Source of the DNA: Gemmatimonadota bacterium | GTDB taxonomy: Bacteria > Gemmatimonadota > Gemmatimonadetes > Gemmatimonadales > Gemmatimonadaceae | Direction of reading: 5' to 3' | DNA: 64,000 nt | NCBI GenBank assembly: GCA_027622655.1 | Contig: JAQBYI010000004.1 | Span: forward strand, 1-64,000 | Shown here: positions 1 through 64,000 of the stretch, one piece after another | How the letters are laid out: each line of letters begins with the position of its first letter | Position numbering within the stretch: the stretch's first letter is position 1 | Made by a program: the position numbers and the translations under genes | Notes under the pieces: model-generated | The model's input: only the letters and a program-made list of their open reading frames with translations | Database searches by the model: none | Told to the model about the DNA's origin: nothing

Positions 1-42
1 TGGGAGGCGGAATCGCATGCGCCCGCGGCTAAATCGGTGGCG

Positions 43-68
43 GGCGAGCGGCCGGGCGGCCGCTCGCC
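43..68 (-). terminator. Candidate terminator hairpin
   Basis: Two perfect 11-base complementary arms (43-53 and 58-68) enclose a 4-base loop. The hairpin lies about 40 bases beyond the 3' end of the minus-strand TPR gene. No U-run follows, so intrinsic termination is only a possibility. Confidence 0.45.
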
Positions 69-104
69 GAGTGTTCAGCGGGCGTCTGTCAGCTGCGATG
101 TGCG

Positions 105-1685
105 CTATTTCTGCGCAAGAAACGCTTTGGCTTCGCTGAGCGCCGCCCGCTCCGAACTCGCGTCCAGCAGTTTCACGAGATCACCGTAGTACCGGCGCGC
201 GACGTCCATCTGGCCCGCGGCTTTCGCAGCTTTGGCCGCACCATAGATCGTCCGAAAACGATTCGGTTCACGCTTGAGTGTCTCTTGGTACGCGACGAGC
301 GCGTTCGCCGGCTGGTTGTGAATCATCAGGATGTCGCCATAGAGTTCGCGCGCCGGAACGAGCGGCCCCGGGGTGACGGCGTGTTTCTCGACCTTGTCCT
401 CGGTATCCGCCGCTTCGCCTGCGAGGCGAAGCGCGTCCTGGTGGCGGCCTTCGAGGTGTGCGACCCAAGCCGACACGGCCATGTACTGCGCGTCGACCGC
501 GATCGCCCAGTACGCATCGTTCTCCGCCTTTAGCCCGGCGGCGAGTTTCTGCAGCTCTAACGCTTCGCTCTTCGCTGTGGCAACGTCGCCGGAACGAGCT
601 GCGCCAAGCCCGCGGGCGAACCGCCTCACCGCCACCGCCGAGGCTGGTCCAGTACCGACGCTCAGCGCGCGCGCCGCCGCCCAGTCCTCGCGTTCGAGCG
701 CGTATCGCGCCGGCATCGCCAGCGCGTTGTAGCCGCCAACAGAGCCGGCGATGTATTCGCCGGAGGTGTTGCCCCCGAGCTCCTGGATGACTTCGAGTGC
801 CGCCGCGTCGCGCCCCTGCTGCAGGTAGGCGTACACCATGTAATCCATCGGGTGTGCCTTGCCGCCTTGCGAGGGCTCCGTGTCCGCCGCGCGCCGGTTC
901 GTCTTAATCGACTCGTCCCAGTATCCGAGGCGTGTGAAGGTGTGCGACGGCATGTGCAATGCGTGGGGTGCCGCCGGCGCGATGGCCGCGTACTGCCGCG
1001 CCGCGTCGATCGCAAACTGGGCGAGCTGCGGCGAGTCGAATGCGTGAATGATGTAGTGGGCGAGTCCGGGATGGTTCGGCTGTTCCTTGTACAGCGCCGT
1101 CAGGATCTCGGCGGCCTTCTTTTGCTGGGCGAACGTCATGTCCGTCGGCGACGCGTTCGCGACCATTATGACGCCGTGAAAGACTTTGGCTTCCGTGTCG
1201 TTCGGGTTCTGATCGACGATCGTCTTCATCGCGCGCTCGTACGCGAGCATTCGCGTTCGGTTGGCAGACTTGTCGTGATCGCGGAAGAGCGTTGCGACCG
1301 CTTCGATATAGGCACGATCGCGCGGGCTATTCGCGCCGGTCGCCATTGCCTGCTGCGCTGCCGCCCATCCGGCCGCCTGTCCCTGGGCGCCTGCGCCGCC
1401 GGCGATTGGATTGCCGAAGTGCGTAAGCGCCACGCCCCAGTGAGCCATGCCGCACGCCGGATCGGCCTGCGCTACGGACTCGAACGCCTTGCGTGCCTCG
1501 GGAAACCAGAACGAATGCAGCATCGCCACGGCGCCGTTCATCCTCTGCTGCGCCTCAGCGTTGCACGAGACGGGGAAACTCACTGTTCCTACCTTGTCGT
1601 CCGCGTGCGCGTGGTCCTGCGCGGTGAGCCGACCGGGCAACAGGACAAGGGCAGAAACGGCAACGGCGATCATCATCCGGCGCAT
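105..1685 (-). CDS. Secreted TPR-repeat protein
   Basis: A 526-aa protein with an N-terminal signal peptide (about residues 1-22, a hydrophobic stretch ending LTAQ). The rest is alpha-helical and rich in tetratricopeptide-like helices, for example around residues 60-90, where alternating A/W/F helices are visible, and near the C-terminus (YQETLKREPNRFRTIYGAAKA). The motifs HYIIHAFDSP and HALHMPSHTF are seen in a family of exported TPR proteins of soil bacteria with no known reaction. It is probably periplasmic and used for protein-protein contacts. It stands alone, with a hairpin just past its stop. Function beyond scaffolding cannot be read from the sequence. Confidence 0.8.
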   Translation of the reverse strand: MRRMMIAVAVSALVLLPGRLTAQDHAHADDKVGTVSFPVSCNAEAQQRMNGAVAMLHSFWFPEARKAFESVAQADPACGMAHWGVALTHFGNPIAGGAGAQGQAAGWAAAQQAMATGANSPRDRAYIEAVATLFRDHDKSANRTRMLAYERAMKTIVDQNPNDTEAKVFHGVIMVANASPTDMTFAQQKKAAEILTALYKEQPNHPGLAHYIIHAFDSPQLAQFAIDAARQYAAIAPAAPHALHMPSHTFTRLGYWDESIKTNRRAADTEPSQGGKAHPMDYMVYAYLQQGRDAAALEVIQELGGNTSGEYIAGSVGGYNALAMPARYALEREDWAAARALSVGTGPASAVAVRRFARGLGAARSGDVATAKSEALELQKLAAGLKAENDAYWAIAVDAQYMAVSAWVAHLEGRHQDALRLAGEAADTEDKVEKHAVTPGPLVPARELYGDILMIHNQPANALVAYQETLKREPNRFRTIYGAAKAAKAAGQMDVARRYYGDLVKLLDASSERAALSEAKAFLAQK

Positions 1686-1824
1686 CGGTACCTCCAGCGG
1701 TGAACCCTAAAGTGCGGCGAGTTTGGTCGAGCGCGCAATGGTGGCGTGTCCACCGAATCTGCGCTACGGACGCTTCCCAGCCGTCCGTGCTTCACGGAGG
1801 AATCGTTGAACGATTCGCGCCGCG

Positions 1825-2472
1825 TCACTCCCAGGGCGCGGGCGGTATCGCGACGGGTCTCGTCAGATCGAACTCCACTCGAAACCGACGGTTCGTTCCC
1901 TCGCGCCTGAGTGCGTACGCGAACGACTTGCCGGGATCGACTTCAACGGTCCAGATGTTCGTGGCCGACGCCGGTATCAGCGCGCCGGTGTACGCATCGG
2001 CCGGGAACTCCTGCGTCACGGATGAGCCCGGCACGTTCGCGTCGCCACCGTACTGCGTGACCGAGTCGGGCTTGCCGTCCTCGTGACGGTGGTCGTGCTT
2101 GAGACGAAGGCCGGTGGCCGTTGTCGTGATGACCCACGTACGCGAGCGGTCTTCGCCGACATGAAACGGGACCCGGATCACACTGTCGCCACACTCGCGC
2201 ACGTGCATCACCAGCGTCTTGCCCACGAAGGCTTCACTTGGCGGCTCGTTCTCGACAACCCGCCCCTCGAATGCCTGCCCACACAGCGCCTTGAGCGACG
2301 CGAAGAATGCGGTGCGTGGCTCTGTTGCCGCAGAGCCGGGCGCGACATCGGGGGTGCTTCCGGAATCGGGAGCTCCGCTGCAGGCCGCGGCAGCGACCAC
2401 ACAGAGCGTGGAGAGGACTCGCAGGTAATTCACGTGTGCCTGGGTCAAGGGAAACGAACGAAGAAGCCGCAC
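1825..2472 (-). CDS. Hypothetical lipoprotein
   Basis: A 215-aa protein whose N-terminus has a hydrophobic stretch ending in AAAAC, a convincing lipobox, followed by a Ser/Gly/Pro/Asp-rich linker. The mature part has two cysteines (ALCGQAF and VRECGDS) that could form a disulfide, and a His/Asp patch (KHDHRHEDG). I do not recognise a named domain. The start is uncertain: GTG at 2472 gives a long leader, whereas an in-frame GTG at 2433 would give a normal 18-residue lipoprotein signal. It is probably an outer-membrane-anchored protein. Confidence 0.65.
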   Translation of the reverse strand: MRLLRSFPLTQAHVNYLRVLSTLCVVAAAACSGAPDSGSTPDVAPGSAATEPRTAFFASLKALCGQAFEGRVVENEPPSEAFVGKTLVMHVRECGDSVIRVPFHVGEDRSRTWVITTTATGLRLKHDHRHEDGKPDSVTQYGGDANVPGSSVTQEFPADAYTGALIPASATNIWTVEVDPGKSFAYALRREGTNRRFRVEFDLTRPVAIPPAPWE

Positions 2473-2534
2473 TCGTACAATCTGTGGAGCTCAGGTGATC
2501 GCTGCCAGAAGGAACGAGGCCTACGCGACTTCCG

Positions 2535-3473
2535 TCACCTGTTGGGCCGCCACGTCGAGATCAGGACGCCGACGACGACCAGTGTCGCCGCGAGCGCGGT
2601 ATTCGGGCCGAATGATTCGCCCAGAAAGATCCGTCCCAGCGTGCCCGCGACGACAGGCTGCAGCAGGATGTACACGGCCACCACTGACGCCGTGACCCGC
2701 ACCAACGCCCAGCTATTCAGCAAGTACGGAAAGACCGTGGCGCCTACGACGACGTATGCCGCGCTCGCCCATCCGACGTTCGACATGCCCGTCGAGCCCA
2801 ACTTGATGATCCCGCCAATCCCGAACGGCAACACGGTCAGCGCCGAGAACAGAAACACCCAACTCATCACGCGAAGCGGATCGTGGCGGGCGAGAATCGG
2901 CCGTGTGAGCACGAGATAGAGCCCGAACGCCGCGCCGCCGATCAGCAGCAGGATGTTGCCGAACGTGGCGCTTGAGCTGAAGTCGAGATCGCCCTCTGGA
3001 ACGATGAGGATGAGCGCTCCAACGAGCCCGATCACGATGCCGGTAACGCCGTTCCATGTCGCTTTCTCCCGGCCGAGCATAACGGCGAAGCCCAGCGTCA
3101 TCAGCGGCACGCAGACGAACATCACGGCTGCATTCGTCGCAGTCGTACGGGAGAGCCCTTCGAGAAAGCAGATCTGGTTGATGGATGCGCCGAGGAGACT
3201 GTAGAGAAAGAGCTCCCGGAACTCCGAGCGCGTAAACTGCTGTGAACCGCGCCGGCGCGGCGTAAGCGCCGACACAGCAAACAGGATGGCCGCGGTACCA
3301 GATGTGCGGAGGACGACAAGTGCCAGTGGGGTGAGTTCGCGGATGGCGAACTTCGCCACCACGTAGTTGGCGCCGAACAGGAGCGCCACGGTGAGCAGCA
3401 CTCCGTGCACGAGCAGCGGGCTGTCAGCGGCGGTGTGTCGCCCAGCACCGGCCGGCGGAGATTGGTCGGTCAC
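2535..3473 (-). CDS. EamA/DMT-family transporter
   Basis: A 312-aa integral membrane protein with about ten hydrophobic segments arranged as two EamA halves. Typical signatures are FGANYVVAKFAIRELTPL in TM1-2, the TATNAAVMFVCVPLMT segment that marks the end of the first half, and SVVAVYILLQPVVAG near TM9. The family exports or imports small metabolites such as amino acids or nucleotides; the substrate cannot be deduced here. It ends 20 bases before the next minus-strand gene begins reading towards it, so the two may share a transcript. Length matches the family. Confidence 0.85.
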   Translation of the reverse strand: MTDQSPPAGAGRHTAADSPLLVHGVLLTVALLFGANYVVAKFAIRELTPLALVVLRTSGTAAILFAVSALTPRRRGSQQFTRSEFRELFLYSLLGASINQICFLEGLSRTTATNAAVMFVCVPLMTLGFAVMLGREKATWNGVTGIVIGLVGALILIVPEGDLDFSSSATFGNILLLIGGAAFGLYLVLTRPILARHDPLRVMSWVFLFSALTVLPFGIGGIIKLGSTGMSNVGWASAAYVVVGATVFPYLLNSWALVRVTASVVAVYILLQPVVAGTLGRIFLGESFGPNTALAATLVVVGVLISTWRPNR

Positions 3474-3492
3474 GGTCCTCGAGAGACGCGCG

Positions 3493-4638
3493 TCATGGCG
3501 TCACCAGGCCGGTCGTAACGAGATCGTAGTAACGCCCAAGCTGTCCCGACTGCCGCAGCTCGACAAATCGGTCAACCAGTTGAACCGTCATCACGGCATG
3601 GTATCCGGCCACGGCGTGTGGATGGCCACCACCACACGTGAAACAACTCCTGATGATTGCGCTCTTCGCGTTGCGCGGGAATCGCTCGACACTCTTCGCG
3701 AACTCCGCGAAGCCGCCCTCACCGCGAAAGAGGTATTGCTCGACGTTCGACGTATACAGTGCCGAAAGCGTTTCGCCGTTCGCCTCCATCCATTGGGCGA
3801 CTCCGGCGAGCGCGTGCGTGCCCGCAAAGTTGCCAACCACTGGTATGACGAGATTCCTGGCCTCGAGGTCCTTCACGAACTGAAACGCGGATTCGGTCGC
3901 GAGAAACCCCGCCTGCCGTCCGTCGCGGTCGAGTCCGCTCGCGAGTTGGCGATAGTCGGGATAGTACGGCTGCGGTGCGCGGCCGAAAGTGTTGAAGCGG
4001 AGCGCGGGCCCGGCGGCGATGAAGGTGTTGTGGAAACGCGCAATGGTCTCGAAATCGGCCGACGACAGTTCGAGCGGAAGCCGCCGTACCTCGGCCATCA
4101 CCCGTTCCCGCGCCAGAGCCTCGGCCGCGGAGTCCCGCTTGGCCGCATCTATATAGAAGAGCAGGGAATCAATCGGTTTCGCCGCCCAACCCGCAGTATC
4201 TCCCGGCGCGGCGCGGCCGAAGAGCAACGCCAGATATTCGACGCGGTTCCTGGAAAGCGCGAACGTGGCCTTGAAGAGAAGGTGCTCGAGCAGGTTGTCA
4301 CGTCGCACGTCCACAATGAACGCTGCATGTGGCCGCACGGCCGCGATGTACGAAAAGTTCTGGTCCGGGCCGACACCGACGTACACACCACCGGTTGTCC
4401 CGATGTTTCGGAGCGTTGTCACGGGGTGCAGATACGAGTCTTCGTTCGAAATCAGGTTGTCGGTGTCGAAATACCCGCTCGGCTCCGACAATCGCGTGAC
4501 CAGTGCGGCGAACGCGGAGTCGGTGAGCGCGGCGGGCGCCTGCGTCGTGGCGCGTTGCGGCGCACAGGCCAGCAGAGCGGCCGCGAGGATCGCTGTATTG
4601 GCTCTCAGGAGGGGACGGTTGGCGCTTGCCATCGGCAA
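3493..4638 (-). CDS. LIC_10091-like lipoprotein
   Basis: A 381-aa protein with a signal peptide and lipobox-like end (AAALLACAP, residues 18-26). The central part contains GGVYVGVGPDQNFSYIAAV followed by a DVRRDN segment. This resembles the SAM-binding-like glycine loop and acidic strand end of the LIC_10091 family, which adopts a methyltransferase-like fold. A FTCGGGH motif lies near the C-terminus. No enzymatic activity is established for the family as far as I know. It follows the divergent propeller-amidohydrolase and precedes the EamA transporter on the same strand by 19 bases. The assignment rests on motif resemblance only. Confidence 0.55.
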   Translation of the reverse strand: MPMASANRPLLRANTAILAAALLACAPQRATTQAPAALTDSAFAALVTRLSEPSGYFDTDNLISNEDSYLHPVTTLRNIGTTGGVYVGVGPDQNFSYIAAVRPHAAFIVDVRRDNLLEHLLFKATFALSRNRVEYLALLFGRAAPGDTAGWAAKPIDSLLFYIDAAKRDSAAEALARERVMAEVRRLPLELSSADFETIARFHNTFIAAGPALRFNTFGRAPQPYYPDYRQLASGLDRDGRQAGFLATESAFQFVKDLEARNLVIPVVGNFAGTHALAGVAQWMEANGETLSALYTSNVEQYLFRGEGGFAEFAKSVERFPRNAKSAIIRSCFTCGGGHPHAVAGYHAVMTVQLVDRFVELRQSGQLGRYYDLVTTGLVTP

Positions 4639-4741
4639 GGAAGATATGGCGAAGCGGTGCCTCTGTTAACGAACCCCGGTCAGCAGTGGACAATCGCGCA
4701 TCGCAGGCGCACTATCTCTTCAACCCGCTATCGAGATATCA

Positions 4742-7726
4742 ATGCGCAAGATCGCCTACGCCCTCGCCGCCTTCGCTTGCCTCGCCCTGGCGCCACAGGG
4801 GGCGGTACAGGTGCGACTCACGCTGCACGAGGGAACCAACGTCGCCGCCGCGATGTCGCCCGACGGACGTACGATCGCGCTGGACCTCCTCGGCGCGATA
4901 TGGACGATGCCCGCATCGGGGGGTACAGCCCGCCGCATCACCGATGAGATGATGGACGCGCGCCAGCCGGCGTGGTCGCCCGACGGCGCTCGCATCACGT
5001 TTCAGGCGTACCGCTCGAGCACGTGGTCTGTCTGGGCAGTGAACGCCGACGGCACGGGACTCGAGCAACTCACCTCAGGTCCGTTCGATGACCGCGAGCC
5101 CCACTGGTCACCAGACGGCGCGCGCGTTGCGTTCTCGTCGGACAGGAGCGGCAACTACGACATCTGGACGCTTACTGTCACGAGCGGCGCTCTGCAGCGC
5201 GTCACGACCAACGGGGCGAACGACTTCGGTCCGGCGTGGAGTCCCGACGGTACGCAAATTGCGTTTGCCTCCGATCGCGAGGGCGGGCGCGGCATCTATG
5301 CGATTAGCGCGTCAGCCGGGTCCGGTGAGCGATTGGTTCATGCGCGCGCGGGCGCGCTTGCCGGACCGTCGTGGAGCCCTGATGGGCAAACGATAGCCTT
5401 CAACGTCATCGCCAACGCGCACAGCGCGCTGATGGTGGGGGTGAGTGAAATAGGTGGCGCCGACGAGGATGTCTTTCCGTTCCGGTCGCAATGGCTTGCA
5501 GGTGGAGACCTGCTCTATTCGGCCGATGGCAAGATCAAGCGTCGGCCCGCGACGGGTGGCGCGGCCGCAACGATCGAGTTCTCCGCGGACGTGTCGTTCG
5601 ACCGGCCCACGTATACGCAGAAGCACCGCGAGTTCAATCGCGCAGGTGACCAGCCGGTACGCGGCATTCTCCACCCGACCATTTCGCCAGACGGCGATCA
5701 GATCGCCTTCTCTGCGCTTGGTGACCTCTGGGTAATGCCCGTAGACGGAACGCCTCGCCGCATCACCAACGATCCGTACATCGAACTCAGCGCTGCGTGG
5801 TCCCCCGACGGGCGATGGCTTTCCTACTCCACCGATCGTGACGGAGCGATGGGCATCTGGATCCGGAACGTGGCGAGCGGAGTCGAACGACGCGCCACCG
5901 ACCGATCGGGTGCCGCCACGAATGCGGCCTGGTCGCCCGACGGAAACCGCATGGCCTATCTGCGCGATGGCGGCGAGATCAGCGTTGCTGATGTAAGCCG
6001 CATCGTTGGCTTCGACGTGCCGCGCGACTCGTCCGTACCACCGACTGTAGCGTCGCACCGCGGCGGATACGAACCCGGCGCGCCAACCTGGTCGCCGGAT
6101 GGTCGGTACATCGTGGTGGCCGCGCTCAAGCCAAACTCCACGCGATTTCGTGAGGGAACGAACGAGATCCTTCGGTTCGGCGTTACACCTGACGCCGACC
6201 AGTCCGACCGCTGGTTCGATCCCGTCCCACACAAATCCGTCGGGATGCGCGAGGATTTCGGACCCGTCTGGTCGCCCGACGGCAAGCAGATGGCGGCGAT
6301 CATTGACGGCCGTCTTGCTGCGTTCGCCGTATCACGCGAAGGCGAACCTGTCGGCCCGGTGCGCTACCTCTCATCCGAACTCGCTTCGTCGCCGAGCTGG
6401 ACCGGAGATTCGCGTCAGATCCTGTATCAGGTGAGCGACGGGCTCCGAATCGTAGACGCTGTAGACGGGAGCGTGCGAATAGTGGACCCAAAGCTGACGT
6501 GGCGTGCCGAATCGCCGACTGATCGGAAGCTGATCCACGCCGGGCAACTCTGGGATGGCGTGTCAAACTCGCTGCGCACCAACGTGGACATCGTGGTCGC
6601 CGGCAACCGGATCCAGTCCGTGGAAAGTCACCGCGCGGGGCTGCATACCGGTACGGTCGTGGATGCATCGGACGAAACGGTGATTCCAGGACTCATCGAA
6701 ATCCACTCGCACCTCTCACCGTCGTACGGCGAAGCTCTCGGTCGGATCTGGCTCTCGTGGGGCGTTACGACCGTACGCAATCCCGCGACCAGCGCTTTCG
6801 ATGCCGCTGAGGAAAAAGAGTCCGTCGAAAGTGGACGGCGCATCGGGCCACGATTGTTCAGCGGCGGCGAGCCAATCGACGGCACGCGCATCTACTATCC
6901 GGGCGGCACATCGCTCGATGGTGGCGCTCAGCTCACGCAGCAGCTCGAGCGCACGGGGCCACTAGGGTTCGACTTCATGAAGACATACGTGCGTCTCCCC
7001 GACCTGCTGCAGAAGCGCGTGATCGAGGAAGCGCACAAGCGTGGGCTGCCGGTCACGTCACACGAGCTCTATCCAGCTGTTTCGTACGGCGCGGACGGCG
7101 TGGAGCATTTTCGCGGGACGAGCCGACGCGGCTATTCGCCCAAGCAGAGCCAGCTCAACCGGATATACGACGACGTCGTTCAACTGCTTGCGGCGTCAGG
7201 CATGACGATCACGCCAACGACCGGCATTCAGGGCGGATTTCAGCTGCAGGCGATTCGGGACTCGAGCTGGTTCTCAGACCGGCGTCTTGCGCTCTATCCG
7301 CCTTCAGTGGTGGCTCGTGCTCAAGCTGTAGGTCGTGCAGCGCACACGCCCGCGGACGTCGCCGAGCGCACTGCACTTGTCACACCAGTCGTGCAGTCGG
7401 TGGCGCGCGTCGTACGCGCGGGCGGGCGAGTCACCGCCGGCACGGACTCGCCGATCATTCCGTACGGACTCGCGCTACTGATAGAACTCGAGCAGTACGT
7501 GTCCGGCGGTCTCACGCCGCTCGAGGCGCTGCGTACCGCCACAACCGAGAATGCCAGGGCGCTCGGCATGAGCGGGGATCTGGGGGCGATCGCCCCCGGC
7601 CGACTTGCCGACCTTGTCATGCTCGGCGGCAACCCGCTCGCCGACATCCGAGAGCTGCGAAGGGTGCAGCGTGTAATGAAGGACGGAGCGCTGTACACGG
7701 CGGACGGGTTGCTGCGACGGCAGTAG
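4742..7726 (+). CDS. Secreted PD40 propeller-amidohydrolase
   Basis: A 994-aa secreted enzyme. Residues 1-22 are a signal peptide. About residues 30-560 contain many PD40/TolB repeats with the hallmark (W/I)SPDG, for example AWSPDGARITF, HWSPDGARVAF and AWSPDGTQIAF. About residues 620-985 form an amidohydrolase (imidazolonepropionase-like) barrel: VIPGLIEIHSHL carries the first HxH metal site, SHELYP and EHFRG supply later histidines, and GTDSP the final aspartate. The propeller probably binds a peptide-like substrate and the barrel hydrolyses an amide or cyclic amide; the substrate is unknown. A second copy of this architecture lies at 13267-16833. Divergent from the LIC_10091-like gene. Confidence 0.85.
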   Translation: MRKIAYALAAFACLALAPQGAVQVRLTLHEGTNVAAAMSPDGRTIALDLLGAIWTMPASGGTARRITDEMMDARQPAWSPDGARITFQAYRSSTWSVWAVNADGTGLEQLTSGPFDDREPHWSPDGARVAFSSDRSGNYDIWTLTVTSGALQRVTTNGANDFGPAWSPDGTQIAFASDREGGRGIYAISASAGSGERLVHARAGALAGPSWSPDGQTIAFNVIANAHSALMVGVSEIGGADEDVFPFRSQWLAGGDLLYSADGKIKRRPATGGAAATIEFSADVSFDRPTYTQKHREFNRAGDQPVRGILHPTISPDGDQIAFSALGDLWVMPVDGTPRRITNDPYIELSAAWSPDGRWLSYSTDRDGAMGIWIRNVASGVERRATDRSGAATNAAWSPDGNRMAYLRDGGEISVADVSRIVGFDVPRDSSVPPTVASHRGGYEPGAPTWSPDGRYIVVAALKPNSTRFREGTNEILRFGVTPDADQSDRWFDPVPHKSVGMREDFGPVWSPDGKQMAAIIDGRLAAFAVSREGEPVGPVRYLSSELASSPSWTGDSRQILYQVSDGLRIVDAVDGSVRIVDPKLTWRAESPTDRKLIHAGQLWDGVSNSLRTNVDIVVAGNRIQSVESHRAGLHTGTVVDASDETVIPGLIEIHSHLSPSYGEALGRIWLSWGVTTVRNPATSAFDAAEEKESVESGRRIGPRLFSGGEPIDGTRIYYPGGTSLDGGAQLTQQLERTGPLGFDFMKTYVRLPDLLQKRVIEEAHKRGLPVTSHELYPAVSYGADGVEHFRGTSRRGYSPKQSQLNRIYDDVVQLLAASGMTITPTTGIQGGFQLQAIRDSSWFSDRRLALYPPSVVARAQAVGRAAHTPADVAERTALVTPVVQSVARVVRAGGRVTAGTDSPIIPYGLALLIELEQYVSGGLTPLEALRTATTENARALGMSGDLGAIAPGRLADLVMLGGNPLADIRELRRVQRVMKDGALYTADGLLRRQ

Positions 7727-7791
7727 CCCGGGAGAGCGCGGCGATGCCATCAGAATGAGGGAAAGCGGCGTCCGGTTCGCTATCTTTCACA

Positions 7792-9228
<1,437 letters not shown>

Positions 9229-9261
9229 CCGGGGCGCCTCCGTTTGGGCTAGCGTCCTATC

Positions 9262-10272
9262 ATGACCGATCCGCACAAACGGCTGCACGACGATGTTCGC
9301 CTGCTCGGCACGCTCCTGGGCGATACGCTGCGCGTTCAGGTCAACGGTGAAGCACTGTTCGAGGCGGTCGAACGCGTGCGCGGGCTTTCCAAGGACGCTC
9401 GGCGCGGAGTCGCCGACTTCGCAGAACTGGAACGCACGCTTCAGGCGCTTTCCGTGCCCGATGCGCTCTCGGTCGCGCGGGCGTTTGCGCACTTTCTCGG
9501 TCTCGCCAACATCGCGGAGCAACATCACCGCATTCGCAGGCGGCGCGACTACCAGCGTGATTCCAACACGCCGCCGCAGCGCGGATCGTTCGCCGACAGC
9601 TTCAACCGGATGCTCGAGAGCGGCGTGCTTCCATCCACGCTGCGCGAGTGCGCAGTCGCGCTCCGCGTCGAACTCGTACTCACGGCGCATCCCACGGAAG
9701 TGGTGCGCCGCACGCTCCGCATGAAGCAGCGACGCATCGCCGACCTCCTCGCCGTGGGCGACCGGCTGGCGCTCACGGCACCCGAACGCGACGCCCAGCG
9801 CCGCAGGCTCGCGGGTGAGGTCGCGGCCACCTGGCTCACTGACGAGGTCCGGCACGCGAAGCCGACGCCGATCGACGAAGTGAAGTGGGGCCTCGTGGCG
9901 TTCGAGCAGACGCTTTGGGATGCGGTGCCGCGCTACGTTCGCGCACTCGACCAGTCGCTCCGCGAGGCCACGGGCGACGGGCTCCCCGCCGACGCAGCAC
10001 CCATCCGGTTCGGATCGTGGATGGGCGGCGATCGCGACGGTAATCCGAATGTCACACCCGACGTGACGATTCGCGCCTGCGCGCTCGCGCGATGGATGGC
10101 GGCCGATCTCTACTTGCTAGAAGTCGAAGCGCTGCGCAGTGAGCTTTCGATGATGTCGGCCAGCGCGGAACTGCTCGCCCGCACGGGCGACGCCCTCGAA
10201 CCATACCGCGCGCTCCTCAAGCCCGTCGTCGCGCGGCTCCGCGCGCTTTCGTTCATCCCCAGATATCCATGA
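9262..10272 (+). pseudogene. ppc: Truncated PEP carboxylase (N-terminal third)
   Basis: A 336-aa open frame matching only the N-terminal part of phosphoenolpyruvate carboxylase (normally about 900 aa). LVLTAHPTEVVRRT contains the catalytic histidine of the first signature, and FGSWMGGDRDGNPNVT is the next conserved block. Similarity stops at about residue 325 (LKPVVARLRA) and five unrelated residues lead to the stop. The whole C-terminal half with the metal-binding acidic residues, the glycine-rich loop and the second catalytic region is missing, so it cannot catalyse HCO3- fixation. The TGA overlaps the ATG of the next gene by four bases (ATGA), so it now acts as the upstream partner of the polyamine genes. 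A genuine deletion or an assembly join are both possible. Confidence 0.85.
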
Positions 10273-11726
10273 CCAGATTCAACAACAAGATCCTCTTCGT
10301 CGGCTACGGCGCCGTCGCCGAATGCACGTTGCCCATCCTCCTCAAGCACCTCGAGGTCGATCCAAAGAACATCACGGTGATGGACTTCGAAGATCGTTCG
10401 GCGAAACTCAAGCCGTTCACGGCCAAGGGCGTCCGTTGGGTCCGCGACCGGATTACCGAAAAGAACATGGGGAAGCTGCTCGGCAAGTACGTGAGCGCGG
10501 GCGACGTGGTCATCGACCTCGCCTGGAACATTGACGCCTGCGAAGTCCTCGACTGGTGCCACAAGAAGGGCGTGCTCTACATCAACACGTCCACCGAACT
10601 CTGGGACCCGTACGCCGCCGGCCCAAAGCAGCACCCGACTGAGAAGACGCTCTACTGGCGGCACATGAACGTCCGCCGGATGATGGCCAAGTGGAAAACG
10701 AAAGGCCCGACCGCCGTCATCGAGCACGGCGCCAACCCCGGCCTCATCTCGCACTTCACCAAGCAGGGCCTGCTCGACATCGCCGCCGCGTCGCTCGCCG
10801 ACAAGATGTTCAAGCCGAAGAAGTCCGATCTCATCCTGGAACTCGCGCAAAAGCAGACGTGGAATCACCTCGCGCATCAGCTGGGCGTGAAGGTGATTCA
10901 CTGCTCGGAACGCGACACGCAGATCTCCGACAAGCCGAAGCAGGTGGACGAGTTCGTCAACACGTGGAGCATCGAGGGCTTTCGCGAGGAAGGCCAGACC
11001 ACCGCCGAGCTGGGTTGGGGCACGCACGAGAAGTGGCTGCCGCCGTATGCGTACAAGCACAAGGAAGGCCCGAAGAACCAGATCTGCCTCGCGCGCATGG
11101 GCATGAACACCTGGGTGCGCACCTGGGTGCCGAACTACGCGGTGCAGGGAATGGTGGTCCGGCACGGCGAGGCCTTCACGATCTCCGATCACCTCACCGT
11201 GTGGGAGAAGGGCAAGGCCGTGTACCGCCCCACGGTGCACTACGCCTACTGCCCGAGCGACGCGGCGATCGCGTCGCTGAACGAGATGCGCGGTTATGAC
11301 TACAAGCTGAACGACAACCAGCGCATCATGAACGACGAAATCACGCAGGGCTCCGACATCCTCGGCGCGCTGCTCATGGGCCATCCATACAAGAGCTGGT
11401 GGACGGGCAGCGATCTCAGCATCGAGGAATCACGCCGGCTGGTGCCGCACCAGAATGCCACGACGATGCAGGTCGCGATCTCGGTGGTCGCCGCGACGGT
11501 CTGGATGGTGCAGAACCCGGAGATGGGTGTCGTCGTTCCCGACGACCTGCCGCACGAGTTCGTGCTCGGCATCGCCAAGCCCTACCTCGGCAAGTTCATC
11601 TCGACGCCCGAGGACTGGACGCCGCTCAAGAACTACAAGAACATCTTCCCCGGCTACAACAAGCCGCAGTTCGATGCGAAGGATCCCTGGCAGTTCAAGA
11701 ACTTCCTCGTCAAGGACGGCGAATGA
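10269..11726 (+). CDS. hss: Homospermidine synthase
   Basis: A 485-aa protein of the bacterial homospermidine synthase family (usual length about 475-485), which uses NAD+ to condense two putrescines (or putrescine and spermidine) into sym-homospermidine. The N-terminus has the Rossmann strand ILFVGYGAVAECTLPILL, followed by the saccharopine-dehydrogenase-like segment DVVIDLAWNIDACEVLDWC and YINTSTELWDPY. EHGANPGLISHF and MGMNTWVRTWVP are further family blocks. It overlaps the upstream PEP-carboxylase remnant by ATGA and the downstream decarboxylase by ATGA, so the last two are surely co-translated: the decarboxylase would make the diamine this enzyme uses. Confidence 0.92.
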   Translation: MTRFNNKILFVGYGAVAECTLPILLKHLEVDPKNITVMDFEDRSAKLKPFTAKGVRWVRDRITEKNMGKLLGKYVSAGDVVIDLAWNIDACEVLDWCHKKGVLYINTSTELWDPYAAGPKQHPTEKTLYWRHMNVRRMMAKWKTKGPTAVIEHGANPGLISHFTKQGLLDIAAASLADKMFKPKKSDLILELAQKQTWNHLAHQLGVKVIHCSERDTQISDKPKQVDEFVNTWSIEGFREEGQTTAELGWGTHEKWLPPYAYKHKEGPKNQICLARMGMNTWVRTWVPNYAVQGMVVRHGEAFTISDHLTVWEKGKAVYRPTVHYAYCPSDAAIASLNEMRGYDYKLNDNQRIMNDEITQGSDILGALLMGHPYKSWWTGSDLSIEESRRLVPHQNATTMQVAISVVAATVWMVQNPEMGVVVPDDLPHEFVLGIAKPYLGKFISTPEDWTPLKNYKNIFPGYNKPQFDAKDPWQFKNFLVKDGE

Positions 11727-12862
11727 TCTCGAAGGCCCGGCTGAAGAAGCTGGCTGAGGAGCACGGCACGCCGCTGCTCGTGATTGATCACGACGAGCTG
11801 CGGAAGAACCTCAGGACGTTCCGGAAATATCTGCCGCGCGTGCAGCCCTATTTCGCGGTCAAGGCCGGGTCCGATCTCGCCATCGTGCGAACGCTCTTCA
11901 AGGAAGGCGCGAGCTTTGACGTGGCTTCGATGCCAGAGTTCGATCTTGTGTACGAGAACATCAAGGGCATGCCGGCGCACGAGCGTCAGCAGTGGATCTG
12001 GGACAAAGTCATCTACGCCAATCCGGTCAAGCCGGTCGAGACGCTCGCGGAACTCGACAAGTACAAGCCGTTGGTCACGTTCGACAACCTGGACGAAATC
12101 GAGAAAATCAAGCAGTTCGCGCCGAACGCGGGGCTCGTGCTGCGCCTCAAGGTGTCGAACACCGGAGCGATGGTCGAGCTGTCGTCGAAGTTCGGCGCGT
12201 CACCCGGCGAGGCGGTGGACCTGATCCTCGAGGCAGATCGGCAGGGACTCGTGGTCGAGGGCGTGAGTTTCCACGTCGGAAGTCAGACGACGAACTTCCA
12301 GAACTACGTCGAGGCGCTGAATCTCACGGCGGACATCTACGCCGAGGCAAAGTCGCGCGGCTACACGAAGATGAATCTCGTGGACATCGGCGGCGGCTTT
12401 CCCGCGCCGTACGACGCGACGGTCGGCCCGTTTCGCGAACTCGCGAAGATCATCAATTCCGAAATCAACCGGCTCTTCCCGAAAGAGATCGAGATTCTCG
12501 CCGAGCCAGGGCGGTTCTTCGTGGCGACGGCGGGGTACGCCATTTCGAAGATCATCGGCAAGGCGATTCGCGATGGGAAACCGTCGTACTACATCAATGA
12601 CGGTGTGTACCACACGTACTCGGGCCAGATTTTCGACCACTGCCGGTACCCGGTCAAGGCGTTCAAGCGTGGGCCGACAAAACTCTCGGCGGTGTTCGGC
12701 CCCACCTGCGACGCTCTCGATGTCATCTCTCAGGCGGAGAATCTTCCCGATCTAAAGCGTAACGACTTCGTGTACAGCGAGATGATCGGCGCGTACACGT
12801 ATGCGTCGGCCACGTCGTTCAACGGATTTTCACCGGCCACAGTGCTGCACGTGAATGAATAG
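11723..12862 (+). CDS. Fold-III ornithine-type decarboxylase
   Basis: A 379-aa PLP-dependent decarboxylase of the alanine-racemase fold. YFAVKAGSD carries the PLP-binding lysine, SFHVGSQ the histidine that stacks on PLP, DIGGGFP the phosphate-binding glycines, EPGRFFV the conserved Glu/Gly/Arg, and FGPTCDALD the active-site cysteine and aspartate near the C-terminus. The start is the ATG overlapping the hss stop (ATGA). Context with homospermidine synthase points to ornithine as substrate, giving putrescine; lysine or carboxynorspermidine cannot be excluded by eye. Cytoplasmic, dimeric by family. Confidence 0.9.
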   Translation: MISKARLKKLAEEHGTPLLVIDHDELRKNLRTFRKYLPRVQPYFAVKAGSDLAIVRTLFKEGASFDVASMPEFDLVYENIKGMPAHERQQWIWDKVIYANPVKPVETLAELDKYKPLVTFDNLDEIEKIKQFAPNAGLVLRLKVSNTGAMVELSSKFGASPGEAVDLILEADRQGLVVEGVSFHVGSQTTNFQNYVEALNLTADIYAEAKSRGYTKMNLVDIGGGFPAPYDATVGPFRELAKIINSEINRLFPKEIEILAEPGRFFVATAGYAISKIIGKAIRDGKPSYYINDGVYHTYSGQIFDHCRYPVKAFKRGPTKLSAVFGPTCDALDVISQAENLPDLKRNDFVYSEMIGAYTYASATSFNGFSPATVLHVNE

Positions 12863-12942
12863 TGACGGGTGCGGAGCGTTCTCATGAATACCACTCCCAG
12901 AGCAAGTAGTCCTGGCCGTACGAGTGGTTGGTGAGCGAGCGC

Positions 12943-13149
12943 CTATTCGTCTTGCGCTGACAAGGTCACGCTGGCCGAGCCATCCGCTCGCAGGTGAACG
13001 GTGACGTTCCAGGGTCGGCAGCAGACTTCGCAGTCTTCGACATAATTCTGCACTCTTCCGCCGGCCGAATCGAGAGTGATCTCCACGAACTCGCCGCAGT
13101 AGGGGCACTGCACCAGGTCTTCCGCGGGGTTCTCGTCATCTAGGGGCAT
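12943..13149 (-). CDS. CPxCG-motif cysteine-rich small protein
   Basis: A 68-aa protein starting at the ATG encoding MPLDDEN; longer starts would add unrelated residues. It has one CPYCGE pair and a second pair CEVCCRPW, spaced as in the CPxCG family of small zinc-binding proteins. No function is established; a structural zinc site is likely. Convergent with the decarboxylase upstream and 117 bases downstream of the large amidohydrolase gene stop on the same strand. Confidence 0.8.
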   Translation of the reverse strand: MPLDDENPAEDLVQCPYCGEFVEITLDSAGGRVQNYVEDCEVCCRPWNVTVHLRADGSASVTLSAQDE

Positions 13150-13266
13150 GCAGATCCTTCGCAATACAGGGTGACGAACCTGTGTTCGCCACCTCGATTG
13201 ACTCGGGAGTCCGCACGTAGCGCGTGTCCGGGAAGTAGCAGTCGTCATGGTCGTTGACACGCTCTG

Positions 13267-16200
13267 CTACTTCTTCACCGGCGGATCTTCCTTCCACCAC
13301 CACTGCGGCGGCAACGGCTTCGCCCGCGGCCACACCTCGTTGAGCGTGTTGCCGTCGTAGAGCCTGCCGTTCTTCATCACGTACTTGATTGAGTTGGAGT
13401 TCTTGATATCGGTGAGCGGATTCCGGTCGAGCACCTGCAGGTCGGCCAGTTTGCCAACCTCGAGCGAGCCGAGGTCCTTGGCGAGGCCGATCGCGTCGGC
13501 GCCGTGAATCGTCGCCGCGCGCAGCGTCTCCAGGTTGGAGAGCCCGCCCGACTGCATCATCCAGAGTTCCCAGTGCACGCCGAGCCCCTGCAGCTCGCCG
13601 TGTGACCCGAGCCCGACGCGTCCGCCCGCCTTCACGAACTTCGCCATCTGCTCGGCGAGTCCCTTGTAGATGTACTGGTCATCACGATTGTAGGTGAGGC
13701 TCTTCCACGAATCGAGCTCGCTGTGCGGCGTGAAATAGTGGAGCTTCTTGTCGTCGTCGATGTTCGTGCGCGAGAGGTAGTAATCGCGGCCGATGGGCCC
13801 GCCGTAGCCGACCATCAGAGTCGGCGTGTAGGTGATGCCGCTCTGCGCCTCCAGCTGCACGACATCGTTGTACAGCGGGAAGATCGGCATCGCGTGCTCG
13901 AGCCCTGGGTATCCGTCCTGCATCAGAGTGAGGTTCATCGAGAGGTTCGAGCCACCCTCGGTGGTGGTCGTGAGCCCCAGTTCCTGCGCGGCCATGATCA
14001 CCCACTGCCGCACCTTGCGGTCGCCAGCGAGGTACTGCTTGATGGTCTGCGTGTTGTAGTGATCGGCGTAGCGGCGCAGTACGTCGCGCGCCTCGTCGAG
14101 ACTCCTGATGTTCGCCGTCGAGAAGACGCCGGGGCCCGTCGAATAGAGACGCGGGCCGATGAGCGCGCCCGTCTCCATCAGGTCGGTGTACGTCAGGATG
14201 TCGGTCGCCGACGTCTGCGGATCGCGCTGCGTGGTTACGCCGTACGCGAGATTCGCGAGCAGCTGCGTGACCTGGTCACGGTGCACGCCCCAGCCGAACC
14301 AGTTGTGCGCGTGGATGTCCACGAACCCGGGAATGATCGTCTTGCCGGAGACGTCAATGACCTTTGCACCCGACGGCACCTTCACGGAGCCGCTCCTGCC
14401 GATGGCCGCGATGCGGTTGTCGGTCACGACGATGTCGCCCCTGTTGATGACCTCGTCGCCCTTCATCGTCACGATGCGCGCGCCCCTGAGCACCACGCTG
14501 CCGCGCGGCTTGTCCTTCGCGGCGGTGATGGTGATGTCGTGCCGAACGGCTTCGTACGCCATCGAGGGCTTCTTCGTCGAGTCGCGTGGCGCTGCGGCAG
14601 TTCCAGCGGCCGCTCCGCCGGCAGCGGCCGCACCTCCGGCCGCACCCGCAGCTCCAGCGCCCGCACCGCCGCCGCCACTCGCGGGCACAGCGTTCGCTAT
14701 CGAGTCCGCGCGCGCCACCGAATCACGAATCGCAGTTTCTCCGGTGCGCACGTCGTACTGGAACCAGCTTCGGCCAATCGAATAGAAGGCCGTCGCGCCA
14801 TCGTCGGACCACCCGATGAACTCGCCGCCCACACGCGTGAGCCGCGTGGTCGGCACGCCACTGCCCGACACTCCGACTGCCGGAGCCTGTCCCACGACCG
14901 GCGGAACGGTGATCATGTAGACGTTGCTGTTGGCGAGCACGAGCGCGCGCTTGCCGTCCGGAGAGAGCAGCACTTCGTCGGGTGACGGCGGTGGCGGCGG
15001 CGTCGCGCCCGGCGGAAGCGGATTCGCCGGAGGCGGCGGGCCGGCCACGCGAACCACGATCTTGCGATCCGTGCCGTCGAATCGCATCGACACGAGCCCT
15101 TCACGGCCGGCCCACACATAAAGGCGATTGCTGTCGGGCCCAACGTGCGGAACGTTGCGCCCCTGCTGCGACTGGCCGCTGCCGGCCCACGCGATGGGCG
15201 TCGCGTCCCCGCCATTGGCGGGGATCAGCACATACTCGAGTTCGCCGTTGGCGATGTTCCCGAAATCCTCGAACTGCCGCACGCGGCTGTAGCGCGAGCC
15301 ACGCACGGCCATCAGGCGCGTGCCGTCCCTTGTGTACGCGATCTTGTCATAGTAAGCCGCGAGCGTTGTCAGCCGTTCCGGCGTGCCACCGGCTGCCGGC
15401 ACTCGGTAGATGTTCCCGCCGGCGGTGTCGGTCCACGTCACGTACGCGATGTAGCGCCCGTCGGGCGACCACACAGGCGCGTGCTCAACCATGCCACCCG
15501 CCGTGAGTTTGCGCGGATTGCTCACCTGGCGCCGGGCGGTGTCGCCGGCAGCCGGAGCGGGTCCCAAATCGCCGACATACACTGCGTCGAGCGCCGTGAA
15601 CGCCAGCTGGCGACCGTCCGGCGACGGACGCGCGCCCCGAATCTGCGTGGCGACGAGCGTGGAGTCGTTGATCGGATATTCGAACTTCGCGAGCGTGCCC
15701 ATGGTTTGATCGACCTGGGCGGTGAACGGAATCGCCGTCACCGTGCCCGAGGGCACGTCCACGCGCCAGATCTTTCCGCCGTAGCTCGTGATGAGCGACT
15801 TCGAGTCCGGCGTGAACGCCGAACCCGGGTACAGGTCACGGTCGCTGGTCCCGCCGCCCTGCGTGGCGTCGCGCTGCACGTCCATCACCAGCCAGCGTTC
15901 CTCGCCCGTGGCCAGGTCGCGAAGCTTGAGCGCCTCGCGCGCGTCATGCCGCGTGGCGTACACGAGCCACTTGCCGTCGGGGCTCGGCACGGGCCGGATC
16001 GCACCGTCGGTCTCGTGCGAACGCGTGAGCGTACGGCCCGTCTCGCGGTCGAACTGCGCAACCTGGTACTGACCGATCCGCCGCGCGTTGCTGCGTGCCT
16101 CGCGATACTCGGCTTCTTCGCGCTCCGAAGCGGCATCCATGTGTGGTGCGGCAGCGGCGAGTGTCGAGGGAATGTTGCCGCTGACGTTGACCCAGAGATA

Positions 16201-16833
16201 GCGCGGATCGCCGCTCAGGGCCGGGCCATAGTGCGACGGGGTCGCGGCGGCCGCGGCGGCTGGAGCCGCGCCTTCAGCGCGAAGACCCGTGAGCTGCACG
16301 CCCGATCCGCCGTCCTTGTTGTACATCCAGAGCTGGCCCGCGCGCGCGGCGATCACGTACTGCCCGTCGGCCGACCAGATGGGTGATGCGAAGTTGATTC
16401 GCTCGCTCCTGGTGAGCATGCGCGGCTTTGTACCATCGGCGTTGGCGATCCAGACGTTCTTCGATCCGTTCCGGTCGCTGACGAAGGTGATCATCGTGCC
16501 GTCGGGCGAGTAGCGCGGCTGCTGGTCCCAGCCCGGCCCGTTCGTGATGCGCGTGGCGGTGCCGCCGGCGACAGGGAGCGTATAGAGGTCGCCGAGTATG
16601 TCGAAGACGATTGTGTTGCCATTAGGCGCGACGTCGAGGGAGATCCACGACGCTTCGTCGGTCGTGAAGCTGAGTGTGCGCGGTGAGATGAGTGGCAGCG
16701 AGCTGGTTTTCGCTGCGGCCTTCACGGCGCTGTCGTTCTGCGTGGCGGTTTGGGCGCCGAGCGTCGCATTGGGCGCGAGAGCAATCGCAATCGCGATCGC
16801 CAGGGTCGAGCTGAGCAGGCGCAGGGCCTTCAT
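13267..16833 (-). CDS. Secreted PD40 propeller-amidohydrolase
   Basis: A 1188-aa secreted enzyme, paralogous in design to the one at 4742. A signal peptide (residues 1-27) is followed by PD40 repeats (PRYSPDGTMITF, PVWSPDGRYIAYV and others) up to about residue 700. Then comes a low-complexity Ala/Gly hinge (about residues 725-765), and the amidohydrolase barrel from about 780: IIPGFVDIHAHNW has the HxH metal pair, and GLGSHGE near 1110 is the late histidine region. A Pro-rich loop lies around residue 610. It probably hydrolyses peptide-like or cyclic amides outside the cytoplasm; substrate unknown. A palindrome at 16874-16892 precedes the start. Confidence 0.85.
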   Translation of the reverse strand: MKALRLLSSTLAIAIAIALAPNATLGAQTATQNDSAVKAAAKTSSLPLISPRTLSFTTDEASWISLDVAPNGNTIVFDILGDLYTLPVAGGTATRITNGPGWDQQPRYSPDGTMITFVSDRNGSKNVWIANADGTKPRMLTRSERINFASPIWSADGQYVIAARAGQLWMYNKDGGSGVQLTGLRAEGAAPAAAAAATPSHYGPALSGDPRYLWVNVSGNIPSTLAAAAPHMDAASEREEAEYREARSNARRIGQYQVAQFDRETGRTLTRSHETDGAIRPVPSPDGKWLVYATRHDAREALKLRDLATGEERWLVMDVQRDATQGGGTSDRDLYPGSAFTPDSKSLITSYGGKIWRVDVPSGTVTAIPFTAQVDQTMGTLAKFEYPINDSTLVATQIRGARPSPDGRQLAFTALDAVYVGDLGPAPAAGDTARRQVSNPRKLTAGGMVEHAPVWSPDGRYIAYVTWTDTAGGNIYRVPAAGGTPERLTTLAAYYDKIAYTRDGTRLMAVRGSRYSRVRQFEDFGNIANGELEYVLIPANGGDATPIAWAGSGQSQQGRNVPHVGPDSNRLYVWAGREGLVSMRFDGTDRKIVVRVAGPPPPANPLPPGATPPPPPSPDEVLLSPDGKRALVLANSNVYMITVPPVVGQAPAVGVSGSGVPTTRLTRVGGEFIGWSDDGATAFYSIGRSWFQYDVRTGETAIRDSVARADSIANAVPASGGGGAGAGAAGAAGGAAAAGGAAAGTAAAPRDSTKKPSMAYEAVRHDITITAAKDKPRGSVVLRGARIVTMKGDEVINRGDIVVTDNRIAAIGRSGSVKVPSGAKVIDVSGKTIIPGFVDIHAHNWFGWGVHRDQVTQLLANLAYGVTTQRDPQTSATDILTYTDLMETGALIGPRLYSTGPGVFSTANIRSLDEARDVLRRYADHYNTQTIKQYLAGDRKVRQWVIMAAQELGLTTTTEGGSNLSMNLTLMQDGYPGLEHAMPIFPLYNDVVQLEAQSGITYTPTLMVGYGGPIGRDYYLSRTNIDDDKKLHYFTPHSELDSWKSLTYNRDDQYIYKGLAEQMAKFVKAGGRVGLGSHGELQGLGVHWELWMMQSGGLSNLETLRAATIHGADAIGLAKDLGSLEVGKLADLQVLDRNPLTDIKNSNSIKYVMKNGRLYDGNTLNEVWPRAKPLPPQWWWKEDPPVKK

Positions 16834-16873
16834 CGAGCGTTCTCCCGATACACGGTGGCGTCGCCTTCTATCC

Positions 16874-16892
16874 CATCTATATAGAATAGATG
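16874..16892 (-). promoter_or_regulatory. Palindrome upstream of amidohydrolase
   Basis: Arms CATCTAT and ATAGATG separated by five bases, AT-rich against a GC-rich background, 41 bases before the amidohydrolase start. It could be an operator or contain the -10 region; no cognate regulator is adjacent. Confidence 0.4.
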
Positions 16893-16968
16893 CGGCGACT
16901 CACTAAGATGCCCGCGATGCGTGGGGTGGCGCCAGAACGAGGTAGGCCCCAGCGGCTAAGTTTGGATC

Positions 16969-17154
16969 TTGAGCACCACGCCCACTGAACCAGTCCGCAC
17001 GAGCCTGCGCCGTGGCATCGGCACCGCAGGCTTTTTCGCGCTCGCCTTTGGCTCGATGATCGGCGTGGGTTGGGTGACCGCATTGGGGAGTTGGTTTGAC
17101 CAGGCTGGGCCTGTCGGTGCGATGGGTGTCGCGAGAGACGTCGTCCTGGGTTGA
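16969..17154 (+). pseudogene. APC-family permease N-terminal remnant
   Basis: A 61-codon frame from a TTG. Residues 12-50 match the start of an amino-acid/polyamine APC permease (cytoplasmic arm LRRGIGTAGFFALAFGSM, then TM1 with IGVGWV and the beginning of TM2). Similarity ends at GPVGAM and the frame stops 10 codons later. The remaining ten or so membrane helices are absent. It sits just upstream of another broken gene (katG), so this interval looks like decayed DNA. Confidence 0.65.
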
Positions 17155-18638
<1,484 letters not shown>

Positions 18639-18659
18639 GTTGGGCGTGGGGGTTGGAGT

Positions 18660-18696
18660 ACGGGCAGGCCGTTCACGGGGTGGGCGGCCTGCCCGT
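18660..18696 (+). terminator. Terminator hairpin after katG remnant
   Basis: Perfect 12-base arms (18660-18671 and 18685-18696) with a 13-base loop, 21 bases after the katG stop, followed by a T/G-rich run. A good rho-independent terminator candidate that also insulates the accessory island downstream. Confidence 0.7.
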
Positions 18697-18734
18697 TGTC
18701 GTGTAAGGCGCTCGCAGGTCCGCTAAGCGGCCAG

Positions 18735-18785
18735 TTGCACACAGAGTAATCGGTATTATAATACCGATATAGGTATAATAATACC
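18735..18785 (+). promoter_or_regulatory. Autoregulated promoter with twin AT-rich operators
   Basis: TTGCAC at 18735-18740 and TATAAT at 18757-18762 are 16 bases apart, a near-consensus sigma-70 promoter. The -10 lies inside a perfect 20-base palindrome, ATCGGTATTATAATACCGAT (18749-18768). A second, near-palindromic copy, GGTATAATAATACC, occupies 18772-18785. Two copies of GGTAT-N4-ATACC spaced 20 bases apart, directly before an HTH gene, are the expected layout for cooperative autorepression by the first gene product. Confidence 0.75.
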
Positions 18786-18815
18786 AAATACAGGAAGTCC
18801 ACGACAGGATTGGGC

Positions 18816-19751
18816 ATGAGACCTCCAGCCACACACCAAAGCGCACTCAGTCACCCACTCAATCTCATTCTGGGGCGGGAGTCGCACGTGCGGGTGCTCC
18901 GCGTTCTGGCGCTCGAGTCAGTGCCGGTCGGCCTCGCCGAACTGGCTGAACTCGCGGAGCTTCAGCCGCGCGGAATGAAACGAGTGGTCGACACACTCGA
19001 AGACGCCGGCATCGTTGAATCGGTTGGTCGCGGATCGCGAAAGTCGTACCGGATTCGCGCGCAGGTGCCGTTCGTCAATGCACTGCAGACGTTGTTCGTT
19101 CAGGAACGCGAACGCGCGAAGACGGTACTCGGCGAACTGCACAATATCGTTCAGAGTCATGGCTCGACTGCGCGCGCGGCATGGATTGAAGGTCCGGTCG
19201 CCACCGGCGAGGATCGTATGGGAGACGCGATCGTACTCGTGGTGCTCGCGTCCGATAGCGACGATGAGGCGCTCAGGCGCAATCTTCGCGCGCGGCTCAA
19301 CGACATTCAGGTTCGGTTCGACGTGCCGGTGGAACTGCGGGTTGTTCACCAGGCCGACCTCGAGGCGCTGAGGCCAGAGGACCGAGCGGTTCTCGATCAG
19401 GCGCGTTCAGTTGCAGGCCCACCACCGCGACACTTTCTGGATCCGTTGCCTGACACGCCCGCTCGAAGTGGTGAGACGCGTAGCCACGCAGGCCGGGACG
19501 CGCAGCTGCTCGATCGGGCACTGGCCATCGCGGCGCAGATCGCGCGGGACCCGTCCACGATCGGGCGTGCGAAACGATGGATCGAAGAGCGCCGTCCGGT
19601 GGCGTCGCCAAGCGAGCAGGTGGAACTGCAGGAGTGGTACGACATTCTGACGACGATGTCGCCCGGGCGCGTGCGCCGACTGCTGACGCAGACCGGCGAG
19701 CGGGGCACTCGGCTCAGGCAATCGATGCCGTTTGTTGAGGAAGCGCCGTGA
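18816..19751 (+). CDS. HTH protein with degenerate nucleotidyltransferase domain
   Basis: A 311-aa protein; ATG 18816 is preferred over TTG 18810 because AGGA lies 6-8 bases upstream. About residues 12-75 form a winged helix-turn-helix (RVLRVLALESVPVGLAEL, then GMKRVVDTLEDAGIVESVGRG). Residues about 105-165 look like an MNT-type nucleotidyltransferase core, but the usual GS motif reads EGPVATGE and the catalytic aspartates are not in place. The C-terminal helical region resembles that of antitoxin-like partners of DUF6036 proteins. It overlaps the next gene by GTGA. The likely role is repressor and antitoxin of the pair; that is inferred from arrangement and from the palindromes in its promoter. 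Confidence 0.65.
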   Translation: MRPPATHQSALSHPLNLILGRESHVRVLRVLALESVPVGLAELAELAELQPRGMKRVVDTLEDAGIVESVGRGSRKSYRIRAQVPFVNALQTLFVQERERAKTVLGELHNIVQSHGSTARAAWIEGPVATGEDRMGDAIVLVVLASDSDDEALRRNLRARLNDIQVRFDVPVELRVVHQADLEALRPEDRAVLDQARSVAGPPPRHFLDPLPDTPARSGETRSHAGRDAQLLDRALAIAAQIARDPSTIGRAKRWIEERRPVASPSEQVELQEWYDILTTMSPGRVRRLLTQTGERGTRLRQSMPFVEEAP

Positions 19752-20278
19752 CTCGCGCCGAACTCGAGCACGCCGTGCGCACGGCGTGCGACGTGGCGCG
19801 GATTTCGGAATTGATCATCATTGGATCGCAGTCGATTCTTGGTGCGTTTCCCAGCGCGTCGGCGCGCCTGCGACAGTCCATGGAGATTGATCTTGTCCTG
19901 ACGGACGCCACCACTGCCGACATCGTAGAAGGCGTGCTCGGTGAAGACTCTCCGTTCCACCGGCTGCACGGCTTTTACGCGCAGGGGCTCACCGCAGACG
20001 ATCCCACGTTGCCGACCGGCTGGCGCGAGCGACTCGTGCTCGTGCGCAACGCGAACACGCGCGACTGCTCAGGGTGGTGCTTGGAGCCACACGATCTCGC
20101 GGCGTCGAAACTCGCGGCGTTCCGCGACAAGGATCGCGAGTTTGTTCGCGGTATGTTGCTGGAACGTTTGATCCACGGCAGCGAACTCGGCGCCCGGCTG
20201 GAAACGCTGCCGGTAGATGCGCCGCTACGCGCCCGGCTTCGAACGTGGCTCGCGGGCACGCTCCGGGAGCTCGCCTGA
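19748..20278 (+). CDS. DUF6036 nucleotidyltransferase, toxin-like
   Basis: A 176-aa protein of the DUF6036 nucleotidyltransferase family, related to AbiEii-type enzymes. LIIIGSQSILGAF gives the GS motif and SMEIDLVL the acidic metal-binding residues; HGFYAQG and WCLEPHDLAASKLAAFRDKD are the conserved C-terminal blocks, including the invariant K. It starts with GTG overlapping the upstream stop. By family it may modify tRNA or protein with nucleotides and serve as the toxic or defence component; no activity is shown for this protein. The catalytic residues missing in the upstream partner are present here. Confidence 0.7.
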   Translation: MTRAELEHAVRTACDVARISELIIIGSQSILGAFPSASARLRQSMEIDLVLTDATTADIVEGVLGEDSPFHRLHGFYAQGLTADDPTLPTGWRERLVLVRNANTRDCSGWCLEPHDLAASKLAAFRDKDREFVRGMLLERLIHGSELGARLETLPVDAPLRARLRTWLAGTLRELA

Positions 20279-20449
20279 GCTTCCCGGTTCCCACTGACGC
20301 AACCACTCGCAACCAACGCCGCAAAAAAACCTTACCCGCCGCGCGTGCATGTCACCTCGCGTCCGCTCGGTTCCTCGGCGACGGCGCGAGCGACGAACGC
20401 GACATCGTTCATGGCGATCCCGTTGGTTGATTTCGCCCCTGCATCGGCC
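20279..20449. other. Spacer before the repeat array
   Basis: This 171-base stretch contains an A-tract (about 20322-20328) and a frame opening at 20345 that leads into the repeats. No independent gene is recognisable. Confidence 0.4.
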
Positions 20450-20827
20450 GTGCGGACCGGTTCGCGCGCGCAATCGGCGTCGTCAGCAGGCGTGCACAGA
20501 GGTTCGCGCCTGCGTGCCGGCGTGGTGATGGCCGTGCATGCCGGGTCGCGTGTGCGCGGAGCGTGGCAGATGATCGTGCACGGAGGTTCGCGCGCACGAG
20601 TTGCCGGTGCCACGGCCGTGCGGAGAGGTTCGCGTCCGCGAGTTGTCCATGCGATGGCCGTGCAGAAGGGTTGGCGGCCGCGTTGCGCCTCGCTGTCAGG
20701 CGTGCAAACCGCCTCGCGCCACGGAAAGGCAGTGAGTACGGCCGTGCAAAGAACCTCGCGGACGATTGACGCGGCTCCGGCGCGAGTGCAAAGAGGTTCG
20801 CGAGCGGGAGTTGCGATCCCGCGGCGG
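20450..20827. repeat. Nine-unit 42-bp tandem repeat array
   Basis: Units start at 20450, 20492, 20534, 20576, 20618, 20660, 20702, 20744 and 20786, an exact period of 42 bases. Each begins with a core resembling GTGCANAGAGGTTCGCG and continues into about 25 variable bases, often ending GGCC or GGC. The period is 14 codons, so reading frames stay open on both strands: on the plus strand the unit reads V(H/Q/R)xGSR plus eight residues, on the minus strand R(E/Q/D)PxCT plus eight. I cannot decide whether the array is translated. It directly precedes the 222-aa orphan gene. Confidence 0.85.
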
Positions 20828-20935
20828 CTCGGCGCACCGCTCAAGTTGTTGGTGGCTATGGCGAAACGTCTCGGGGCCAAGCTATTAAGGAGAGGATCCG
20901 GAATGTTGAAGGCGGTCACCTAACGCGAGGGCCGT

Positions 20936-21604
20936 ATGCAGGGGCGACAGGTCGAGGAGCTTCAGGCGTACCAGCGAATGGAGGCGTTCATCAGCCGGAA
21001 CGCGGCGCACCTGGGGACCATTCCGAATACGCTGCCGCGGCGGAACATCGTGGCGGCGATCAAGGCGATCACGGAGGCGTTTACCGCGCAGGCCAGAACC
21101 GAGAGAATGCGGCAGAGCCTGACGACGAAGAAGCACGACCTGCGCGAAGCTCTGCGGCGCGAGATGGGACCATTGATCGCGCTGCCCCAGGCGACGAGCA
21201 TGGCTCCAGAGCTCGAAAACATGCGGAACCTCCGGTTTCCCCCCATCCGGATTGATGACATGACCCTGATTGGCGACGCGCGGGCGTTGCGCAAGATGGC
21301 CGCCAGACACGAAGCAGTCTTCATACGGTGCGGGCGCAAGCGCAACTTCCTTGAACATCTGGACGGGATGATTGCGGCGCTCGAAGAGTGCATCATGGCG
21401 CGCGACGGCGAGCGCGTGGAACATCGCCGGCAGACGATTCTCGTTGTCACGGAGCTGAAGCGCGCCCGGTTCAATCGCGACATCCTCACGGCGACGATGA
21501 AAGAGCAGCTCCGAGAGCCGCGGCCGGACTTGCTGAAGGCCTGGATGGCCGCGATTCGGATGCGGCAGAAGCCGGGGCCGAAACGGAAGCGGGCGAGCAG
21601 CTAA
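20936..21604 (+). CDS. Basic all-helical orphan protein
   Basis: A 222-aa protein with no signal peptide or membrane segment, predicted by eye to be mostly helical with many Arg/Lys/Glu residues and a basic tail (KPGPKRKRASS). An early block (EELQAYQRMEAFISRN, then LGTIPNTLPRR) and KKHDLREALRREMGP recall an orphan family of about 200 aa that I associate with soil bacteria; this is memory of style, not a match. GAGGG lies 8-12 bases before the ATG. It begins 108 bases after the 42-bp array; in between is an AAGGAGA followed by a six-codon frame (ATG 20903 to TAA). Function unknown; nucleic-acid binding is suggested by charge. Confidence 0.6.
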   Translation: MQGRQVEELQAYQRMEAFISRNAAHLGTIPNTLPRRNIVAAIKAITEAFTAQARTERMRQSLTTKKHDLREALRREMGPLIALPQATSMAPELENMRNLRFPPIRIDDMTLIGDARALRKMAARHEAVFIRCGRKRNFLEHLDGMIAALEECIMARDGERVEHRRQTILVVTELKRARFNRDILTATMKEQLREPRPDLLKAWMAAIRMRQKPGPKRKRASS

Positions 21605-21613
21605 GTCCGGCCG

Positions 21614-21988
21614 CTACTTCAGTCGACGAAGGCGGCCGGCGTTTCGTGCATGCCAATCCTGGACCTCGCGGATCACTTCGCCGAGCGTGGGAATGGCGTC
21701 TTCGTCTTCGAGGTCGATGACCTCCGATTCGCGCCCGTCACCGAACGTGTTGTAGACGTGCTTGTGCGGCTGGGGCCGATGATCGTGGGCGGAGTCGTGC
21801 TCCTTTTCGACCTCGATCGTGACGGCATCGAGGCAGACGATGCTGCCGGAAAGCAGCACGATCGATTCCTGGATCGTGAATGCGCATCGGTCGTCAACGA
21901 CGAAGCCCTCATCGAGGAGCCCCGCCATCCATTGCTCGTGAACCGTGATGTAGTTGCCGAGCCTGTTAGGGCCGTGCTTTCTGGGCAA
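21614..21988 (-). CDS. Small acidic protein, toxin-like second gene
   Basis: A 124-aa protein with a hydrophobic beta-like core (ESIVLLSGSIVCLDAVTIEVEK) followed by a His-rich run and VYNTFGDGRESEVIDL. The shape, short beta-barrel core then helical tail, is like small toxins of type II pairs such as the TumE/DUF6516 class, but I cannot place it firmly. Its start lies inside the end of the upstream 71-aa gene (23-base overlap), so the two are translationally coupled. Convergent with the 222-aa orphan, with only 9 bases between stops. Confidence 0.5.
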   Translation of the reverse strand: MPRKHGPNRLGNYITVHEQWMAGLLDEGFVVDDRCAFTIQESIVLLSGSIVCLDAVTIEVEKEHDSAHDHRPQPHKHVYNTFGDGRESEVIDLEDEDAIPTLGEVIREVQDWHARNAGRLRRLK

Positions 21989-22181
21989 TGAGGTCGTCCC
22001 TCAGTCGTGCCCAGAAGAGCCACTTGCTGACGTCGGCCGTCTCGTGCAAACGACCTGTCTCCATCGCGTGCTTCAACCCTGCGGTTGGCAGCTCGTAGCG
22101 ATGCTCGAACTCGCGAAGCCGCGCCGACAGCACTGCGAGATAGTTCTCGGTCGTGCCCCCATAAGCAAAACGTTGTCCCAA
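21966..22181 (-). CDS. Small helical protein, antitoxin-like first gene
   Basis: A 71-aa protein, mostly helical (ENYLAVLSARLREFEHRYEL, then WLFWARLRDDLIA), without membrane segments. It overlaps the downstream 124-aa gene by 23 bases. Small helical protein first, slightly larger protein second, strong overlap and location in an island with other toxin-antitoxin genes suggest an antitoxin or dimerisation partner. No DNA-binding motif is obvious. The family is not recognised. Confidence 0.45.
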   Translation of the reverse strand: MGQRFAYGGTTENYLAVLSARLREFEHRYELPTAGLKHAMETGRLHETADVSKWLFWARLRDDLIAQKARP

Positions 22182-22301
22182 CAGCCCCCAATGGCAAGAC
22201 CGAATCCGGTCGCCTGAGCCGGCGCAATGAAAGCGGGCCCGCAGCGGAAATCGCTGAAGGCCCCGTATGCAAAGCGGACTAGGCTCGCTAGAGGCCGGCC
22301 G

Positions 22302-23363
22302 CTACCTGTACTCCCCCATCAACTCCGCCAGCGCCCCGCTCCCCGGGCACAACTCCCCATACGGCACGTCCACCAGCGGCGTCTCCACCGTCTTATTGAG
22401 CGTGTGCATCTCGCTGGTGGAACCCTCTTCCAGGTAGAGCAGCCCCGTCGCAATCTCCCCGCGATCGTGGCACTCCTTCACGTGCGTGTACGCCGTGTTG
22501 CGGTCCGTGGCGTCGTAACTCTCCGGCGTCTTCCGGAACCGCACCACGCTCCCATCGTGCATCGACACGCTGGTCACCCCGCCGGCGTCCTTCTGCTCGG
22601 CGCTGATCTCCTTGCGCAGCGGCACGAAGTCCACGGGCGCGAGTTCCACCTCGTGCTCGCGCGTGAACTTGTAGCTCTTGGTGCTCCCCTCGTGATCGTT
22701 GAAGCTCACGCAGGGCGAGATGATGTCGATCAGTGCAAAGCCGTTGTGCCTGAGCCCGGCCTTCAGGATGGGCACGAGCTGCGTCTTGTCGCCGCTGAAC
22801 GACCGCGCCACGAACGTGGCACCGAGCGTGAGCGCGAGCAGGATGGGATCGATGGGCGCGTTCTGGTTGGCCTCGCCCTTCTTTGCGGTGCTGCCGACAT
22901 CGGCGCTGGCCGAGAACTGACCCTTGGTGAGGCCATACACGCCGTTGTTCTCAATGAGATACAGCATATGCACATTGCGGCGAATGGCGTGGCAGAGCTG
23001 GCCGAGCCCGATCGACAGCGAATCGCCGTCACCGGAAATACCGATGTACATCAGCGACCGGTTCGCGGCGTTCGCCCCACTCGTGAGCGACGGCATGCGC
23101 CCGTGCACGCTGTTGAAGCCGTGCGACTGCTTCATGAAGTACGCGGTGGTCTTGGACGAACAACCAATGCCGCTCATCTTGGCCGCTTTGTGAGGCGGTA
23201 CGTCGAGTTCCCAGAACGCGCTGATCAACGCCGCGGTCACGGAATCGTGCCCGCACCCGGCGCAGAGCGTGCTCATCGCACCTTCATAGTCACGCTTGGT
23301 GAGGCCGAGCCCGTTCTTCGGAAGGCCGGGATGCTTGACGGGTGGTTTCGCGATACTGGTCAC
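22302..23363 (-). CDS. korB: 2-oxoacid:ferredoxin oxidoreductase, beta subunit
   Basis: A 353-aa thiamine-diphosphate-binding subunit. LCAGCGHDSV is the N-terminal signature, SGIGCSSKTTAYFMK follows, and GISGDGDSLSIGLGQLCHAIRRN to ENNGVYGLTKGQFSAS is the TPP/Mg2+ motif (GDGD to N). With the alpha subunit it oxidatively decarboxylates a 2-oxoacid, most likely 2-oxoglutarate, to the acyl-CoA and reduces ferredoxin. Its ATG overlaps the stop of the alpha gene by four bases. The substrate is inferred from overall likeness to KorAB of aerobes. Confidence 0.88.
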   Translation of the reverse strand: MTSIAKPPVKHPGLPKNGLGLTKRDYEGAMSTLCAGCGHDSVTAALISAFWELDVPPHKAAKMSGIGCSSKTTAYFMKQSHGFNSVHGRMPSLTSGANAANRSLMYIGISGDGDSLSIGLGQLCHAIRRNVHMLYLIENNGVYGLTKGQFSASADVGSTAKKGEANQNAPIDPILLALTLGATFVARSFSGDKTQLVPILKAGLRHNGFALIDIISPCVSFNDHEGSTKSYKFTREHEVELAPVDFVPLRKEISAEQKDAGGVTSVSMHDGSVVRFRKTPESYDATDRNTAYTHVKECHDRGEIATGLLYLEEGSTSEMHTLNKTVETPLVDVPYGELCPGSGALAELMGEYR

Positions 23364-25171
23364 GATTGCACTCCTGCCAGTTGTTGTGTCTGGCCGAGCC
23401 CGGCGCGAACACCGTCAACCACGACGGCGGGCGTGAGCGGAAGACCGGCATAGTCGAGTACGGGAATCATCTTGTCGCGCGCCGTGCCGGTCTCGATAGC
23501 AATCATCGAGCGCAGCTGCGCGTCTCTATTCTGTTCAACGACGAACAGCTTGTCGTGACTCTCGAGGAACTCCGTCACCTCAGGGCCAAACGGGAAGGCC
23601 TTGATGCGCATGAAGTCACAGGTCACGCCTTGGCTTTCGAGCCGGTCCATTGCCTCGATCACCGCGCCGCGCGTCCCGCCGAGCGCCACGAGTCCAATCT
23701 CGTTATCGCCGCTTCCGTGGAACTCCGGCTTTGGTACTGCGCCTTCCGCGGTCTTGAATTTCAGTGCGATGCGATCCAACACGGCCTGATACTCGGCCGA
23801 ATCTTCCGTGTACGCACCGGAAAGACTGTGGCCGGAGCCGCGTGTAAAGAACGCGCCCTTGCCGCCACTGCCTGGCAGCGTGCGCGACGGAATGCCGCCG
23901 CCGGTGTCGTGAAACCGACTCCACTTGGAAATCTCCGCCACCTGCTCGGCGGTGAGCACGTTGCCGCGAGCGGGCACGTACGAGTCGTCCCACTCGAGCT
24001 TCGGAATCATCCAGTCGTTCATGCCTATGTCGAGATCGCTCAGCACGAACACCGGTGTCATGAACGTTTCCGCCAGGTCGAACGACATTGGCGCCATCGT
24101 GAAGCACTCGGCGGGGTCCGACGGATAGAGACAGATATGCTTGGTGTCGCCGTGCGACGCGTACGCGCACGCCAACAAATCGGCCTGCTGCGTGCGCGTG
24201 GGCATGCCGGTGCTCGGCCCCACACGCTGCACGTCCACGACCACGGCCGGCATTTCAGCGTAGTACGCGAGGCCGATGAATTCCTGCATCAGCGAAATAC
24301 CCGGGCCCGCCGTGGCGGTGAAGGCGCGCGCGCCGGCCCAGTTGGCGCCAATCACCATGCCCGCGGCCGCCAACTCGTCCTCGGCCTGGATGATGAGGTA
24401 CTTCTTCGTTCCGTCGGCGTTGGTACGGTACTTTTTGCAGAAGGCCGTGAACGCATCCATCAGCGACGTACTCGGCGTGATGGGATACCACGCGCCAACG
24501 GTCGCGCCTGCAAAGACGGCGCCGAGCCCGAACGCGGTGTTGCCGTCCATCAGGATGTGGCCAGACGTCTTGTTCAGCGGCGAGAGACTGAACGGCAGCG
24601 GGCACTCGTAGTGCTTGGCCGCGTAGTCGTAGCCGAGGCGCACGGCCTTGAAGTTGGCGTCGAGGAGCTTCTTCTTCTTGGAAAACTTCTCGGTGAGCAG
24701 CGCATCAATGATGTCTGTATCAATTCCAATGAGCGCCGCGAGCGCGCCGGTATAGACGATGTTGCGCAGCAGCACACGGTCGCGGTCACGCTCGAACGCG
24801 TTCACGCACATCTCGCCGCACGGCACGCCGATGATGTTGATGTCGTCGCGCTCGAGCGCTGACGGGAGCGGCCAGGTGGAGTCGTACAGCAGGTAGCCGC
24901 CGGACCGCACCGCCGCGACATCCTTGGCGTACGTCTCGGGGTTCATCGCGATGACGAGGTCGATCTCCTGCCGGCGCGCGTTCCATCCGTCGCCGCTGAC
25001 GCGAACCTCGTACCAGGTGGGCAGGCCCTGAATGTTCGACGGGAAGACGTTCTTGCCCGTGACAGGGATGCCCATCCGGAAAATGGACTGCATCACCAGC
25101 GTGTTGGCCGACGCAGATCCGGTGCCATTTACCGTGGCGATCTTGAAGGCAAAATCGTTTGTGGATGACAT
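23360..25171 (-). CDS. korA: 2-oxoacid:ferredoxin oxidoreductase, gamma-alpha fusion
   Basis: A 603-aa subunit that fuses the gamma domain (about residues 1-190, starting KIATVNGTGSASANTLVMQ) to the alpha pyrimidine-binding domain (about 210-600). GNTAFGLGAVFAG, YPITPSTSLMDAF and ATAGPGISLMQEFIGLAYY are typical alpha signatures, and PSTGMPTRTQQADLL a CoA-side block. The fusion order is that of KorA of Actinobacteria and other aerobes. It sits between the flavin/Fe-S oxidoreductase gene (57 bases upstream, with a dispersed repeat in the gap) and korB (ATGA overlap). Cytoplasmic and co-transcribed. Confidence 0.9.
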   Translation of the reverse strand: MSSTNDFAFKIATVNGTGSASANTLVMQSIFRMGIPVTGKNVFPSNIQGLPTWYEVRVSGDGWNARRQEIDLVIAMNPETYAKDVAAVRSGGYLLYDSTWPLPSALERDDINIIGVPCGEMCVNAFERDRDRVLLRNIVYTGALAALIGIDTDIIDALLTEKFSKKKKLLDANFKAVRLGYDYAAKHYECPLPFSLSPLNKTSGHILMDGNTAFGLGAVFAGATVGAWYPITPSTSLMDAFTAFCKKYRTNADGTKKYLIIQAEDELAAAGMVIGANWAGARAFTATAGPGISLMQEFIGLAYYAEMPAVVVDVQRVGPSTGMPTRTQQADLLACAYASHGDTKHICLYPSDPAECFTMAPMSFDLAETFMTPVFVLSDLDIGMNDWMIPKLEWDDSYVPARGNVLTAEQVAEISKWSRFHDTGGGIPSRTLPGSGGKGAFFTRGSGHSLSGAYTEDSAEYQAVLDRIALKFKTAEGAVPKPEFHGSGDNEIGLVALGGTRGAVIEAMDRLESQGVTCDFMRIKAFPFGPEVTEFLESHDKLFVVEQNRDAQLRSMIAIETGTARDKMIPVLDYAGLPLTPAVVVDGVRAGLGQTQQLAGVQS

Positions 25172-25175
25172 TATG

Positions 25176-25226
25176 ACGACAGGGGCGAGTGGACGGCTTA
25201 CGGTTGACGGCCGACGGCTAACGGCT
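25176..25226. repeat. Dispersed GC hairpin-type repeat, copy A
   Basis: Shares GCGAGTGGACGGCTTACGG and the following TTGACGGC with copy B at 52546, plus an ACGAC a few bases before it. It fills the 57-base gap between the flavin/Fe-S gene and korA. This copy has the 5' arm and a shortened 3' part, so it folds less well than copies B and C. Confidence 0.7.
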
Positions 25227-25228
25227 CA

Positions 25229-27121
25229 CTACACAGCGACGGCGGGTTCTGGCTTGGCGAACGCGTACGGAACAACCAACTCGAACTTGCGCATGTCCCA
25301 CGCAGCGGTCGGGCACCTTTCCGCGCAAAGGCCGCAGTGCAGACACATGTCCTCGTCCTTCACCATCACGCGCTTGGTCTGCGGCAACGCAGGCGAGACG
25401 TAAATCTCCTGCGACAGGTTCACCGCCGGAGCCACGAGTCGGGTACGGAGATCGGTTTCGTCGCCATCGTCGGTGATCGTGAGGCAGCTCGTCGGGCAGA
25501 CGTCCACGCACGCATCGCACTCGATACAGAGGTTGTCCGTGAAGTGCGTCTGGATGTCGCAGTTCAGGCAGCGCTCCACTTCGCGCGCGGTCTGCTCGGC
25601 GGTTAACCCAAGCTCGACTTCGACGTTGACGTTCGAAAAACGCTTGACCAGCTCCTCGTGGTTCATCTTTGCGCGAGGAGACTGGTTGTAATCGTTGCTG
25701 TAGCTCCAGGAGTGCATTCCCACCTTGGCACTCTGGAGATTCATGCCATATGCAGGACGGTCGGTGACCGGCAGCGACTGGCAGTACTGATGAATCGAAA
25801 TCGCTGCCTGATGTCCGTGTTCCACGGCCCAGATGATATTCGCCGGGCCCCACGCAGCATCGCCGCCAAAGAAGACATTCGGCAGTGAACTCTGGTGCGT
25901 AGTCTTGTCCACAACCGGCATGTCCCACTTGGTGTCGAACTCGATGCCGATGTCGCGCTCCACCCACTCGAACGCGTTGTCCTGGCCAATCGCGAGAATC
26001 ACCGAGTCACACGGAATCACAAGCGTCTCGGCGACCGTGCTCGACTGCTTGCCCTTGGCGTCGGTGCTCCACTCGAGCACCTCGAACTCCATCCCAACGA
26101 GCGTGCCGTTCTCGTACACGTAGCGTTTGGGCGAGTGGTTCTCGATGATCTCGACGAGTTCTTCCTCGGCGTCTTCGAGTTCCCACGGGCTCGCCTTGAA
26201 GTGTTCGCGGCCACGGCGCGCCATCACCTTCACCTCGGTGGCGCCGAGTCGGAGGGCCGTGCGGCAGCAATCCATCGCCGTGTTGCCCACGCCGATGATC
26301 AGCACGCGCTTTTCGATCTTTTCGATATGCTCGAAGTGAACGCCGCCGAGCCATTCGATGCCGATGTGAATGACCTTGTCGGCGTTTCCGTCGTGACGAC
26401 CCGGCAGATCGAGCTCCTTGCCCTTGGGCGCGCCACTGCCGACGAACACGGCGTCGTAGCCTTGGGTGAGCAGCGCCTTCATCGACGTGACCGGCGACTT
26501 GTACTTCACCTCGACGCCGGTGTTGAGAATGGCGTTGATCTCTTCGTCGAGCACCGCGGGCGGGAGCCGGAACGCGGGAATATTCCAGCGCATCAGGCCG
26601 CCGGACTGTTCGGCTTTTTCGAGGATCGTGACGGAGTAGCCGAGCGGGCGGAGATCGTTCGCGAGGGTGAGTGACGCCGGGCCGCAGCCGATGAGCGCGA
26701 TCTTCTTTCCGTTCTCGGTTGATGGCGGTTTCGGCAGGAACTCGTCGATATCGCCCTTGAGGTCCGACGCCACGCGCTTGAGCCGGCAGATCGCGACGGG
26801 CTTGCCGTCTACACGGGTGCGCCGGCACGCGGGTTCGCACGGACGATCGCACGTGCGGCCGAGGATGCCGGGGAAGACATTCGACTCGCGATTGAGCAGG
26901 TACGACTCGGCGAACTTGCCGTTCGCGATGAGCCGGATGTACTCGGGAACGTTGGTGTGCGCCGGGCATCCCCACTGACAGTCAACAACCTTGTGGTAGT
27001 AGCGCGGATCTGAGACGTTGGTCGGCTGGGACATCAGTGGGTCAAAGGTCGATTTGGTGCCGCTGCTTAACTGAATGATTGTCGCGCCGGGGACACGGGA
27101 TTTCAAGGAGACACTCCCCAT
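25229..27121 (-). CDS. FAD/NAD(P) and 4Fe-4S oxidoreductase, GltD/PreT-like
   Basis: About 630 aa. Residues about 50-120 form the cysteine-rich domain of glutamate-synthase small subunits (CQWGCPAHTNVPEYIRL, then GRTCDRPCEPACRR). KIALIGCGPASLTLANDL is the FAD-binding loop and VLIIGVGNTAMDCCRTAL the NAD(P) loop. Two C-terminal clusters, CIECDACVDVCPTSC and CLHCGLCAERCP, bind 4Fe-4S. It likely shuttles electrons between NAD(P)H and the ferredoxin site of KorAB just downstream. The start is not certain: ATG 27121 is used because the following residues look coding; ATG 27034 or a start at 27178 are alternatives. Confidence 0.82.
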   Translation of the reverse strand: MGSVSLKSRVPGATIIQLSSGTKSTFDPLMSQPTNVSDPRYYHKVVDCQWGCPAHTNVPEYIRLIANGKFAESYLLNRESNVFPGILGRTCDRPCEPACRRTRVDGKPVAICRLKRVASDLKGDIDEFLPKPPSTENGKKIALIGCGPASLTLANDLRPLGYSVTILEKAEQSGGLMRWNIPAFRLPPAVLDEEINAILNTGVEVKYKSPVTSMKALLTQGYDAVFVGSGAPKGKELDLPGRHDGNADKVIHIGIEWLGGVHFEHIEKIEKRVLIIGVGNTAMDCCRTALRLGATEVKVMARRGREHFKASPWELEDAEEELVEIIENHSPKRYVYENGTLVGMEFEVLEWSTDAKGKQSSTVAETLVIPCDSVILAIGQDNAFEWVERDIGIEFDTKWDMPVVDKTTHQSSLPNVFFGGDAAWGPANIIWAVEHGHQAAISIHQYCQSLPVTDRPAYGMNLQSAKVGMHSWSYSNDYNQSPRAKMNHEELVKRFSNVNVEVELGLTAEQTAREVERCLNCDIQTHFTDNLCIECDACVDVCPTSCLTITDDGDETDLRTRLVAPAVNLSQEIYVSPALPQTKRVMVKDEDMCLHCGLCAERCPTAAWDMRKFELVVPYAFAKPEPAVAV

Positions 27122-27238
27122 CGTACGCCATGCAACACGATGGCGTTGCTTGAGATGGAACGATGACGTCCCGCCCAACCAGGCGGCCCATGATTGGAAC
27201 CATGCCCACCCGACCCCGGCGGCTTCCTCCGAAGCAAC

Positions 27239-27263
27239 GAAGTGATTACAATGTAGTTACTTC
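27239..27263 (+). promoter_or_regulatory. Palindromic operator of mazEF-like pair
   Basis: A 25-base imperfect palindrome with half-sites GAAGTGATTACA and (reverse) GAAGTAACTACA, centred at 27251. It contains TACAAT, a -10 candidate, and ends one base before the AGGAGG ribosome site. Position and symmetry fit autorepression by the antitoxin or the toxin-antitoxin complex. Confidence 0.6.
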
Positions 27264-27273
27264 AGGAGGCGAT

Positions 27274-27540
27274 GTGCTGGCAAAATTGGTGCGGATCGGT
27301 AATTCACGCGGGGTGCGGCTTCCCAAAGGGATGATCGAGGAGGCCGGCCTCGGCGACGAGGTCGAACTCACCGTCCGGAAGGGCGAAATCGTGATTGCCC
27401 GGGTGAAAAAGGTGCGCGAGGGGTGGGCCGACGACGCGAAGTTGATGGTCAAGCTTGAGCCGCGCGGTACCTGGCCGGAAATGCCACCGACGCACTGGAT
27501 GCTTCACGAGCAGGAGTGGCCGGAGGAAGATCTCAAGTGA
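27274..27540 (+). CDS. mazE: AbrB/MazE-type antitoxin
   Basis: An 88-aa protein. GTG 27274 is chosen: AGGAGG lies four bases upstream and the protein then begins with the swapped-hairpin motif LAKLVRIGNSRGVRLPKGMIEEAGL, followed by DEVELTVRKGEIVIARV, the classic AbrB/MazE DNA-binding fold. The acidic, Trp-rich C-terminus (HEQEWPEEDL) is where MazE-type antitoxins wrap their toxin. It overlaps mazF by four bases (GTGA). Confidence 0.85.
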   Translation: MLAKLVRIGNSRGVRLPKGMIEEAGLGDEVELTVRKGEIVIARVKKVREGWADDAKLMVKLEPRGTWPEMPPTHWMLHEQEWPEEDLK

Positions 27541-27872
27541 CCGACGGGACGCCCGTGCGACGTGGAGACGTTGTGGTCGCCGTTTTCGCCAACGCGCAAG
27601 GCGGCGAAATCCGCAAACGGAGGCCGTTCGTCGTGATCTCGCCCGATGAACTGAACGAAGTCGCAGATACGTACGTCGCCGCCGGCCTCACCACCGGACA
27701 TCATCCCTATCGGTATCGCGTGCCCTGCAAGTTCGCGAGTCGCAAGGGACATGTCGTGCTGGACCAGTTGTACACGCTTGATGCGTCGCGCATCGGACCA
27801 CCGATTGGCCGACTGGCGCCGAGGGAGGTGGTGGAAACTCTCGCCATCCTCCGGGAAATGTTCGCCGAGTAG
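27537..27872 (+). CDS. mazF: MazF/PemK-type toxin
   Basis: A 111-aa protein starting at the GTG overlapping the antitoxin stop; GGAGGA lies eight bases upstream. VRRGDVVVAVFANAQG is the N-terminal beta-barrel signature, KRRPFVVISPDELNE the next conserved strand pair, and HVVLDQLYTLDASRIG the block with the D-Q that marks MazF ribonucleases. By family it cleaves single-stranded RNA and arrests translation until the antitoxin is resynthesised. The GGEIRKRRP loop carries the arginine typical of the active site. Confidence 0.85.
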   Translation: MTDGTPVRRGDVVVAVFANAQGGEIRKRRPFVVISPDELNEVADTYVAAGLTTGHHPYRYRVPCKFASRKGHVVLDQLYTLDASRIGPPIGRLAPREVVETLAILREMFAE

Positions 27873-27913
27873 GGGCGGTTACACAAATCGCCGTCACAGC
27901 CGAGATTTCCCGC

Positions 27914-28495
<582 letters not shown>

Positions 28496-28501
28496 CCAGC
28501 G

Positions 28502-28517
28502 CCAGTCGCGCGACTGG
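28502..28517. terminator. Palindrome between convergent genes
   Basis: A perfect 16-base palindrome CCAGTCGCGCGACTGG between the TMEM175-like gene and the minus-strand M20 gene. It can form a hairpin on either strand, with AAA following on the plus strand. Weak bidirectional terminator candidate. Confidence 0.4.
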
Positions 28518-28539
28518 AAAGAGCAGGGTCGCCGGTCGA

Positions 28540-30138
28540 TCAGGGTACGATGCGCTTCACGGTCGGATACTTGATGCCGAGCTGCTCCAGATACGTCGCG
28601 AACTTAGTGGGATCGTAGTAGAACTTTTTCATCTCTTCGCGATACGGCGCCATTTTGTCGGCGTTGAGCCAGATGGCCGGCATGTCGGTCGGCCCGATTA
28701 GCGGTTCATACTTCGTGTCCTTCGTCTGCACGTCGCGGAAGTAGCTCCACGCGTCGGTCACCACTTTCGGTGTGAGCAGCAGGTCGAGAATCGTCATCGC
28801 CTGCACCTTGGCTCCCGCCACCACGCCCTTGTGCGCGATCGGCGTGGCCATCGCGATGCTGTTGACCCAGTTGTGCCCCGGCAGTCCGGGAATGTTGGCG
28901 GGAAACCGAAGCGTGACCATCGGCACGTTCCAGCTCACGTCGCCGATGTCGTCCGATCCGCGCCCGCCGGCCGCACGTTCCGCCTCGTCCGGATCGCGCA
29001 ATGGCGAAACCGTGGTTGCCAATCCGTCGGCCGGCGAGCCGATTTCACGTTGCACGGATTTCGCGAGCAGCTGATCGTCGGCGCTCCACGCTGGCAAGCC
29101 CACGGCGACCGCGTTGGCGTGCATTACTTCCGCGACCGGCTTGTTCTGGTGAATGCGCCACGCTGAACCGATGATCTGCGCGCTCTTGAGCTCCGTGCCG
29201 GTCATCATTGCCGCGCCTTCGGCCTTCTTCTTGGCGTCTGCGAACATCTCGTTCACGCGTGCGTGCTCCGGACTCCTGAAATAGAACCAGATCGAAGCGG
29301 TGGGCGGCACGACGTTCGGCTGGTCGCCGCCATCGGGGATGATGTAGTGCGACCGCTGCGCGGGCTCCATGTGTTCGCGCTGGAATTCCCAGCTTTGCGC
29401 CATCAGCATCACGGCATCGAGAGCACTCTTGCCGCGCCACGGCGCGCCGGCCGCGTGCGCGCTGGAGCCCTTGAAGTTGAACTTCGCCGAGATCAGATAG
29501 AGCGATGGTGCGAGGCCCCACTCGATGCCGAAGTTGTCGCTCACGTGCGCAAAGAGCGTGACGTCGACGTCCTTGAACACGCCGGCGCGCACGAGAAATG
29601 CCTTGGAGCCGAGTTGCTCCTCGGCGACGCCGGGCCAGAGCACGAGCGTTCCCGGAATCTTGTCGCGCTCCATGATCTTCTTCACCGCGAGCGCGGCCGC
29701 AATCTGCAGCGGCATTCCGGAGTTGTGGCCTTCGCCGTGCCCGGGTGCGCCACTGATGATCGGGTCGTGGTAGCCGACGCCGGGCTTGTTGCTGGCCTGC
29801 GGGATGTCGTCGATGTCGGAGCCGAGCGAGATCACCGGCTTGCCGGAACCCCAGCGTGCGACGAACTGCGTGGGCATGCCTGCGACGCCGCGCTCAACCG
29901 TGAATCCGTTCTTCTCGAGAATCCCGCTGAGGTACTTCGACGTCTCGAACTCCTGGAATCCGAGTTCGCCGAACGAGTAGACCTGATCCACCATCTCCTG
30001 GATCATCTTCGCCTGGCCGCCAATCTCCCGCGCGACCTCGGCTTTGAGTGCCGCGAGCCGCGCATCCTGAGCGGACGATGATTGCGGAAGTCCGATGAGC
30101 AGCGCTGCGCACGCGACTGCGAAGTGTCGTGTCTTCAT
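28540..30138 (-). CDS. M20-family amidohydrolase, AbgB-like, copy 2
   Basis: A 532-aa exported metallohydrolase (signal peptide 1-23, ending SSAQ). The M20 zinc site appears as LGSDIDDIPQ and GHGEGHNSGMPL, where the usual HACGHDGH of carboxypeptidases is replaced by a variant, as in p-aminobenzoyl-glutamate hydrolase-like proteins. WPGVAEEQLGSKA carries the catalytic EE pair and GSSAHAAGAPWRGKSALDA the dimerisation-domain histidine. The C-terminal block LPGHNW precedes the last zinc ligand. It follows its paralogue by 56 bases on the same strand. Probably cleaves a small amide in the periplasm. Confidence 0.85.
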   Translation of the reverse strand: MKTRHFAVACAALLIGLPQSSSAQDARLAALKAEVAREIGGQAKMIQEMVDQVYSFGELGFQEFETSKYLSGILEKNGFTVERGVAGMPTQFVARWGSGKPVISLGSDIDDIPQASNKPGVGYHDPIISGAPGHGEGHNSGMPLQIAAALAVKKIMERDKIPGTLVLWPGVAEEQLGSKAFLVRAGVFKDVDVTLFAHVSDNFGIEWGLAPSLYLISAKFNFKGSSAHAAGAPWRGKSALDAVMLMAQSWEFQREHMEPAQRSHYIIPDGGDQPNVVPPTASIWFYFRSPEHARVNEMFADAKKKAEGAAMMTGTELKSAQIIGSAWRIHQNKPVAEVMHANAVAVGLPAWSADDQLLAKSVQREIGSPADGLATTVSPLRDPDEAERAAGGRGSDDIGDVSWNVPMVTLRFPANIPGLPGHNWVNSIAMATPIAHKGVVAGAKVQAMTILDLLLTPKVVTDAWSYFRDVQTKDTKYEPLIGPTDMPAIWLNADKMAPYREEMKKFYYDPTKFATYLEQLGIKYPTVKRIVP

Positions 30139-30194
30139 ACGTTTGTAGTTCCGAAAAAAAGGAAACGCGAAGCCGGCTCAGATTAGCGGCCAAC

Positions 30195-31847
30195 TCAGGG
30201 GACGATGCCGCGCACCGTCGGGTACTTGATCCCGAGTTGCTGCAGGTACGTTTCGAACTTCGTTTCGTCGTAATAGAACGGCGCCTGCAGCGGCCGGTAC
30301 TTCGCCATCTTTTCCTGATTGAGCCAGATGGGCGGCTGGTCGGTGGCCGAGCAGAAGCACTTGTACTTCGTGTCCTTCGTCTGGACGTCGTTGAAGTACG
30401 ACCATGCGTCGGTAACGAGTTTCGGCGTGAGCAGGATGTCGAGCATCGTCATCGCCTGAACCTTTGCGCCGGCGACGACACCCTTGTGCGCGATCGGCGT
30501 GGCCATTGCGACTGCGTTCGCCCAATTGTGGCCCGGCGCGCCCGGAATGTTCGACGGGAAGCGCAGCGTGATCGTCGGGACGGACCAGCTCACGTCGCCG
30601 ATGTCGTCGGAGCCGCCGCCGGTGAAGTTCCCGCTGGGTCCGCCCAGCCCGCCGCCCAGTTCTGTCGGGAGGCCGCTCTCACGCACGCCGAGTTCGCGCT
30701 GCAGTCCCTTGGCGAGCGTCTGGTCGTTCGCGTCCCACGTGGGCATTCCGACCTTCGTGATGTTCTGGTACATCGCCTCGGCAACGGGGCGCGAGAAGTG
30801 TCCGCTCCAGCCCGAGCCGACCATCATCACCGTGTCCAGCTTGGTGCCGGTCATTTCTGCGGCGGCGCGCGCCTTCTTGATGCCGTCCAGGTACATCGGC
30901 ATCGTCGTTTCATAGTTCTGGTTGCGGAAATAGAACCAGATCGACGACGTCGGCGGCACGACGTTTGGCTGGTCGCCGCCGTCGAGGATGATGTAGTGCG
31001 AGCGCTGCGCGGTCACCATGTGCTCGCGCTGGAACTCCCAGCTGTTGGCCATCAGCATCACGGCGTCGAGCGCGCTGTTCCCGCGCCACGGCGCGCCGGC
31101 TGCGTGGGCGCTTGAGCCGGCGAATTTGAAGATCGCCGAAATCAGGGCGCTGGAGCCCGACTGGCCCCACGACACGCCGAGGTTGCTGCTGACGTGCGTG
31201 AAGAGCGTGATGTCGACGTCCTTGAACACGCCGGCGCGGACGAGCCAGGCCTTGCCGCTCATCAGCTCCTCGGCGACGCCAGGCCAGAGGACGAGCGTGC
31301 CGGGAATCTTGTCGCGCTCCATGATCCGCTTCACCACGATGGCAGCCGCGATGTTGAGCGGCATGCCGGAATTGTGGCCCTCGCCGTGGCCGAACGCGCC
31401 CTCGACGAGCGGGTCGTGCCAGCCGACGCCCGGCTTGTTGGACGCCTGCGGGATGTCGTCGATGTCGGAGCCGAGCGAGATCACCGGCTTGCCCGAACCC
31501 CACCTGGCGACGAAGGCCGTCGGCATGCCGGCGACGTTGCGCTCGATCTTGAAGCCGTTCTTCTCTAGGACGCCGGTGAGGTACTTCACCGTCTCGAACT
31601 CCTGGAAGCCGGGCTCGGCGAAGGAGAAGACCTTGTCCACCATCACCTGAATGAGCTTGGCCTCCTTGTCGATGGCGGCGGAGGCCTCGGCCTTCAGCTT
31701 CTCGAGCTGCGGTGTGCCGTCGTACTTGTACATGATGTTCTCGGCGGCGTTACCGCCACCACCGCGACCGCCGCGGCCCTGGGCCGAGAGCAGTGCGGGA
31801 GAGACCAGCGCGAGGGCGAGAACGAGGGAGAGAATGCGGCGGGGCAT
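30195..31847 (-). CDS. M20-family amidohydrolase, AbgB-like, copy 1
   Basis: A 550-aa exported paralogue of the next gene, sharing long identical stretches such as SLGSDIDDIPQASNKPGV and KDTKY. A signal peptide (1-22) is followed by a Gly/Arg-rich linker (GRGGRGGGG). The metal motif is again GHGEGHNSGMPL and the catalytic pair is in GVAEELMSGKA. Copy 1 has an additional loop with Gly-Gly (LPTELGGGLGGPSGN) before GGSDDIGDVSW. AAAGGAG precedes the ATG at good distance. The two genes are a tandem duplication that has diverged, perhaps with different amide substrates. Confidence 0.85.
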   Translation of the reverse strand: MPRRILSLVLALALVSPALLSAQGRGGRGGGGNAAENIMYKYDGTPQLEKLKAEASAAIDKEAKLIQVMVDKVFSFAEPGFQEFETVKYLTGVLEKNGFKIERNVAGMPTAFVARWGSGKPVISLGSDIDDIPQASNKPGVGWHDPLVEGAFGHGEGHNSGMPLNIAAAIVVKRIMERDKIPGTLVLWPGVAEELMSGKAWLVRAGVFKDVDITLFTHVSSNLGVSWGQSGSSALISAIFKFAGSSAHAAGAPWRGNSALDAVMLMANSWEFQREHMVTAQRSHYIILDGGDQPNVVPPTSSIWFYFRNQNYETTMPMYLDGIKKARAAAEMTGTKLDTVMMVGSGWSGHFSRPVAEAMYQNITKVGMPTWDANDQTLAKGLQRELGVRESGLPTELGGGLGGPSGNFTGGGSDDIGDVSWSVPTITLRFPSNIPGAPGHNWANAVAMATPIAHKGVVAGAKVQAMTMLDILLTPKLVTDAWSYFNDVQTKDTKYKCFCSATDQPPIWLNQEKMAKYRPLQAPFYYDETKFETYLQQLGIKYPTVRGIVP

Positions 31848-31948
31848 CGGTCCTTCTCCTTTATGGTGTTCGAGTGGGGCAATTGTCAGAAAATACGGTC
31901 TGTGGCCGCTGGGCGCGACTTTGGCTGGCTACGGGACTTGATGGGGGC

Positions 31949-31973
31949 CGCAGAGCACGCAGACCACGCAGAA
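31949..31973. repeat. Short CGCAGA direct repeats
   Basis: Three near-copies of CGCAGANCA with a 9-base period in the gap between the kinase and M20 genes. The style recalls CGCAGAG-type dispersed repeats seen in many environmental genomes; only one cluster is seen here. Confidence 0.4.
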
Positions 31974-31983
31974 ACAACAACTG

Positions 31984-34900
31984 CTATGGGACCTTTGTGG
32001 TCTTTGGAGAGTCGGGAGTTCCACCCAGTCGGGTGATGCGCGCACGAGCGTCGTCCAACTGCGGCTTGGCCTCCGGCGGTGCGTGATCGTAGACGCCGAG
32101 GAAAATCGTCGCAAAGCGGATCGCCGCCTCCTTGTTTCCAAGTCCTTCCGCCACACGCGACCGCTGGAGTTGGGTAGCCGCGAATACGCTCGACGCGGCG
32201 TCGGCGGCTGGGCCTATGAGATAGCCTTCTGAAAACCGCAACAGCGAGTCGGCAGGTGCGTACCGCTGGTGCTCCGCCAACCACTGGGCGCCGAGGAGTC
32301 GGTCCATTGCGAGCGCGGGCCAAACCTTGTTGTCAAGCAGATTTTCGCCATGATAGCGCTCCAGCACGAGCAGCGATTCGGCGGCGGCAGCGGTATTCCC
32401 GGCACGGCCGAGCCCGATGGCACGGAGCGACCGCACTGCGATCTGAGCACTTCGGAGCGTATCTCGCGCAAGCGCAGTAACCTGTTGCCTGAGTGCGGCC
32501 GAATCTCCACGCACAAGGGCGTTCGCGCCGGCAACCCATCTCGCCTCGACGACTTCAGCCGGAGCGGCAGCGGGATCGGTCAGCGTGGCAAGGACCAACT
32601 CGGTGGTGATGGGGCTCGGGACGGTGAGTCCCTGCAACTCGGAAGCCACCCGCCAGCGTGCGAGTTGCCGGAAAACCCGCGTGCGCTGTGTGGAAGGAGT
32701 GTTCGTCCTGACGGACTCCACGGCGCCGTCCAGGACGTCAACCTGGCCGTGCATGATGGCGACGGCCATCACGGCCGGGGAGGACAATACGGATACGCCG
32801 CCTCCGCCGCCGGGCGCCGCGTACCGATTCAGCAGGTCATCGCGCCGTGCCATCATCTCTGGCCGCTGCGGCAGGGCCGCACTGACGGTCATGAAGCTCG
32901 TGGGGCTATATGCGAACCGCGTGAGCGAATCGCGCGCGCTCTCTCGCGCCACCGCGTTGACCTGGGCCGGCGTCGTGACGCTTGTCGCGAACATCAAGTC
33001 GGCGGCCTGCGTCCGCGATGAGCCCAGCGGGTGGGCCTCGCTGCGCACGAGCGAGTCGTAGCGGAAAGCCGCCGCGCCTGCGGCCGCGACGTCGCCGGCC
33101 GCGAGCGTCGTCCACGCGACATGCGAAGCGGCCTCCAGGTCCGAAGGCATCAGTTCCGCGAGCCGACGCCACGGTGCAATGGCTTCCTTCACCTGGTGGC
33201 CGGACTCCGTCGCCCAGTGCGCCAGGAAGTCGGCGCGGGCAAGCAGTGCCGCCGGATAGTCCGGATAACGCGCCAGTAGTGCGTCGAGTCGCAGCAAGTA
33301 CTCCGACTGCGTTGCCGACGTACCAACGGCGTTCATGAGGAGGCGCTCGCGCTCGGGAAGATCGTCCAGGTGCCGTGACAGGCGAGCGCTGATCGTGGTA
33401 TCGACTGACTGTGAGAGCCAGTTGCGCGCGAGAATGTACTGATAGTGCGCGAACCAGAACGTGGTGTCCGCATCAATCGCCCGGCGGTAGGCCTCGGCGG
33501 CTTCAATGGGGCCACCGCGGGCAAAGAGGCGCTCGCCCTCGAGGAACTCGCGCAATGCCGTTGGGGAGTGTGTCGCGATAGACACGGCATTCGGCGTCGG
33601 CGCCGATCCCTTACTCCAGATCTTCCTGAGCAGTCCCCACGTCAGCGAGTCCGTCAGCGCGGAAAGACTGTCGAGCGGAACCGACGCGCTCAGCCTCGCC
33701 GTGGGCGTGGACGGCGAGTTGACATCGTACAGCGTGAGATCGGCGCGCATCTGGGTGCCGGCGCGCGCGAGCGTTCCGTGCACGACGCTGCGCGCGCCGA
33801 GTTTTCGCGCGATGTCAACGGCATCGTCAACCGAGAGCAGTGCACCCTTCGCCTTGGCGTGGCTGAGCACGGACATGGCGTCGGCCACGCGGATCTCGCC
33901 GACGCCATCGAGATTGGCACTCATCGTGCTGACGAGGTTCTGGCCCAGCCGGACGAGCGCGGTGTCGCCGTCAGCGACGGAGAACGGCGTGATGGCGAGC
34001 GACTGCGCGCTGACGATGACGTTCGGGCGCATGGCGAACCACGCGGCCACGGCGGCAACCATGACGAGCGCAGCGGCGGCAATGAGCGGCGTCTTCGAAC
34101 GGCGCGGCACGGCGGCGGGCATCGGTGCCGACGGAGTCGCGGCGGCGGCGGCCTGCGTTCCGCCGGGCGTCGAGACGGCCTCGAGCACGGCCATCATCTC
34201 GCCCGCGCTCTGAGGGCGCTTGTCGGGATCCTTCTCCAGCGCGCGCATCACCACTTCGGCCAGTGCGTCGGGCACATCGCTGCGGCGTTGCTTGATAGGC
34301 GTGGGCGCGTCGGCCAGATGCGCTTTCAATAGTTGTGACGGCGTTCCGGAAAATGGCGGTGCGCCGGTGATCATCTCGTACGCGACGACGGCTGTGGCGT
34401 AGAGGTCGGCCCGGTGATCCGTCGTCGGATCGGCCGCCGCCTGCTCGGGCGCCATGTACGCCGGCGTACCGAGCGCGATTCCGATGGAGGTGAGCTCGCC
34501 CGACGTGCCTGAATCCTGCAGCGCCTTCGACACGCCGAAATCGGCAACCACCGCGTGCCCGGCGCCGATGAGGATGTTGTCAGGCTTGATGTCGCGATGA
34601 ATGACGCCGTGCTTATGCGCGAAGGCGAGCGCATCAAGCGTTTCACGCAGAATGCGCACCACATCGCTGATCTTCATCGGGCCTTCGCGCGCTATCTGTG
34701 CACGCAACGGTTCGCCCGAAATGAACGGCATCACATAGAACAGAGCGCCCTCTGCATCGCCCGCAGAAAGGAGCGGCACAACGTGGGGATGCTGCAGCTT
34801 GGCGACGAGTTGGATTTCGCGGCGGAACCTGTCCGCGCTCACACCGGCCGACATCTCGACCGAGAGCACCTTGACCACGACCTGACGGTCGAGCGTCAGG

Positions 34901-35007
34901 TCGGTCGTGAGAAAGACCCGCGACATCCCACCGCCACCGAGTTCCCGGTCAATCCGGAAGGCGGCGCCGAGCGTACGCTGGAGGGCGTCTTGGAGGGGGG
35001 TCGTCAA
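31984..35007 (-). CDS. Ser/Thr protein kinase with TPR-like sensor
   Basis: A 1007-aa membrane kinase. Residues about 15-275 are an Hanks-type domain: GGGGMSRVFL (glycine loop), VVVKVL (ATP-anchoring Lys), HRDIKPDN (catalytic loop Asp), DFGVSK (Mg2+ Asp) and GTPAYMAPEQ (activation segment end). A Pro/Ala linker and one membrane helix follow (about 307-325, ending FAMRP). The outside part has an FlgO-like segment (SLAITPF to GTLARAGTQMRADLTLYD) and then a long helical TPR-like region to the end. This layout is common in Gemmatimonadota and Acidobacteriota and is thought to sense signals outside the cytoplasm. The last residues run into a repeat-like sequence. Confidence 0.9.
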   Translation of the reverse strand: MTTPLQDALQRTLGAAFRIDRELGGGGMSRVFLTTDLTLDRQVVVKVLSVEMSAGVSADRFRREIQLVAKLQHPHVVPLLSAGDAEGALFYVMPFISGEPLRAQIAREGPMKISDVVRILRETLDALAFAHKHGVIHRDIKPDNILIGAGHAVVADFGVSKALQDSGTSGELTSIGIALGTPAYMAPEQAAADPTTDHRADLYATAVVAYEMITGAPPFSGTPSQLLKAHLADAPTPIKQRRSDVPDALAEVVMRALEKDPDKRPQSAGEMMAVLEAVSTPGGTQAAAAATPSAPMPAAVPRRSKTPLIAAAALVMVAAVAAWFAMRPNVIVSAQSLAITPFSVADGDTALVRLGQNLVSTMSANLDGVGEIRVADAMSVLSHAKAKGALLSVDDAVDIARKLGARSVVHGTLARAGTQMRADLTLYDVNSPSTPTARLSASVPLDSLSALTDSLTWGLLRKIWSKGSAPTPNAVSIATHSPTALREFLEGERLFARGGPIEAAEAYRRAIDADTTFWFAHYQYILARNWLSQSVDTTISARLSRHLDDLPERERLLMNAVGTSATQSEYLLRLDALLARYPDYPAALLARADFLAHWATESGHQVKEAIAPWRRLAELMPSDLEAASHVAWTTLAAGDVAAAGAAAFRYDSLVRSEAHPLGSSRTQAADLMFATSVTTPAQVNAVARESARDSLTRFAYSPTSFMTVSAALPQRPEMMARRDDLLNRYAAPGGGGGVSVLSSPAVMAVAIMHGQVDVLDGAVESVRTNTPSTQRTRVFRQLARWRVASELQGLTVPSPITTELVLATLTDPAAAPAEVVEARWVAGANALVRGDSAALRQQVTALARDTLRSAQIAVRSLRAIGLGRAGNTAAAAESLLVLERYHGENLLDNKVWPALAMDRLLGAQWLAEHQRYAPADSLLRFSEGYLIGPAADAASSVFAATQLQRSRVAEGLGNKEAAIRFATIFLGVYDHAPPEAKPQLDDARARITRLGGTPDSPKTTKVP

Positions 35008-35035
35008 TAGGTCCGTGGTCGGGGGCTACGTGAAG

Positions 35036-36412
35036 CTATGAATCACGCCGACGCCGCACCAGACGACGGGTTATCAGGTAGATCGGGTAACTCGCCACGA
35101 GCACATAGAGCGAGTTGACGGTATTGGCCCGGTCGGTCACAAAGCTCCCGACCAGAAACGCAACGGCCGCAGCGAGCAGCAGGCCGGTCACGTACGGATA
35201 TCCCCACGCGCGATACGCGCGCGGCGTGTCGGGCTCGGTGCGGCGAAGCACAAAGATCGCGAGGAAGTTCACGCCGTACTGCATCACGTAGAAGAAGGCC
35301 GCGAGCGCGACGACCGTCGCAAAAGTTCCGCTCACGACCAGCGCGATGATGATGCCGAAACTGAGGAGCAGCGACAGTGTCGGCGTGCCGCCCTTGTTGA
35401 CCGTAGTGAACACACGCGGCATCAGCCCGTCCTCGGCGAGCGCGAACGGCACGCGCGAGCCCTGCATGATGATCGCGCTTACCGCGCCGAGCATGCTGAG
35501 AATCATCACCACACTCACGACGCGTTCGCCGGTCGGCCCGAACACCACATTCGCAGCGCCTGCAGCCGCAAAAGTTTGCTGCCCAAGCTGTTCGATGCCG
35601 AGTACGTAGAGAAACGCGGAGTTGAGCGCGAGGTAGACGGCCATGATGGCGACGACGCCCAGTGCCATTGCCCGCGGAATCTCGCGGCCCGGATCGCGCA
35701 CCTCGCCGCCGAAATAGACAACACCGTTCCAGCCATCGTACGTGTACGCCACGCTCTGAAACGAAATCACGAGCGCTGTCGTGAACGCCATCCCGACCGG
35801 GAGCGAGACAGTCGGTGTCGCAGCTGCCGCGGTCGCCACGGCTCCGCCCACCGGCGTCACGAAGAAGCAGGCCGCTGCCACGCCCAGTAGCGCGACGGTC
35901 TTGAACAGACTCAGCACCTGCTGCGTGCGATCGCCGGAGCGAACGCCAATCCAGTGAACGCCAACGAGCACGAGCGAAACAACCAGCGCGACCACCGTGG
36001 TCATATCTCCCATTGCCGGAACAAGCTGACCGGTCAGTTCTCCAATCGCGATCGAAACCGCCGCTGCGGCCGCGCAGGTCGAGATCCAGTCCGTGTATCC
36101 GATGACGAACCCGGGATACTCGCCGAATGCGCGTCTGGCGAAGACATAGTTGCCGCCGGAGCGCGGAATCATCACCGCCAGCTCGGCCATCGTCATCGCG
36201 CCGAAGAATGCGTAAATACCGCCGGCGATCCAGACGCCCAGGAAGAGTCCGGCCGATGGGAGCAGCGCAGCGACATCGCCCGGCGTGCGGAGGATTCCCG
36301 CGCCGATTGTGTTGCCCACAATGATGGCGACACCGAAGGCGACGCCGAGGACCTTGAGGAGTCCGCCGCGGGCGGGAGGCGAATCGGGAGCTGGCGAGGT
36401 CGCAGGTGGCAT
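35036..36412 (-). CDS. APC-family amino acid permease
   Basis: A 458-aa transporter with about 12 helices. GVAFGVAIIVGNTIGAGILRTPGDVA is TM1 with the unwound GxG substrate site of APC proteins, and YVFARRAFGEYPGFVIGYTDW is the TM3 region. AYTYDGWNGVVYFGGEVRDP is the conserved TM6-loop with E. It most resembles permeases for amino acids or polyamines of the L-type group; the substrate is not fixed. It lies 28 bases upstream of the kinase gene on the same strand, so co-expression is possible. Confidence 0.88.
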   Translation of the reverse strand: MPPATSPAPDSPPARGGLLKVLGVAFGVAIIVGNTIGAGILRTPGDVAALLPSAGLFLGVWIAGGIYAFFGAMTMAELAVMIPRSGGNYVFARRAFGEYPGFVIGYTDWISTCAAAAAVSIAIGELTGQLVPAMGDMTTVVALVVSLVLVGVHWIGVRSGDRTQQVLSLFKTVALLGVAAACFFVTPVGGAVATAAAATPTVSLPVGMAFTTALVISFQSVAYTYDGWNGVVYFGGEVRDPGREIPRAMALGVVAIMAVYLALNSAFLYVLGIEQLGQQTFAAAGAANVVFGPTGERVVSVVMILSMLGAVSAIIMQGSRVPFALAEDGLMPRVFTTVNKGGTPTLSLLLSFGIIIALVVSGTFATVVALAAFFYVMQYGVNFLAIFVLRRTEPDTPRAYRAWGYPYVTGLLLAAAVAFLVGSFVTDRANTVNSLYVLVASYPIYLITRRLVRRRRDS

Positions 36413-36419
36413 CGCGCGA

Positions 36420-36593
36420 AGTTACGGTGCTCACTTCCATGCCGCGAGCGATGCCGGCCTGATGATCGGTGCCGGCAGCGTGATCGCAGTGCTCGGGGGC
36501 CTGACGCTCGACATCCACGGATTCGGTGCGATCGTGCTGGGCCAGACGGTGTGGCTCGTCTGGGTCGGAATCGCGTTGCGGCGAGAGAGCTGA
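36420..36593 (+). pseudogene. Membrane-protein C-terminal remnant
   Basis: A 57-codon stretch that reads as two hydrophobic helices (LMIGAGSVIAVLGGLTL, then GAIVLGQTVWLVWVGIAL) ending RRES and a stop. There is no start of its own; upstream the frame runs antisense through the permease. It looks like the end of an integral membrane protein whose front was lost. Family not recognised. Confidence 0.45.
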
Positions 36594-36613
36594 GCCGCAG
36601 TATCGGCTCAGCT
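36588..36613. terminator. Bidirectional terminator hairpin
   Basis: Perfect 10-base arms AGCTGAGCCG and CGGCTCAGCT around a 6-base loop, at the junction of the membrane remnant and the ORF6N remnant, which converge. No strong T-run. Confidence 0.5.
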
Positions 36614-37012
36614 GTGCCCGCGCGCTCGCGCGGCCGGATCGACTCTGTTTACCACGAAACCGATTCGCCGTCGTGGCTCTTCTGCCTTGTCGGGGGCGGC
36701 GATCAATCGACGAATCGCGCCAAACAGTGTCGCAAACTGACCGTCATACTTTCGCTCGATCTCGGTGATCTTCGCGGTCAGTTCGATATGCGAGAGCGCC
36801 ATCGTCCGTAGCCGAACGAACGCTCGCATAATCGCGACGTTCACCGCGACCGCGCGTTTGCTCCGTAGCACACTGCTGAGCATGGCAATGCCGTGTTCCG
36901 TAAACACGCGTGGAGCGTAGCGCTGTCCGCCGTGTGAACTTGAGGTCACAATCTGTGACCTCAAGGTTGCTGCCTCGCGCGATGTCAGCCGGAACGCAAA
37001 GTCCGATGGAAA
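36608..37012 (-). pseudogene. Truncated ORF6N (KilA-N-type) protein
   Basis: The frame reads FPSDFAFRLTSREAATLRSQ, then IVTSSSHGGQRYAPRVFTEHGIAMLSS and VNVAIMRAFVRLR, the second part of an ORF6N DNA-binding domain, followed by the usual coiled C-terminus ending RRRIGFVV. About 35 N-terminal residues (the LDSDLAxLYGV part) are missing; upstream of FPSDF the frame has no similarity. ORF6N genes come from phages and mobile elements. Only the shorter reading from TTG 36964 (118 aa) is open as a gene. Confidence 0.65.
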
Positions 37013-37154
37013 CCAAGCATGACCCGCAGACCACGAACGAGGTGAATGCGATCACCTTGTGCGCGGCTTTCTGGCGCACGGACGGCCCCTGCACACGCCA
37101 CGGAACGCGATGGTTCCGACGCGGCGACCTTGAGATCGCAGATTGTGATTTCAA
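36940..37154. repeat. Duplicated 27-bp palindrome, ORF6N debris
   Basis: Two copies of a hairpin-forming sequence: at about 36940-36966 the arms CTTGAGGTCACA and TGTGACCTCAAG are perfect with a 3-base spacer; at about 37128-37154 the arms match at 10 of 12. Both encode the LRSQ/LKSQ segment of ORF6N on the minus strand. The second copy therefore marks a further, frame-broken ORF6N fragment in the 37.0-37.15 kb gap. Confidence 0.6.
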
Positions 37155-37177
37155 GTGTGTAGGCTCGCCGAAGGTCT

Positions 37178-38047
37178 CTACAGCGCCGTCAGAGCTTCGT
37201 AAGTCTCGGGCCGGCGGTCGCGGAAGAACTGCCAGACGTTCCGAACCTCGCGAATCATGTCGAGGTCGAGCTCAGCCGTGATCAGCTCCGTCTTGTCGCG
37301 CGAACCCTGCGCCACGAACTGGCCACGCGGGTCGCAGAAGTAACTCTGCCCGTAGAACTCGCCGATGTTCCACGGAGCTTCGATGCCCACGCGATTGACG
37401 GCACCGACGAAATACGCGTTCGCCACAGCGTGCGCGGGCTGCTCGAGTTTCCAGAGATACTCCGAGAGCCCCGCTACCGTCGCCGACGGATTGAACACTA
37501 TTTCTGCGCCGGCGAGCCCGAGCGCGCGCGCTCCCTCTGGGAAGTGGCGATCGTAGCAGATATACACGCCAATCGTCGCGTACTTCGTGCGGAAGACGGG
37601 ATACCCGAGATTGCCGGGCTTGAAGTAGAACTTTTCCCAGAATCCGGGCGCGGTGTGCGGAATGTGGTTCTTGCGATACTTGCCGAGGTATGAGCCGTCG
37701 GCGTCGATGACTGCTGCAGTGTTGTAGTACACACCCGTCACGTCCATTTCATACAGCGGCACGATGATGACCATCTTGTGTCGCTTGGCGATCTCCTGCA
37801 TCAGCTTCGTCGTTGGGCCGTCGGGAATGCTCTCTGTGTGTTCATACCACCGCGTGGACTGTTCGGCGCAGAAGTACGGGCCCGTGAAAATCTCCTGCAT
37901 GCAGAGAATCTGTACGCCGTCGCGGCCGGCCTGCTCGATGATCTCGAGGTGCTTGTTGAGGTTCGCTTCGCGAATGATCGGAAGCTTCTCGCCGGGGTCG
38001 CAGGCGTTGGTAGCCTGAATGAGGCCGCATTTGACGAGCCGTGGCAT
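37178..38047 (-). CDS. Beta-ureidopropionase (nitrilase superfamily)
   Basis: A 289-aa carbon-nitrogen hydrolase. The catalytic triad is visible: E in CMQEIFTGPYF, K in GKYRKNHIPH and C in GVYICYDRHFPEG. AWFE-like C-terminal parts (AVNRVGIEAPWNIGEFYGQS) match N-carbamoyl-beta-alanine amidohydrolases. It converts N-carbamoyl-beta-alanine to beta-alanine, CO2 and ammonia, the third step of reductive pyrimidine breakdown. It is the last gene of the operon led by mmsA, 49 bases after the transporter. Confidence 0.88.
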   Translation of the reverse strand: MPRLVKCGLIQATNACDPGEKLPIIREANLNKHLEIIEQAGRDGVQILCMQEIFTGPYFCAEQSTRWYEHTESIPDGPTTKLMQEIAKRHKMVIIVPLYEMDVTGVYYNTAAVIDADGSYLGKYRKNHIPHTAPGFWEKFYFKPGNLGYPVFRTKYATIGVYICYDRHFPEGARALGLAGAEIVFNPSATVAGLSEYLWKLEQPAHAVANAYFVGAVNRVGIEAPWNIGEFYGQSYFCDPRGQFVAQGSRDKTELITAELDLDMIREVRNVWQFFRDRRPETYEALTAL

Positions 38048-38096
38048 GATGAGTGGCGGGTCGGTGTGAGTCGGGTGTGCGCGCGTGGTGTAGCGG

Positions 38097-39569
38097 TCAG
38101 GACCGTGAGCGTGTGGCGCGCATCAATGCGAAGTAGATGGCCGAACTGAGAGCAAAGGTGACGAACCAGGCGTAGCTGTAGATGTGATCGGCGATCGTGG
38201 GCTGGGCAACCACGCCGCCCGCTGTCATTGCGGCTCGCAGGAACCCTGGCACGACAGGCAGAATCCCGACGACGAGTGCGATGATCGCACAGGGGTTGAA
38301 TCCCTTACGGTAGGTATAGGCGCCTTGCACGCGAAACAACTCGTCGGTGTCAATCTGCTGGCGACGAATCACCCAATAGTCCACGATGAGGATACCGCCG
38401 AGCGCGCCCATCAGGCTTGAGTAGCCGATGAGCCAGGTGAAGATGTACGCGGCCGCGTCAGAGTAGAGTCTCCACGGCATCATTGCGACGCCGATGACCG
38501 CGGTGATCAGGCCGCCCGTCACGTAGCTGATGCGCTTCGGCGCAAGATTGGAAAAGTCGTTGGACGGCGACACGACATTCGCCGCCATGTTGGTCGTGAG
38601 CTGTGCGGCGAGGACAACGAGCGCGGCGAAGATGATCACGCCGGTTCCGCCGATCCACTGCACGAGCGCGATGGGATCCCAGATTGCCTCGCCAAAAATC
38701 ACGATCGTGGCGCTCGTCACGGCGACACCGACGAATGCGAACGCGGTCATCGTGGTGGGCAGCCCGAACGCCTGTCCGAGCATCTGCGATCGCTGGCTTT
38801 TCGCGTATCGTGTGAAGTCCGGAATGTTGAGCGACAGGGTGGCCCAGTAGCCGACGTTCGCGGTGAGCGCGGCGGGGAAGATCGTCCAGAACGCGGCGTG
38901 GTTGGTTTGCAACTTCTGCGACTCGGCCAGCACGTGACCCAGTCCGCCACCGTTCCGCACAGCCCAGAGCAGCAGCAGCGCGCCGGCGCCAAGGAGCAGC
39001 GGCGCCGACCAGGTCTCGAGCTTCTTGATCCCCTCGGTACCCCGGAGAATGATCAGCACCTGCACCAACCAGAACGCACCGAACGCGACGGCGGTGTGCG
39101 CGGGGAGCGTGCTCCACCCGCTCCAGGCGGCGGTCAGCAGTGCGTCGAGCGCGAGGGCGCCAATCCACGTCTGAATGCCGAACCACCCGCACGCGACAAC
39201 GGCGCGCAGCATCGCGGGAATGTTTGCGCCGCGAACGCCGAAGCTTGCGCGGCAGAGCACGGGAAACGAAACGCCGTATCGGGTACCGGCGTGCGCGTTG
39301 AGAATCATCGGGATGAGCACGATCATGTTGCCGAGCAGGATCGTGAGCATGGCCTGCCACCAGAACATCCCGGCGGACATAAGTCCCGATGCGAGCGTGT
39401 AGGTGGTGATCACCACGCTCATTCCAATCCAGAGTGCGGCAATGTTCCACGTGGACCACGTGCGCTGTGCGGGCGTGGTCGGAGCGAGGTCGGGGTTCCA
39501 GAGCGGACTCGCCGAGATGGGGGAGTCCGCTGAATCGTGTGTGCTGCCTGCCTCCGAGTCCGCCGTCAT
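38097..39569 (-). CDS. NCS1 nucleobase:cation symporter
   Basis: A 490-aa membrane transporter with about 12 helices. WSTWNIAALWIGMSVV is TM1 with the conserved N-W pattern, VLIPMILNAHAGTRYGVSFP and SFGVRGANIPAMLRAVVACGWFGIQ are the central NCS1 blocks. The family imports uracil, allantoin, hydantoins or thiamine with Na+ or H+. Within the pyrimidine catabolic operon the likely cargo is uracil, thymine or a dihydropyrimidine. It lies 10 bases after the dihydropyrimidinase stop. Confidence 0.88.
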   Translation of the reverse strand: MTADSEAGSTHDSADSPISASPLWNPDLAPTTPAQRTWSTWNIAALWIGMSVVITTYTLASGLMSAGMFWWQAMLTILLGNMIVLIPMILNAHAGTRYGVSFPVLCRASFGVRGANIPAMLRAVVACGWFGIQTWIGALALDALLTAAWSGWSTLPAHTAVAFGAFWLVQVLIILRGTEGIKKLETWSAPLLLGAGALLLLWAVRNGGGLGHVLAESQKLQTNHAAFWTIFPAALTANVGYWATLSLNIPDFTRYAKSQRSQMLGQAFGLPTTMTAFAFVGVAVTSATIVIFGEAIWDPIALVQWIGGTGVIIFAALVVLAAQLTTNMAANVVSPSNDFSNLAPKRISYVTGGLITAVIGVAMMPWRLYSDAAAYIFTWLIGYSSLMGALGGILIVDYWVIRRQQIDTDELFRVQGAYTYRKGFNPCAIIALVVGILPVVPGFLRAAMTAGGVVAQPTIADHIYSYAWFVTFALSSAIYFALMRATRSRS

Positions 39570-39579
39570 ACGTTCGCAG

Positions 39580-40989
39580 TCACGCGCCGGCGCTGTCGCT
39601 GGTCGCCAAGCCGGCCGACTTGCGCGGCAGCCACTGGCCGCGCCCTTCTTTGCCTACGACCTTGTAGTCGTCAACGATGACGTCGCCGCGCGAGAGCGTC
39701 GTGCGCGCGAAGCCGGCGAGTTTCCAGCCGTCGTACGGCGACCAGTCGGCGTTCGTCTCCATCGTCTTTGGCGACACCGTGTGCTGCGTGGTCGGATGGA
39801 TGATCGCCAGATCAGCGTCGGCACCGACCTGAATGGCGCCCTTTCGCGGGTAGAGGCCCATCATCCGCGCAGGACTCGTGCTCAACTTGTCGCACATCTG
39901 CTGCAGCGAAATACGTCCCTCGAGGACCCCGCGCGTGTACGTGAGCGGGAGCAATGTTTCGAGCCCGGGTAGTCCCATCGGGATCTTCGTCCAGTCGCCG
40001 TTCCAAAGGGCCTTCTGTTCGCGCGTGAACGTGCACGTGTCCGTGGACACTGCCGACACTTCGCCGCTGTTCAGGCCCTGCCAAAGCCGCGCCATGTCCT
40101 TCGGCTTCTTGACTTGCGGGCAACAGGCAAAGAGATGGCCGTCGGGGCCGTCGAAGACCGAGTCATCGAGCACGAGATACTGCACGCACGTTTCGGCGAG
40201 CACCGGCACGCCCCGTGCCTGTGCGGCTCGAATGATGTCGGCGCCCTCTGCCGTGCTCATGTGCACGATGTACAGTTGCCCGCCCGTGACTTCGCTCCAC
40301 ATCACGGCGCGCTGAATCGCCTCGGCCTCGACAAAGTTCGGGCGCGTCATGGGATGCAGGCGCGCGCCGTACTTCTTCATCAGTTCCGGAGTGTGGTAGC
40401 GGGCGATGAGTTCGTCGAGCACACCCGCACTTTCCGCGTGCACGAGGAGCATCGTGCCGTACTCTTTCATTTTCTCGAGCGTTCCGAACATGGCGCGGTC
40501 GTCGGATTGCCATCCCTCCGACGCGTAGATCATGAATTCCTTGAAGGTGCTGAAACCGCGATCCACCATCCCCTTGATCTGGTCTTTGTGCTCGTCCCAT
40601 CGTGTGACGCAGATGTGAAACGTGTAGTCAATCAGCGCCTTCCCCTCAGCCTTCTTGTGCCAGTTGTCGGCGGCGGCGGAGAGCGAATCGCCCTCGTATG
40701 GAATTGCGAAGTCGATCAGGGTGGTGACGCCACCACGCGCCCCCGCCCGTGTGCCGCTGCGATAATCGTCGGCGGAGACGGCCCCCATGAACGGGAGCGC
40801 GAGGTGCACGTGCACATCGAGCACACCGGGAATCACGTGATGACCCGCGGCGTCAATCACCTTCGCGCCTGTCGTGTCGAGATTGGCGCCGAGCGCCGCG
40901 ATCTTCTCGCCGGTAATTCCAACGTCGCCGGTAAACGCACCGGTGGGTGTTACGACGTTGCCGCCCCTGACCACGGTATCAAACTGCAT
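39580..40989 (-). CDS. Dihydropyrimidinase (D-hydantoinase)
   Basis: A 469-aa cyclic amidohydrolase starting at the ATG (40989) that overlaps the preA stop. VLDVHVHLALPFMG has the first metal pair, STFKEFMIYAS the lysine that becomes carbamylated, VHAESAG and YIVHMST the next histidines and VSTDTCTF the final metal-binding aspartate. The C-terminal ADLAIIHP region is standard. It opens dihydrouracil or dihydrothymine to the N-carbamoyl-beta-amino acid. Cytoplasmic, probably tetrameric by family. Confidence 0.9.
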   Translation of the reverse strand: MQFDTVVRGGNVVTPTGAFTGDVGITGEKIAALGANLDTTGAKVIDAAGHHVIPGVLDVHVHLALPFMGAVSADDYRSGTRAGARGGVTTLIDFAIPYEGDSLSAAADNWHKKAEGKALIDYTFHICVTRWDEHKDQIKGMVDRGFSTFKEFMIYASEGWQSDDRAMFGTLEKMKEYGTMLLVHAESAGVLDELIARYHTPELMKKYGARLHPMTRPNFVEAEAIQRAVMWSEVTGGQLYIVHMSTAEGADIIRAAQARGVPVLAETCVQYLVLDDSVFDGPDGHLFACCPQVKKPKDMARLWQGLNSGEVSAVSTDTCTFTREQKALWNGDWTKIPMGLPGLETLLPLTYTRGVLEGRISLQQMCDKLSTSPARMMGLYPRKGAIQVGADADLAIIHPTTQHTVSPKTMETNADWSPYDGWKLAGFARTTLSRGDVIVDDYKVVGKEGRGQWLPRKSAGLATSDSAGA

Positions 40990-42110
40990 CAGACCGCCGA
41001 TGGCGCGGCGTAGCCTTCGACCGCTTCGTGGCCACCCTGATAGTCGTCGCCATCGGGGCGACGGATCTCGGACTGCAGTTTCACGCGGTCGCGGCGGATG
41101 CCGCGGAAATCTTCGACGCGCTTCCACCCCTTGTCGGCGTGCTTGTCCAAAAAGGCGTCGAGTCCGCCGTTGAGGCGCTTGATCACGTTCGGGCCAACGG
41201 CGCTGTCGAGCATGGCGGCCGTGCAGACCTGAACGGTGCCTGCGCCGAGCAGGAAGTACGAGAGCGCCTGATTGAAGTCCGAGACGCCGCCGATTCCCGA
41301 GAACGACTTGTCGGGAAATGCCTGCGTCATCCGGGCCATGTTGGCCAGCGACATCGGCAGAATCGCGGGGCCGCCCAGTCCGCCGGATGAGACGAAACCG
41401 TCCACGTTGATTTCGAATTCGAGCGACTCGGGGTCAATCACCGGGAGCGACGGGAAGGTGTTCGACGAGACGATCGCGTCCGCACCGCCGCGGAAACACG
41501 CGCCCGCCTCCGCGACAATGTCGTGCGTGGCAGGCGTGAGTTTCGTCCACACGGGGATCTTCGCCGCCTCTTTCACCGCCTCGGTCACCACCGAACAAAG
41601 ACCTTCGTCCCTGCCAATGTTCGAGCCCATGTCCTTTCGGTCCATGTGCGGGCACGAAAAGTTGCACTCGATACCGTCGGCACCGGCGCCCTGCACGGCT
41701 CGCGTGAGCGTCTGCCAAGCCTGGAGTTCCTTGTCGCTTCCGGAGCCGGCCATGATCGACGCAATGACGACGCGATTCGGGAACGCGGCCTTGATCCGTT
41801 CGATTCGCGGAACCCACCAGTCGAGGGACTTGTCGGAAATGAGTTCCCAGTTCCACGACGAGTGAAGCGCCGAGCCCGGAGCCTTCTTCATTGATACGCG
41901 ATTGTCGTCGGGCGACGTGCGATTGAACTTGGTCTTGGCCCCGATGACGTTGACGACCGGGTGGAGGCCGATCGTCTTTACGACCACGCCTCCCCAGCCC
42001 GCTTCGAACGCGCGCAGGATGTTGTTCTCGCTCTCCGTCGGTGGGGCGGACGAGAGGAGGAACGGGTTCTCGAACTTGATGCCGGTGAACGTCACGCTGC
42101 GATCGGCCAT
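40989..42110 (-). CDS. preA: Dihydropyrimidine dehydrogenase, PreA-type subunit
   Basis: A 373-aa FMN-barrel protein of the dihydroorotate dehydrogenase fold. FTGIKFENPFLLSSAPPTES is the N-terminal block, GGVVVKTIG the FMN phosphate region, ECNFSCPHM the catalytic cysteine loop, VWTKLTP and GIGGVSDF the remaining FMN contacts. It reduces uracil or thymine. E. coli PreA is about 40 residues longer and ends in a ferredoxin domain; no CxxCxxC is present here, and no preT gene lies in the operon. Electrons must come from an unlinked partner. One-base overlap with the dihydropyrimidinase gene. Confidence 0.88.
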   Translation of the reverse strand: MADRSVTFTGIKFENPFLLSSAPPTESENNILRAFEAGWGGVVVKTIGLHPVVNVIGAKTKFNRTSPDDNRVSMKKAPGSALHSSWNWELISDKSLDWWVPRIERIKAAFPNRVVIASIMAGSGSDKELQAWQTLTRAVQGAGADGIECNFSCPHMDRKDMGSNIGRDEGLCSVVTEAVKEAAKIPVWTKLTPATHDIVAEAGACFRGGADAIVSSNTFPSLPVIDPESLEFEINVDGFVSSGGLGGPAILPMSLANMARMTQAFPDKSFSGIGGVSDFNQALSYFLLGAGTVQVCTAAMLDSAVGPNVIKRLNGGLDAFLDKHADKGWKRVEDFRGIRRDRVKLQSEIRRPDGDDYQGGHEAVEGYAAPSAV

Positions 42111-42131
42111 GGTCGTCTCCTCGGTGTTACG

Positions 42132-43607
42132 TCAGCTCATCCAGTTCGTGCCCGCCTCGCGGTTCCACTTGGTGGTCATCTTCTTGGCCTGCGTCCAGAA
42201 CTCGATCGAACCGTGGCCGGTGATGTCACCGACGCCGAATTTCGAGTCGTTCCACCCGCCAAACGAGAACGGCTCTCGCGGAACCGGTACACCGACGTTC
42301 ACGCCGACCATTCCGGCGCTCGCGCGCTCCATGACTTTGCGCGCGATTCCGCCGCTTTCCGTGAAGACGCTTGCGGCGTTTCCATACGGTGACGCGTTCT
42401 CGACTCTCAGGGCCTCGTCCACGTCACGCGTGCGCACGATGACCATCACGGGGCCGAACACTTCTTCCTGAGCGATCTTCATGTCCGGCGTGACGTGATC
42501 AATAAGGGTCGGGCCTATCCAGAATCCGTTTTCGCGGCCTGGTACGGTCGCGCCGCGTCCGTCCACGAGCACCTTCGCGCCCTGCGCTTCGGCCTCATCA
42601 ATGAACTGAATGATCCGCGCTTTCGCTGCCGGAGAGATAACCGGACCTACGTCCTTGCCCGTTACCATCGCCTGCATCTGCTCGACCATGCGCGCGATGA
42701 CCGGATCCACGTTTGCCACCGCGATCATTACCGACGCGGCCATGCAACGCTGCCCAGCGCACCCCGACATGGAAGCGACGATGTTTCCCGACGCCATTTC
42801 CACGTCCGCGTCGGGCATGACAATGAGATGATTCTTGGCGCCGCCGAGCGCGAGGCAGCGCTTGAGAGTCGCGGTGGCGCGCCGATACACGATCTTCGCG
42901 ACCTTGGTCGAGCCAACGAAGCTCACCGCCGCAATCCCGGTGTGATCGCAGATCGCCTCGACCGTTTCCTTGCCGCCCTGCACGATCTGCAGCACGCCGT
43001 CAGGTAGTCCGGCCTCCTTGAGCAGCTCAGCGATGCGGATCGATGACAGCGGAACCATCTCAGACGGTTTGAGCACTACGGTGTTCCCGAGCGCGAGCGC
43101 GTTCGGCAACGACCAGTTGGGGACCATGTTCGGGAAGTTGAACGGGGTGATGCAGGCGACTACGCCCAGCGGATAGCGCTCGACACGGCACTCGACGCCA
43201 CGACTCACTTCCAGCACCTGTCCGGTCACGATCTGCGGGAGGGAGCACGCGAACTCACATAGTTCGGCGGACTTCAAAACTTCGGCGCGTGCTTCGCTCG
43301 TGATCTTTCCGTTCTCTTCGGTCACGAGCGCCGCGAGCTCGTCGATGTTCTGCTCGAGCAGTGTCTTGTATCGATAGAACACCTGCACCCGTTCCTTGAT
43401 CGGCGTTCCCGACCAGCCGGGGAACGCACGTCGCGCGGCCTGCACGGCCAGATCGACCTCGGGGTGTCCGGACATCGGAACCTGGGCGATGACCGATCCG
43501 TCGCTCGGATTGAATACGTCGAGGCGATCGAGATCAGCAGCTGCGCGCGGGCTCGAGCCCGGCGTGTCGGCGATGACGTTCGGTACAGTCGCGTACTTCA
43601 GTGGCAC
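42132..43607 (-). CDS. mmsA: CoA-acylating (methyl)malonate semialdehyde dehydrogenase
   Basis: A 491-aa aldehyde dehydrogenase. GTG 43607 is chosen: GGAG lies about eight bases upstream and the protein then begins PLKYATVPNVI as in MmsA; longer frames add unrelated residues. FNFPNMVPNWSLPNALALGN is the NAD-binding entrance, SFVGSTKVA the Rossmann loop and MSGCAGQRCMA the catalytic cysteine with the MmsA-type context. It turns malonate semialdehyde (from beta-alanine) or methylmalonate semialdehyde (from thymine) into acetyl- or propionyl-CoA. It heads the pyrimidine operon, 21 bases before preA. The aminotransferase needed between is not in the window. Confidence 0.88.
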   Translation of the reverse strand: MPLKYATVPNVIADTPGSSPRAAADLDRLDVFNPSDGSVIAQVPMSGHPEVDLAVQAARRAFPGWSGTPIKERVQVFYRYKTLLEQNIDELAALVTEENGKITSEARAEVLKSAELCEFACSLPQIVTGQVLEVSRGVECRVERYPLGVVACITPFNFPNMVPNWSLPNALALGNTVVLKPSEMVPLSSIRIAELLKEAGLPDGVLQIVQGGKETVEAICDHTGIAAVSFVGSTKVAKIVYRRATATLKRCLALGGAKNHLIVMPDADVEMASGNIVASMSGCAGQRCMAASVMIAVANVDPVIARMVEQMQAMVTGKDVGPVISPAAKARIIQFIDEAEAQGAKVLVDGRGATVPGRENGFWIGPTLIDHVTPDMKIAQEEVFGPVMVIVRTRDVDEALRVENASPYGNAASVFTESGGIARKVMERASAGMVGVNVGVPVPREPFSFGGWNDSKFGVGDITGHGSIEFWTQAKKMTTKWNREAGTNWMS

Positions 43608-43692
43608 GGTAGGCTCCGAAATGAGAACGACCTCTATTAACAGTTGCGGTCCACCTCGACGCAAACAAGTCGTCTGGACCGCTTTCACGAGT

Positions 43693-46600
43693 CTACGGAA
43701 TCGCCCCCGCCGCCCCGGCACGACGCGGATCGGCACCGGCGGTCACCTTCTTGCCGTCAATCGAAACAGCCGCCCCGTAGCCCTCGCGGAGTTCACCCAT
43801 GAGTGAGACGAACGTGAAGTCGTAGCCCATCTCACGCATCCGTTTCAGCACGTCGGGCGAGAAACCGTCCTCGATCTGCACCATCACGGGCCCCGGTGTT
43901 GCGCCGCGGCCTCCCCGACCGACCGCGCCGCGACCTCCTGCGCCGCGACCTCCGCGTCCACTTCCAGCGTTACCCGCTCTGCCAGTTGGGAGAGGTGGTG
44001 GTTCCGTTGGTACGAATGCGCCACCGCCGCCACCGCCGCCGCCGGGAAGGAAGCGCGGAAGTTCGAGCGCCTGTTGCGGCGAGAGCCCGTAGTCCATCAG
44101 GCCGAGCAGAATCTGGTACACGCCGGACGTGATCCAGGCGTTGCCGGCAGCGCCAACCGCGAAAACGGGCTTGCCGGCGCGCATGACGACAGTCGGCGAG
44201 ATCGTGCTGCCGTGACGCGCAAACGGCAGTCGCGATCCGTACGAGGTCGGATTCGTTCCGTACGACGTGAGTTTGTCGTTGGAAATGAATCCAAGCCCCG
44301 GCGATACGTAGAACGTTCCGCCCCAAGTGCCCAAAGTCTGTGTCACCGAGACGGCGTTGCCCTCATTGTCAGCAACGACGAACGCCGTGGTTCCGCTGGC
44401 GTGGCAGTACGTGACTTCGGCGGCGTGCTCAGCACCGCAGCCGCGTTCTTCCATCGCGTCCGCGATTTGCTCGAAGTGCGGCTGCACGCTCGACCCAAGA
44501 GCGTCATCCGCCGGCTTGCTGCATCCGAGCGAATCGGCAGGCAGTTCCGCCGTGCGGACTGCGCGATCGGGCGAGAAGCAGCTCCAGCGGATTCGCGCCG
44601 TGTCCTTGCTCGTCTGCGGCACGATGTTGACTGGCCAAAACGCTGGATCAGCAACTTGTCCGCGCCGCACAAGCGACCACGACGCCAGCGTAGCGTGCAA
44701 GGTGGCTGCGTTTTCGGTGTAGATCTTCTGCGAGCCGGCCAGTTCGAGGAGATTGAACTTGCCGACGAGATCGGCGCCGCCGGAAACGGGCGGCGCGCTC
44801 GAATAGAGCGTGAAGCCACGGTACGTTCCGCTTACCGGTTCACGATCGACCGCGAAATAGCGATTGAGGTCGCTCACCTTCATCGCGTTGCCCTTTGCGT
44901 GCAGATCGTTGGCATACCGTTCGGCGACAACGCCGCGATAAAATCCATCCGCGCCACGCTCGGCGACCTGCTCGAGCGTCCACGCGAGGTCGGGGTTCTT
45001 CACAGTATCGCCGGCGACAACGGGATTGCCGTTTCGGAAGAACAGCTTCGTGCTACTCTCGTACTTGGCGAAGTGTTCGCGTTCGGTCTGGAGAGTGGTA
45101 GCGAGTCCGTCGCTTACTTCGTAGCCGTCGCGAGCCGCGCGAATTGCCGGCGCGACGATGTCCTTCCACGACACTTTGCCTGATCCGTACTGTTTGAACG
45201 CGCTGTACATCCCCGCGATCGTACCCGGCACATTGGTGAGTACCGGGCCATCGCTCGGGTAGCTTCCGTCGACGAGAAGCGACGTGTTGTCGAGTCCGGC
45301 GTCTTCAGGCACGCGCGTCATGAACTCGATGAGCTTCGGCGTTCCAACCTTCGCGAGTGCAATGACCATCTGGCCGTAGCCGCCCGGGCCGCTCGCGTCG
45401 GGCTCAACCACGCCGAGCGCGAAACTCACCGCTGCGGCCGCATCAACGACATTTCCGCCCGCGGCCAGAATCTCCAGGCCGGCGGCGGTCGCAACCGGGT
45501 GCGCACTGGAAACTGCCGCGCGACCCGTGGCCGGTTGGCGCAGCAACGGCCGTTCCCGATTCATCCGGAACATCACTCGCTGGAGTTCTTCGTCGTCCTT
45601 CGCCGTGGCCGCCTGCGCGCGGTACTTCTCGCGCAATGCTGTCCACTGCTTGAGCCGGTCCGACGCGTCTGCGCCGGAGTAGTAGAGCTTCGCCGACCGC
45701 TCCCACACCTGTTCGAACACGGCGGTGTTCCGACCCGCTGCGGGGCGCGAGGCATCGATCGCCGTTTCACGAAGGCCAACATCGGGCGCCGTCGGTGCGG
45801 TCACGAGCATCAGCGGGAAGCGCTTGCCGAATGGTTCGCGCACGGCGCGGTCGCCGAGGCGGGCCGGGTCTCCGTTGTATCCGGGCTGGCTGTCGTCCAC
45901 TTCGACGATGGCGAGCGTCTGTCCGTCCGGCGACCAGGCGATCTCGCCGCGCTGTGCGGTCGCGTAGTTCGTGTACATCGCATTGGCAGCCACGACGAAC
46001 GTGCCCGCGCGTTCGCCATTTCCGGCGCTCGCGGAAAAGGCGATCCGCGATCCGTCTGGCGCCCACGCGAGCGACTCGGGCATCCGCGCTGCGACGGCCA
46101 CGCCGTCACGCTCGCTTGCAATGTTGCGAATCAGCAGACGGCGGCCGGTCTCGAAGACCTGGATGTAGGCGATACTCGATCCGTCGGGCGAGTATTCCGG
46201 CGCGAGTTCGGACTCTTCCCGGTTCGTCAGCCGACGCTCGCTGCCGCTTGCGTCGCGAATCCAGATGCGCGCCGAGCCACCGAATCCTCGCACGAAGGCA
46301 ACGCTCCCGTTCGGTTCCACGGATGGCGCGCTGTCGTCGAATCGCGACACCGTGATCCGTTGCGGGTGATCGTTCAGGCCGTCTGCGCTGATCGCCATCC
46401 GCCAGATGGAGAACGAGCCGCCCTCGTTGGACGAGTAATAGATGTGCGAACCGTCCCGCGACCATTCAGGGTCGCGGTCCCACGCGGCTCCGCTCGTGAT
46501 CTGAACCCACTTTTTGCTCGCCGCCTGCTGAACGAAGAGGTCGCCGTCAATCGACACGGCCAGCCGACCGTCCGGTGCATAGGCTGGCGCGCGTGCGCCA

Positions 46601-46713
46601 CGAAGTGGTTCGGCGGCCTGTTGTTGGGCCGGCGGGGCGGCGTGCAACAGCACTGCAGCGATTAGAGCGAAGGACACGTGAGCAACTCCGGCGAATGGCA
46701 ATTGTTCAAACAT
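43693..46713 (-). CDS. Propeller-gamma-glutamyltransferase fusion
   Basis: About 1006 aa from ATG 46713, which starts a signal peptide (FALIAAVLLHAAPP); the longer frame to 46800 is unlikely. Residues about 35-330 hold PD40/TolB repeats (PAYAPDGRLAV, PEWSRDGSHIYY, PEYSPDGSSIAYI). From about 420 a full gamma-glutamyltransferase follows: AAGGNVVDAAAAVSFALGV is the large-subunit start, and SGTTAFVVADNEGNAVSVTQT has the self-cleaving catalytic threonine, then SRLPFARHGSTISPT. A Gly/Arg-rich insert lies near the end. Predicted periplasmic, hydrolysing gamma-glutamyl bonds such as in glutathione. A propeller on a GGT is unusual. Confidence 0.85.
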   Translation of the reverse strand: MFEQLPFAGVAHVSFALIAAVLLHAAPPAQQQAAEPLRGARAPAYAPDGRLAVSIDGDLFVQQAASKKWVQITSGAAWDRDPEWSRDGSHIYYSSNEGGSFSIWRMAISADGLNDHPQRITVSRFDDSAPSVEPNGSVAFVRGFGGSARIWIRDASGSERRLTNREESELAPEYSPDGSSIAYIQVFETGRRLLIRNIASERDGVAVAARMPESLAWAPDGSRIAFSASAGNGERAGTFVVAANAMYTNYATAQRGEIAWSPDGQTLAIVEVDDSQPGYNGDPARLGDRAVREPFGKRFPLMLVTAPTAPDVGLRETAIDASRPAAGRNTAVFEQVWERSAKLYYSGADASDRLKQWTALREKYRAQAATAKDDEELQRVMFRMNRERPLLRQPATGRAAVSSAHPVATAAGLEILAAGGNVVDAAAAVSFALGVVEPDASGPGGYGQMVIALAKVGTPKLIEFMTRVPEDAGLDNTSLLVDGSYPSDGPVLTNVPGTIAGMYSAFKQYGSGKVSWKDIVAPAIRAARDGYEVSDGLATTLQTEREHFAKYESSTKLFFRNGNPVVAGDTVKNPDLAWTLEQVAERGADGFYRGVVAERYANDLHAKGNAMKVSDLNRYFAVDREPVSGTYRGFTLYSSAPPVSGGADLVGKFNLLELAGSQKIYTENAATLHATLASWSLVRRGQVADPAFWPVNIVPQTSKDTARIRWSCFSPDRAVRTAELPADSLGCSKPADDALGSSVQPHFEQIADAMEERGCGAEHAAEVTYCHASGTTAFVVADNEGNAVSVTQTLGTWGGTFYVSPGLGFISNDKLTSYGTNPTSYGSRLPFARHGSTISPTVVMRAGKPVFAVGAAGNAWITSGVYQILLGLMDYGLSPQQALELPRFLPGGGGGGGGAFVPTEPPPLPTGRAGNAGSGRGGRGAGGRGAVGRGGRGATPGPVMVQIEDGFSPDVLKRMREMGYDFTFVSLMGELREGYGAAVSIDGKKVTAGADPRRAGAAGAIP

Positions 46714-46826
46714 ATCCCGGCACCACGGCTGGGCGCACGAGTCGGCGAGGGCGCCGCGCCACAGGTATCGCAGTGAGCGCTGCTTCCACTGGCGGCGCAC
46801 TTGCCTGCCGATGCATCATCAGGCCT

Positions 46827-47387
46827 ATGACGTGGATCAAGACGATCGACCCAATGACCGAAGGGCCCGTTCGCGAGGCAACGCTCGCACAGGCCAAGCT
46901 TTACCCGCGCGAGTACGCCACGACGACCAATCCGTCACTCCGCCCTGAGGAGAAGATCGGGGCGAGCCATTCGCTAATTCCCGACGTGATGCGTCACGCG
47001 TTCTCGACGTTCGGCGCAGCGATGTCGCCGGATCTTCCGCTCGAGCGCCGCCATCACGAGATGATTGCGACGGTGGTCTCGGTGATCAATCGGTGTCGGT
47101 ATTGAATTGACGCTCACGCAGAGTTTCTGCGTCGCGTGACGAATGATGAAGCTCTGGTCTCAGCGCTGCTCGAGGACTGGCAGACCGCGCCGGTGGACGC
47201 CAAAGAGATGGCGATGCTGGAATACGCGGTGATGATCACCGAGGATGCCGAGCAGATCGGTCCGGAAACACTCGACGGGCTTCGCGCACACGGCTACGAC
47301 GACACGGCAATCCTGCAGATGGCCGCCATCGCTTCGTGGTTCAACTACATCAATCGAATGGCGGATGCTCTTGGAGTAGGGCGGTAG
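46827..47387 (+). CDS. AhpD-like peroxidase-related selenoprotein (in-frame TGA = Sec)
   Basis: A 186-residue protein if TGA at 47103-47105 is read through. The first 92 residues (MTWIKTID, then RHHEMIATVVSVINRCRY) and the last 93 (IDAHAEFLRRVTNDEAL to YINRMADALGV) both match the peroxidase-related carboxymuconolactone-decarboxylase/AhpD family and are in the same frame. The TGA falls exactly at the second cysteine of the CxxC redox motif, giving CRYU, with the family histidine four residues on (UIDAH). No other lesion is seen. A hairpin at 47110-47137 is placed as a bacterial SECIS. CxxU forms of AhpD-like proteins are known. A thiol peroxidase or hydroperoxide-detoxifying role is inferred. 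The alternative is a Cys-to-stop mutation. Divergent from the GGT fusion. Confidence 0.8.
47110..47137 (+). promoter_or_regulatory. Candidate bacterial SECIS element
   Basis: Starts five bases after the TGA. Lower stem ACGC (47110-47113) with GCGT (47134-47137), a TC/C internal loop, then a perfect 7-bp upper stem ACGCAGA/TCTGCGT capped by GTT (47123-47125). The loop G lies 17 bases after the TGA, close to the spacing in E. coli fdhF. The stem is inside coding sequence, as required for bacterial Sec insertion. Confidence 0.7.
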
Positions 47388-47395
47388 TTGGATGT

Positions 47396-47459
47396 GAGGA
47401 GGGCGAGTGAGGAGTGAGGAGGAAGTGAGGAGTAAGGAGTAGGGGGGTGGGGTGGGGGG
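47396..47459. repeat. Purine-rich GTGAGGAG repeats and G-runs
   Basis: Four to five near-copies of GTGAGGAG(T) are followed by G-runs of 6, 4 and 6 (47442-47459) separated by single Ts. The 184-base gap between the selenoprotein and cyclophilin genes otherwise holds nothing recognisable. The G-runs could form a quadruplex on the plus strand. Confidence 0.6.
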
Positions 47460-47571
47460 CAGTCGGAGTCGTCCCGTGCGCGGATGCGATCTGCGCGGAT
47501 TCGGATCATTCGCGAAATCCGATCACCCATAGAGCCGAGACGCCGGCGGATCGCACGGCGCCCCGCCGGAC

Positions 47572-49185
47572 TCAGCGCACTACCTCGATGCGAGAAATCA
47601 CGTCGCCCTCGAAGATCCCGTCCACGACGTCGATTCCGTCACTGATCTCCGCAAAAACCGTATAGTCGCGATTGAGCCGCAGGTTGTCGCGCACGTTCAC
47701 GAACCACTGTGCGTCGCCCGTGTCGTGTTCGCCCGTGCTGAGTCCCACCGTGCCGCGCGCGTGAGGAACCGTGCCGAGTTCGTCGCGAAAGAAACGGGGA
47801 TGCCCGCGAAACTCATTGGCTCCCGGCGCTCCGCCCTGGATCACGAAGTCCGCTTCCACGCGGTGCCACTGATTGCCGTCGTACCAACCCGAGCGGGCGA
47901 GCGCGAGTACGCGCGCGGCCATCACCGGGGCCACGTCACCGCGGAGGCGCACGGTGAACGAACCGCCGCCGCTCGAATCGGCCATCACCACACGGAGCCG
48001 CACCTCGGCGCCAAGTGCGAGCCGCGCGGCATTCGGTGGCAGCTCGATCGGTATTGGCACGCAGGTGTGAGTTGCGTTCGCGACGCCGATCGAGATTCCG
48101 ATTGCCGAGTACGCCTCCGCGATTCGGCAGTCGTAGTCGGTTGCGAGCGGGGCGATGCGCGGCCAGTCGGCCTGCTTTGCGAATTCCGCGACCCTCGTGG
48201 CAACGGCGGCCCGAATGCGTCGCGATGTTTCGCTGGAGTCGCGCTGCAACCGCATCGCCGCGGCGATACTTGCCGTGAGAACGTCAGTACCGCGCGGTGA
48301 CTCCTTCAAAGCCGTCGCGGCAGCGCGAACAACTTGCCCTCCACGCGCCGACATCGCCGCGATGAACACGTCGTCCGCCGAGTGACCCGCAACTCGGGCC
48401 AGTCCGCCGATCGCGGTTTCCCTGACGTTGTCGTCTCCGTCCGCGGCCAGCCGGCGCAACACCGTCGTGTCGTTCAACGTGGCCGCCGCGCGCGCGGCGT
48501 AGATGCGCACCTCTGGAATCCTGCTCGCCGTGAATCGAGGGAGCGCTGTCCGTGCGTCGGCCGGAGCGATCCGGGTCAACGCAGTGAGTCCGTGCGCTGC
48601 GCCATGCCACGAGACGCCACCACTCGTTCTCGCGCTGGTCGTTGGTACGACGCGAACCCACTCGCGAAGAATCCCGGCGATCGCGTTGTCGTTGGCGCAC
48701 GCTGAGGTCACAAGATCGGCGCCGCGCAGGCGCACCTGCCACGCGTCGTCGTTCAACGCGCCGAGCAGTATGGCGCAGTCGGAGTTGGTACGTCCGAGCG
48801 CGCGATAGCGGAGTCGCCACGCCGGCTCTTCACCGAACGTCGGTGGGGCAGGGAGCGCGGGGAGCGAATCACGCAGCGCAAAAAGCGGATCGCGGGATCG
48901 GCCCATTCCGCGCTGGGCGATGACGCGGATTCGAGCGTCGCTATGGCGCAGCCCATCTACGTACGTGGCAAGCGTGGTGTCTCGATGGTCCTCGGCGAGC
49001 AGCAGCCGTTCAACGAGTTGCGCGTCGGCGCGCGAAAGCGCGGCACCCTGCGCACTGAGCGGCGCAGCGGTCGCAGCGGTCGCAGCGGTCGCAGCGGTCG
49101 CAGCGGTCGCAGCGGTCGCAGCGGTCGCAGCGGTCGCAACCGCGATGGCGAGTCCGACGGCAATCGTATGTACGTGCACAGTCAT
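47572..49185 (-). CDS. Secreted HEAT-repeat cyclophilin (PPIase)
   Basis: About 537 aa from ATG 49185, which overlaps the lrp stop by four bases (ATGA). A signal peptide is lengthened by a (TAA)n peptide repeat from a 9-base tandem repeat. Residues about 60-370 are HEAT-like helical repeats (AWQVRLRGADLV, NVRETAIGGLARVAG). The last 150 or so form a cyclophilin peptidyl-prolyl isomerase: FVIQGGAPGANEFRG and HDTGDAQWFVN are its signature blocks, with DYTVFAEISDG. It likely folds exported proteins in the periplasm. Co-translation with an Lrp regulator is unusual. Confidence 0.85.
   Translation of the reverse strand: MTVHVHTIAVGLAIAVATAATAATAATAATAATAATAATAAPLSAQGAALSRADAQLVERLLLAEDHRDTTLATYVDGLRHSDARIRVIAQRGMGRSRDPLFALRDSLPALPAPPTFGEEPAWRLRYRALGRTNSDCAILLGALNDDAWQVRLRGADLVTSACANDNAIAGILREWVRVVPTTSARTSGGVSWHGAAHGLTALTRIAPADARTALPRFTASRIPEVRIYAARAAATLNDTTVLRRLAADGDDNVRETAIGGLARVAGHSADDVFIAAMSARGGQVVRAAATALKESPRGTDVLTASIAAAMRLQRDSSETSRRIRAAVATRVAEFAKQADWPRIAPLATDYDCRIAEAYSAIGISIGVANATHTCVPIPIELPPNAARLALGAEVRLRVVMADSSGGGSFTVRLRGDVAPVMAARVLALARSGWYDGNQWHRVEADFVIQGGAPGANEFRGHPRFFRDELGTVPHARGTVGLSTGEHDTGDAQWFVNVRDNLRLNRDYTVFAEISDGIDVVDGIFEGDVISRIEVVR
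49063..49134. repeat. Eight perfect 9-bp tandem repeats in a signal peptide
   Basis: Eight head-to-tail copies of CGCAGCGGT. On the minus strand they encode repeated Ala-Thr-Ala inside the hydrophobic core of the cyclophilin signal peptide. The unit is a multiple of three, so slippage changes length but not frame. Confidence 0.95.
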
Positions 49186-49634
49186 CCCCTCACGTGTTCG
49201 AAGATCAGCCACGTTTCGATGTGCCCCACTTCCGGGCGGGCAATGAAGTGATCGAGCGCCAGGTCGCGGAGATGATCTGTGTCGCGCGCCATCACGTGGA
49301 CGAGAAAATCGTTCTCACCTGCGAGGTGATGTACCGCCTTCACCTCACCGAGCGCCAGTACGCCGGCGCGAAAAGCGTCGTACTGCTCGCGTGAGTGCCG
49401 CTGCAGTCGCACGGCAATCATCGCTTCAAGTGTGAACCCCAACGCGGCCGGATTGATCTCGGCGTGGAAGCCGCGAATCGCGCCCGATTCCGTGAGTTTG
49501 CGCACGCGTTCATGGCAGCTCGACGGCGCGAGCCCGACCGTCGCGGCGAGCTCCTTGTTGCTCAGCCGACCATTGTTCTGCAGAGCGGACAGAATCTTAT
49601 GATCTGTTCGGTCAATGTCCTGAAATGGCACCAC
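49182..49634 (-). CDS. Lrp/AsnC-family regulator
   Basis: A 150-aa regulator. DIDRTDHKILSALQNNGRLSNKELAATVG with SSCHERVRKLTESGAI is the classic Lrp helix-turn-helix, followed by the RAM/ACT-like domain (GFTLEAMIAVRL to HHLAGENDFLVHV). GTG at 49634 or the next GTG codon could start it. It is divergent from a Cys/Met-metabolism PLP enzyme, the usual target arrangement, so it probably responds to an amino acid and controls that gene. It overlaps the cyclophilin gene by ATGA. Confidence 0.9.
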   Translation of the reverse strand: MVPFQDIDRTDHKILSALQNNGRLSNKELAATVGLAPSSCHERVRKLTESGAIRGFHAEINPAALGFTLEAMIAVRLQRHSREQYDAFRAGVLALGEVKAVHHLAGENDFLVHVMARDTDHLRDLALDHFIARPEVGHIETWLIFEHVRG

Positions 49635-49647
49635 GTCTCCGAAGAAG

Positions 49648-49674
49648 ATTCGTTGGAAATGTCAATGAACGAAT
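49648..49674. promoter_or_regulatory. Inverted repeat in the lrp divergent promoter
   Basis: Arms ATTCGTT (49648-49654) and AACGAAT (49668-49674), AT-rich, in the 79-base gap between the divergent lrp and PLP-enzyme genes. Likely Lrp-type operator; an AT-rich TAATATAT stretch follows and may hold the -10 of the PLP gene. Confidence 0.5.
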
Positions 49675-49713
49675 AATATATTGCAAGTAGGCTCATATCC
49701 TGCGAGGTGTTCG

Positions 49714-50910
49714 GTGATCAACAGAGTGGACACAGCCGCGGTGCATGCTGCGCGAAACGATTTCCGGGTCCTCGGCGTGCACGCCCCGCCGCTCGATCTC
49801 TCGACCACATATCCAATAGAAGATCTGTCCGACGCGACCGCTGATCTCGACGCGATGCTCGGCGGCGATCGACCGCGAAGCGAGAAGATCTATGCGCGGC
49901 TCGACAACCCAACGGTGAGTCGGTTCGAGCGCGCGTTCGCCGAACTCGAGCACGCGGACGATTCTGTCGCGTTCGGTTCCGGAATGGCCGCCATCACCGC
50001 AGTGTTGCTCGCCGCCAAGCAGCGCGGGAATCACGTCGTTGCCGTGCGGCCCATTTACGGAAGCACCGATCATCTACTCACCTGCGGACTGCTCGGCATG
50101 GACGTCACGTGGGCCACGCCCGAAACCGTCGGCGAATCGCTGCGCAAAGACACGTCGCTCGTGATGATTGAGACGCCGGGAAATCCGACGCTCGCGCTGG
50201 TGGACATTGCCGACGTCGTGCGTCAGGCGGGCAAGGTTCCCGTTGTCGTTGATTCGACGTTCGCCACGCCGATTCTTCAGAACCCGATCGCGCTCGGCGC
50301 GACGATGGCACTGCACAGTGCCACCAAGTACATCGGCGGGCACGGCGATGTGATTGCCGGCGTTGTTGCCACGAATAACGAGTGGGCGAAGCAACTCCGT
50401 ATCGTGCGGTTGCTCACCGGCGCACTTCTTCACCCCATGGCCGCCTACCTGCTTCATCGCGGTCTGCAGACGCTGCCGATTCGCGTGCGCGCGGCTCAGG
50501 CGTCGGCGATGGTGCTCGCCGAGCGACTCACGAATCATGATGCGGTGGAGGACGTGCGCTATCCCGGCCTCCCCGGCTGTGATCCTCACAACATCGTTGG
50601 CACGCAGATGGCGGGGCCCGGCGCGATGATCGCGTTTACGGTGCACGGCGGACACGACGCGGCGGCGGTGATGCGCGCCGTGAACCTGGCGACGCCCGCG
50701 GTCTCACTCGGCTCGTGCGACACGCTCATTCAGCATCCGGCGGGGCTGACGCATCGTGTCGTCGAGGCCGATGCGTTGGCGGAGCAGGGAATAAAGCCAG
50801 GCATGCTGCGGCTGTCGGTCGGGCTGGAGCACGTCGAGGACCTCTGGAAGGATCTCGATGGGGCGCTAAAGGCGGCGGTCGGCGCGGAGGAGCTGGTAGG
50901 AGCGCGGTAG
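49714..50910 (+). CDS. Cys/Met-metabolism PLP enzyme (trans-sulfuration family)
   Basis: A 398-aa enzyme from GTG 49714 (GAGGTG four bases upstream). YARLDNPTVSRFERAFAELE and AFGSGMAAITAV are the family start, ETPGNPTLALVDIADV and VVDSTFATPILQNPIALG bind PLP, and LHSATKYIGGHGDVIAG holds the PLP lysine. LIQHPAGLTH and GMLRLSVGLEHVEDL end it. Cystathionine gamma-synthase/lyase or methionine gamma-lyase are all possible; motifs do not separate them by eye. Regulation by the divergent Lrp-type gene is likely. Confidence 0.88.
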   Translation: MINRVDTAAVHAARNDFRVLGVHAPPLDLSTTYPIEDLSDATADLDAMLGGDRPRSEKIYARLDNPTVSRFERAFAELEHADDSVAFGSGMAAITAVLLAAKQRGNHVVAVRPIYGSTDHLLTCGLLGMDVTWATPETVGESLRKDTSLVMIETPGNPTLALVDIADVVRQAGKVPVVVDSTFATPILQNPIALGATMALHSATKYIGGHGDVIAGVVATNNEWAKQLRIVRLLTGALLHPMAAYLLHRGLQTLPIRVRAAQASAMVLAERLTNHDAVEDVRYPGLPGCDPHNIVGTQMAGPGAMIAFTVHGGHDAAAVMRAVNLATPAVSLGSCDTLIQHPAGLTHRVVEADALAEQGIKPGMLRLSVGLEHVEDLWKDLDGALKAAVGAEELVGAR

Positions 50911-50958
50911 GCGACGCTGGAGTTACGTTCGAGCTTCACCCCGGAGGGAGTCTTAACC

Positions 50959-52536
50959 GTGCGCAGGCTAATTGTCGCCATCGCCATCGCTGCGTTCTCA
51001 GTGGCCGGAACGGCCCACGCCCAGCAGTATGACGTCGTCCTCGCCAACGCCACGATTGTCGATGGCAGCGGAGCCGCTCGCTACACAGGTTCGATCGGCA
51101 TCACGGGCAATCGCATCACACGCGTGGCGCGCGATCAGATTCCCGCCGCGCAGGCCAAGCGGGTCATAGACGTCAAAGGCCACGTGGTCGCGCCCGGGTT
51201 CATCGACATGCATGCGCATCTCGAACCTCTTCTCGACATGCCGGACGCCGAGAGTTCCGCGCGCCAGGGCATCACGCTTTCGCTCGGTGGCCCCGACGGT
51301 GGCGGACCGTGGCCGTTCGGCGCGTATCTCGATTCGGCCAGCCGCTCGGGACTTGGCATCAACGTCGCCTTTTTGGTTGGGCACAACACGATTCGGCGCA
51401 CCGTGATGGGAACCGCGAATCGCGCGCCTACGACGGCAGAACTCACGAGAATGAAGGCGATGGTCGCGCAGGGAATGCGCGAAGGTGCGTTTGGAATAAG
51501 CACGGGGCTTCGCTACGTGCCGGGTTTCTACGCGAGGCTCGACGAGGTTGTCGAGCTGTCGAAGGTCGCAGCGGCGTCGGGTGGCATCTACACATCACAT
51601 CTCCGCGAAGAAGGGCTTGGCTTGATCGAAGGCGTAGCCGAAGCGCTGGAGATCGGACGGCAGGCGAAGATCCCGATCGTGCTCACGCATCACAAGGCGG
51701 TCGGCCAGCAGATGTGGGGCAAGAGCGTCGTCACGCTCCATATGGTTGACTCGGCGCGGGCCGCGGGCACCGACGTGATGATCGATCAGTACCCGTACAC
51801 GGCGAGCTCAACCGGCTTCGGCGTACTGATGCCGAACTGGGCGATGGCCGGCGGCGTCCCCGAACTCAGGAAGCGGCTCGACGACCCCGAACTTCGCAAT
51901 GCGATCGAGAAGGGAATCCTCGACCTGCTGCTAAACGACCGTGGCGGTGGCGACCTCAGGCGCGTGCAGTTCGCCAGCGTGTCGTGGGATCCGTCGCTCA
52001 ACGGCAAGACGCTCTACGACTGGGCGGTGAAGCGCGGACTTCCGCCTACTCCCGAAGGCGCCGTGTCGCTCGTCATAGAAGGTGTACTCAACGGCGCGCC
52101 CTCGATGGTCTTTCACGTGATGGACGAAGCCGACGTGCGCCGAATCATGGCGCATCCAATGACGATGATCGGAAGCGACGGGCGACTCTCCGAACCCGGG
52201 CCAAACGTCCCACACCCACGCAACTACGGCACGTTCCCGCGCGTGCTTGGCGAATACGTGCGCGTGCAGAAAGTGCTCACTCTCGAGAACGCCGTGCAGA
52301 AGATGACCGGCAATCCGGCGAAGCGGCTCGGACTCAGCGACCGCGGTTGCCTGCGAGAAGGGTGCGTCGCCGACATCACCGTGTTCGACCCCGCGACGGT
52401 TTCGGACAAAGGGACGTTCACCGAGCCGCACCAATACCCGGTGGGAATCGAGTGGGTGTTCGTGGCGGGGCAGGCGGTAGTCGCGGACGGGAAGATGACT
52501 GCGCTGCGGGCGGGCCAGGTTCTGCGCCGCAAGTAA
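50959..52536 (+). CDS. Secreted N-acyl-D-amino-acid deacylase
   Basis: A 525-aa exported amidohydrolase with a signal peptide (1-21, ending AHAQ). GGAGGG lies about nine bases before the GTG start. VVAPGFIDMHAHLEPLL is the first metal site, GISTGLRYVPGFYA and YTSHLREEG are typical of D-aminoacylases, THHKAVGQQMWG follows, and IGSDGRL carries the last aspartate. It removes acyl groups from N-acyl-D-amino acids, probably of cell-wall or peptide origin. Convergent with the membrane spermidine-synthase-like gene. Confidence 0.87.
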   Translation: MRRLIVAIAIAAFSVAGTAHAQQYDVVLANATIVDGSGAARYTGSIGITGNRITRVARDQIPAAQAKRVIDVKGHVVAPGFIDMHAHLEPLLDMPDAESSARQGITLSLGGPDGGGPWPFGAYLDSASRSGLGINVAFLVGHNTIRRTVMGTANRAPTTAELTRMKAMVAQGMREGAFGISTGLRYVPGFYARLDEVVELSKVAAASGGIYTSHLREEGLGLIEGVAEALEIGRQAKIPIVLTHHKAVGQQMWGKSVVTLHMVDSARAAGTDVMIDQYPYTASSTGFGVLMPNWAMAGGVPELRKRLDDPELRNAIEKGILDLLLNDRGGGDLRRVQFASVSWDPSLNGKTLYDWAVKRGLPPTPEGAVSLVIEGVLNGAPSMVFHVMDEADVRRIMAHPMTMIGSDGRLSEPGPNVPHPRNYGTFPRVLGEYVRVQKVLTLENAVQKMTGNPAKRLGLSDRGCLREGCVADITVFDPATVSDKGTFTEPHQYPVGIEWVFVAGQAVVADGKMTALRAGQVLRRK

Positions 52537-52549
52537 CGACAACAGCGAG

Positions 52550-52626
52550 TGGACGGCTTACGGTTGACGGCTGCAGGTCGTGCGCACAACCGACAACCGA
52601 CAACCGTGAGCCGTAAACCGTCTACC
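52550..52626. repeat. Dispersed hairpin repeat, copy B
   Basis: GGACGGCTTACGGTTGACGGC pairs with a 3' arm ending ACCGTCTACC through a long imperfect stem; the loop region contains GGTCGTGC and ACCGACA, also present in copy C. It starts 13 bases after the deacylase stop and its 3' arm touches the stop codon of the minus-strand gene. It may terminate both convergent transcripts. Confidence 0.75.
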
Positions 52627-55600
52627 GTTTACTCGTAATTGTCGTATCGATCCTGGTCACTGCAGCCACTGCCGCGCCGAGCATCCTCACCCGGATATCA
52701 TCCACGTCACGGCCTATGTACGCGCCGAGCCTGTTGAATACAGTGCGCGCTTTGGTGTTCTGACCCGTCTTGAGCAGCGCCACCACCGCGCCGTCGCGGA
52801 ACGTGTCCGGGTCAATCCAGTTGAGACTGTTCTCAATCGCAAATAGGACGGGATCGATGTCGGCGGCGGCAGCGATCCAGTTGTATCCCGATATCGCGCG
52901 CATGAACCGCACGGCCGAGACTGCATCGTCCGGTGCTCTCTGCGTCTTGAGGAACTGAAGCACCGGCTGATAGAACGATTCGTCCGCCCATCCCATCGTT
53001 CCGCCGTGCGTGTCCTTGTCCACCTGCTGCACGAGTCCGATGAACTCGGGCCAGTCGACCGGCGGGTGATTCATGGCCATGCGGTCGTTGAGCGTCTGCT
53101 TCCGCGCCGCCGCCGCGCGCCAGCGCACGCGATCGTCGGCGGCCACGAACGGTCCACGTCCCAGCCGCAGCGCCGCCGAAATGGCGCGCGCGCGCACGCG
53201 CTCGATGCCGAGCGGTGCCAGCGGATCGTTCACCGGGTCGATACGTCGGCTAGCCAAGAGCGCCGCCAAGTCGAATCGGGAATCGCCGAGTCCGGCAAAC
53301 CCGCTTGCGAACCGTTTCTCGTAGCGCGCCTGCTCGGTGGCGATGTCGAGGAGTGGATAGAAATCGGAGTTTGCACCTGAGCCGTCTTCGATCAACGGCG
53401 CGAGCACTTCGCGCGTCGCGAGTCGAGTTCCTTCAACCGCCGCGGGCGTGAGAGTGATGAAGCGCCGGAGATCGTGCTGCACGTCGGGAAGGCTGTAGAC
53501 GGACCAGTCTGGTGCAGGGAGCGTGGGCATGTTCGACGCGACAATCAGAATGTCCACGTCGGCTGTGAGAAAGATTTCGTATGAAGCAAAGTTCTTGTGG
53601 ACGGCTTCGATCACCGAGAACACCAGAGCGTCATCTATCTCGTACAGATGGAGCCACTGCCCGAACACACCGTTTGGTGTGAGATACGTGCGAACGCGCT
53701 GGTAGAACTCATCCGTGAACAGGCCGCTCACACCGCTTACCCACGGGTTGGACGGCTCGGAGAGGATGAGGTCGAACTTGCGGTTTGCGGCAGCGAAAAA
53801 ACTCTTCGCGTCGTCGTGCACGAAACGCGAGCGCGGATCGTCGAACACACGCCGGTTTGCCGGATAGAACATTCGCGAGCCGTTGATCATCTCCGGTTCG
53901 ATGTCGATCGTCACGAGCTCTTGCAGCGTCGGGCTGCCGAGGAGGAAATGACTCGACATACCAGACCCGTTGCCGATCACCGCTGCGTGCGTTGCGTCAG
54001 GGACGTGGGCAAGCGTGGTAAGTGGGAGCAGTACCTGCGTGGACTCGTCGCCGTCGATGCGTTTGACCGCCGCGTCGACGCTGTCGTCCTCGAACCACGC
54101 TGCAGACAGCGACGCGTCAGGCTTGCCGTTGGTCGTGATCGAATAGGTCCCGTCGCCGCTCTTTCGGACGCTCACGGAAGCAGTGCGCCCGTCGCGATAG
54201 AACACAACGCTCTCCGAACGCTCGCCGGGCTTAGGCACGGTCCCATATCGGAACACGCCGCTCATCAGGATTCCGCGATCGAAATTCGCGTTCACCGCGC
54301 CAGTGACTACGACGAGCACCGTCGCGCCAATGAGCGCTACCGCAAAGCGCCGCGTATCAGGGCGTTCGCGTCCGGCAATGAACATCAGCCAGACGCCGAG
54401 TGCCATGTCGATTACGCCGCCCGTGATGAGCAGCGCCTTCACGCCAATGAGCGGCATCAGGACCAACGCAGCAAGTGCCACGCCAACAATGGACCCAAGC
54501 GTGTTGATGCTGTACACGGCGCCAATCGATCGTTCGCCGCCGCCCGCGCTGATCAGGATGCGCGTAATGAGCGGGAGCGTGACTCCGGCGCAGAATGTGG
54601 CCGGCACCATTACGGCGAGCGCGATGCCGTACTTGGCAACCGTCAATACGCTGTACCCTTCGGAATTCTGGTCGAGCGCCTGGATGAGGAACGCCATCCA
54701 GTCGAAGCTGGAGAGGTAGGCGGTGAGCGTCATGATCGCCAACGCTCCCATCGCCCACTGCGTCACCGCGAGCGCACGGATCGGATCACGGAACGAGTCG
54801 GCGCGCTTGCGAACCCAGAACGCGCCAAGCGCGAGTCCGAGGATGAACGCCGAAAGCATGAGCTCGAATGAGTGCGTCGCGCTTCCGAGCACGAGCGACA
54901 GCATGCGCACCCACGCGATCTCATATATGAAGCTCGAGAGCGCGGTCCCGGCGGCGACGGCGAGCATTATGCGCCAGAGGAACGGCAACGGCAACGGTAA
55001 CGGCGCCGCGGCAGTCCACGGTGGGGTCGGCGGCGCGACTGCTGGCGCGACTGCTGGCGCGACTGGTTCTGTGACGGGCGCTGCCGCAGCTCGAAGGGGC
55101 TCGTCGTCCTCCTTCATCCTCACGGCCGCGTACACGGTGAGGCCCACGAGGATGTTCACGACAGCAGCCGTGAGAATCGTTCCCGGAAGCCCGACGAGCG
55201 CGATCAAGTAGAACCCGGCTATCAAAACGCCGGCCGCAGCTCCGATTGAATTCGCAAAGTAAAGAAGGCCGAGCACGTGCCCGCTGTGCGCGCGCCCGTC
55301 CGGTGAAACGCGTCGCAGAAAACCGGCCGTCATCAGCGGGAACGTCATGCCGAGCAACACCGACTGCGGGAGGATGAGGAGCGCGGCCATCGTCCACTTC
55401 ACCAGCGTCAGCGTCGCACCACCGGAGAGCGACGGAAACACCGACGAGTAAGCGAAAGCGGTGGTGGCCTGGAAGATCTCGTGAAAAAAGAGTCCGAGCA
55501 CACCGACGATCACTTCGATTGCCGCATAACCGAGAAGCGGTTCGCGAATTCGCGTGGAACGTCCCGCAGTGATCGCTGCGCCGGCCGACATGCCGCCGAG

Positions 55601-55735
55601 GTAGATCACCAGGACGATGACCTGCGCATACGCCGAGTGACCGACGAAGAGCCCGAGATAGCGGCTCCAGATGGCCTCGTACATCAGTCCGGCCGCGCCG
55701 GACAAAATGAATATGAACGTGAGGAGGGCGGGCAT
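52622..55735 (-). CDS. Membrane-bound spermidine-synthase-like fusion
   Basis: A 1037-aa protein. Residues about 1-210 and 250-490 carry about 13-14 helices arranged like an MFS half pair, beginning FILSGAAGLMYEAIWSRYLG, the hallmark of membrane SpeE-like proteins. A Pro/Ala linker with a 15-base nucleotide repeat joins the two halves. About residues 590-790 are a spermidine-synthase-like methyltransferase fold: AAVIGNGSGMSSHFLL (SAM/dcSAM loop), TIDIEPEMI, DLILSEPSNPWVSGVSGLF. About 240 further residues form a helical tail. Polyamine activity is doubtful; many such proteins have unknown substrates. Confidence 0.82.
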   Translation of the reverse strand: MPALLTFIFILSGAAGLMYEAIWSRYLGLFVGHSAYAQVIVLVIYLGGMSAGAAITAGRSTRIREPLLGYAAIEVIVGVLGLFFHEIFQATTAFAYSSVFPSLSGGATLTLVKWTMAALLILPQSVLLGMTFPLMTAGFLRRVSPDGRAHSGHVLGLLYFANSIGAAAGVLIAGFYLIALVGLPGTILTAAVVNILVGLTVYAAVRMKEDDEPLRAAAAPVTEPVAPAVAPAVAPPTPPWTAAAPLPLPLPFLWRIMLAVAAGTALSSFIYEIAWVRMLSLVLGSATHSFELMLSAFILGLALGAFWVRKRADSFRDPIRALAVTQWAMGALAIMTLTAYLSSFDWMAFLIQALDQNSEGYSVLTVAKYGIALAVMVPATFCAGVTLPLITRILISAGGGERSIGAVYSINTLGSIVGVALAALVLMPLIGVKALLITGGVIDMALGVWLMFIAGRERPDTRRFAVALIGATVLVVVTGAVNANFDRGILMSGVFRYGTVPKPGERSESVVFYRDGRTASVSVRKSGDGTYSITTNGKPDASLSAAWFEDDSVDAAVKRIDGDESTQVLLPLTTLAHVPDATHAAVIGNGSGMSSHFLLGSPTLQELVTIDIEPEMINGSRMFYPANRRVFDDPRSRFVHDDAKSFFAAANRKFDLILSEPSNPWVSGVSGLFTDEFYQRVRTYLTPNGVFGQWLHLYEIDDALVFSVIEAVHKNFASYEIFLTADVDILIVASNMPTLPAPDWSVYSLPDVQHDLRRFITLTPAAVEGTRLATREVLAPLIEDGSGANSDFYPLLDIATEQARYEKRFASGFAGLGDSRFDLAALLASRRIDPVNDPLAPLGIERVRARAISAALRLGRGPFVAADDRVRWRAAAARKQTLNDRMAMNHPPVDWPEFIGLVQQVDKDTHGGTMGWADESFYQPVLQFLKTQRAPDDAVSAVRFMRAISGYNWIAAAADIDPVLFAIENSLNWIDPDTFRDGAVVALLKTGQNTKARTVFNRLGAYIGRDVDDIRVRMLGAAVAAVTRIDTTITSKR

Positions 55736-55771
55736 CGTCGGCTAAAAACTATAGGGCCGTCACGGCTGGAA

Positions 55772-56236
55772 CTACTTCGGGTGCGGCATCTTCGGTCCAA
55801 CGAGTCGTTCGAGAATGTCGATTGCGCGCTCCAACTGCGCGACGTCCCGCGTCGGGAGTCGAACGATTTCATTCGCCAGCGCGGTGATGCGCCGTCTCCG
55901 CCCGTCGTCGAGGAGGCGCTCACCCTTTGGCGTGACGCGCACGACCACGATGCGCCGATCACTTTCCCGCTGCGTGCGAACGGCGAGACCTCGCGCCTCG
56001 AGGTCGGCCACGATTCGCGTAATCGTCGGCGGGCGTACCTGCTCGGCGTGGGCGAGTTCGCCGAGTGTGAGGCTGCCGCGAAAGACGATCACGGAAAGCG
56101 CGGAAAGTTGTGGGGCAGAGAGGCCCGCGCTCGTATCCTCGCGCCGCACACGTCGCAGCAGGTGAATCGCTGTGGAATGGAGCCGGTCGGCGACCTCAAG
56201 CGAGGCGCACGTTGCGCGTGGGTGTCTTGCGGGCAT
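55772..56236 (-). CDS. MarR-family regulator
   Basis: A 154-aa repressor-type protein. LSAPQLSALSVIVFRGSLTLGEL and RPPTITRIVADLEARGLAVRT are the helix-turn-helix and wing start, RESDRRIVVVRVTPKGERLL the wing, which is the MarR signature. The rest forms the dimer helices. It is divergent from a broken VOC gene, with TTAGC-TTT-GCTAA just upstream as probable operator. The ligand is unknown. Confidence 0.88.
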   Translation of the reverse strand: MPARHPRATCASLEVADRLHSTAIHLLRRVRREDTSAGLSAPQLSALSVIVFRGSLTLGELAHAEQVRPPTITRIVADLEARGLAVRTQRESDRRIVVVRVTPKGERLLDDGRRRRITALANEIVRLPTRDVAQLERAIDILERLVGPKMPHPK

Positions 56237-56253
56237 GGGCAGAGTGAATATAT

Positions 56254-56266
56254 TTAGCTTTGCTAA
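56254..56266. promoter_or_regulatory. MarR operator candidate
   Basis: TTAGC and GCTAA flank TTT, 18 bases upstream of the marR start, inside an AT-rich gap of the divergent promoter region. Size and symmetry fit a MarR half-site pair and autorepression. Confidence 0.5.
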
Positions 56267-56343
56267 CTAACGTATGGGCCGCGACGCACGGGAGCAACCC
56301 GGCGGCCGGCCAGAACGCGGTGCGGTGCACTGCCGGAGGATGT

Positions 56344-56731
56344 ATGGCGGAATCATCGCAGGTCCTGGGCGTCGCGCAGATCGCGATCACGGTGAGCGAC
56401 GTACCTCGCGCGATTGCGTTCTATCGCGACCAGGTTGGACTTCCACAGTTGCCCATCCCGGCACCGCCTACGATGGGATTTCTTTCGATGGGCGACGTGC
56501 GGCTGATGATCTCTCAGCCCGAGCCCGGCTTCACTCCAGGCGGCGGCACCGTGGTTTAGTATGAAGGTCGGAGACATCATGGCGACAGCCGCTTCCATGA
56601 AAGAGAACGGCGTACCGTTCACCGGCGATCCACATCTCATTGCGAAGCTTCCCGACCGGGAAATATGGCTCGCCGAGTTTCGCGATCCCGACGGAAGTGC
56701 GGTCGCCTTGATGAGCGAAGTCGAGACATGA
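56344..56731 (+). pseudogene. Frameshifted glyoxalase/VOC protein
   Basis: The frame from ATG 56344 reads the start of a vicinal-oxygen-chelate protein (VAQIAITVSDVPRAIAFYRD, then FLSMGDVRLMIS) and ends at TAG 56557-56559 right after GGGTVV. From 56561 a +1 frame continues the same protein (VGDIMATAASMKENGVPF, then WLAEFRDPDGSAVALMSEV) to TGA 56729. One extra base around 56557-56560 restores the reading. Both metal-binding glutamate regions exist but in different frames. It lies between the divergent marR and tetR. Sequencing error is possible. Confidence 0.85.
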
Positions 56732-56828
56732 CTTGATGTTAGGCGGATATTCGGATCGCTGAAACGGCGCCGAATCACTCGCCTCGTCGCACTGACTCTC
56801 TGGTCAAAATAGCTAACCAGTCACCCCG

Positions 56829-56862
56829 TTGCGCGCAAGCAGGCACTTGCATAGAATGCAAG
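56829..56862 (+). promoter_or_regulatory. Promoter and TetR operator of the efflux operon
   Basis: TTGCGC (56829) and TAGAAT (56852) are 17 bases apart. The -10 lies in the inverted repeat CTTGCAT-AGA-ATGCAAG (56846-56862). A second, weaker pair CTGGT and ACCAG (56800-56820) lies upstream. The layout suggests autorepression by the TetR protein and control of the efflux genes. Confidence 0.65.
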
Positions 56863-56896
56863 CGCATACTTGCACTCACTCTCCACGGGTTTACTG

Positions 56897-57502
56897 ATGG
56901 CTCTTCCGACACGCGAACACATCTTGAGCGCCGCTGCGCGCCTCTATGCCGAGCATGGTTTCCGGGGAACGACAACGCGAGCGATCGCCGAATCGGCCGG
57001 CGTGAATGAAGTCACGCTCTTTCGGCTGTTTGGAAGCAAGGAAACACTGATCATCGAAGCCATGCGCGTGCATGGCGTGCCGGTGCATGTGGGAACGCTT
57101 CCGGAAGTTCCGCTGGATCCAGCGAAAGAGCTGACTTCATGGGCGACTCAGACGAGCACGGTGCTCCTCTCGATGCGTTCCATGATTGTCCAGGCGATGA
57201 GCGACGCTGAGCATCACCCCGAAATGCCGAAGTGCGTCGCTCGCGGCGCCGACGCCGCGTTCGACGCGATTCACAGCTATCTCGACCGTGTGCGTGAGCA
57301 CGGCTTCATCCCCACAGACGCCGAAACACATAACGCCGGCGGAATGCTCATCAGTTCGCTCTTTCACGACGCGATGTCGCGCGAAGTCATGCCGCAGTTC
57401 TTTCCGCCGATCGCCGACGCGCCGGCCACGTACGCGCGCCTTTGTCTCCGAGCGTTGCAGTACGACCCATCGAAATCCGCCGCGCAGCGGCGCGCTTCCT
57501 GA
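56897..57502 (+). CDS. TetR-family repressor
   Basis: A 201-aa regulator starting at ATG 56897. REHILSAAARLYAEHGFRGTTTRAIAESAGVN and TLFRLFGSKETL form the TetR helix-turn-helix; the C-terminal ligand domain is variable. It precedes tolC by 35 bases and probably represses the whole efflux operon, being released by an efflux substrate. Confidence 0.9.
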   Translation: MALPTREHILSAAARLYAEHGFRGTTTRAIAESAGVNEVTLFRLFGSKETLIIEAMRVHGVPVHVGTLPEVPLDPAKELTSWATQTSTVLLSMRSMIVQAMSDAEHHPEMPKCVARGADAAFDAIHSYLDRVREHGFIPTDAETHNAGGMLISSLFHDAMSREVMPQFFPPIADAPATYARLCLRALQYDPSKSAAQRRAS

Positions 57503-57537
57503 TGCCTTCCCTGATCCATCAACCGACGCATCCATAT

Positions 57538-59013
57538 ATGCCCAGGATTTTCAAACGACTCTTCGGCGCGATGGTTCTTTCGTCCGCCATCACCATGCCC
57601 GCTTTTACGCAGGGCGCGGCGGCAATGAACATCTCGCTTGCCGACGCGCTTCGTCTGGCGGCCGGCGTATCGCACGCCGTGCGCTCGGCAGATGCCGGTG
57701 TGCTTCGCGCGCGAGGCATGCAGTCGCAGGCGCGGGCGCAGTACTTCCCGCAACTGACTGCATCCGCTGGCTATCAACGGACACTGCAGAGCCAGTTTCA
57801 GGAGATCTCCAAGCGCGACCAGCCTTCTGGCGGCTCGTCAGGCGGCGGGAGCGACACTTCGAGTTCCGGAACCGACTTTGGCTCCATCGGCAAGATCTTC
57901 GCGTCGCCGGTGACTCAGACCATCGCGCTCAATTTTTCTCAGAGCATCTTCACTGCCGGTCGGCTTCGGGCGTCGAATGCTGCGGCTGGCGCGGCCCGCA
58001 CTGCGGCCGACATCGGCCTCGACGCGGCTCGTGCGCAAATGGTGCTCGACGTCGCCCAAGCATACTACGATGCCGTCGCGGCCGGACAGCTAGCCGAAAT
58101 CGCCGACAGTACGCTCGCACAGGCGGAACGTTCGCTGCTGCACACTTCGCTCGCGTACGAAGTGGGATCGGCGTCGGAGTTCGACATGCTTCGTGCCCGC
58201 GTGGCGCGCGACAACCAGCGTCCCGTCGTGATTCAGAGTCGTGGCAACCGCAGTGTGGCGATGCTCCGAGTACGGCAGCTGCTGGGCATTCCGCTATCAC
58301 AGCAAATCGCCCTCACCACCACGATCCGTGATGAAGGCGCCGCGGTGGCCGCCGGGCCGATGACGCTCGATCGCGTCATCGAGATTCCCGGAACCGATCG
58401 CACTGTCATGCCAGATACGTCGGCGACGCGGCGATCCAGCGTGCGCCAGGCGGCAGCGAACGTGACCGCGCAACGCGCCGCGCTGCGTGCGGCCAACTGG
58501 CAGCGCCTTCCCTCGCTGCAGGTCACGTCCGCGTATCAGCGGTTCGGTTACCCAACTGACGGTGCAGTCTTTCCGAATTCGCTCGGACTGTTCTATCCGA
58601 ACTGGACGGTCACGGCGGGCTTTTCATTCCCGCTTCTCACGGGCGGCCGCCTTACGGGCGACCGCTTGGTCGCCGAGGCGAACCTCACCGAAGCCGAGGA
58701 GTCGCTGGCGCAGGCAAGAGAGTTCGCCGCACTCGACGCCAGTACGGCGGTGGTTCAGCTGGAACAGTCTCAGGCGGCGTACGCGGCCAGCGTGGGCACA
58801 GATGAGCAGGCTGCAAAAGCGTACAGCATTGCCGAAGTGCGACAGCAGGAAGGCATTTCAACGCAGGTGGAGCTGCAGCAGGCACGCACTCAGTACGAAC
58901 AGGCGCGCCTCAATCGCGTCGTCGCGGCGCGAGATCTTGAACTCGCACGACTGAAAGTCGCTTTGCTCAAGGACCTTCCGCTTACTCCAACGACAACTAC
59001 AAGCAGACGGTGA
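57538..59013 (+). CDS. TolC-family outer-membrane efflux channel
   Basis: About 491 aa from ATG 57538, which begins a signal peptide (MVLSSAITMPAFTQ); ATG 57502 overlapping the tetR stop is an alternative. MNISLADALRLAAGVSHAVR is the typical start, and two helical repeats end in blocks such as AYYDAVAAGQLAEIADSTL, VGSASEFDMLRARVA and QARTQYEQARLNRVVAARDLEL. It forms the outer-membrane duct of the tripartite pump with the next two genes. A Gly/Ser-rich loop lies around residues 100-115. Confidence 0.88.
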   Translation: MPRIFKRLFGAMVLSSAITMPAFTQGAAAMNISLADALRLAAGVSHAVRSADAGVLRARGMQSQARAQYFPQLTASAGYQRTLQSQFQEISKRDQPSGGSSGGGSDTSSSGTDFGSIGKIFASPVTQTIALNFSQSIFTAGRLRASNAAAGAARTAADIGLDAARAQMVLDVAQAYYDAVAAGQLAEIADSTLAQAERSLLHTSLAYEVGSASEFDMLRARVARDNQRPVVIQSRGNRSVAMLRVRQLLGIPLSQQIALTTTIRDEGAAVAAGPMTLDRVIEIPGTDRTVMPDTSATRRSSVRQAAANVTAQRAALRAANWQRLPSLQVTSAYQRFGYPTDGAVFPNSLGLFYPNWTVTAGFSFPLLTGGRLTGDRLVAEANLTEAEESLAQAREFAALDASTAVVQLEQSQAAYAASVGTDEQAAKAYSIAEVRQQEGISTQVELQQARTQYEQARLNRVVAARDLELARLKVALLKDLPLTPTTTTSRR

Positions 59014-59014
59014 A

Positions 59015-59077
59015 CGGTTGACGGCCCACGGCTATCGGTCGTGCAAACCGACAGCCGTCAGCCGTGAGCTGTCAACC
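59015..59077. repeat. Dispersed hairpin repeat, copy C
   Basis: Begins two bases after the tolC stop. GGTTGAC (59016-59022) pairs with GTCAACC (59071-59077), CACGGCT with AGCCGTG, and the loop region carries CGGTCGTGC and ACCGACAG as in copy B. Inside an operon, so it may attenuate or stabilise mRNA between tolC and the adaptor. Confidence 0.72.
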
Positions 59078-59117
59078 CGGCTTCGATCTTCCAACCATCC
59101 GATCCTCGAATCTCCCA

Positions 59118-60239
59118 ATGCGAACTCGCATCACCATCCCGCTCATCGCCATCGTTGCACTCGTTACCGCCTGCGGCGGCGAGGGCGCCATGGCCGATAC
59201 ACCGGTAGCTACGACGGTGAACATCAGCCCCGGCAACATCACGCTCGTTGTCACGGACACGATCACCAGCGGCCCGGCGTTTTCAGGAACGCTCGTGGCC
59301 GACCGCACAGCTTCAATCCGCGCCGAGGTGGCCGGCTCCGTGATCGCCGTGTTCCTTGATCCGGGCTCGCGCGTAACCAAGGGCACGCCGCTTGTTCGAA
59401 TTGACGATTCCGGAATTCGCGACGCGGTGCTCTCGGCGAAGAGCGGCGTGACGCAGGCCGACCTGGCCAATGACATCGCGCGACGAGAGCAGGAGCGCGC
59501 GGAGAAACTGCTGGCCGTCGGTGCGGTGGCGCAGAACGTAGTCGAAATGGCTCGGCGCTCAGCGCTGGGTGCGCAGGCGTCGCTCGACGACGCCAAGGCA
59601 CGGCTCGCAAACGCCCAGAAGAATCTCGACAACACGATCGTGAAGGCGCCGTATGACGGTGTGGTCAGCGAACGCATGGTGAGTCCTGGCGACATCGTTG
59701 CGCCCGGCTCGCCGTTGGTCACGGTTGTTGACCCGAGCACGATGCGATTGGAGGGTGCGGTACCGGCCGATCAGTTGGGAGCGATTCGCATTGGTGCGCC
59801 AGTGAGCTTCACAGTGACCGGCTATCCCGGACGCGCATTCACCGGGACGATCAGCAACATCTATCCGACCGCGGACCCTGGCACGCGGCAGGTCCGCCTC
59901 TACGCGCGCATCCCGAATACCGGCCGCGGCCTGGTGGCGGGTCTATTCGCCACCGGGCGCATCGCGAGCACGTCGCACTCGGGGCTCGTGGTTCCGCTCA
60001 CGGCAATCGACGAGCGTGGGCTCAAGCCCACCGTCACGCGACTGACCGACGGCAAGGCCGAGATCGTCGAAGTGACGCTAGGTACGCGCGACGATGCGAC
60101 TGAGCATATCGAAATCACGGCCGGCGTAGTCGAGGGCGACACGCTCCTCGTCGGCGCAACGGCCGGCATCACCCCCGGAACGTTGGTTCGCATAACGAGC
60201 GGCGATCGGGCTGCCGCCGCCCCGCCAACCAAGCCGTAG
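59118..60239 (+). CDS. RND efflux adaptor (periplasmic lipoprotein)
   Basis: A 373-aa membrane-fusion protein from ATG 59118; the signal (IPLIAIVALVTAC) ends in a lipobox. The lipoyl-like halves are AEVAGSVIAVFLDPGSRVTKGTPLVRID and NTIVKAPYDGVVSERMVSPGDIVAPGSPLV, flanking a coiled-coil hairpin (QADLANDIARREQERAEKL). VTGYPGRAFTGTISNIYP is the beta-barrel part. It links the RND pump to the TolC-like channel. Confidence 0.9.
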   Translation: MRTRITIPLIAIVALVTACGGEGAMADTPVATTVNISPGNITLVVTDTITSGPAFSGTLVADRTASIRAEVAGSVIAVFLDPGSRVTKGTPLVRIDDSGIRDAVLSAKSGVTQADLANDIARREQERAEKLLAVGAVAQNVVEMARRSALGAQASLDDAKARLANAQKNLDNTIVKAPYDGVVSERMVSPGDIVAPGSPLVTVVDPSTMRLEGAVPADQLGAIRIGAPVSFTVTGYPGRAFTGTISNIYPTADPGTRQVRLYARIPNTGRGLVAGLFATGRIASTSHSGLVVPLTAIDERGLKPTVTRLTDGKAEIVEVTLGTRDDATEHIEITAGVVEGDTLLVGATAGITPGTLVRITSGDRAAAAPPTKP

Positions 60240-60260
60240 GCACACAAGGATATCGCAGCC

Positions 60261-63200
60261 ATGTTCATCTCTGATTTCGCCATCAAGAAGCCGATCGTCA
60301 CTGTTGTGTCCATGGTGGCGCTCGTGGTGTTCGGATTGTTCGCGCTGGGCCAACTGCAGACCGACGAATTTCCGGATGTCGTTCAGCCCATCATAAACGT
60401 CGCGATTCCGTACCCCGGCGCCTCACCCGACGTGGTGGAGCGTGAAGTACTCGACCGCGTCGAAGAGGCGATCTCCGGCATCTCGGGGCTGGACCGGATG
60501 CAAGGCACCGCCCAGGATGGTTTTGCCAATGTGACGGCGACCTTCGTATTCGAGAAAGACATTCAGCAGGCCTCGCAGGATATTCGCGACAAGATCTCGT
60601 CGATTCGCGACCAGCTGCCGGCAGAAATCAAGGAGCCGATTCTTTCGCGATTCGACCCGCAGGACCAGGCGATCGTTCAGTTGTCGCTCAATTCCCGGAC
60701 GCTCGACGCGCCGAGTCTCACGCGGATCGCCGATCCGGGCATCACGAAGGAACTCCGGTCGATTCCCGGAGTGGCCGATGCAGCCGTCGTGGGCGGTGTG
60801 CAGCGCGAACTCACGGTCGAAATCCGGCCCAACGCGATGCGCGCGGCAGGCATCAGCGTCGGCCAGCTCGTGCAGGCGCTGCAGGCGCAGAATCTCGCTG
60901 TGCCGGTCGGCAAGCTCACAGGCACGCTCGACGAGCGCTCAATCCGTCTGCGTGGCAAGCTCGAGACGCCCGAAGACTTTCTCGGGCTCGTGGTTGCCGA
61001 ACGGAATGGCCGCACGATTCGCCTCGGCGAGGTTGCGACGGCTCGCGATGGCACGGCCGAACCGACATCCGCTGCGTTGTTCAGCGGCGCGGATGCCATC
61101 GGCATCCTGGTCAAAAAATCAAAGGGATACAGCACGTCCGCCGTCTCGCGCGAAGTGCTCGCGGCCGTGGAGGCAATTCGGTTGACGCTCCCGCCGGGCA
61201 CGAACATCGACATCGTGCAGAACTCCGGTGAGCGCGTGGAGTCATCGGTGCGAAACGTGAACGAAGCGCTGCTCGAAGGCGCTGCGCTCACCGTGCTCGT
61301 CGTGTTCGTCTTCCTGAACTCGTGGCGCTCAACGGTGATCACCGGCCTGGCACTTCCTGTGTCGGTGATCTCGGCGTTCATCGCCGTGTGGGCGTTCGGC
61401 TTCACGCTCAACACGATGTCGCTGCTTGGACTCTCGCTGGCGATCGGCATCCTGATCGACGACGCGATCGTGGTACGCGAAAACATCGTGCGACACATCG
61501 AAATGGGGAAGGATCATTTCCGCGCGTCGCACGAAGGCACCGACGAGATCGGACTCGCCGTGACCGCGACCACGTTTTCGATTGTCGCGGTATTCATCCC
61601 CATTGGTTTCATGGGCGATGTGCCGGGGCAGTGGTTCAAGCCGTTCGCGTTGACGATCGCGTGCGCGGTGCTGGTGTCACTCTTCGTGAGCTTCTCACTC
61701 GACCCCATGCTCTCGGCGTACTGGGCCGATCCGCAAACCGAGGCGCACGAACGGCGGAACCCGATCGCACGTGCGCTGGACCGGTTCAACAACTGGTTCA
61801 ACGCCCAGGCCGATCGCTACACCCGCGTCATCGGATGGGCTCTCGATCACCGCTGGTCCATGGCAACGCTCGCCGTAACGGCGTTCGTCGGCGCGCTCTG
61901 GCTGCAGGCGACGTACGGCGGATTCGGATTCGTGCCGGACTCGGATCGGAGCGAAGTGTTCGTCGAGGTGCAGACGCCGCCGGGTTCGAACCTGGAGTAC
62001 ACAAAAATGAAAACCGAGGAGGCCGCCCAGATCGCACGCAGGCACGCCGATCTTGTGCGGTACACGTTTTCGACCATCGGCGCGAGCACCATCGCGATTC
62101 CCGGCGCGAGCATAAGCGCAGGTGATCTCGGAAGTATGTATGTGCGAATGCGGCCGAAAGCCGAGCGTTCGGTGAGCCAGTATGAGTTGGGCGAAATTTT
62201 GCGCGACGAAATGAAACAGATCGGCGGCGCGACGGTGTCGGTGTTCACCAGCGGATTTGGCGGCGCGCGCAAGCAGATTCAGCTCGAACTCCGCGGCAAG
62301 GACGCCACCGTGCTCGGCCAGCTCGCCGATTCTGTTCTGGCGATTGTTCGCGCGATTCCGGGCGCCGTTGACGTGGGTCTCTCGACGAAAGGCCAGAAGC
62401 CGGAACTTGAGATCCAGTTGAATCGCGAACTTGCCGGATCGATGGGGATCACCGTGGGACAGGTTGCGCAGGCGCTGCGCCCGGCGTTCGCAGGCGTTGA
62501 CGCCGGCGACTGGGTCGATCCGGCGGGTGAGAACCGAAAAGTGCGAGTGCGGCTGGCGCCTGAGTCGCGCCGCCGCATGACGGACATCGAGCAGATTCCG
62601 ATCGTCATTGGCGGACAGCAGGGTGCTCCGCAGCGCGTGATGCCGCTTGGCCAGATCGCTTCAATCCGTCCAGCGCTTGGACCTGCCGTCATCAGTCACC
62701 TCGATCGCGAAAACGTGATCGTGATCGAATCGAATACTCAGGGCCGATCGCTCGGCGAGGTCAATTCGTCAATCCAGACGGCGATCGCCGGGCTGACGCT
62801 GCCAGCGGGCTATCGGTTTTCGTCCGGCGGCGAGGTCCGCGACCAGCAGAAGGTGTTCAGCAAGATGCTGGCGGCAATGGGCATTGCTGTGTTGCTCATG
62901 TACCTCATCCTGGTCGTGCAGTTTGGATCGTTCGTGGAACCGATCGCGATCATGGTCTCACTGCCGCTGTCTTTGATCGGCGTCGTGCTCGCATTGCTGA
63001 TCACCGGCGACACGCTGAACATCATGTCCCTCATCGGCGTGCTGATGTTGATGGGCATTGTCGCCAAAAACGCGATTCTGCTCATCGACTTCGCCAAATG
63101 GGGCCAGGAGGCAGGCAAGGACCGACGAACAGCCCTCATCGAAGCTGGCCGAGTCCGGCTCCGTCCAATCATGATGACCACGATTGCGCTTATTGCCGGC

Positions 63201-63437
63201 ATGATTCCGGTGGCCCTGGGCAACGGCGAAGGCGCCGATTTTCGCGCTCCGCTCGGCCGCGCCATCATTGGCGGTGTGATCACGTCCACGTTCCTCACGC
63301 TACTCGTGATTCCGACCGTGTATGAGATTCTTGACGACTGGCGGATCAAGTTCAGCGCAATATTCAAGTTTCCCGAACGGCCGACCACAGAGGAGTACGC
63401 GATTCCGCGCGAGGCACGGGCGTCCGTAAAGTCGTGA
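60261..63437 (+). CDS. RND efflux pump, AcrB/HAE1-type
   Basis: A 1058-aa inner-membrane proton antiporter. FISDFAIKKPIVTVVSMVAL is TM1, FPDVVQPIINVAIPYPGASP the start of the porter domain, LSLAIGILIDDAIVVRENIVRH is TM4 with the proton-relay Asp-Asp, and SLIGVLMLMGIVAKNAILLIDFA the TM10-11 block with the relay lysine region. Length and the two internally repeated halves are normal. With the adaptor and TolC-type channel it exports drugs or toxic lipophiles. Confidence 0.92.
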   Translation: MFISDFAIKKPIVTVVSMVALVVFGLFALGQLQTDEFPDVVQPIINVAIPYPGASPDVVEREVLDRVEEAISGISGLDRMQGTAQDGFANVTATFVFEKDIQQASQDIRDKISSIRDQLPAEIKEPILSRFDPQDQAIVQLSLNSRTLDAPSLTRIADPGITKELRSIPGVADAAVVGGVQRELTVEIRPNAMRAAGISVGQLVQALQAQNLAVPVGKLTGTLDERSIRLRGKLETPEDFLGLVVAERNGRTIRLGEVATARDGTAEPTSAALFSGADAIGILVKKSKGYSTSAVSREVLAAVEAIRLTLPPGTNIDIVQNSGERVESSVRNVNEALLEGAALTVLVVFVFLNSWRSTVITGLALPVSVISAFIAVWAFGFTLNTMSLLGLSLAIGILIDDAIVVRENIVRHIEMGKDHFRASHEGTDEIGLAVTATTFSIVAVFIPIGFMGDVPGQWFKPFALTIACAVLVSLFVSFSLDPMLSAYWADPQTEAHERRNPIARALDRFNNWFNAQADRYTRVIGWALDHRWSMATLAVTAFVGALWLQATYGGFGFVPDSDRSEVFVEVQTPPGSNLEYTKMKTEEAAQIARRHADLVRYTFSTIGASTIAIPGASISAGDLGSMYVRMRPKAERSVSQYELGEILRDEMKQIGGATVSVFTSGFGGARKQIQLELRGKDATVLGQLADSVLAIVRAIPGAVDVGLSTKGQKPELEIQLNRELAGSMGITVGQVAQALRPAFAGVDAGDWVDPAGENRKVRVRLAPESRRRMTDIEQIPIVIGGQQGAPQRVMPLGQIASIRPALGPAVISHLDRENVIVIESNTQGRSLGEVNSSIQTAIAGLTLPAGYRFSSGGEVRDQQKVFSKMLAAMGIAVLLMYLILVVQFGSFVEPIAIMVSLPLSLIGVVLALLITGDTLNIMSLIGVLMLMGIVAKNAILLIDFAKWGQEAGKDRRTALIEAGRVRLRPIMMTTIALIAGMIPVALGNGEGADFRAPLGRAIIGGVITSTFLTLLVIPTVYEILDDWRIKFSAIFKFPERPTTEEYAIPREARASVKS

Positions 63438-63507
63438 GTGCTCGCCGGGAGCGCATCAAGTGAACACCGGCAGGCGCCGGGCGTAAGTACCGGGTACGAA
63501 CAAGAAA

Positions 63508-63529
63508 AAGGCGGGGAGCTCCCCGCCTT
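63508..63529. terminator. Bidirectional terminator
   Basis: Perfect 11-base arms meeting without spacer (AAGGCGGGGAG and its complement), preceded by an A-tract and followed by TTCTC, between the convergent RND gene and the Spy-like gene. A-tract on one side gives a U-run to minus-strand transcripts. Confidence 0.75.
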
Positions 63530-63554
63530 CTCGTTCGGACCTGCCTGCTTTGCC

Positions 63555-64000
63555 TTACGGCGTGCGCGGCGGGTGCTCAGGCCTGTGTGCTTCAAGCCAT
63601 TCGCGCTGTGCCTGCGTCAGCACACCCTGAATGGCTGTGCGCAATGCCGCTGCAGCCGCGCGAACTCGTTCGGCTGCGGGCTTTGCACCTTCGAGGATCG
63701 TCTTGACATCGTCGCGGCTCGCTCCGCCCTGCCGTGCCGTGCGGGCGGCGGTGTGTGCGGCCTTCATCGCGGCGATGTCGTCGGTATTCGCAGCTCTGAA
63801 CGCTGTTACGAGCACCGTGATCTGCGCTTTCTGTTCGACCGTCAGTTTCAGTTCGTCGGGGAGCGCCGCTCCTGGTCCGCGGCCGTTGGACGCACTGGCG
63901 GGGGCTCTGCCAAAGGGCATTCCCGCCATGAAGGGCGCGCCGCCGCGCTCACCGAACGGTCCGCCCGGCAGGCCCTGAGTCGCGGCGAACGTCACTACAA
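63555..64000 (-). CDS. Spy/CpxP-like periplasmic protein, 5' end outside window
   Basis: At least 146 residues; the N-terminus, probably a signal peptide, lies beyond the window edge. LTVEQKAQITVLV and LTQAQREWLEAH are the two LTxxQ motifs of the Spy/CpxP family, separated by Ala/Arg-rich helices. A Gly/Pro-rich part precedes them. Family members are periplasmic chaperone or metal/stress-related proteins, and it may respond to the same envelope stress as the convergent efflux system. Confidence 0.65.
   Translation of the reverse strand, partial: VVTFAATQGLPGGPFGERGGAPFMAGMPFGRAPASASNGRGPGAALPDELKLTVEQKAQITVLVTAFRAANTDDIAAMKAAHTAARTARQGGASRDDVKTILEGAKPAAERVRAAAAALRTAIQGVLTQAQREWLEAHRPEHPPRTP

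Follow-up and report, generated by a model that had tools for sequence, protein, structure and literature searches.

Gene structure and the in-frame TGA codon

The window analyzed here, a stretch of 64,000 nucleotides from a Gemmatimonadota bacterium, carries on its forward strand an AhpD-like gene with an in-frame TGA codon, at which ordinary ORF calling stops the gene:

46827..47387, + strand: predicted selenocysteine (Sec)-containing AhpD-like gene, 186 amino acids followed by a TAG stop, with TGA93 read as Sec
47103..47105, + strand: in-frame TGA, read as Sec93, the second position of C90-R-Y-U93 (from translation and orthologue comparison)

Translation of 46827-47387 (+) yields 186 residues with one internal stop, the TGA at residue 93. 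It is embedded in the motif CRY-TGA-IDAH, which as Sec would read C90-R-Y-U93-IDAH97, and is followed by 93 family-like residues and then TAG; no further defects were found in this ORF. The start, MTWI, is common to most of the 24 orthologues described below, and the frame is kept in all 24. Comparison of the window gene with its relatives gives pN/pS values of 0.27-0.50 after the TGA versus 0.31-0.50 before it, and as judged from these ratios purifying selection on the frame 3' of the TGA is much like that 5' of it. The original prediction had described a single TGA at the second Cys of a CxxC motif in an otherwise intact frame, which proved exact, and had rightly expected ordinary annotation to cut the gene there.

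Both neighbors of the gene lie on the opposite strand; one encodes a gamma-glutamyltranspeptidase-like fusion, the other a cyclophilin/HEAT protein. The first is a 1035-aa ORF (43693-46800, -) that combines a PD40 beta-propeller-like N-terminus with a gamma-glutamyltranspeptidase domain, and may be either genuinely fused or misjoined. The second (47572-49212, -) has, in its N-terminal region, a tandem repeat of A-A-T residues, an in-frame simple-sequence repeat. A scan for promoters and terminators found nothing; at other AhpD-like loci recurrent ORF clusters occur in the neighborhood.

Conservation of the TGA codon across relatives

Searching the order by protein similarity recovered 24 orthologues (E<1e-60), every one interrupted exactly once, by TGA at this same position. 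Sampling across the phylum yielded 25 matches, each with one TGA. Degenerate peptide patterns, one of which fixes the residues (D/E/T)(S/A)HAEFLR and leaves the codons free, were run against 84,980 species genomes and produced 291 relatives. The best 80 of these 291 belong to four phyla (Gemmatimonadota, Acidobacteriota, Latescibacterota and KSB1); TGA occupies the same codon in 79 of them, a picture with which the protein-similarity search of the order agrees. The remaining one, from Latescibacterota (L110, match 4001-4564), has TGC for TGA together with an intact SECIS word (see below) and selA in its genome, and probably represents a recent Sec-to-Cys change. The orthologue is patchy within the genus of the window: counting the window's own genome, 5 of the 18 that were searched carry it. 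The relatives keep the TGA and the frame, and do not show the decay by random stops and frame loss that the original prediction had named as a refutation.

Stop-free homologues in the order number only three, of which those in genomes G079 and G081 have CxxC and that in G084 has SxxC. The TGA aligns with the second, conserved Cys of CxxC in the solved homologues 2pfx and 3c1l, an alignment that the original prediction had proposed, and in the Cys forms of G079 and G081.

Family affinities, fold and predicted active site

The translated protein scores 106.8 bits against the TIGR01926 model (peroxidase-related enzyme; cut-off 81.8), which places it in that family, and it also matches the Pfam domain PF02627 (CMD). 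The solved Cys homologues matched by sequence are 2pfx, 3c1l, 2prr and 6k40, the last an alkyl hydroperoxide reductase of D. radiodurans which we take to be DR_1765, the AhpD-like protein whose deletion is discussed below. From a 15-row alignment with Cys replacing Sec, AlphaFold2 produced a model with a pLDDT of 80.7 and a pTM of 0.77, in which residues 1-60 are less certain and predicted helices 74-88 and 91-105 form the catalytic hairpin. The best Foldseek matches of this model are 2prr and 6k40 (probability 1.00, TM 0.73-0.80), in keeping with an all-helical AhpD-like fold; 2pfx and 3c1l are grouped with it as well, and the Bmp8 debrominase 6ohi is a further fold match. The CxxU motif is accompanied by an E/C/(Y,H)/C/H relay on the two-helix hairpin:

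47058..47117, + strand: active-site stretch with five relay residues, invariant in the 15-sequence alignment
47058-47060, + strand: E78, relay residue
47094-47096, + strand: C90, relay residue and first position of CxxU
47100-47102, + strand: Y92, relay residue
47103-47105, + strand: U93, relay residue and second position of CxxU
47115-47117, + strand: H97, relay residue

The product would thus be an all-helical AhpD-fold protein with a C90-x-x-U93 pair, for which E78, Y92 and H97 would act as a proton relay. In the most likely scheme, drawn from the family, the U93 selenolate would be the attacking group, C90 would resolve U93 to form a selenenyl-sulfide, and this in turn would be reduced by a thiol or lipoamide donor. 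A selenol-based peroxidase or reductase appears to be the best-supported function of the predicted protein, because of the relay match and the CxxC-dependent phenotype of the D. radiodurans AhpD-like protein, the deletion of which causes sensitivity to H2O2 that is complemented only with the CxxC motif in place (PMC8945050). As to its main role, we lean towards direct peroxide reduction. There is a smaller yet appreciable chance that the same selenoprotein serves chiefly as an AhpD-fold thiol/selenol reductase of an oxidised or halogenated substrate, or as an electron adaptor to another peroxiredoxin: the M. tuberculosis AhpD is an adaptor for AhpC and the direct peroxidase activity of P. aeruginosa PA0269 is weak (PMC3141380), a debrominase (Bmp8) is found among the fold matches, and no peroxidase operon partner adjoins the window gene. 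Against this stand the D. radiodurans phenotype and the rank of 6k40 as second-best fold match, and direct peroxide reduction is retained as the favored main role.

A nearly invariant SECIS hairpin downstream of the TGA

The original prediction is extended by a hairpin (47116-47132) that begins 10 nt after the TGA and gives the selenocysteine reading its strongest support:

47115..47132, + strand: SECIS word CACGCAGAGTTTCTGCGT, almost invariant, spanning codons +4 to +9 counted from the TGA and encoding H A E F L R
47116..47122, + strand: SECIS 5' arm ACGCAGA, paired with 47126-47132; any given pair is retained by 86-88 of the 88 orthologues
47123..47125, + strand: SECIS apical loop GUU with a conserved G at 47123 (orthologue and paralogue comparison)
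47126..47132, + strand: SECIS 3' arm UCUGCGU (arm pairing)

Its position directly 3' of the UGA and its small apical loop containing a G agree with the published definition of SECIS features (PMC1088965). All 24 order-level orthologues use the same six codons, CAC GCA GAG TTT CTG CGT, at +4 to +9, while neighboring codons vary freely, and in the larger set of 88 distinct Sec orthologues the 18-mer is identical in 85; one of the other three changes an A-U pair to G-U and two lack the outermost pair only. The loop G is found in 88 of 88 orthologues and 15 of 16 paralogues. Among 77 amino-acid-conserved columns (89 distinct sequences) these codons have the six lowest synonymous entropies, with a mean of 0.04 bits versus 1.32, and they include the disfavored GCA and CGT (8.6% and 7.9% of family usage). 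The two arms and the GUU loop fold with -8.2 kcal/mol, and arm pairing stands at 98% versus 31-54% when the 3' arm is slid by 1-3 nt; the folding energy is not significant by itself (z of -0.33 and -1.33), and codon-resampled controls fold equally well in 13% of cases. Reading the sequence, we find that each third codon position pairs with a second codon position whose base the protein sequence dictates, with the exception of that of GAG, which is the apical-loop G. The DNA of the word is almost invariant because its wobble bases either pair with bases fixed by the amino acids or are the loop G itself.

Paralogues within the order that contain a TGA retain related hairpins: 16 with HH after Sec keep the register with G5-C15 replacing C5-G15, and A-U/G-U alternation is also seen. 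A further group of AhpD-like paralogues with a TGA has a third type of SECIS, GACCTC-N6-GAG(G/A)TC, which starts 18 nt after the TGA (order-level examples L049, L050, L052, L053 and L170). The genome of the window itself has a second TGA-containing AhpD-like gene (L065, G000:C37:35725-36129), which is 42% identical and bears a different SECIS word, CACGGAGCGGGTCTCCGT. The Rfam scan of the window gave no matches, the combined TGA and SECIS pattern was not found in viral contigs, and plasmids yielded only distant homologues, all below 60% identity. A copy of the word with one mismatch in genome G151 was dismissed as chance, as it sits in what we read from its translation as a helicase-like frame with no TGA-AhpD context.

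The identity of the word across four phyla might alternatively stem from a non-SECIS cause, for example an overlapping element or a recent spread by horizontal transfer, which we consider very improbable. The rest of the gene has diverged (56-73% protein identity, with dS mostly around 1), compensatory pairs occur in the paralogues, and of the 288 genomes searched in the order only the 24 with the orthologue contain the exact 18-mer, each of them once. Moreover, sequences in the protein tree cluster largely according to phylum, with 10 label changes against a shuffled mean of 31, and the conserved word is therefore old and not recently spread. Recent horizontal spread is rejected on the combined strength of the diverged genes, the phylum-wise tree and the compensatory pairs, and a SECIS element remains the preferred reading of the hairpin.

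The selenocysteine-decoding apparatus

The same genome encodes the complete set of bacterial Sec-decoding components, each above its curated cut-off, namely selA (contig C53, 528 bits), selB (contig C16, 328 bits with neighbours, a 637-aa ORF), selD (contig C101, 383 bits) and, as selC, a tRNA-Sec with anticodon TCA directly after selD. These are the four genes for which the original prediction had suggested a search, and they bear out its implication of a Sec-decoding member of Gemmatimonadota. Across the order selA was detected in 189 of 288 genomes searched, which suggests that Sec decoding is common in this part of the phylum; by the same token, the presence of selA alone is only mildly informative. 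It was found in 20 of the 24 orthologue genomes and in all 9 genomes with other relatives that were tested. In the four orthologue genomes in which selA was not found, the pattern varies: G017 has selB present, G057 has a selB-like match below the cut-off at a contig end, and G113 and G136, both fragmented and incomplete MAGs, gave neither selA nor selB. The genomes with the three stop-free homologues (G079, G081 and G084) have no selA match and no selB above the cut-off. These comparisons support a mechanism in which the hairpin immediately 3' of the UGA would recruit a SelB-Sec-tRNA complex that inserts Sec at position 93.

Read-through of UGA occurs in bacteria, and the codon might accordingly be read as Trp or Cys through code reassignment or general read-through. 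This we regard as very unlikely, given the tRNA-Sec(TCA), SelA, SelB and SelD of the genome, the hairpin tied to the TGA, and the location of the stop-free homologues in genomes without detected selA; reassignment is further rejected by the orthologue in G091, whose own terminal stop is TGA. Finally, a nonsense mutation or sequencing error in a CxxC gene (a pseudogene or artefact), as the ending of ORF calls at the TGA would suggest, has a negligible probability and is refuted by the comparative data, in view of a TGA shared by 24 separate genomes in the order and by 79 of the best 80 of 291 relatives, purifying selection on the intact frames beyond it, a fixed hairpin and the presence of all the Sec machinery. 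The selenocysteine reading of 47103-47105 put forward in the original prediction is upheld by the Sec genes of the genome and by the TGA and frame kept in relatives. We are highly confident that 46827-47387 encodes an AhpD-like (TIGR01926) selenoprotein in which U93 is inserted via the SECIS and which likely acts as a reductant of peroxide or an oxidised partner.

Evolutionary implications

The original prediction was correct that CxxU versions of AhpD-like proteins are documented, but it overstated the interest of the gene, which is a further TIGR01926 CxxU selenoprotein, a kind already in the literature; these proteins have been catalogued as selenoproteins (PMC13188914), AhpD-like CxxU selenoproteins were recorded earlier (PMC1088965, PMC2398784), and the peroxidase activity it proposed is predicted from the family. 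Less expected are the widespread Sec decoding in Gemmatimonadota and the nearly invariant SECIS shared across phyla; we have seen no description in the literature of the near-invariant word in the Gemmatimonadota/Acidobacteriota clade. No paper on Sec decoding in Gemmatimonadota was found among the open-access main texts searched, though one may exist outside them, and the phylum is not named in the main text of PMC5029168.

We think it reasonably likely that these genes define a nearly Sec-only AhpD-like clade common to soil Gemmatimonadota and Acidobacteriota, with a SECIS locked at the DNA level. If this is true, Gemmatimonadota would be an unrecognised, largely Sec-decoding lineage. As gene callers end at the TGA, a conserved antioxidant-type enzyme may be missed or split in many soil genomes. 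The joint protein and RNA constraints that fix every base of six codons also offer a clean test case for shared sequence.

Comparison with known systems

Two further AhpD-type families with (seleno)protein members, NF041238 (AhpD_rel_CFYUT) and NF053654 (YciW-related), match the window protein weakly, at 57.8 bits versus a cut-off of 175 and 36.3 versus 310, respectively, and it belongs to neither. A relay of the form E-x11-C-x-(Y/H)-C-x3-H is shared by P. aeruginosa PA0269 and M. tuberculosis AhpD (PMC3141380). In PA0269 (2ijc/2o4d) it comprises E36-C48-Y50-C51-H55, with the spacing of the window protein, in an alignment that covers 138 columns only. In the M. tuberculosis AhpD (1gu9) it comprises E118-C130-H132-C133-H137, with His for Tyr and the same spacing, although the topology is different and the fold match weak (E 0.11). 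The solved proteins 6k40, 2pfx, 2prr, 3c1l and 2oyo resemble the window protein in catalytic and C-terminal sequence and in fold (TM about 0.70-0.80), but have Cys instead of its Sec and are 22-30% identical to it in fold alignments. The AhpD-like selenoproteins of the Sargasso Sea and GOS collections, compared here by description, fall under the same NCBIfam model (TIGR01926), with Sec at the second CxxC position and likewise a hairpin 3' of the UGA whose loop contains a G, whereas the present clade is that of Gemmatimonadota and Acidobacteriota.
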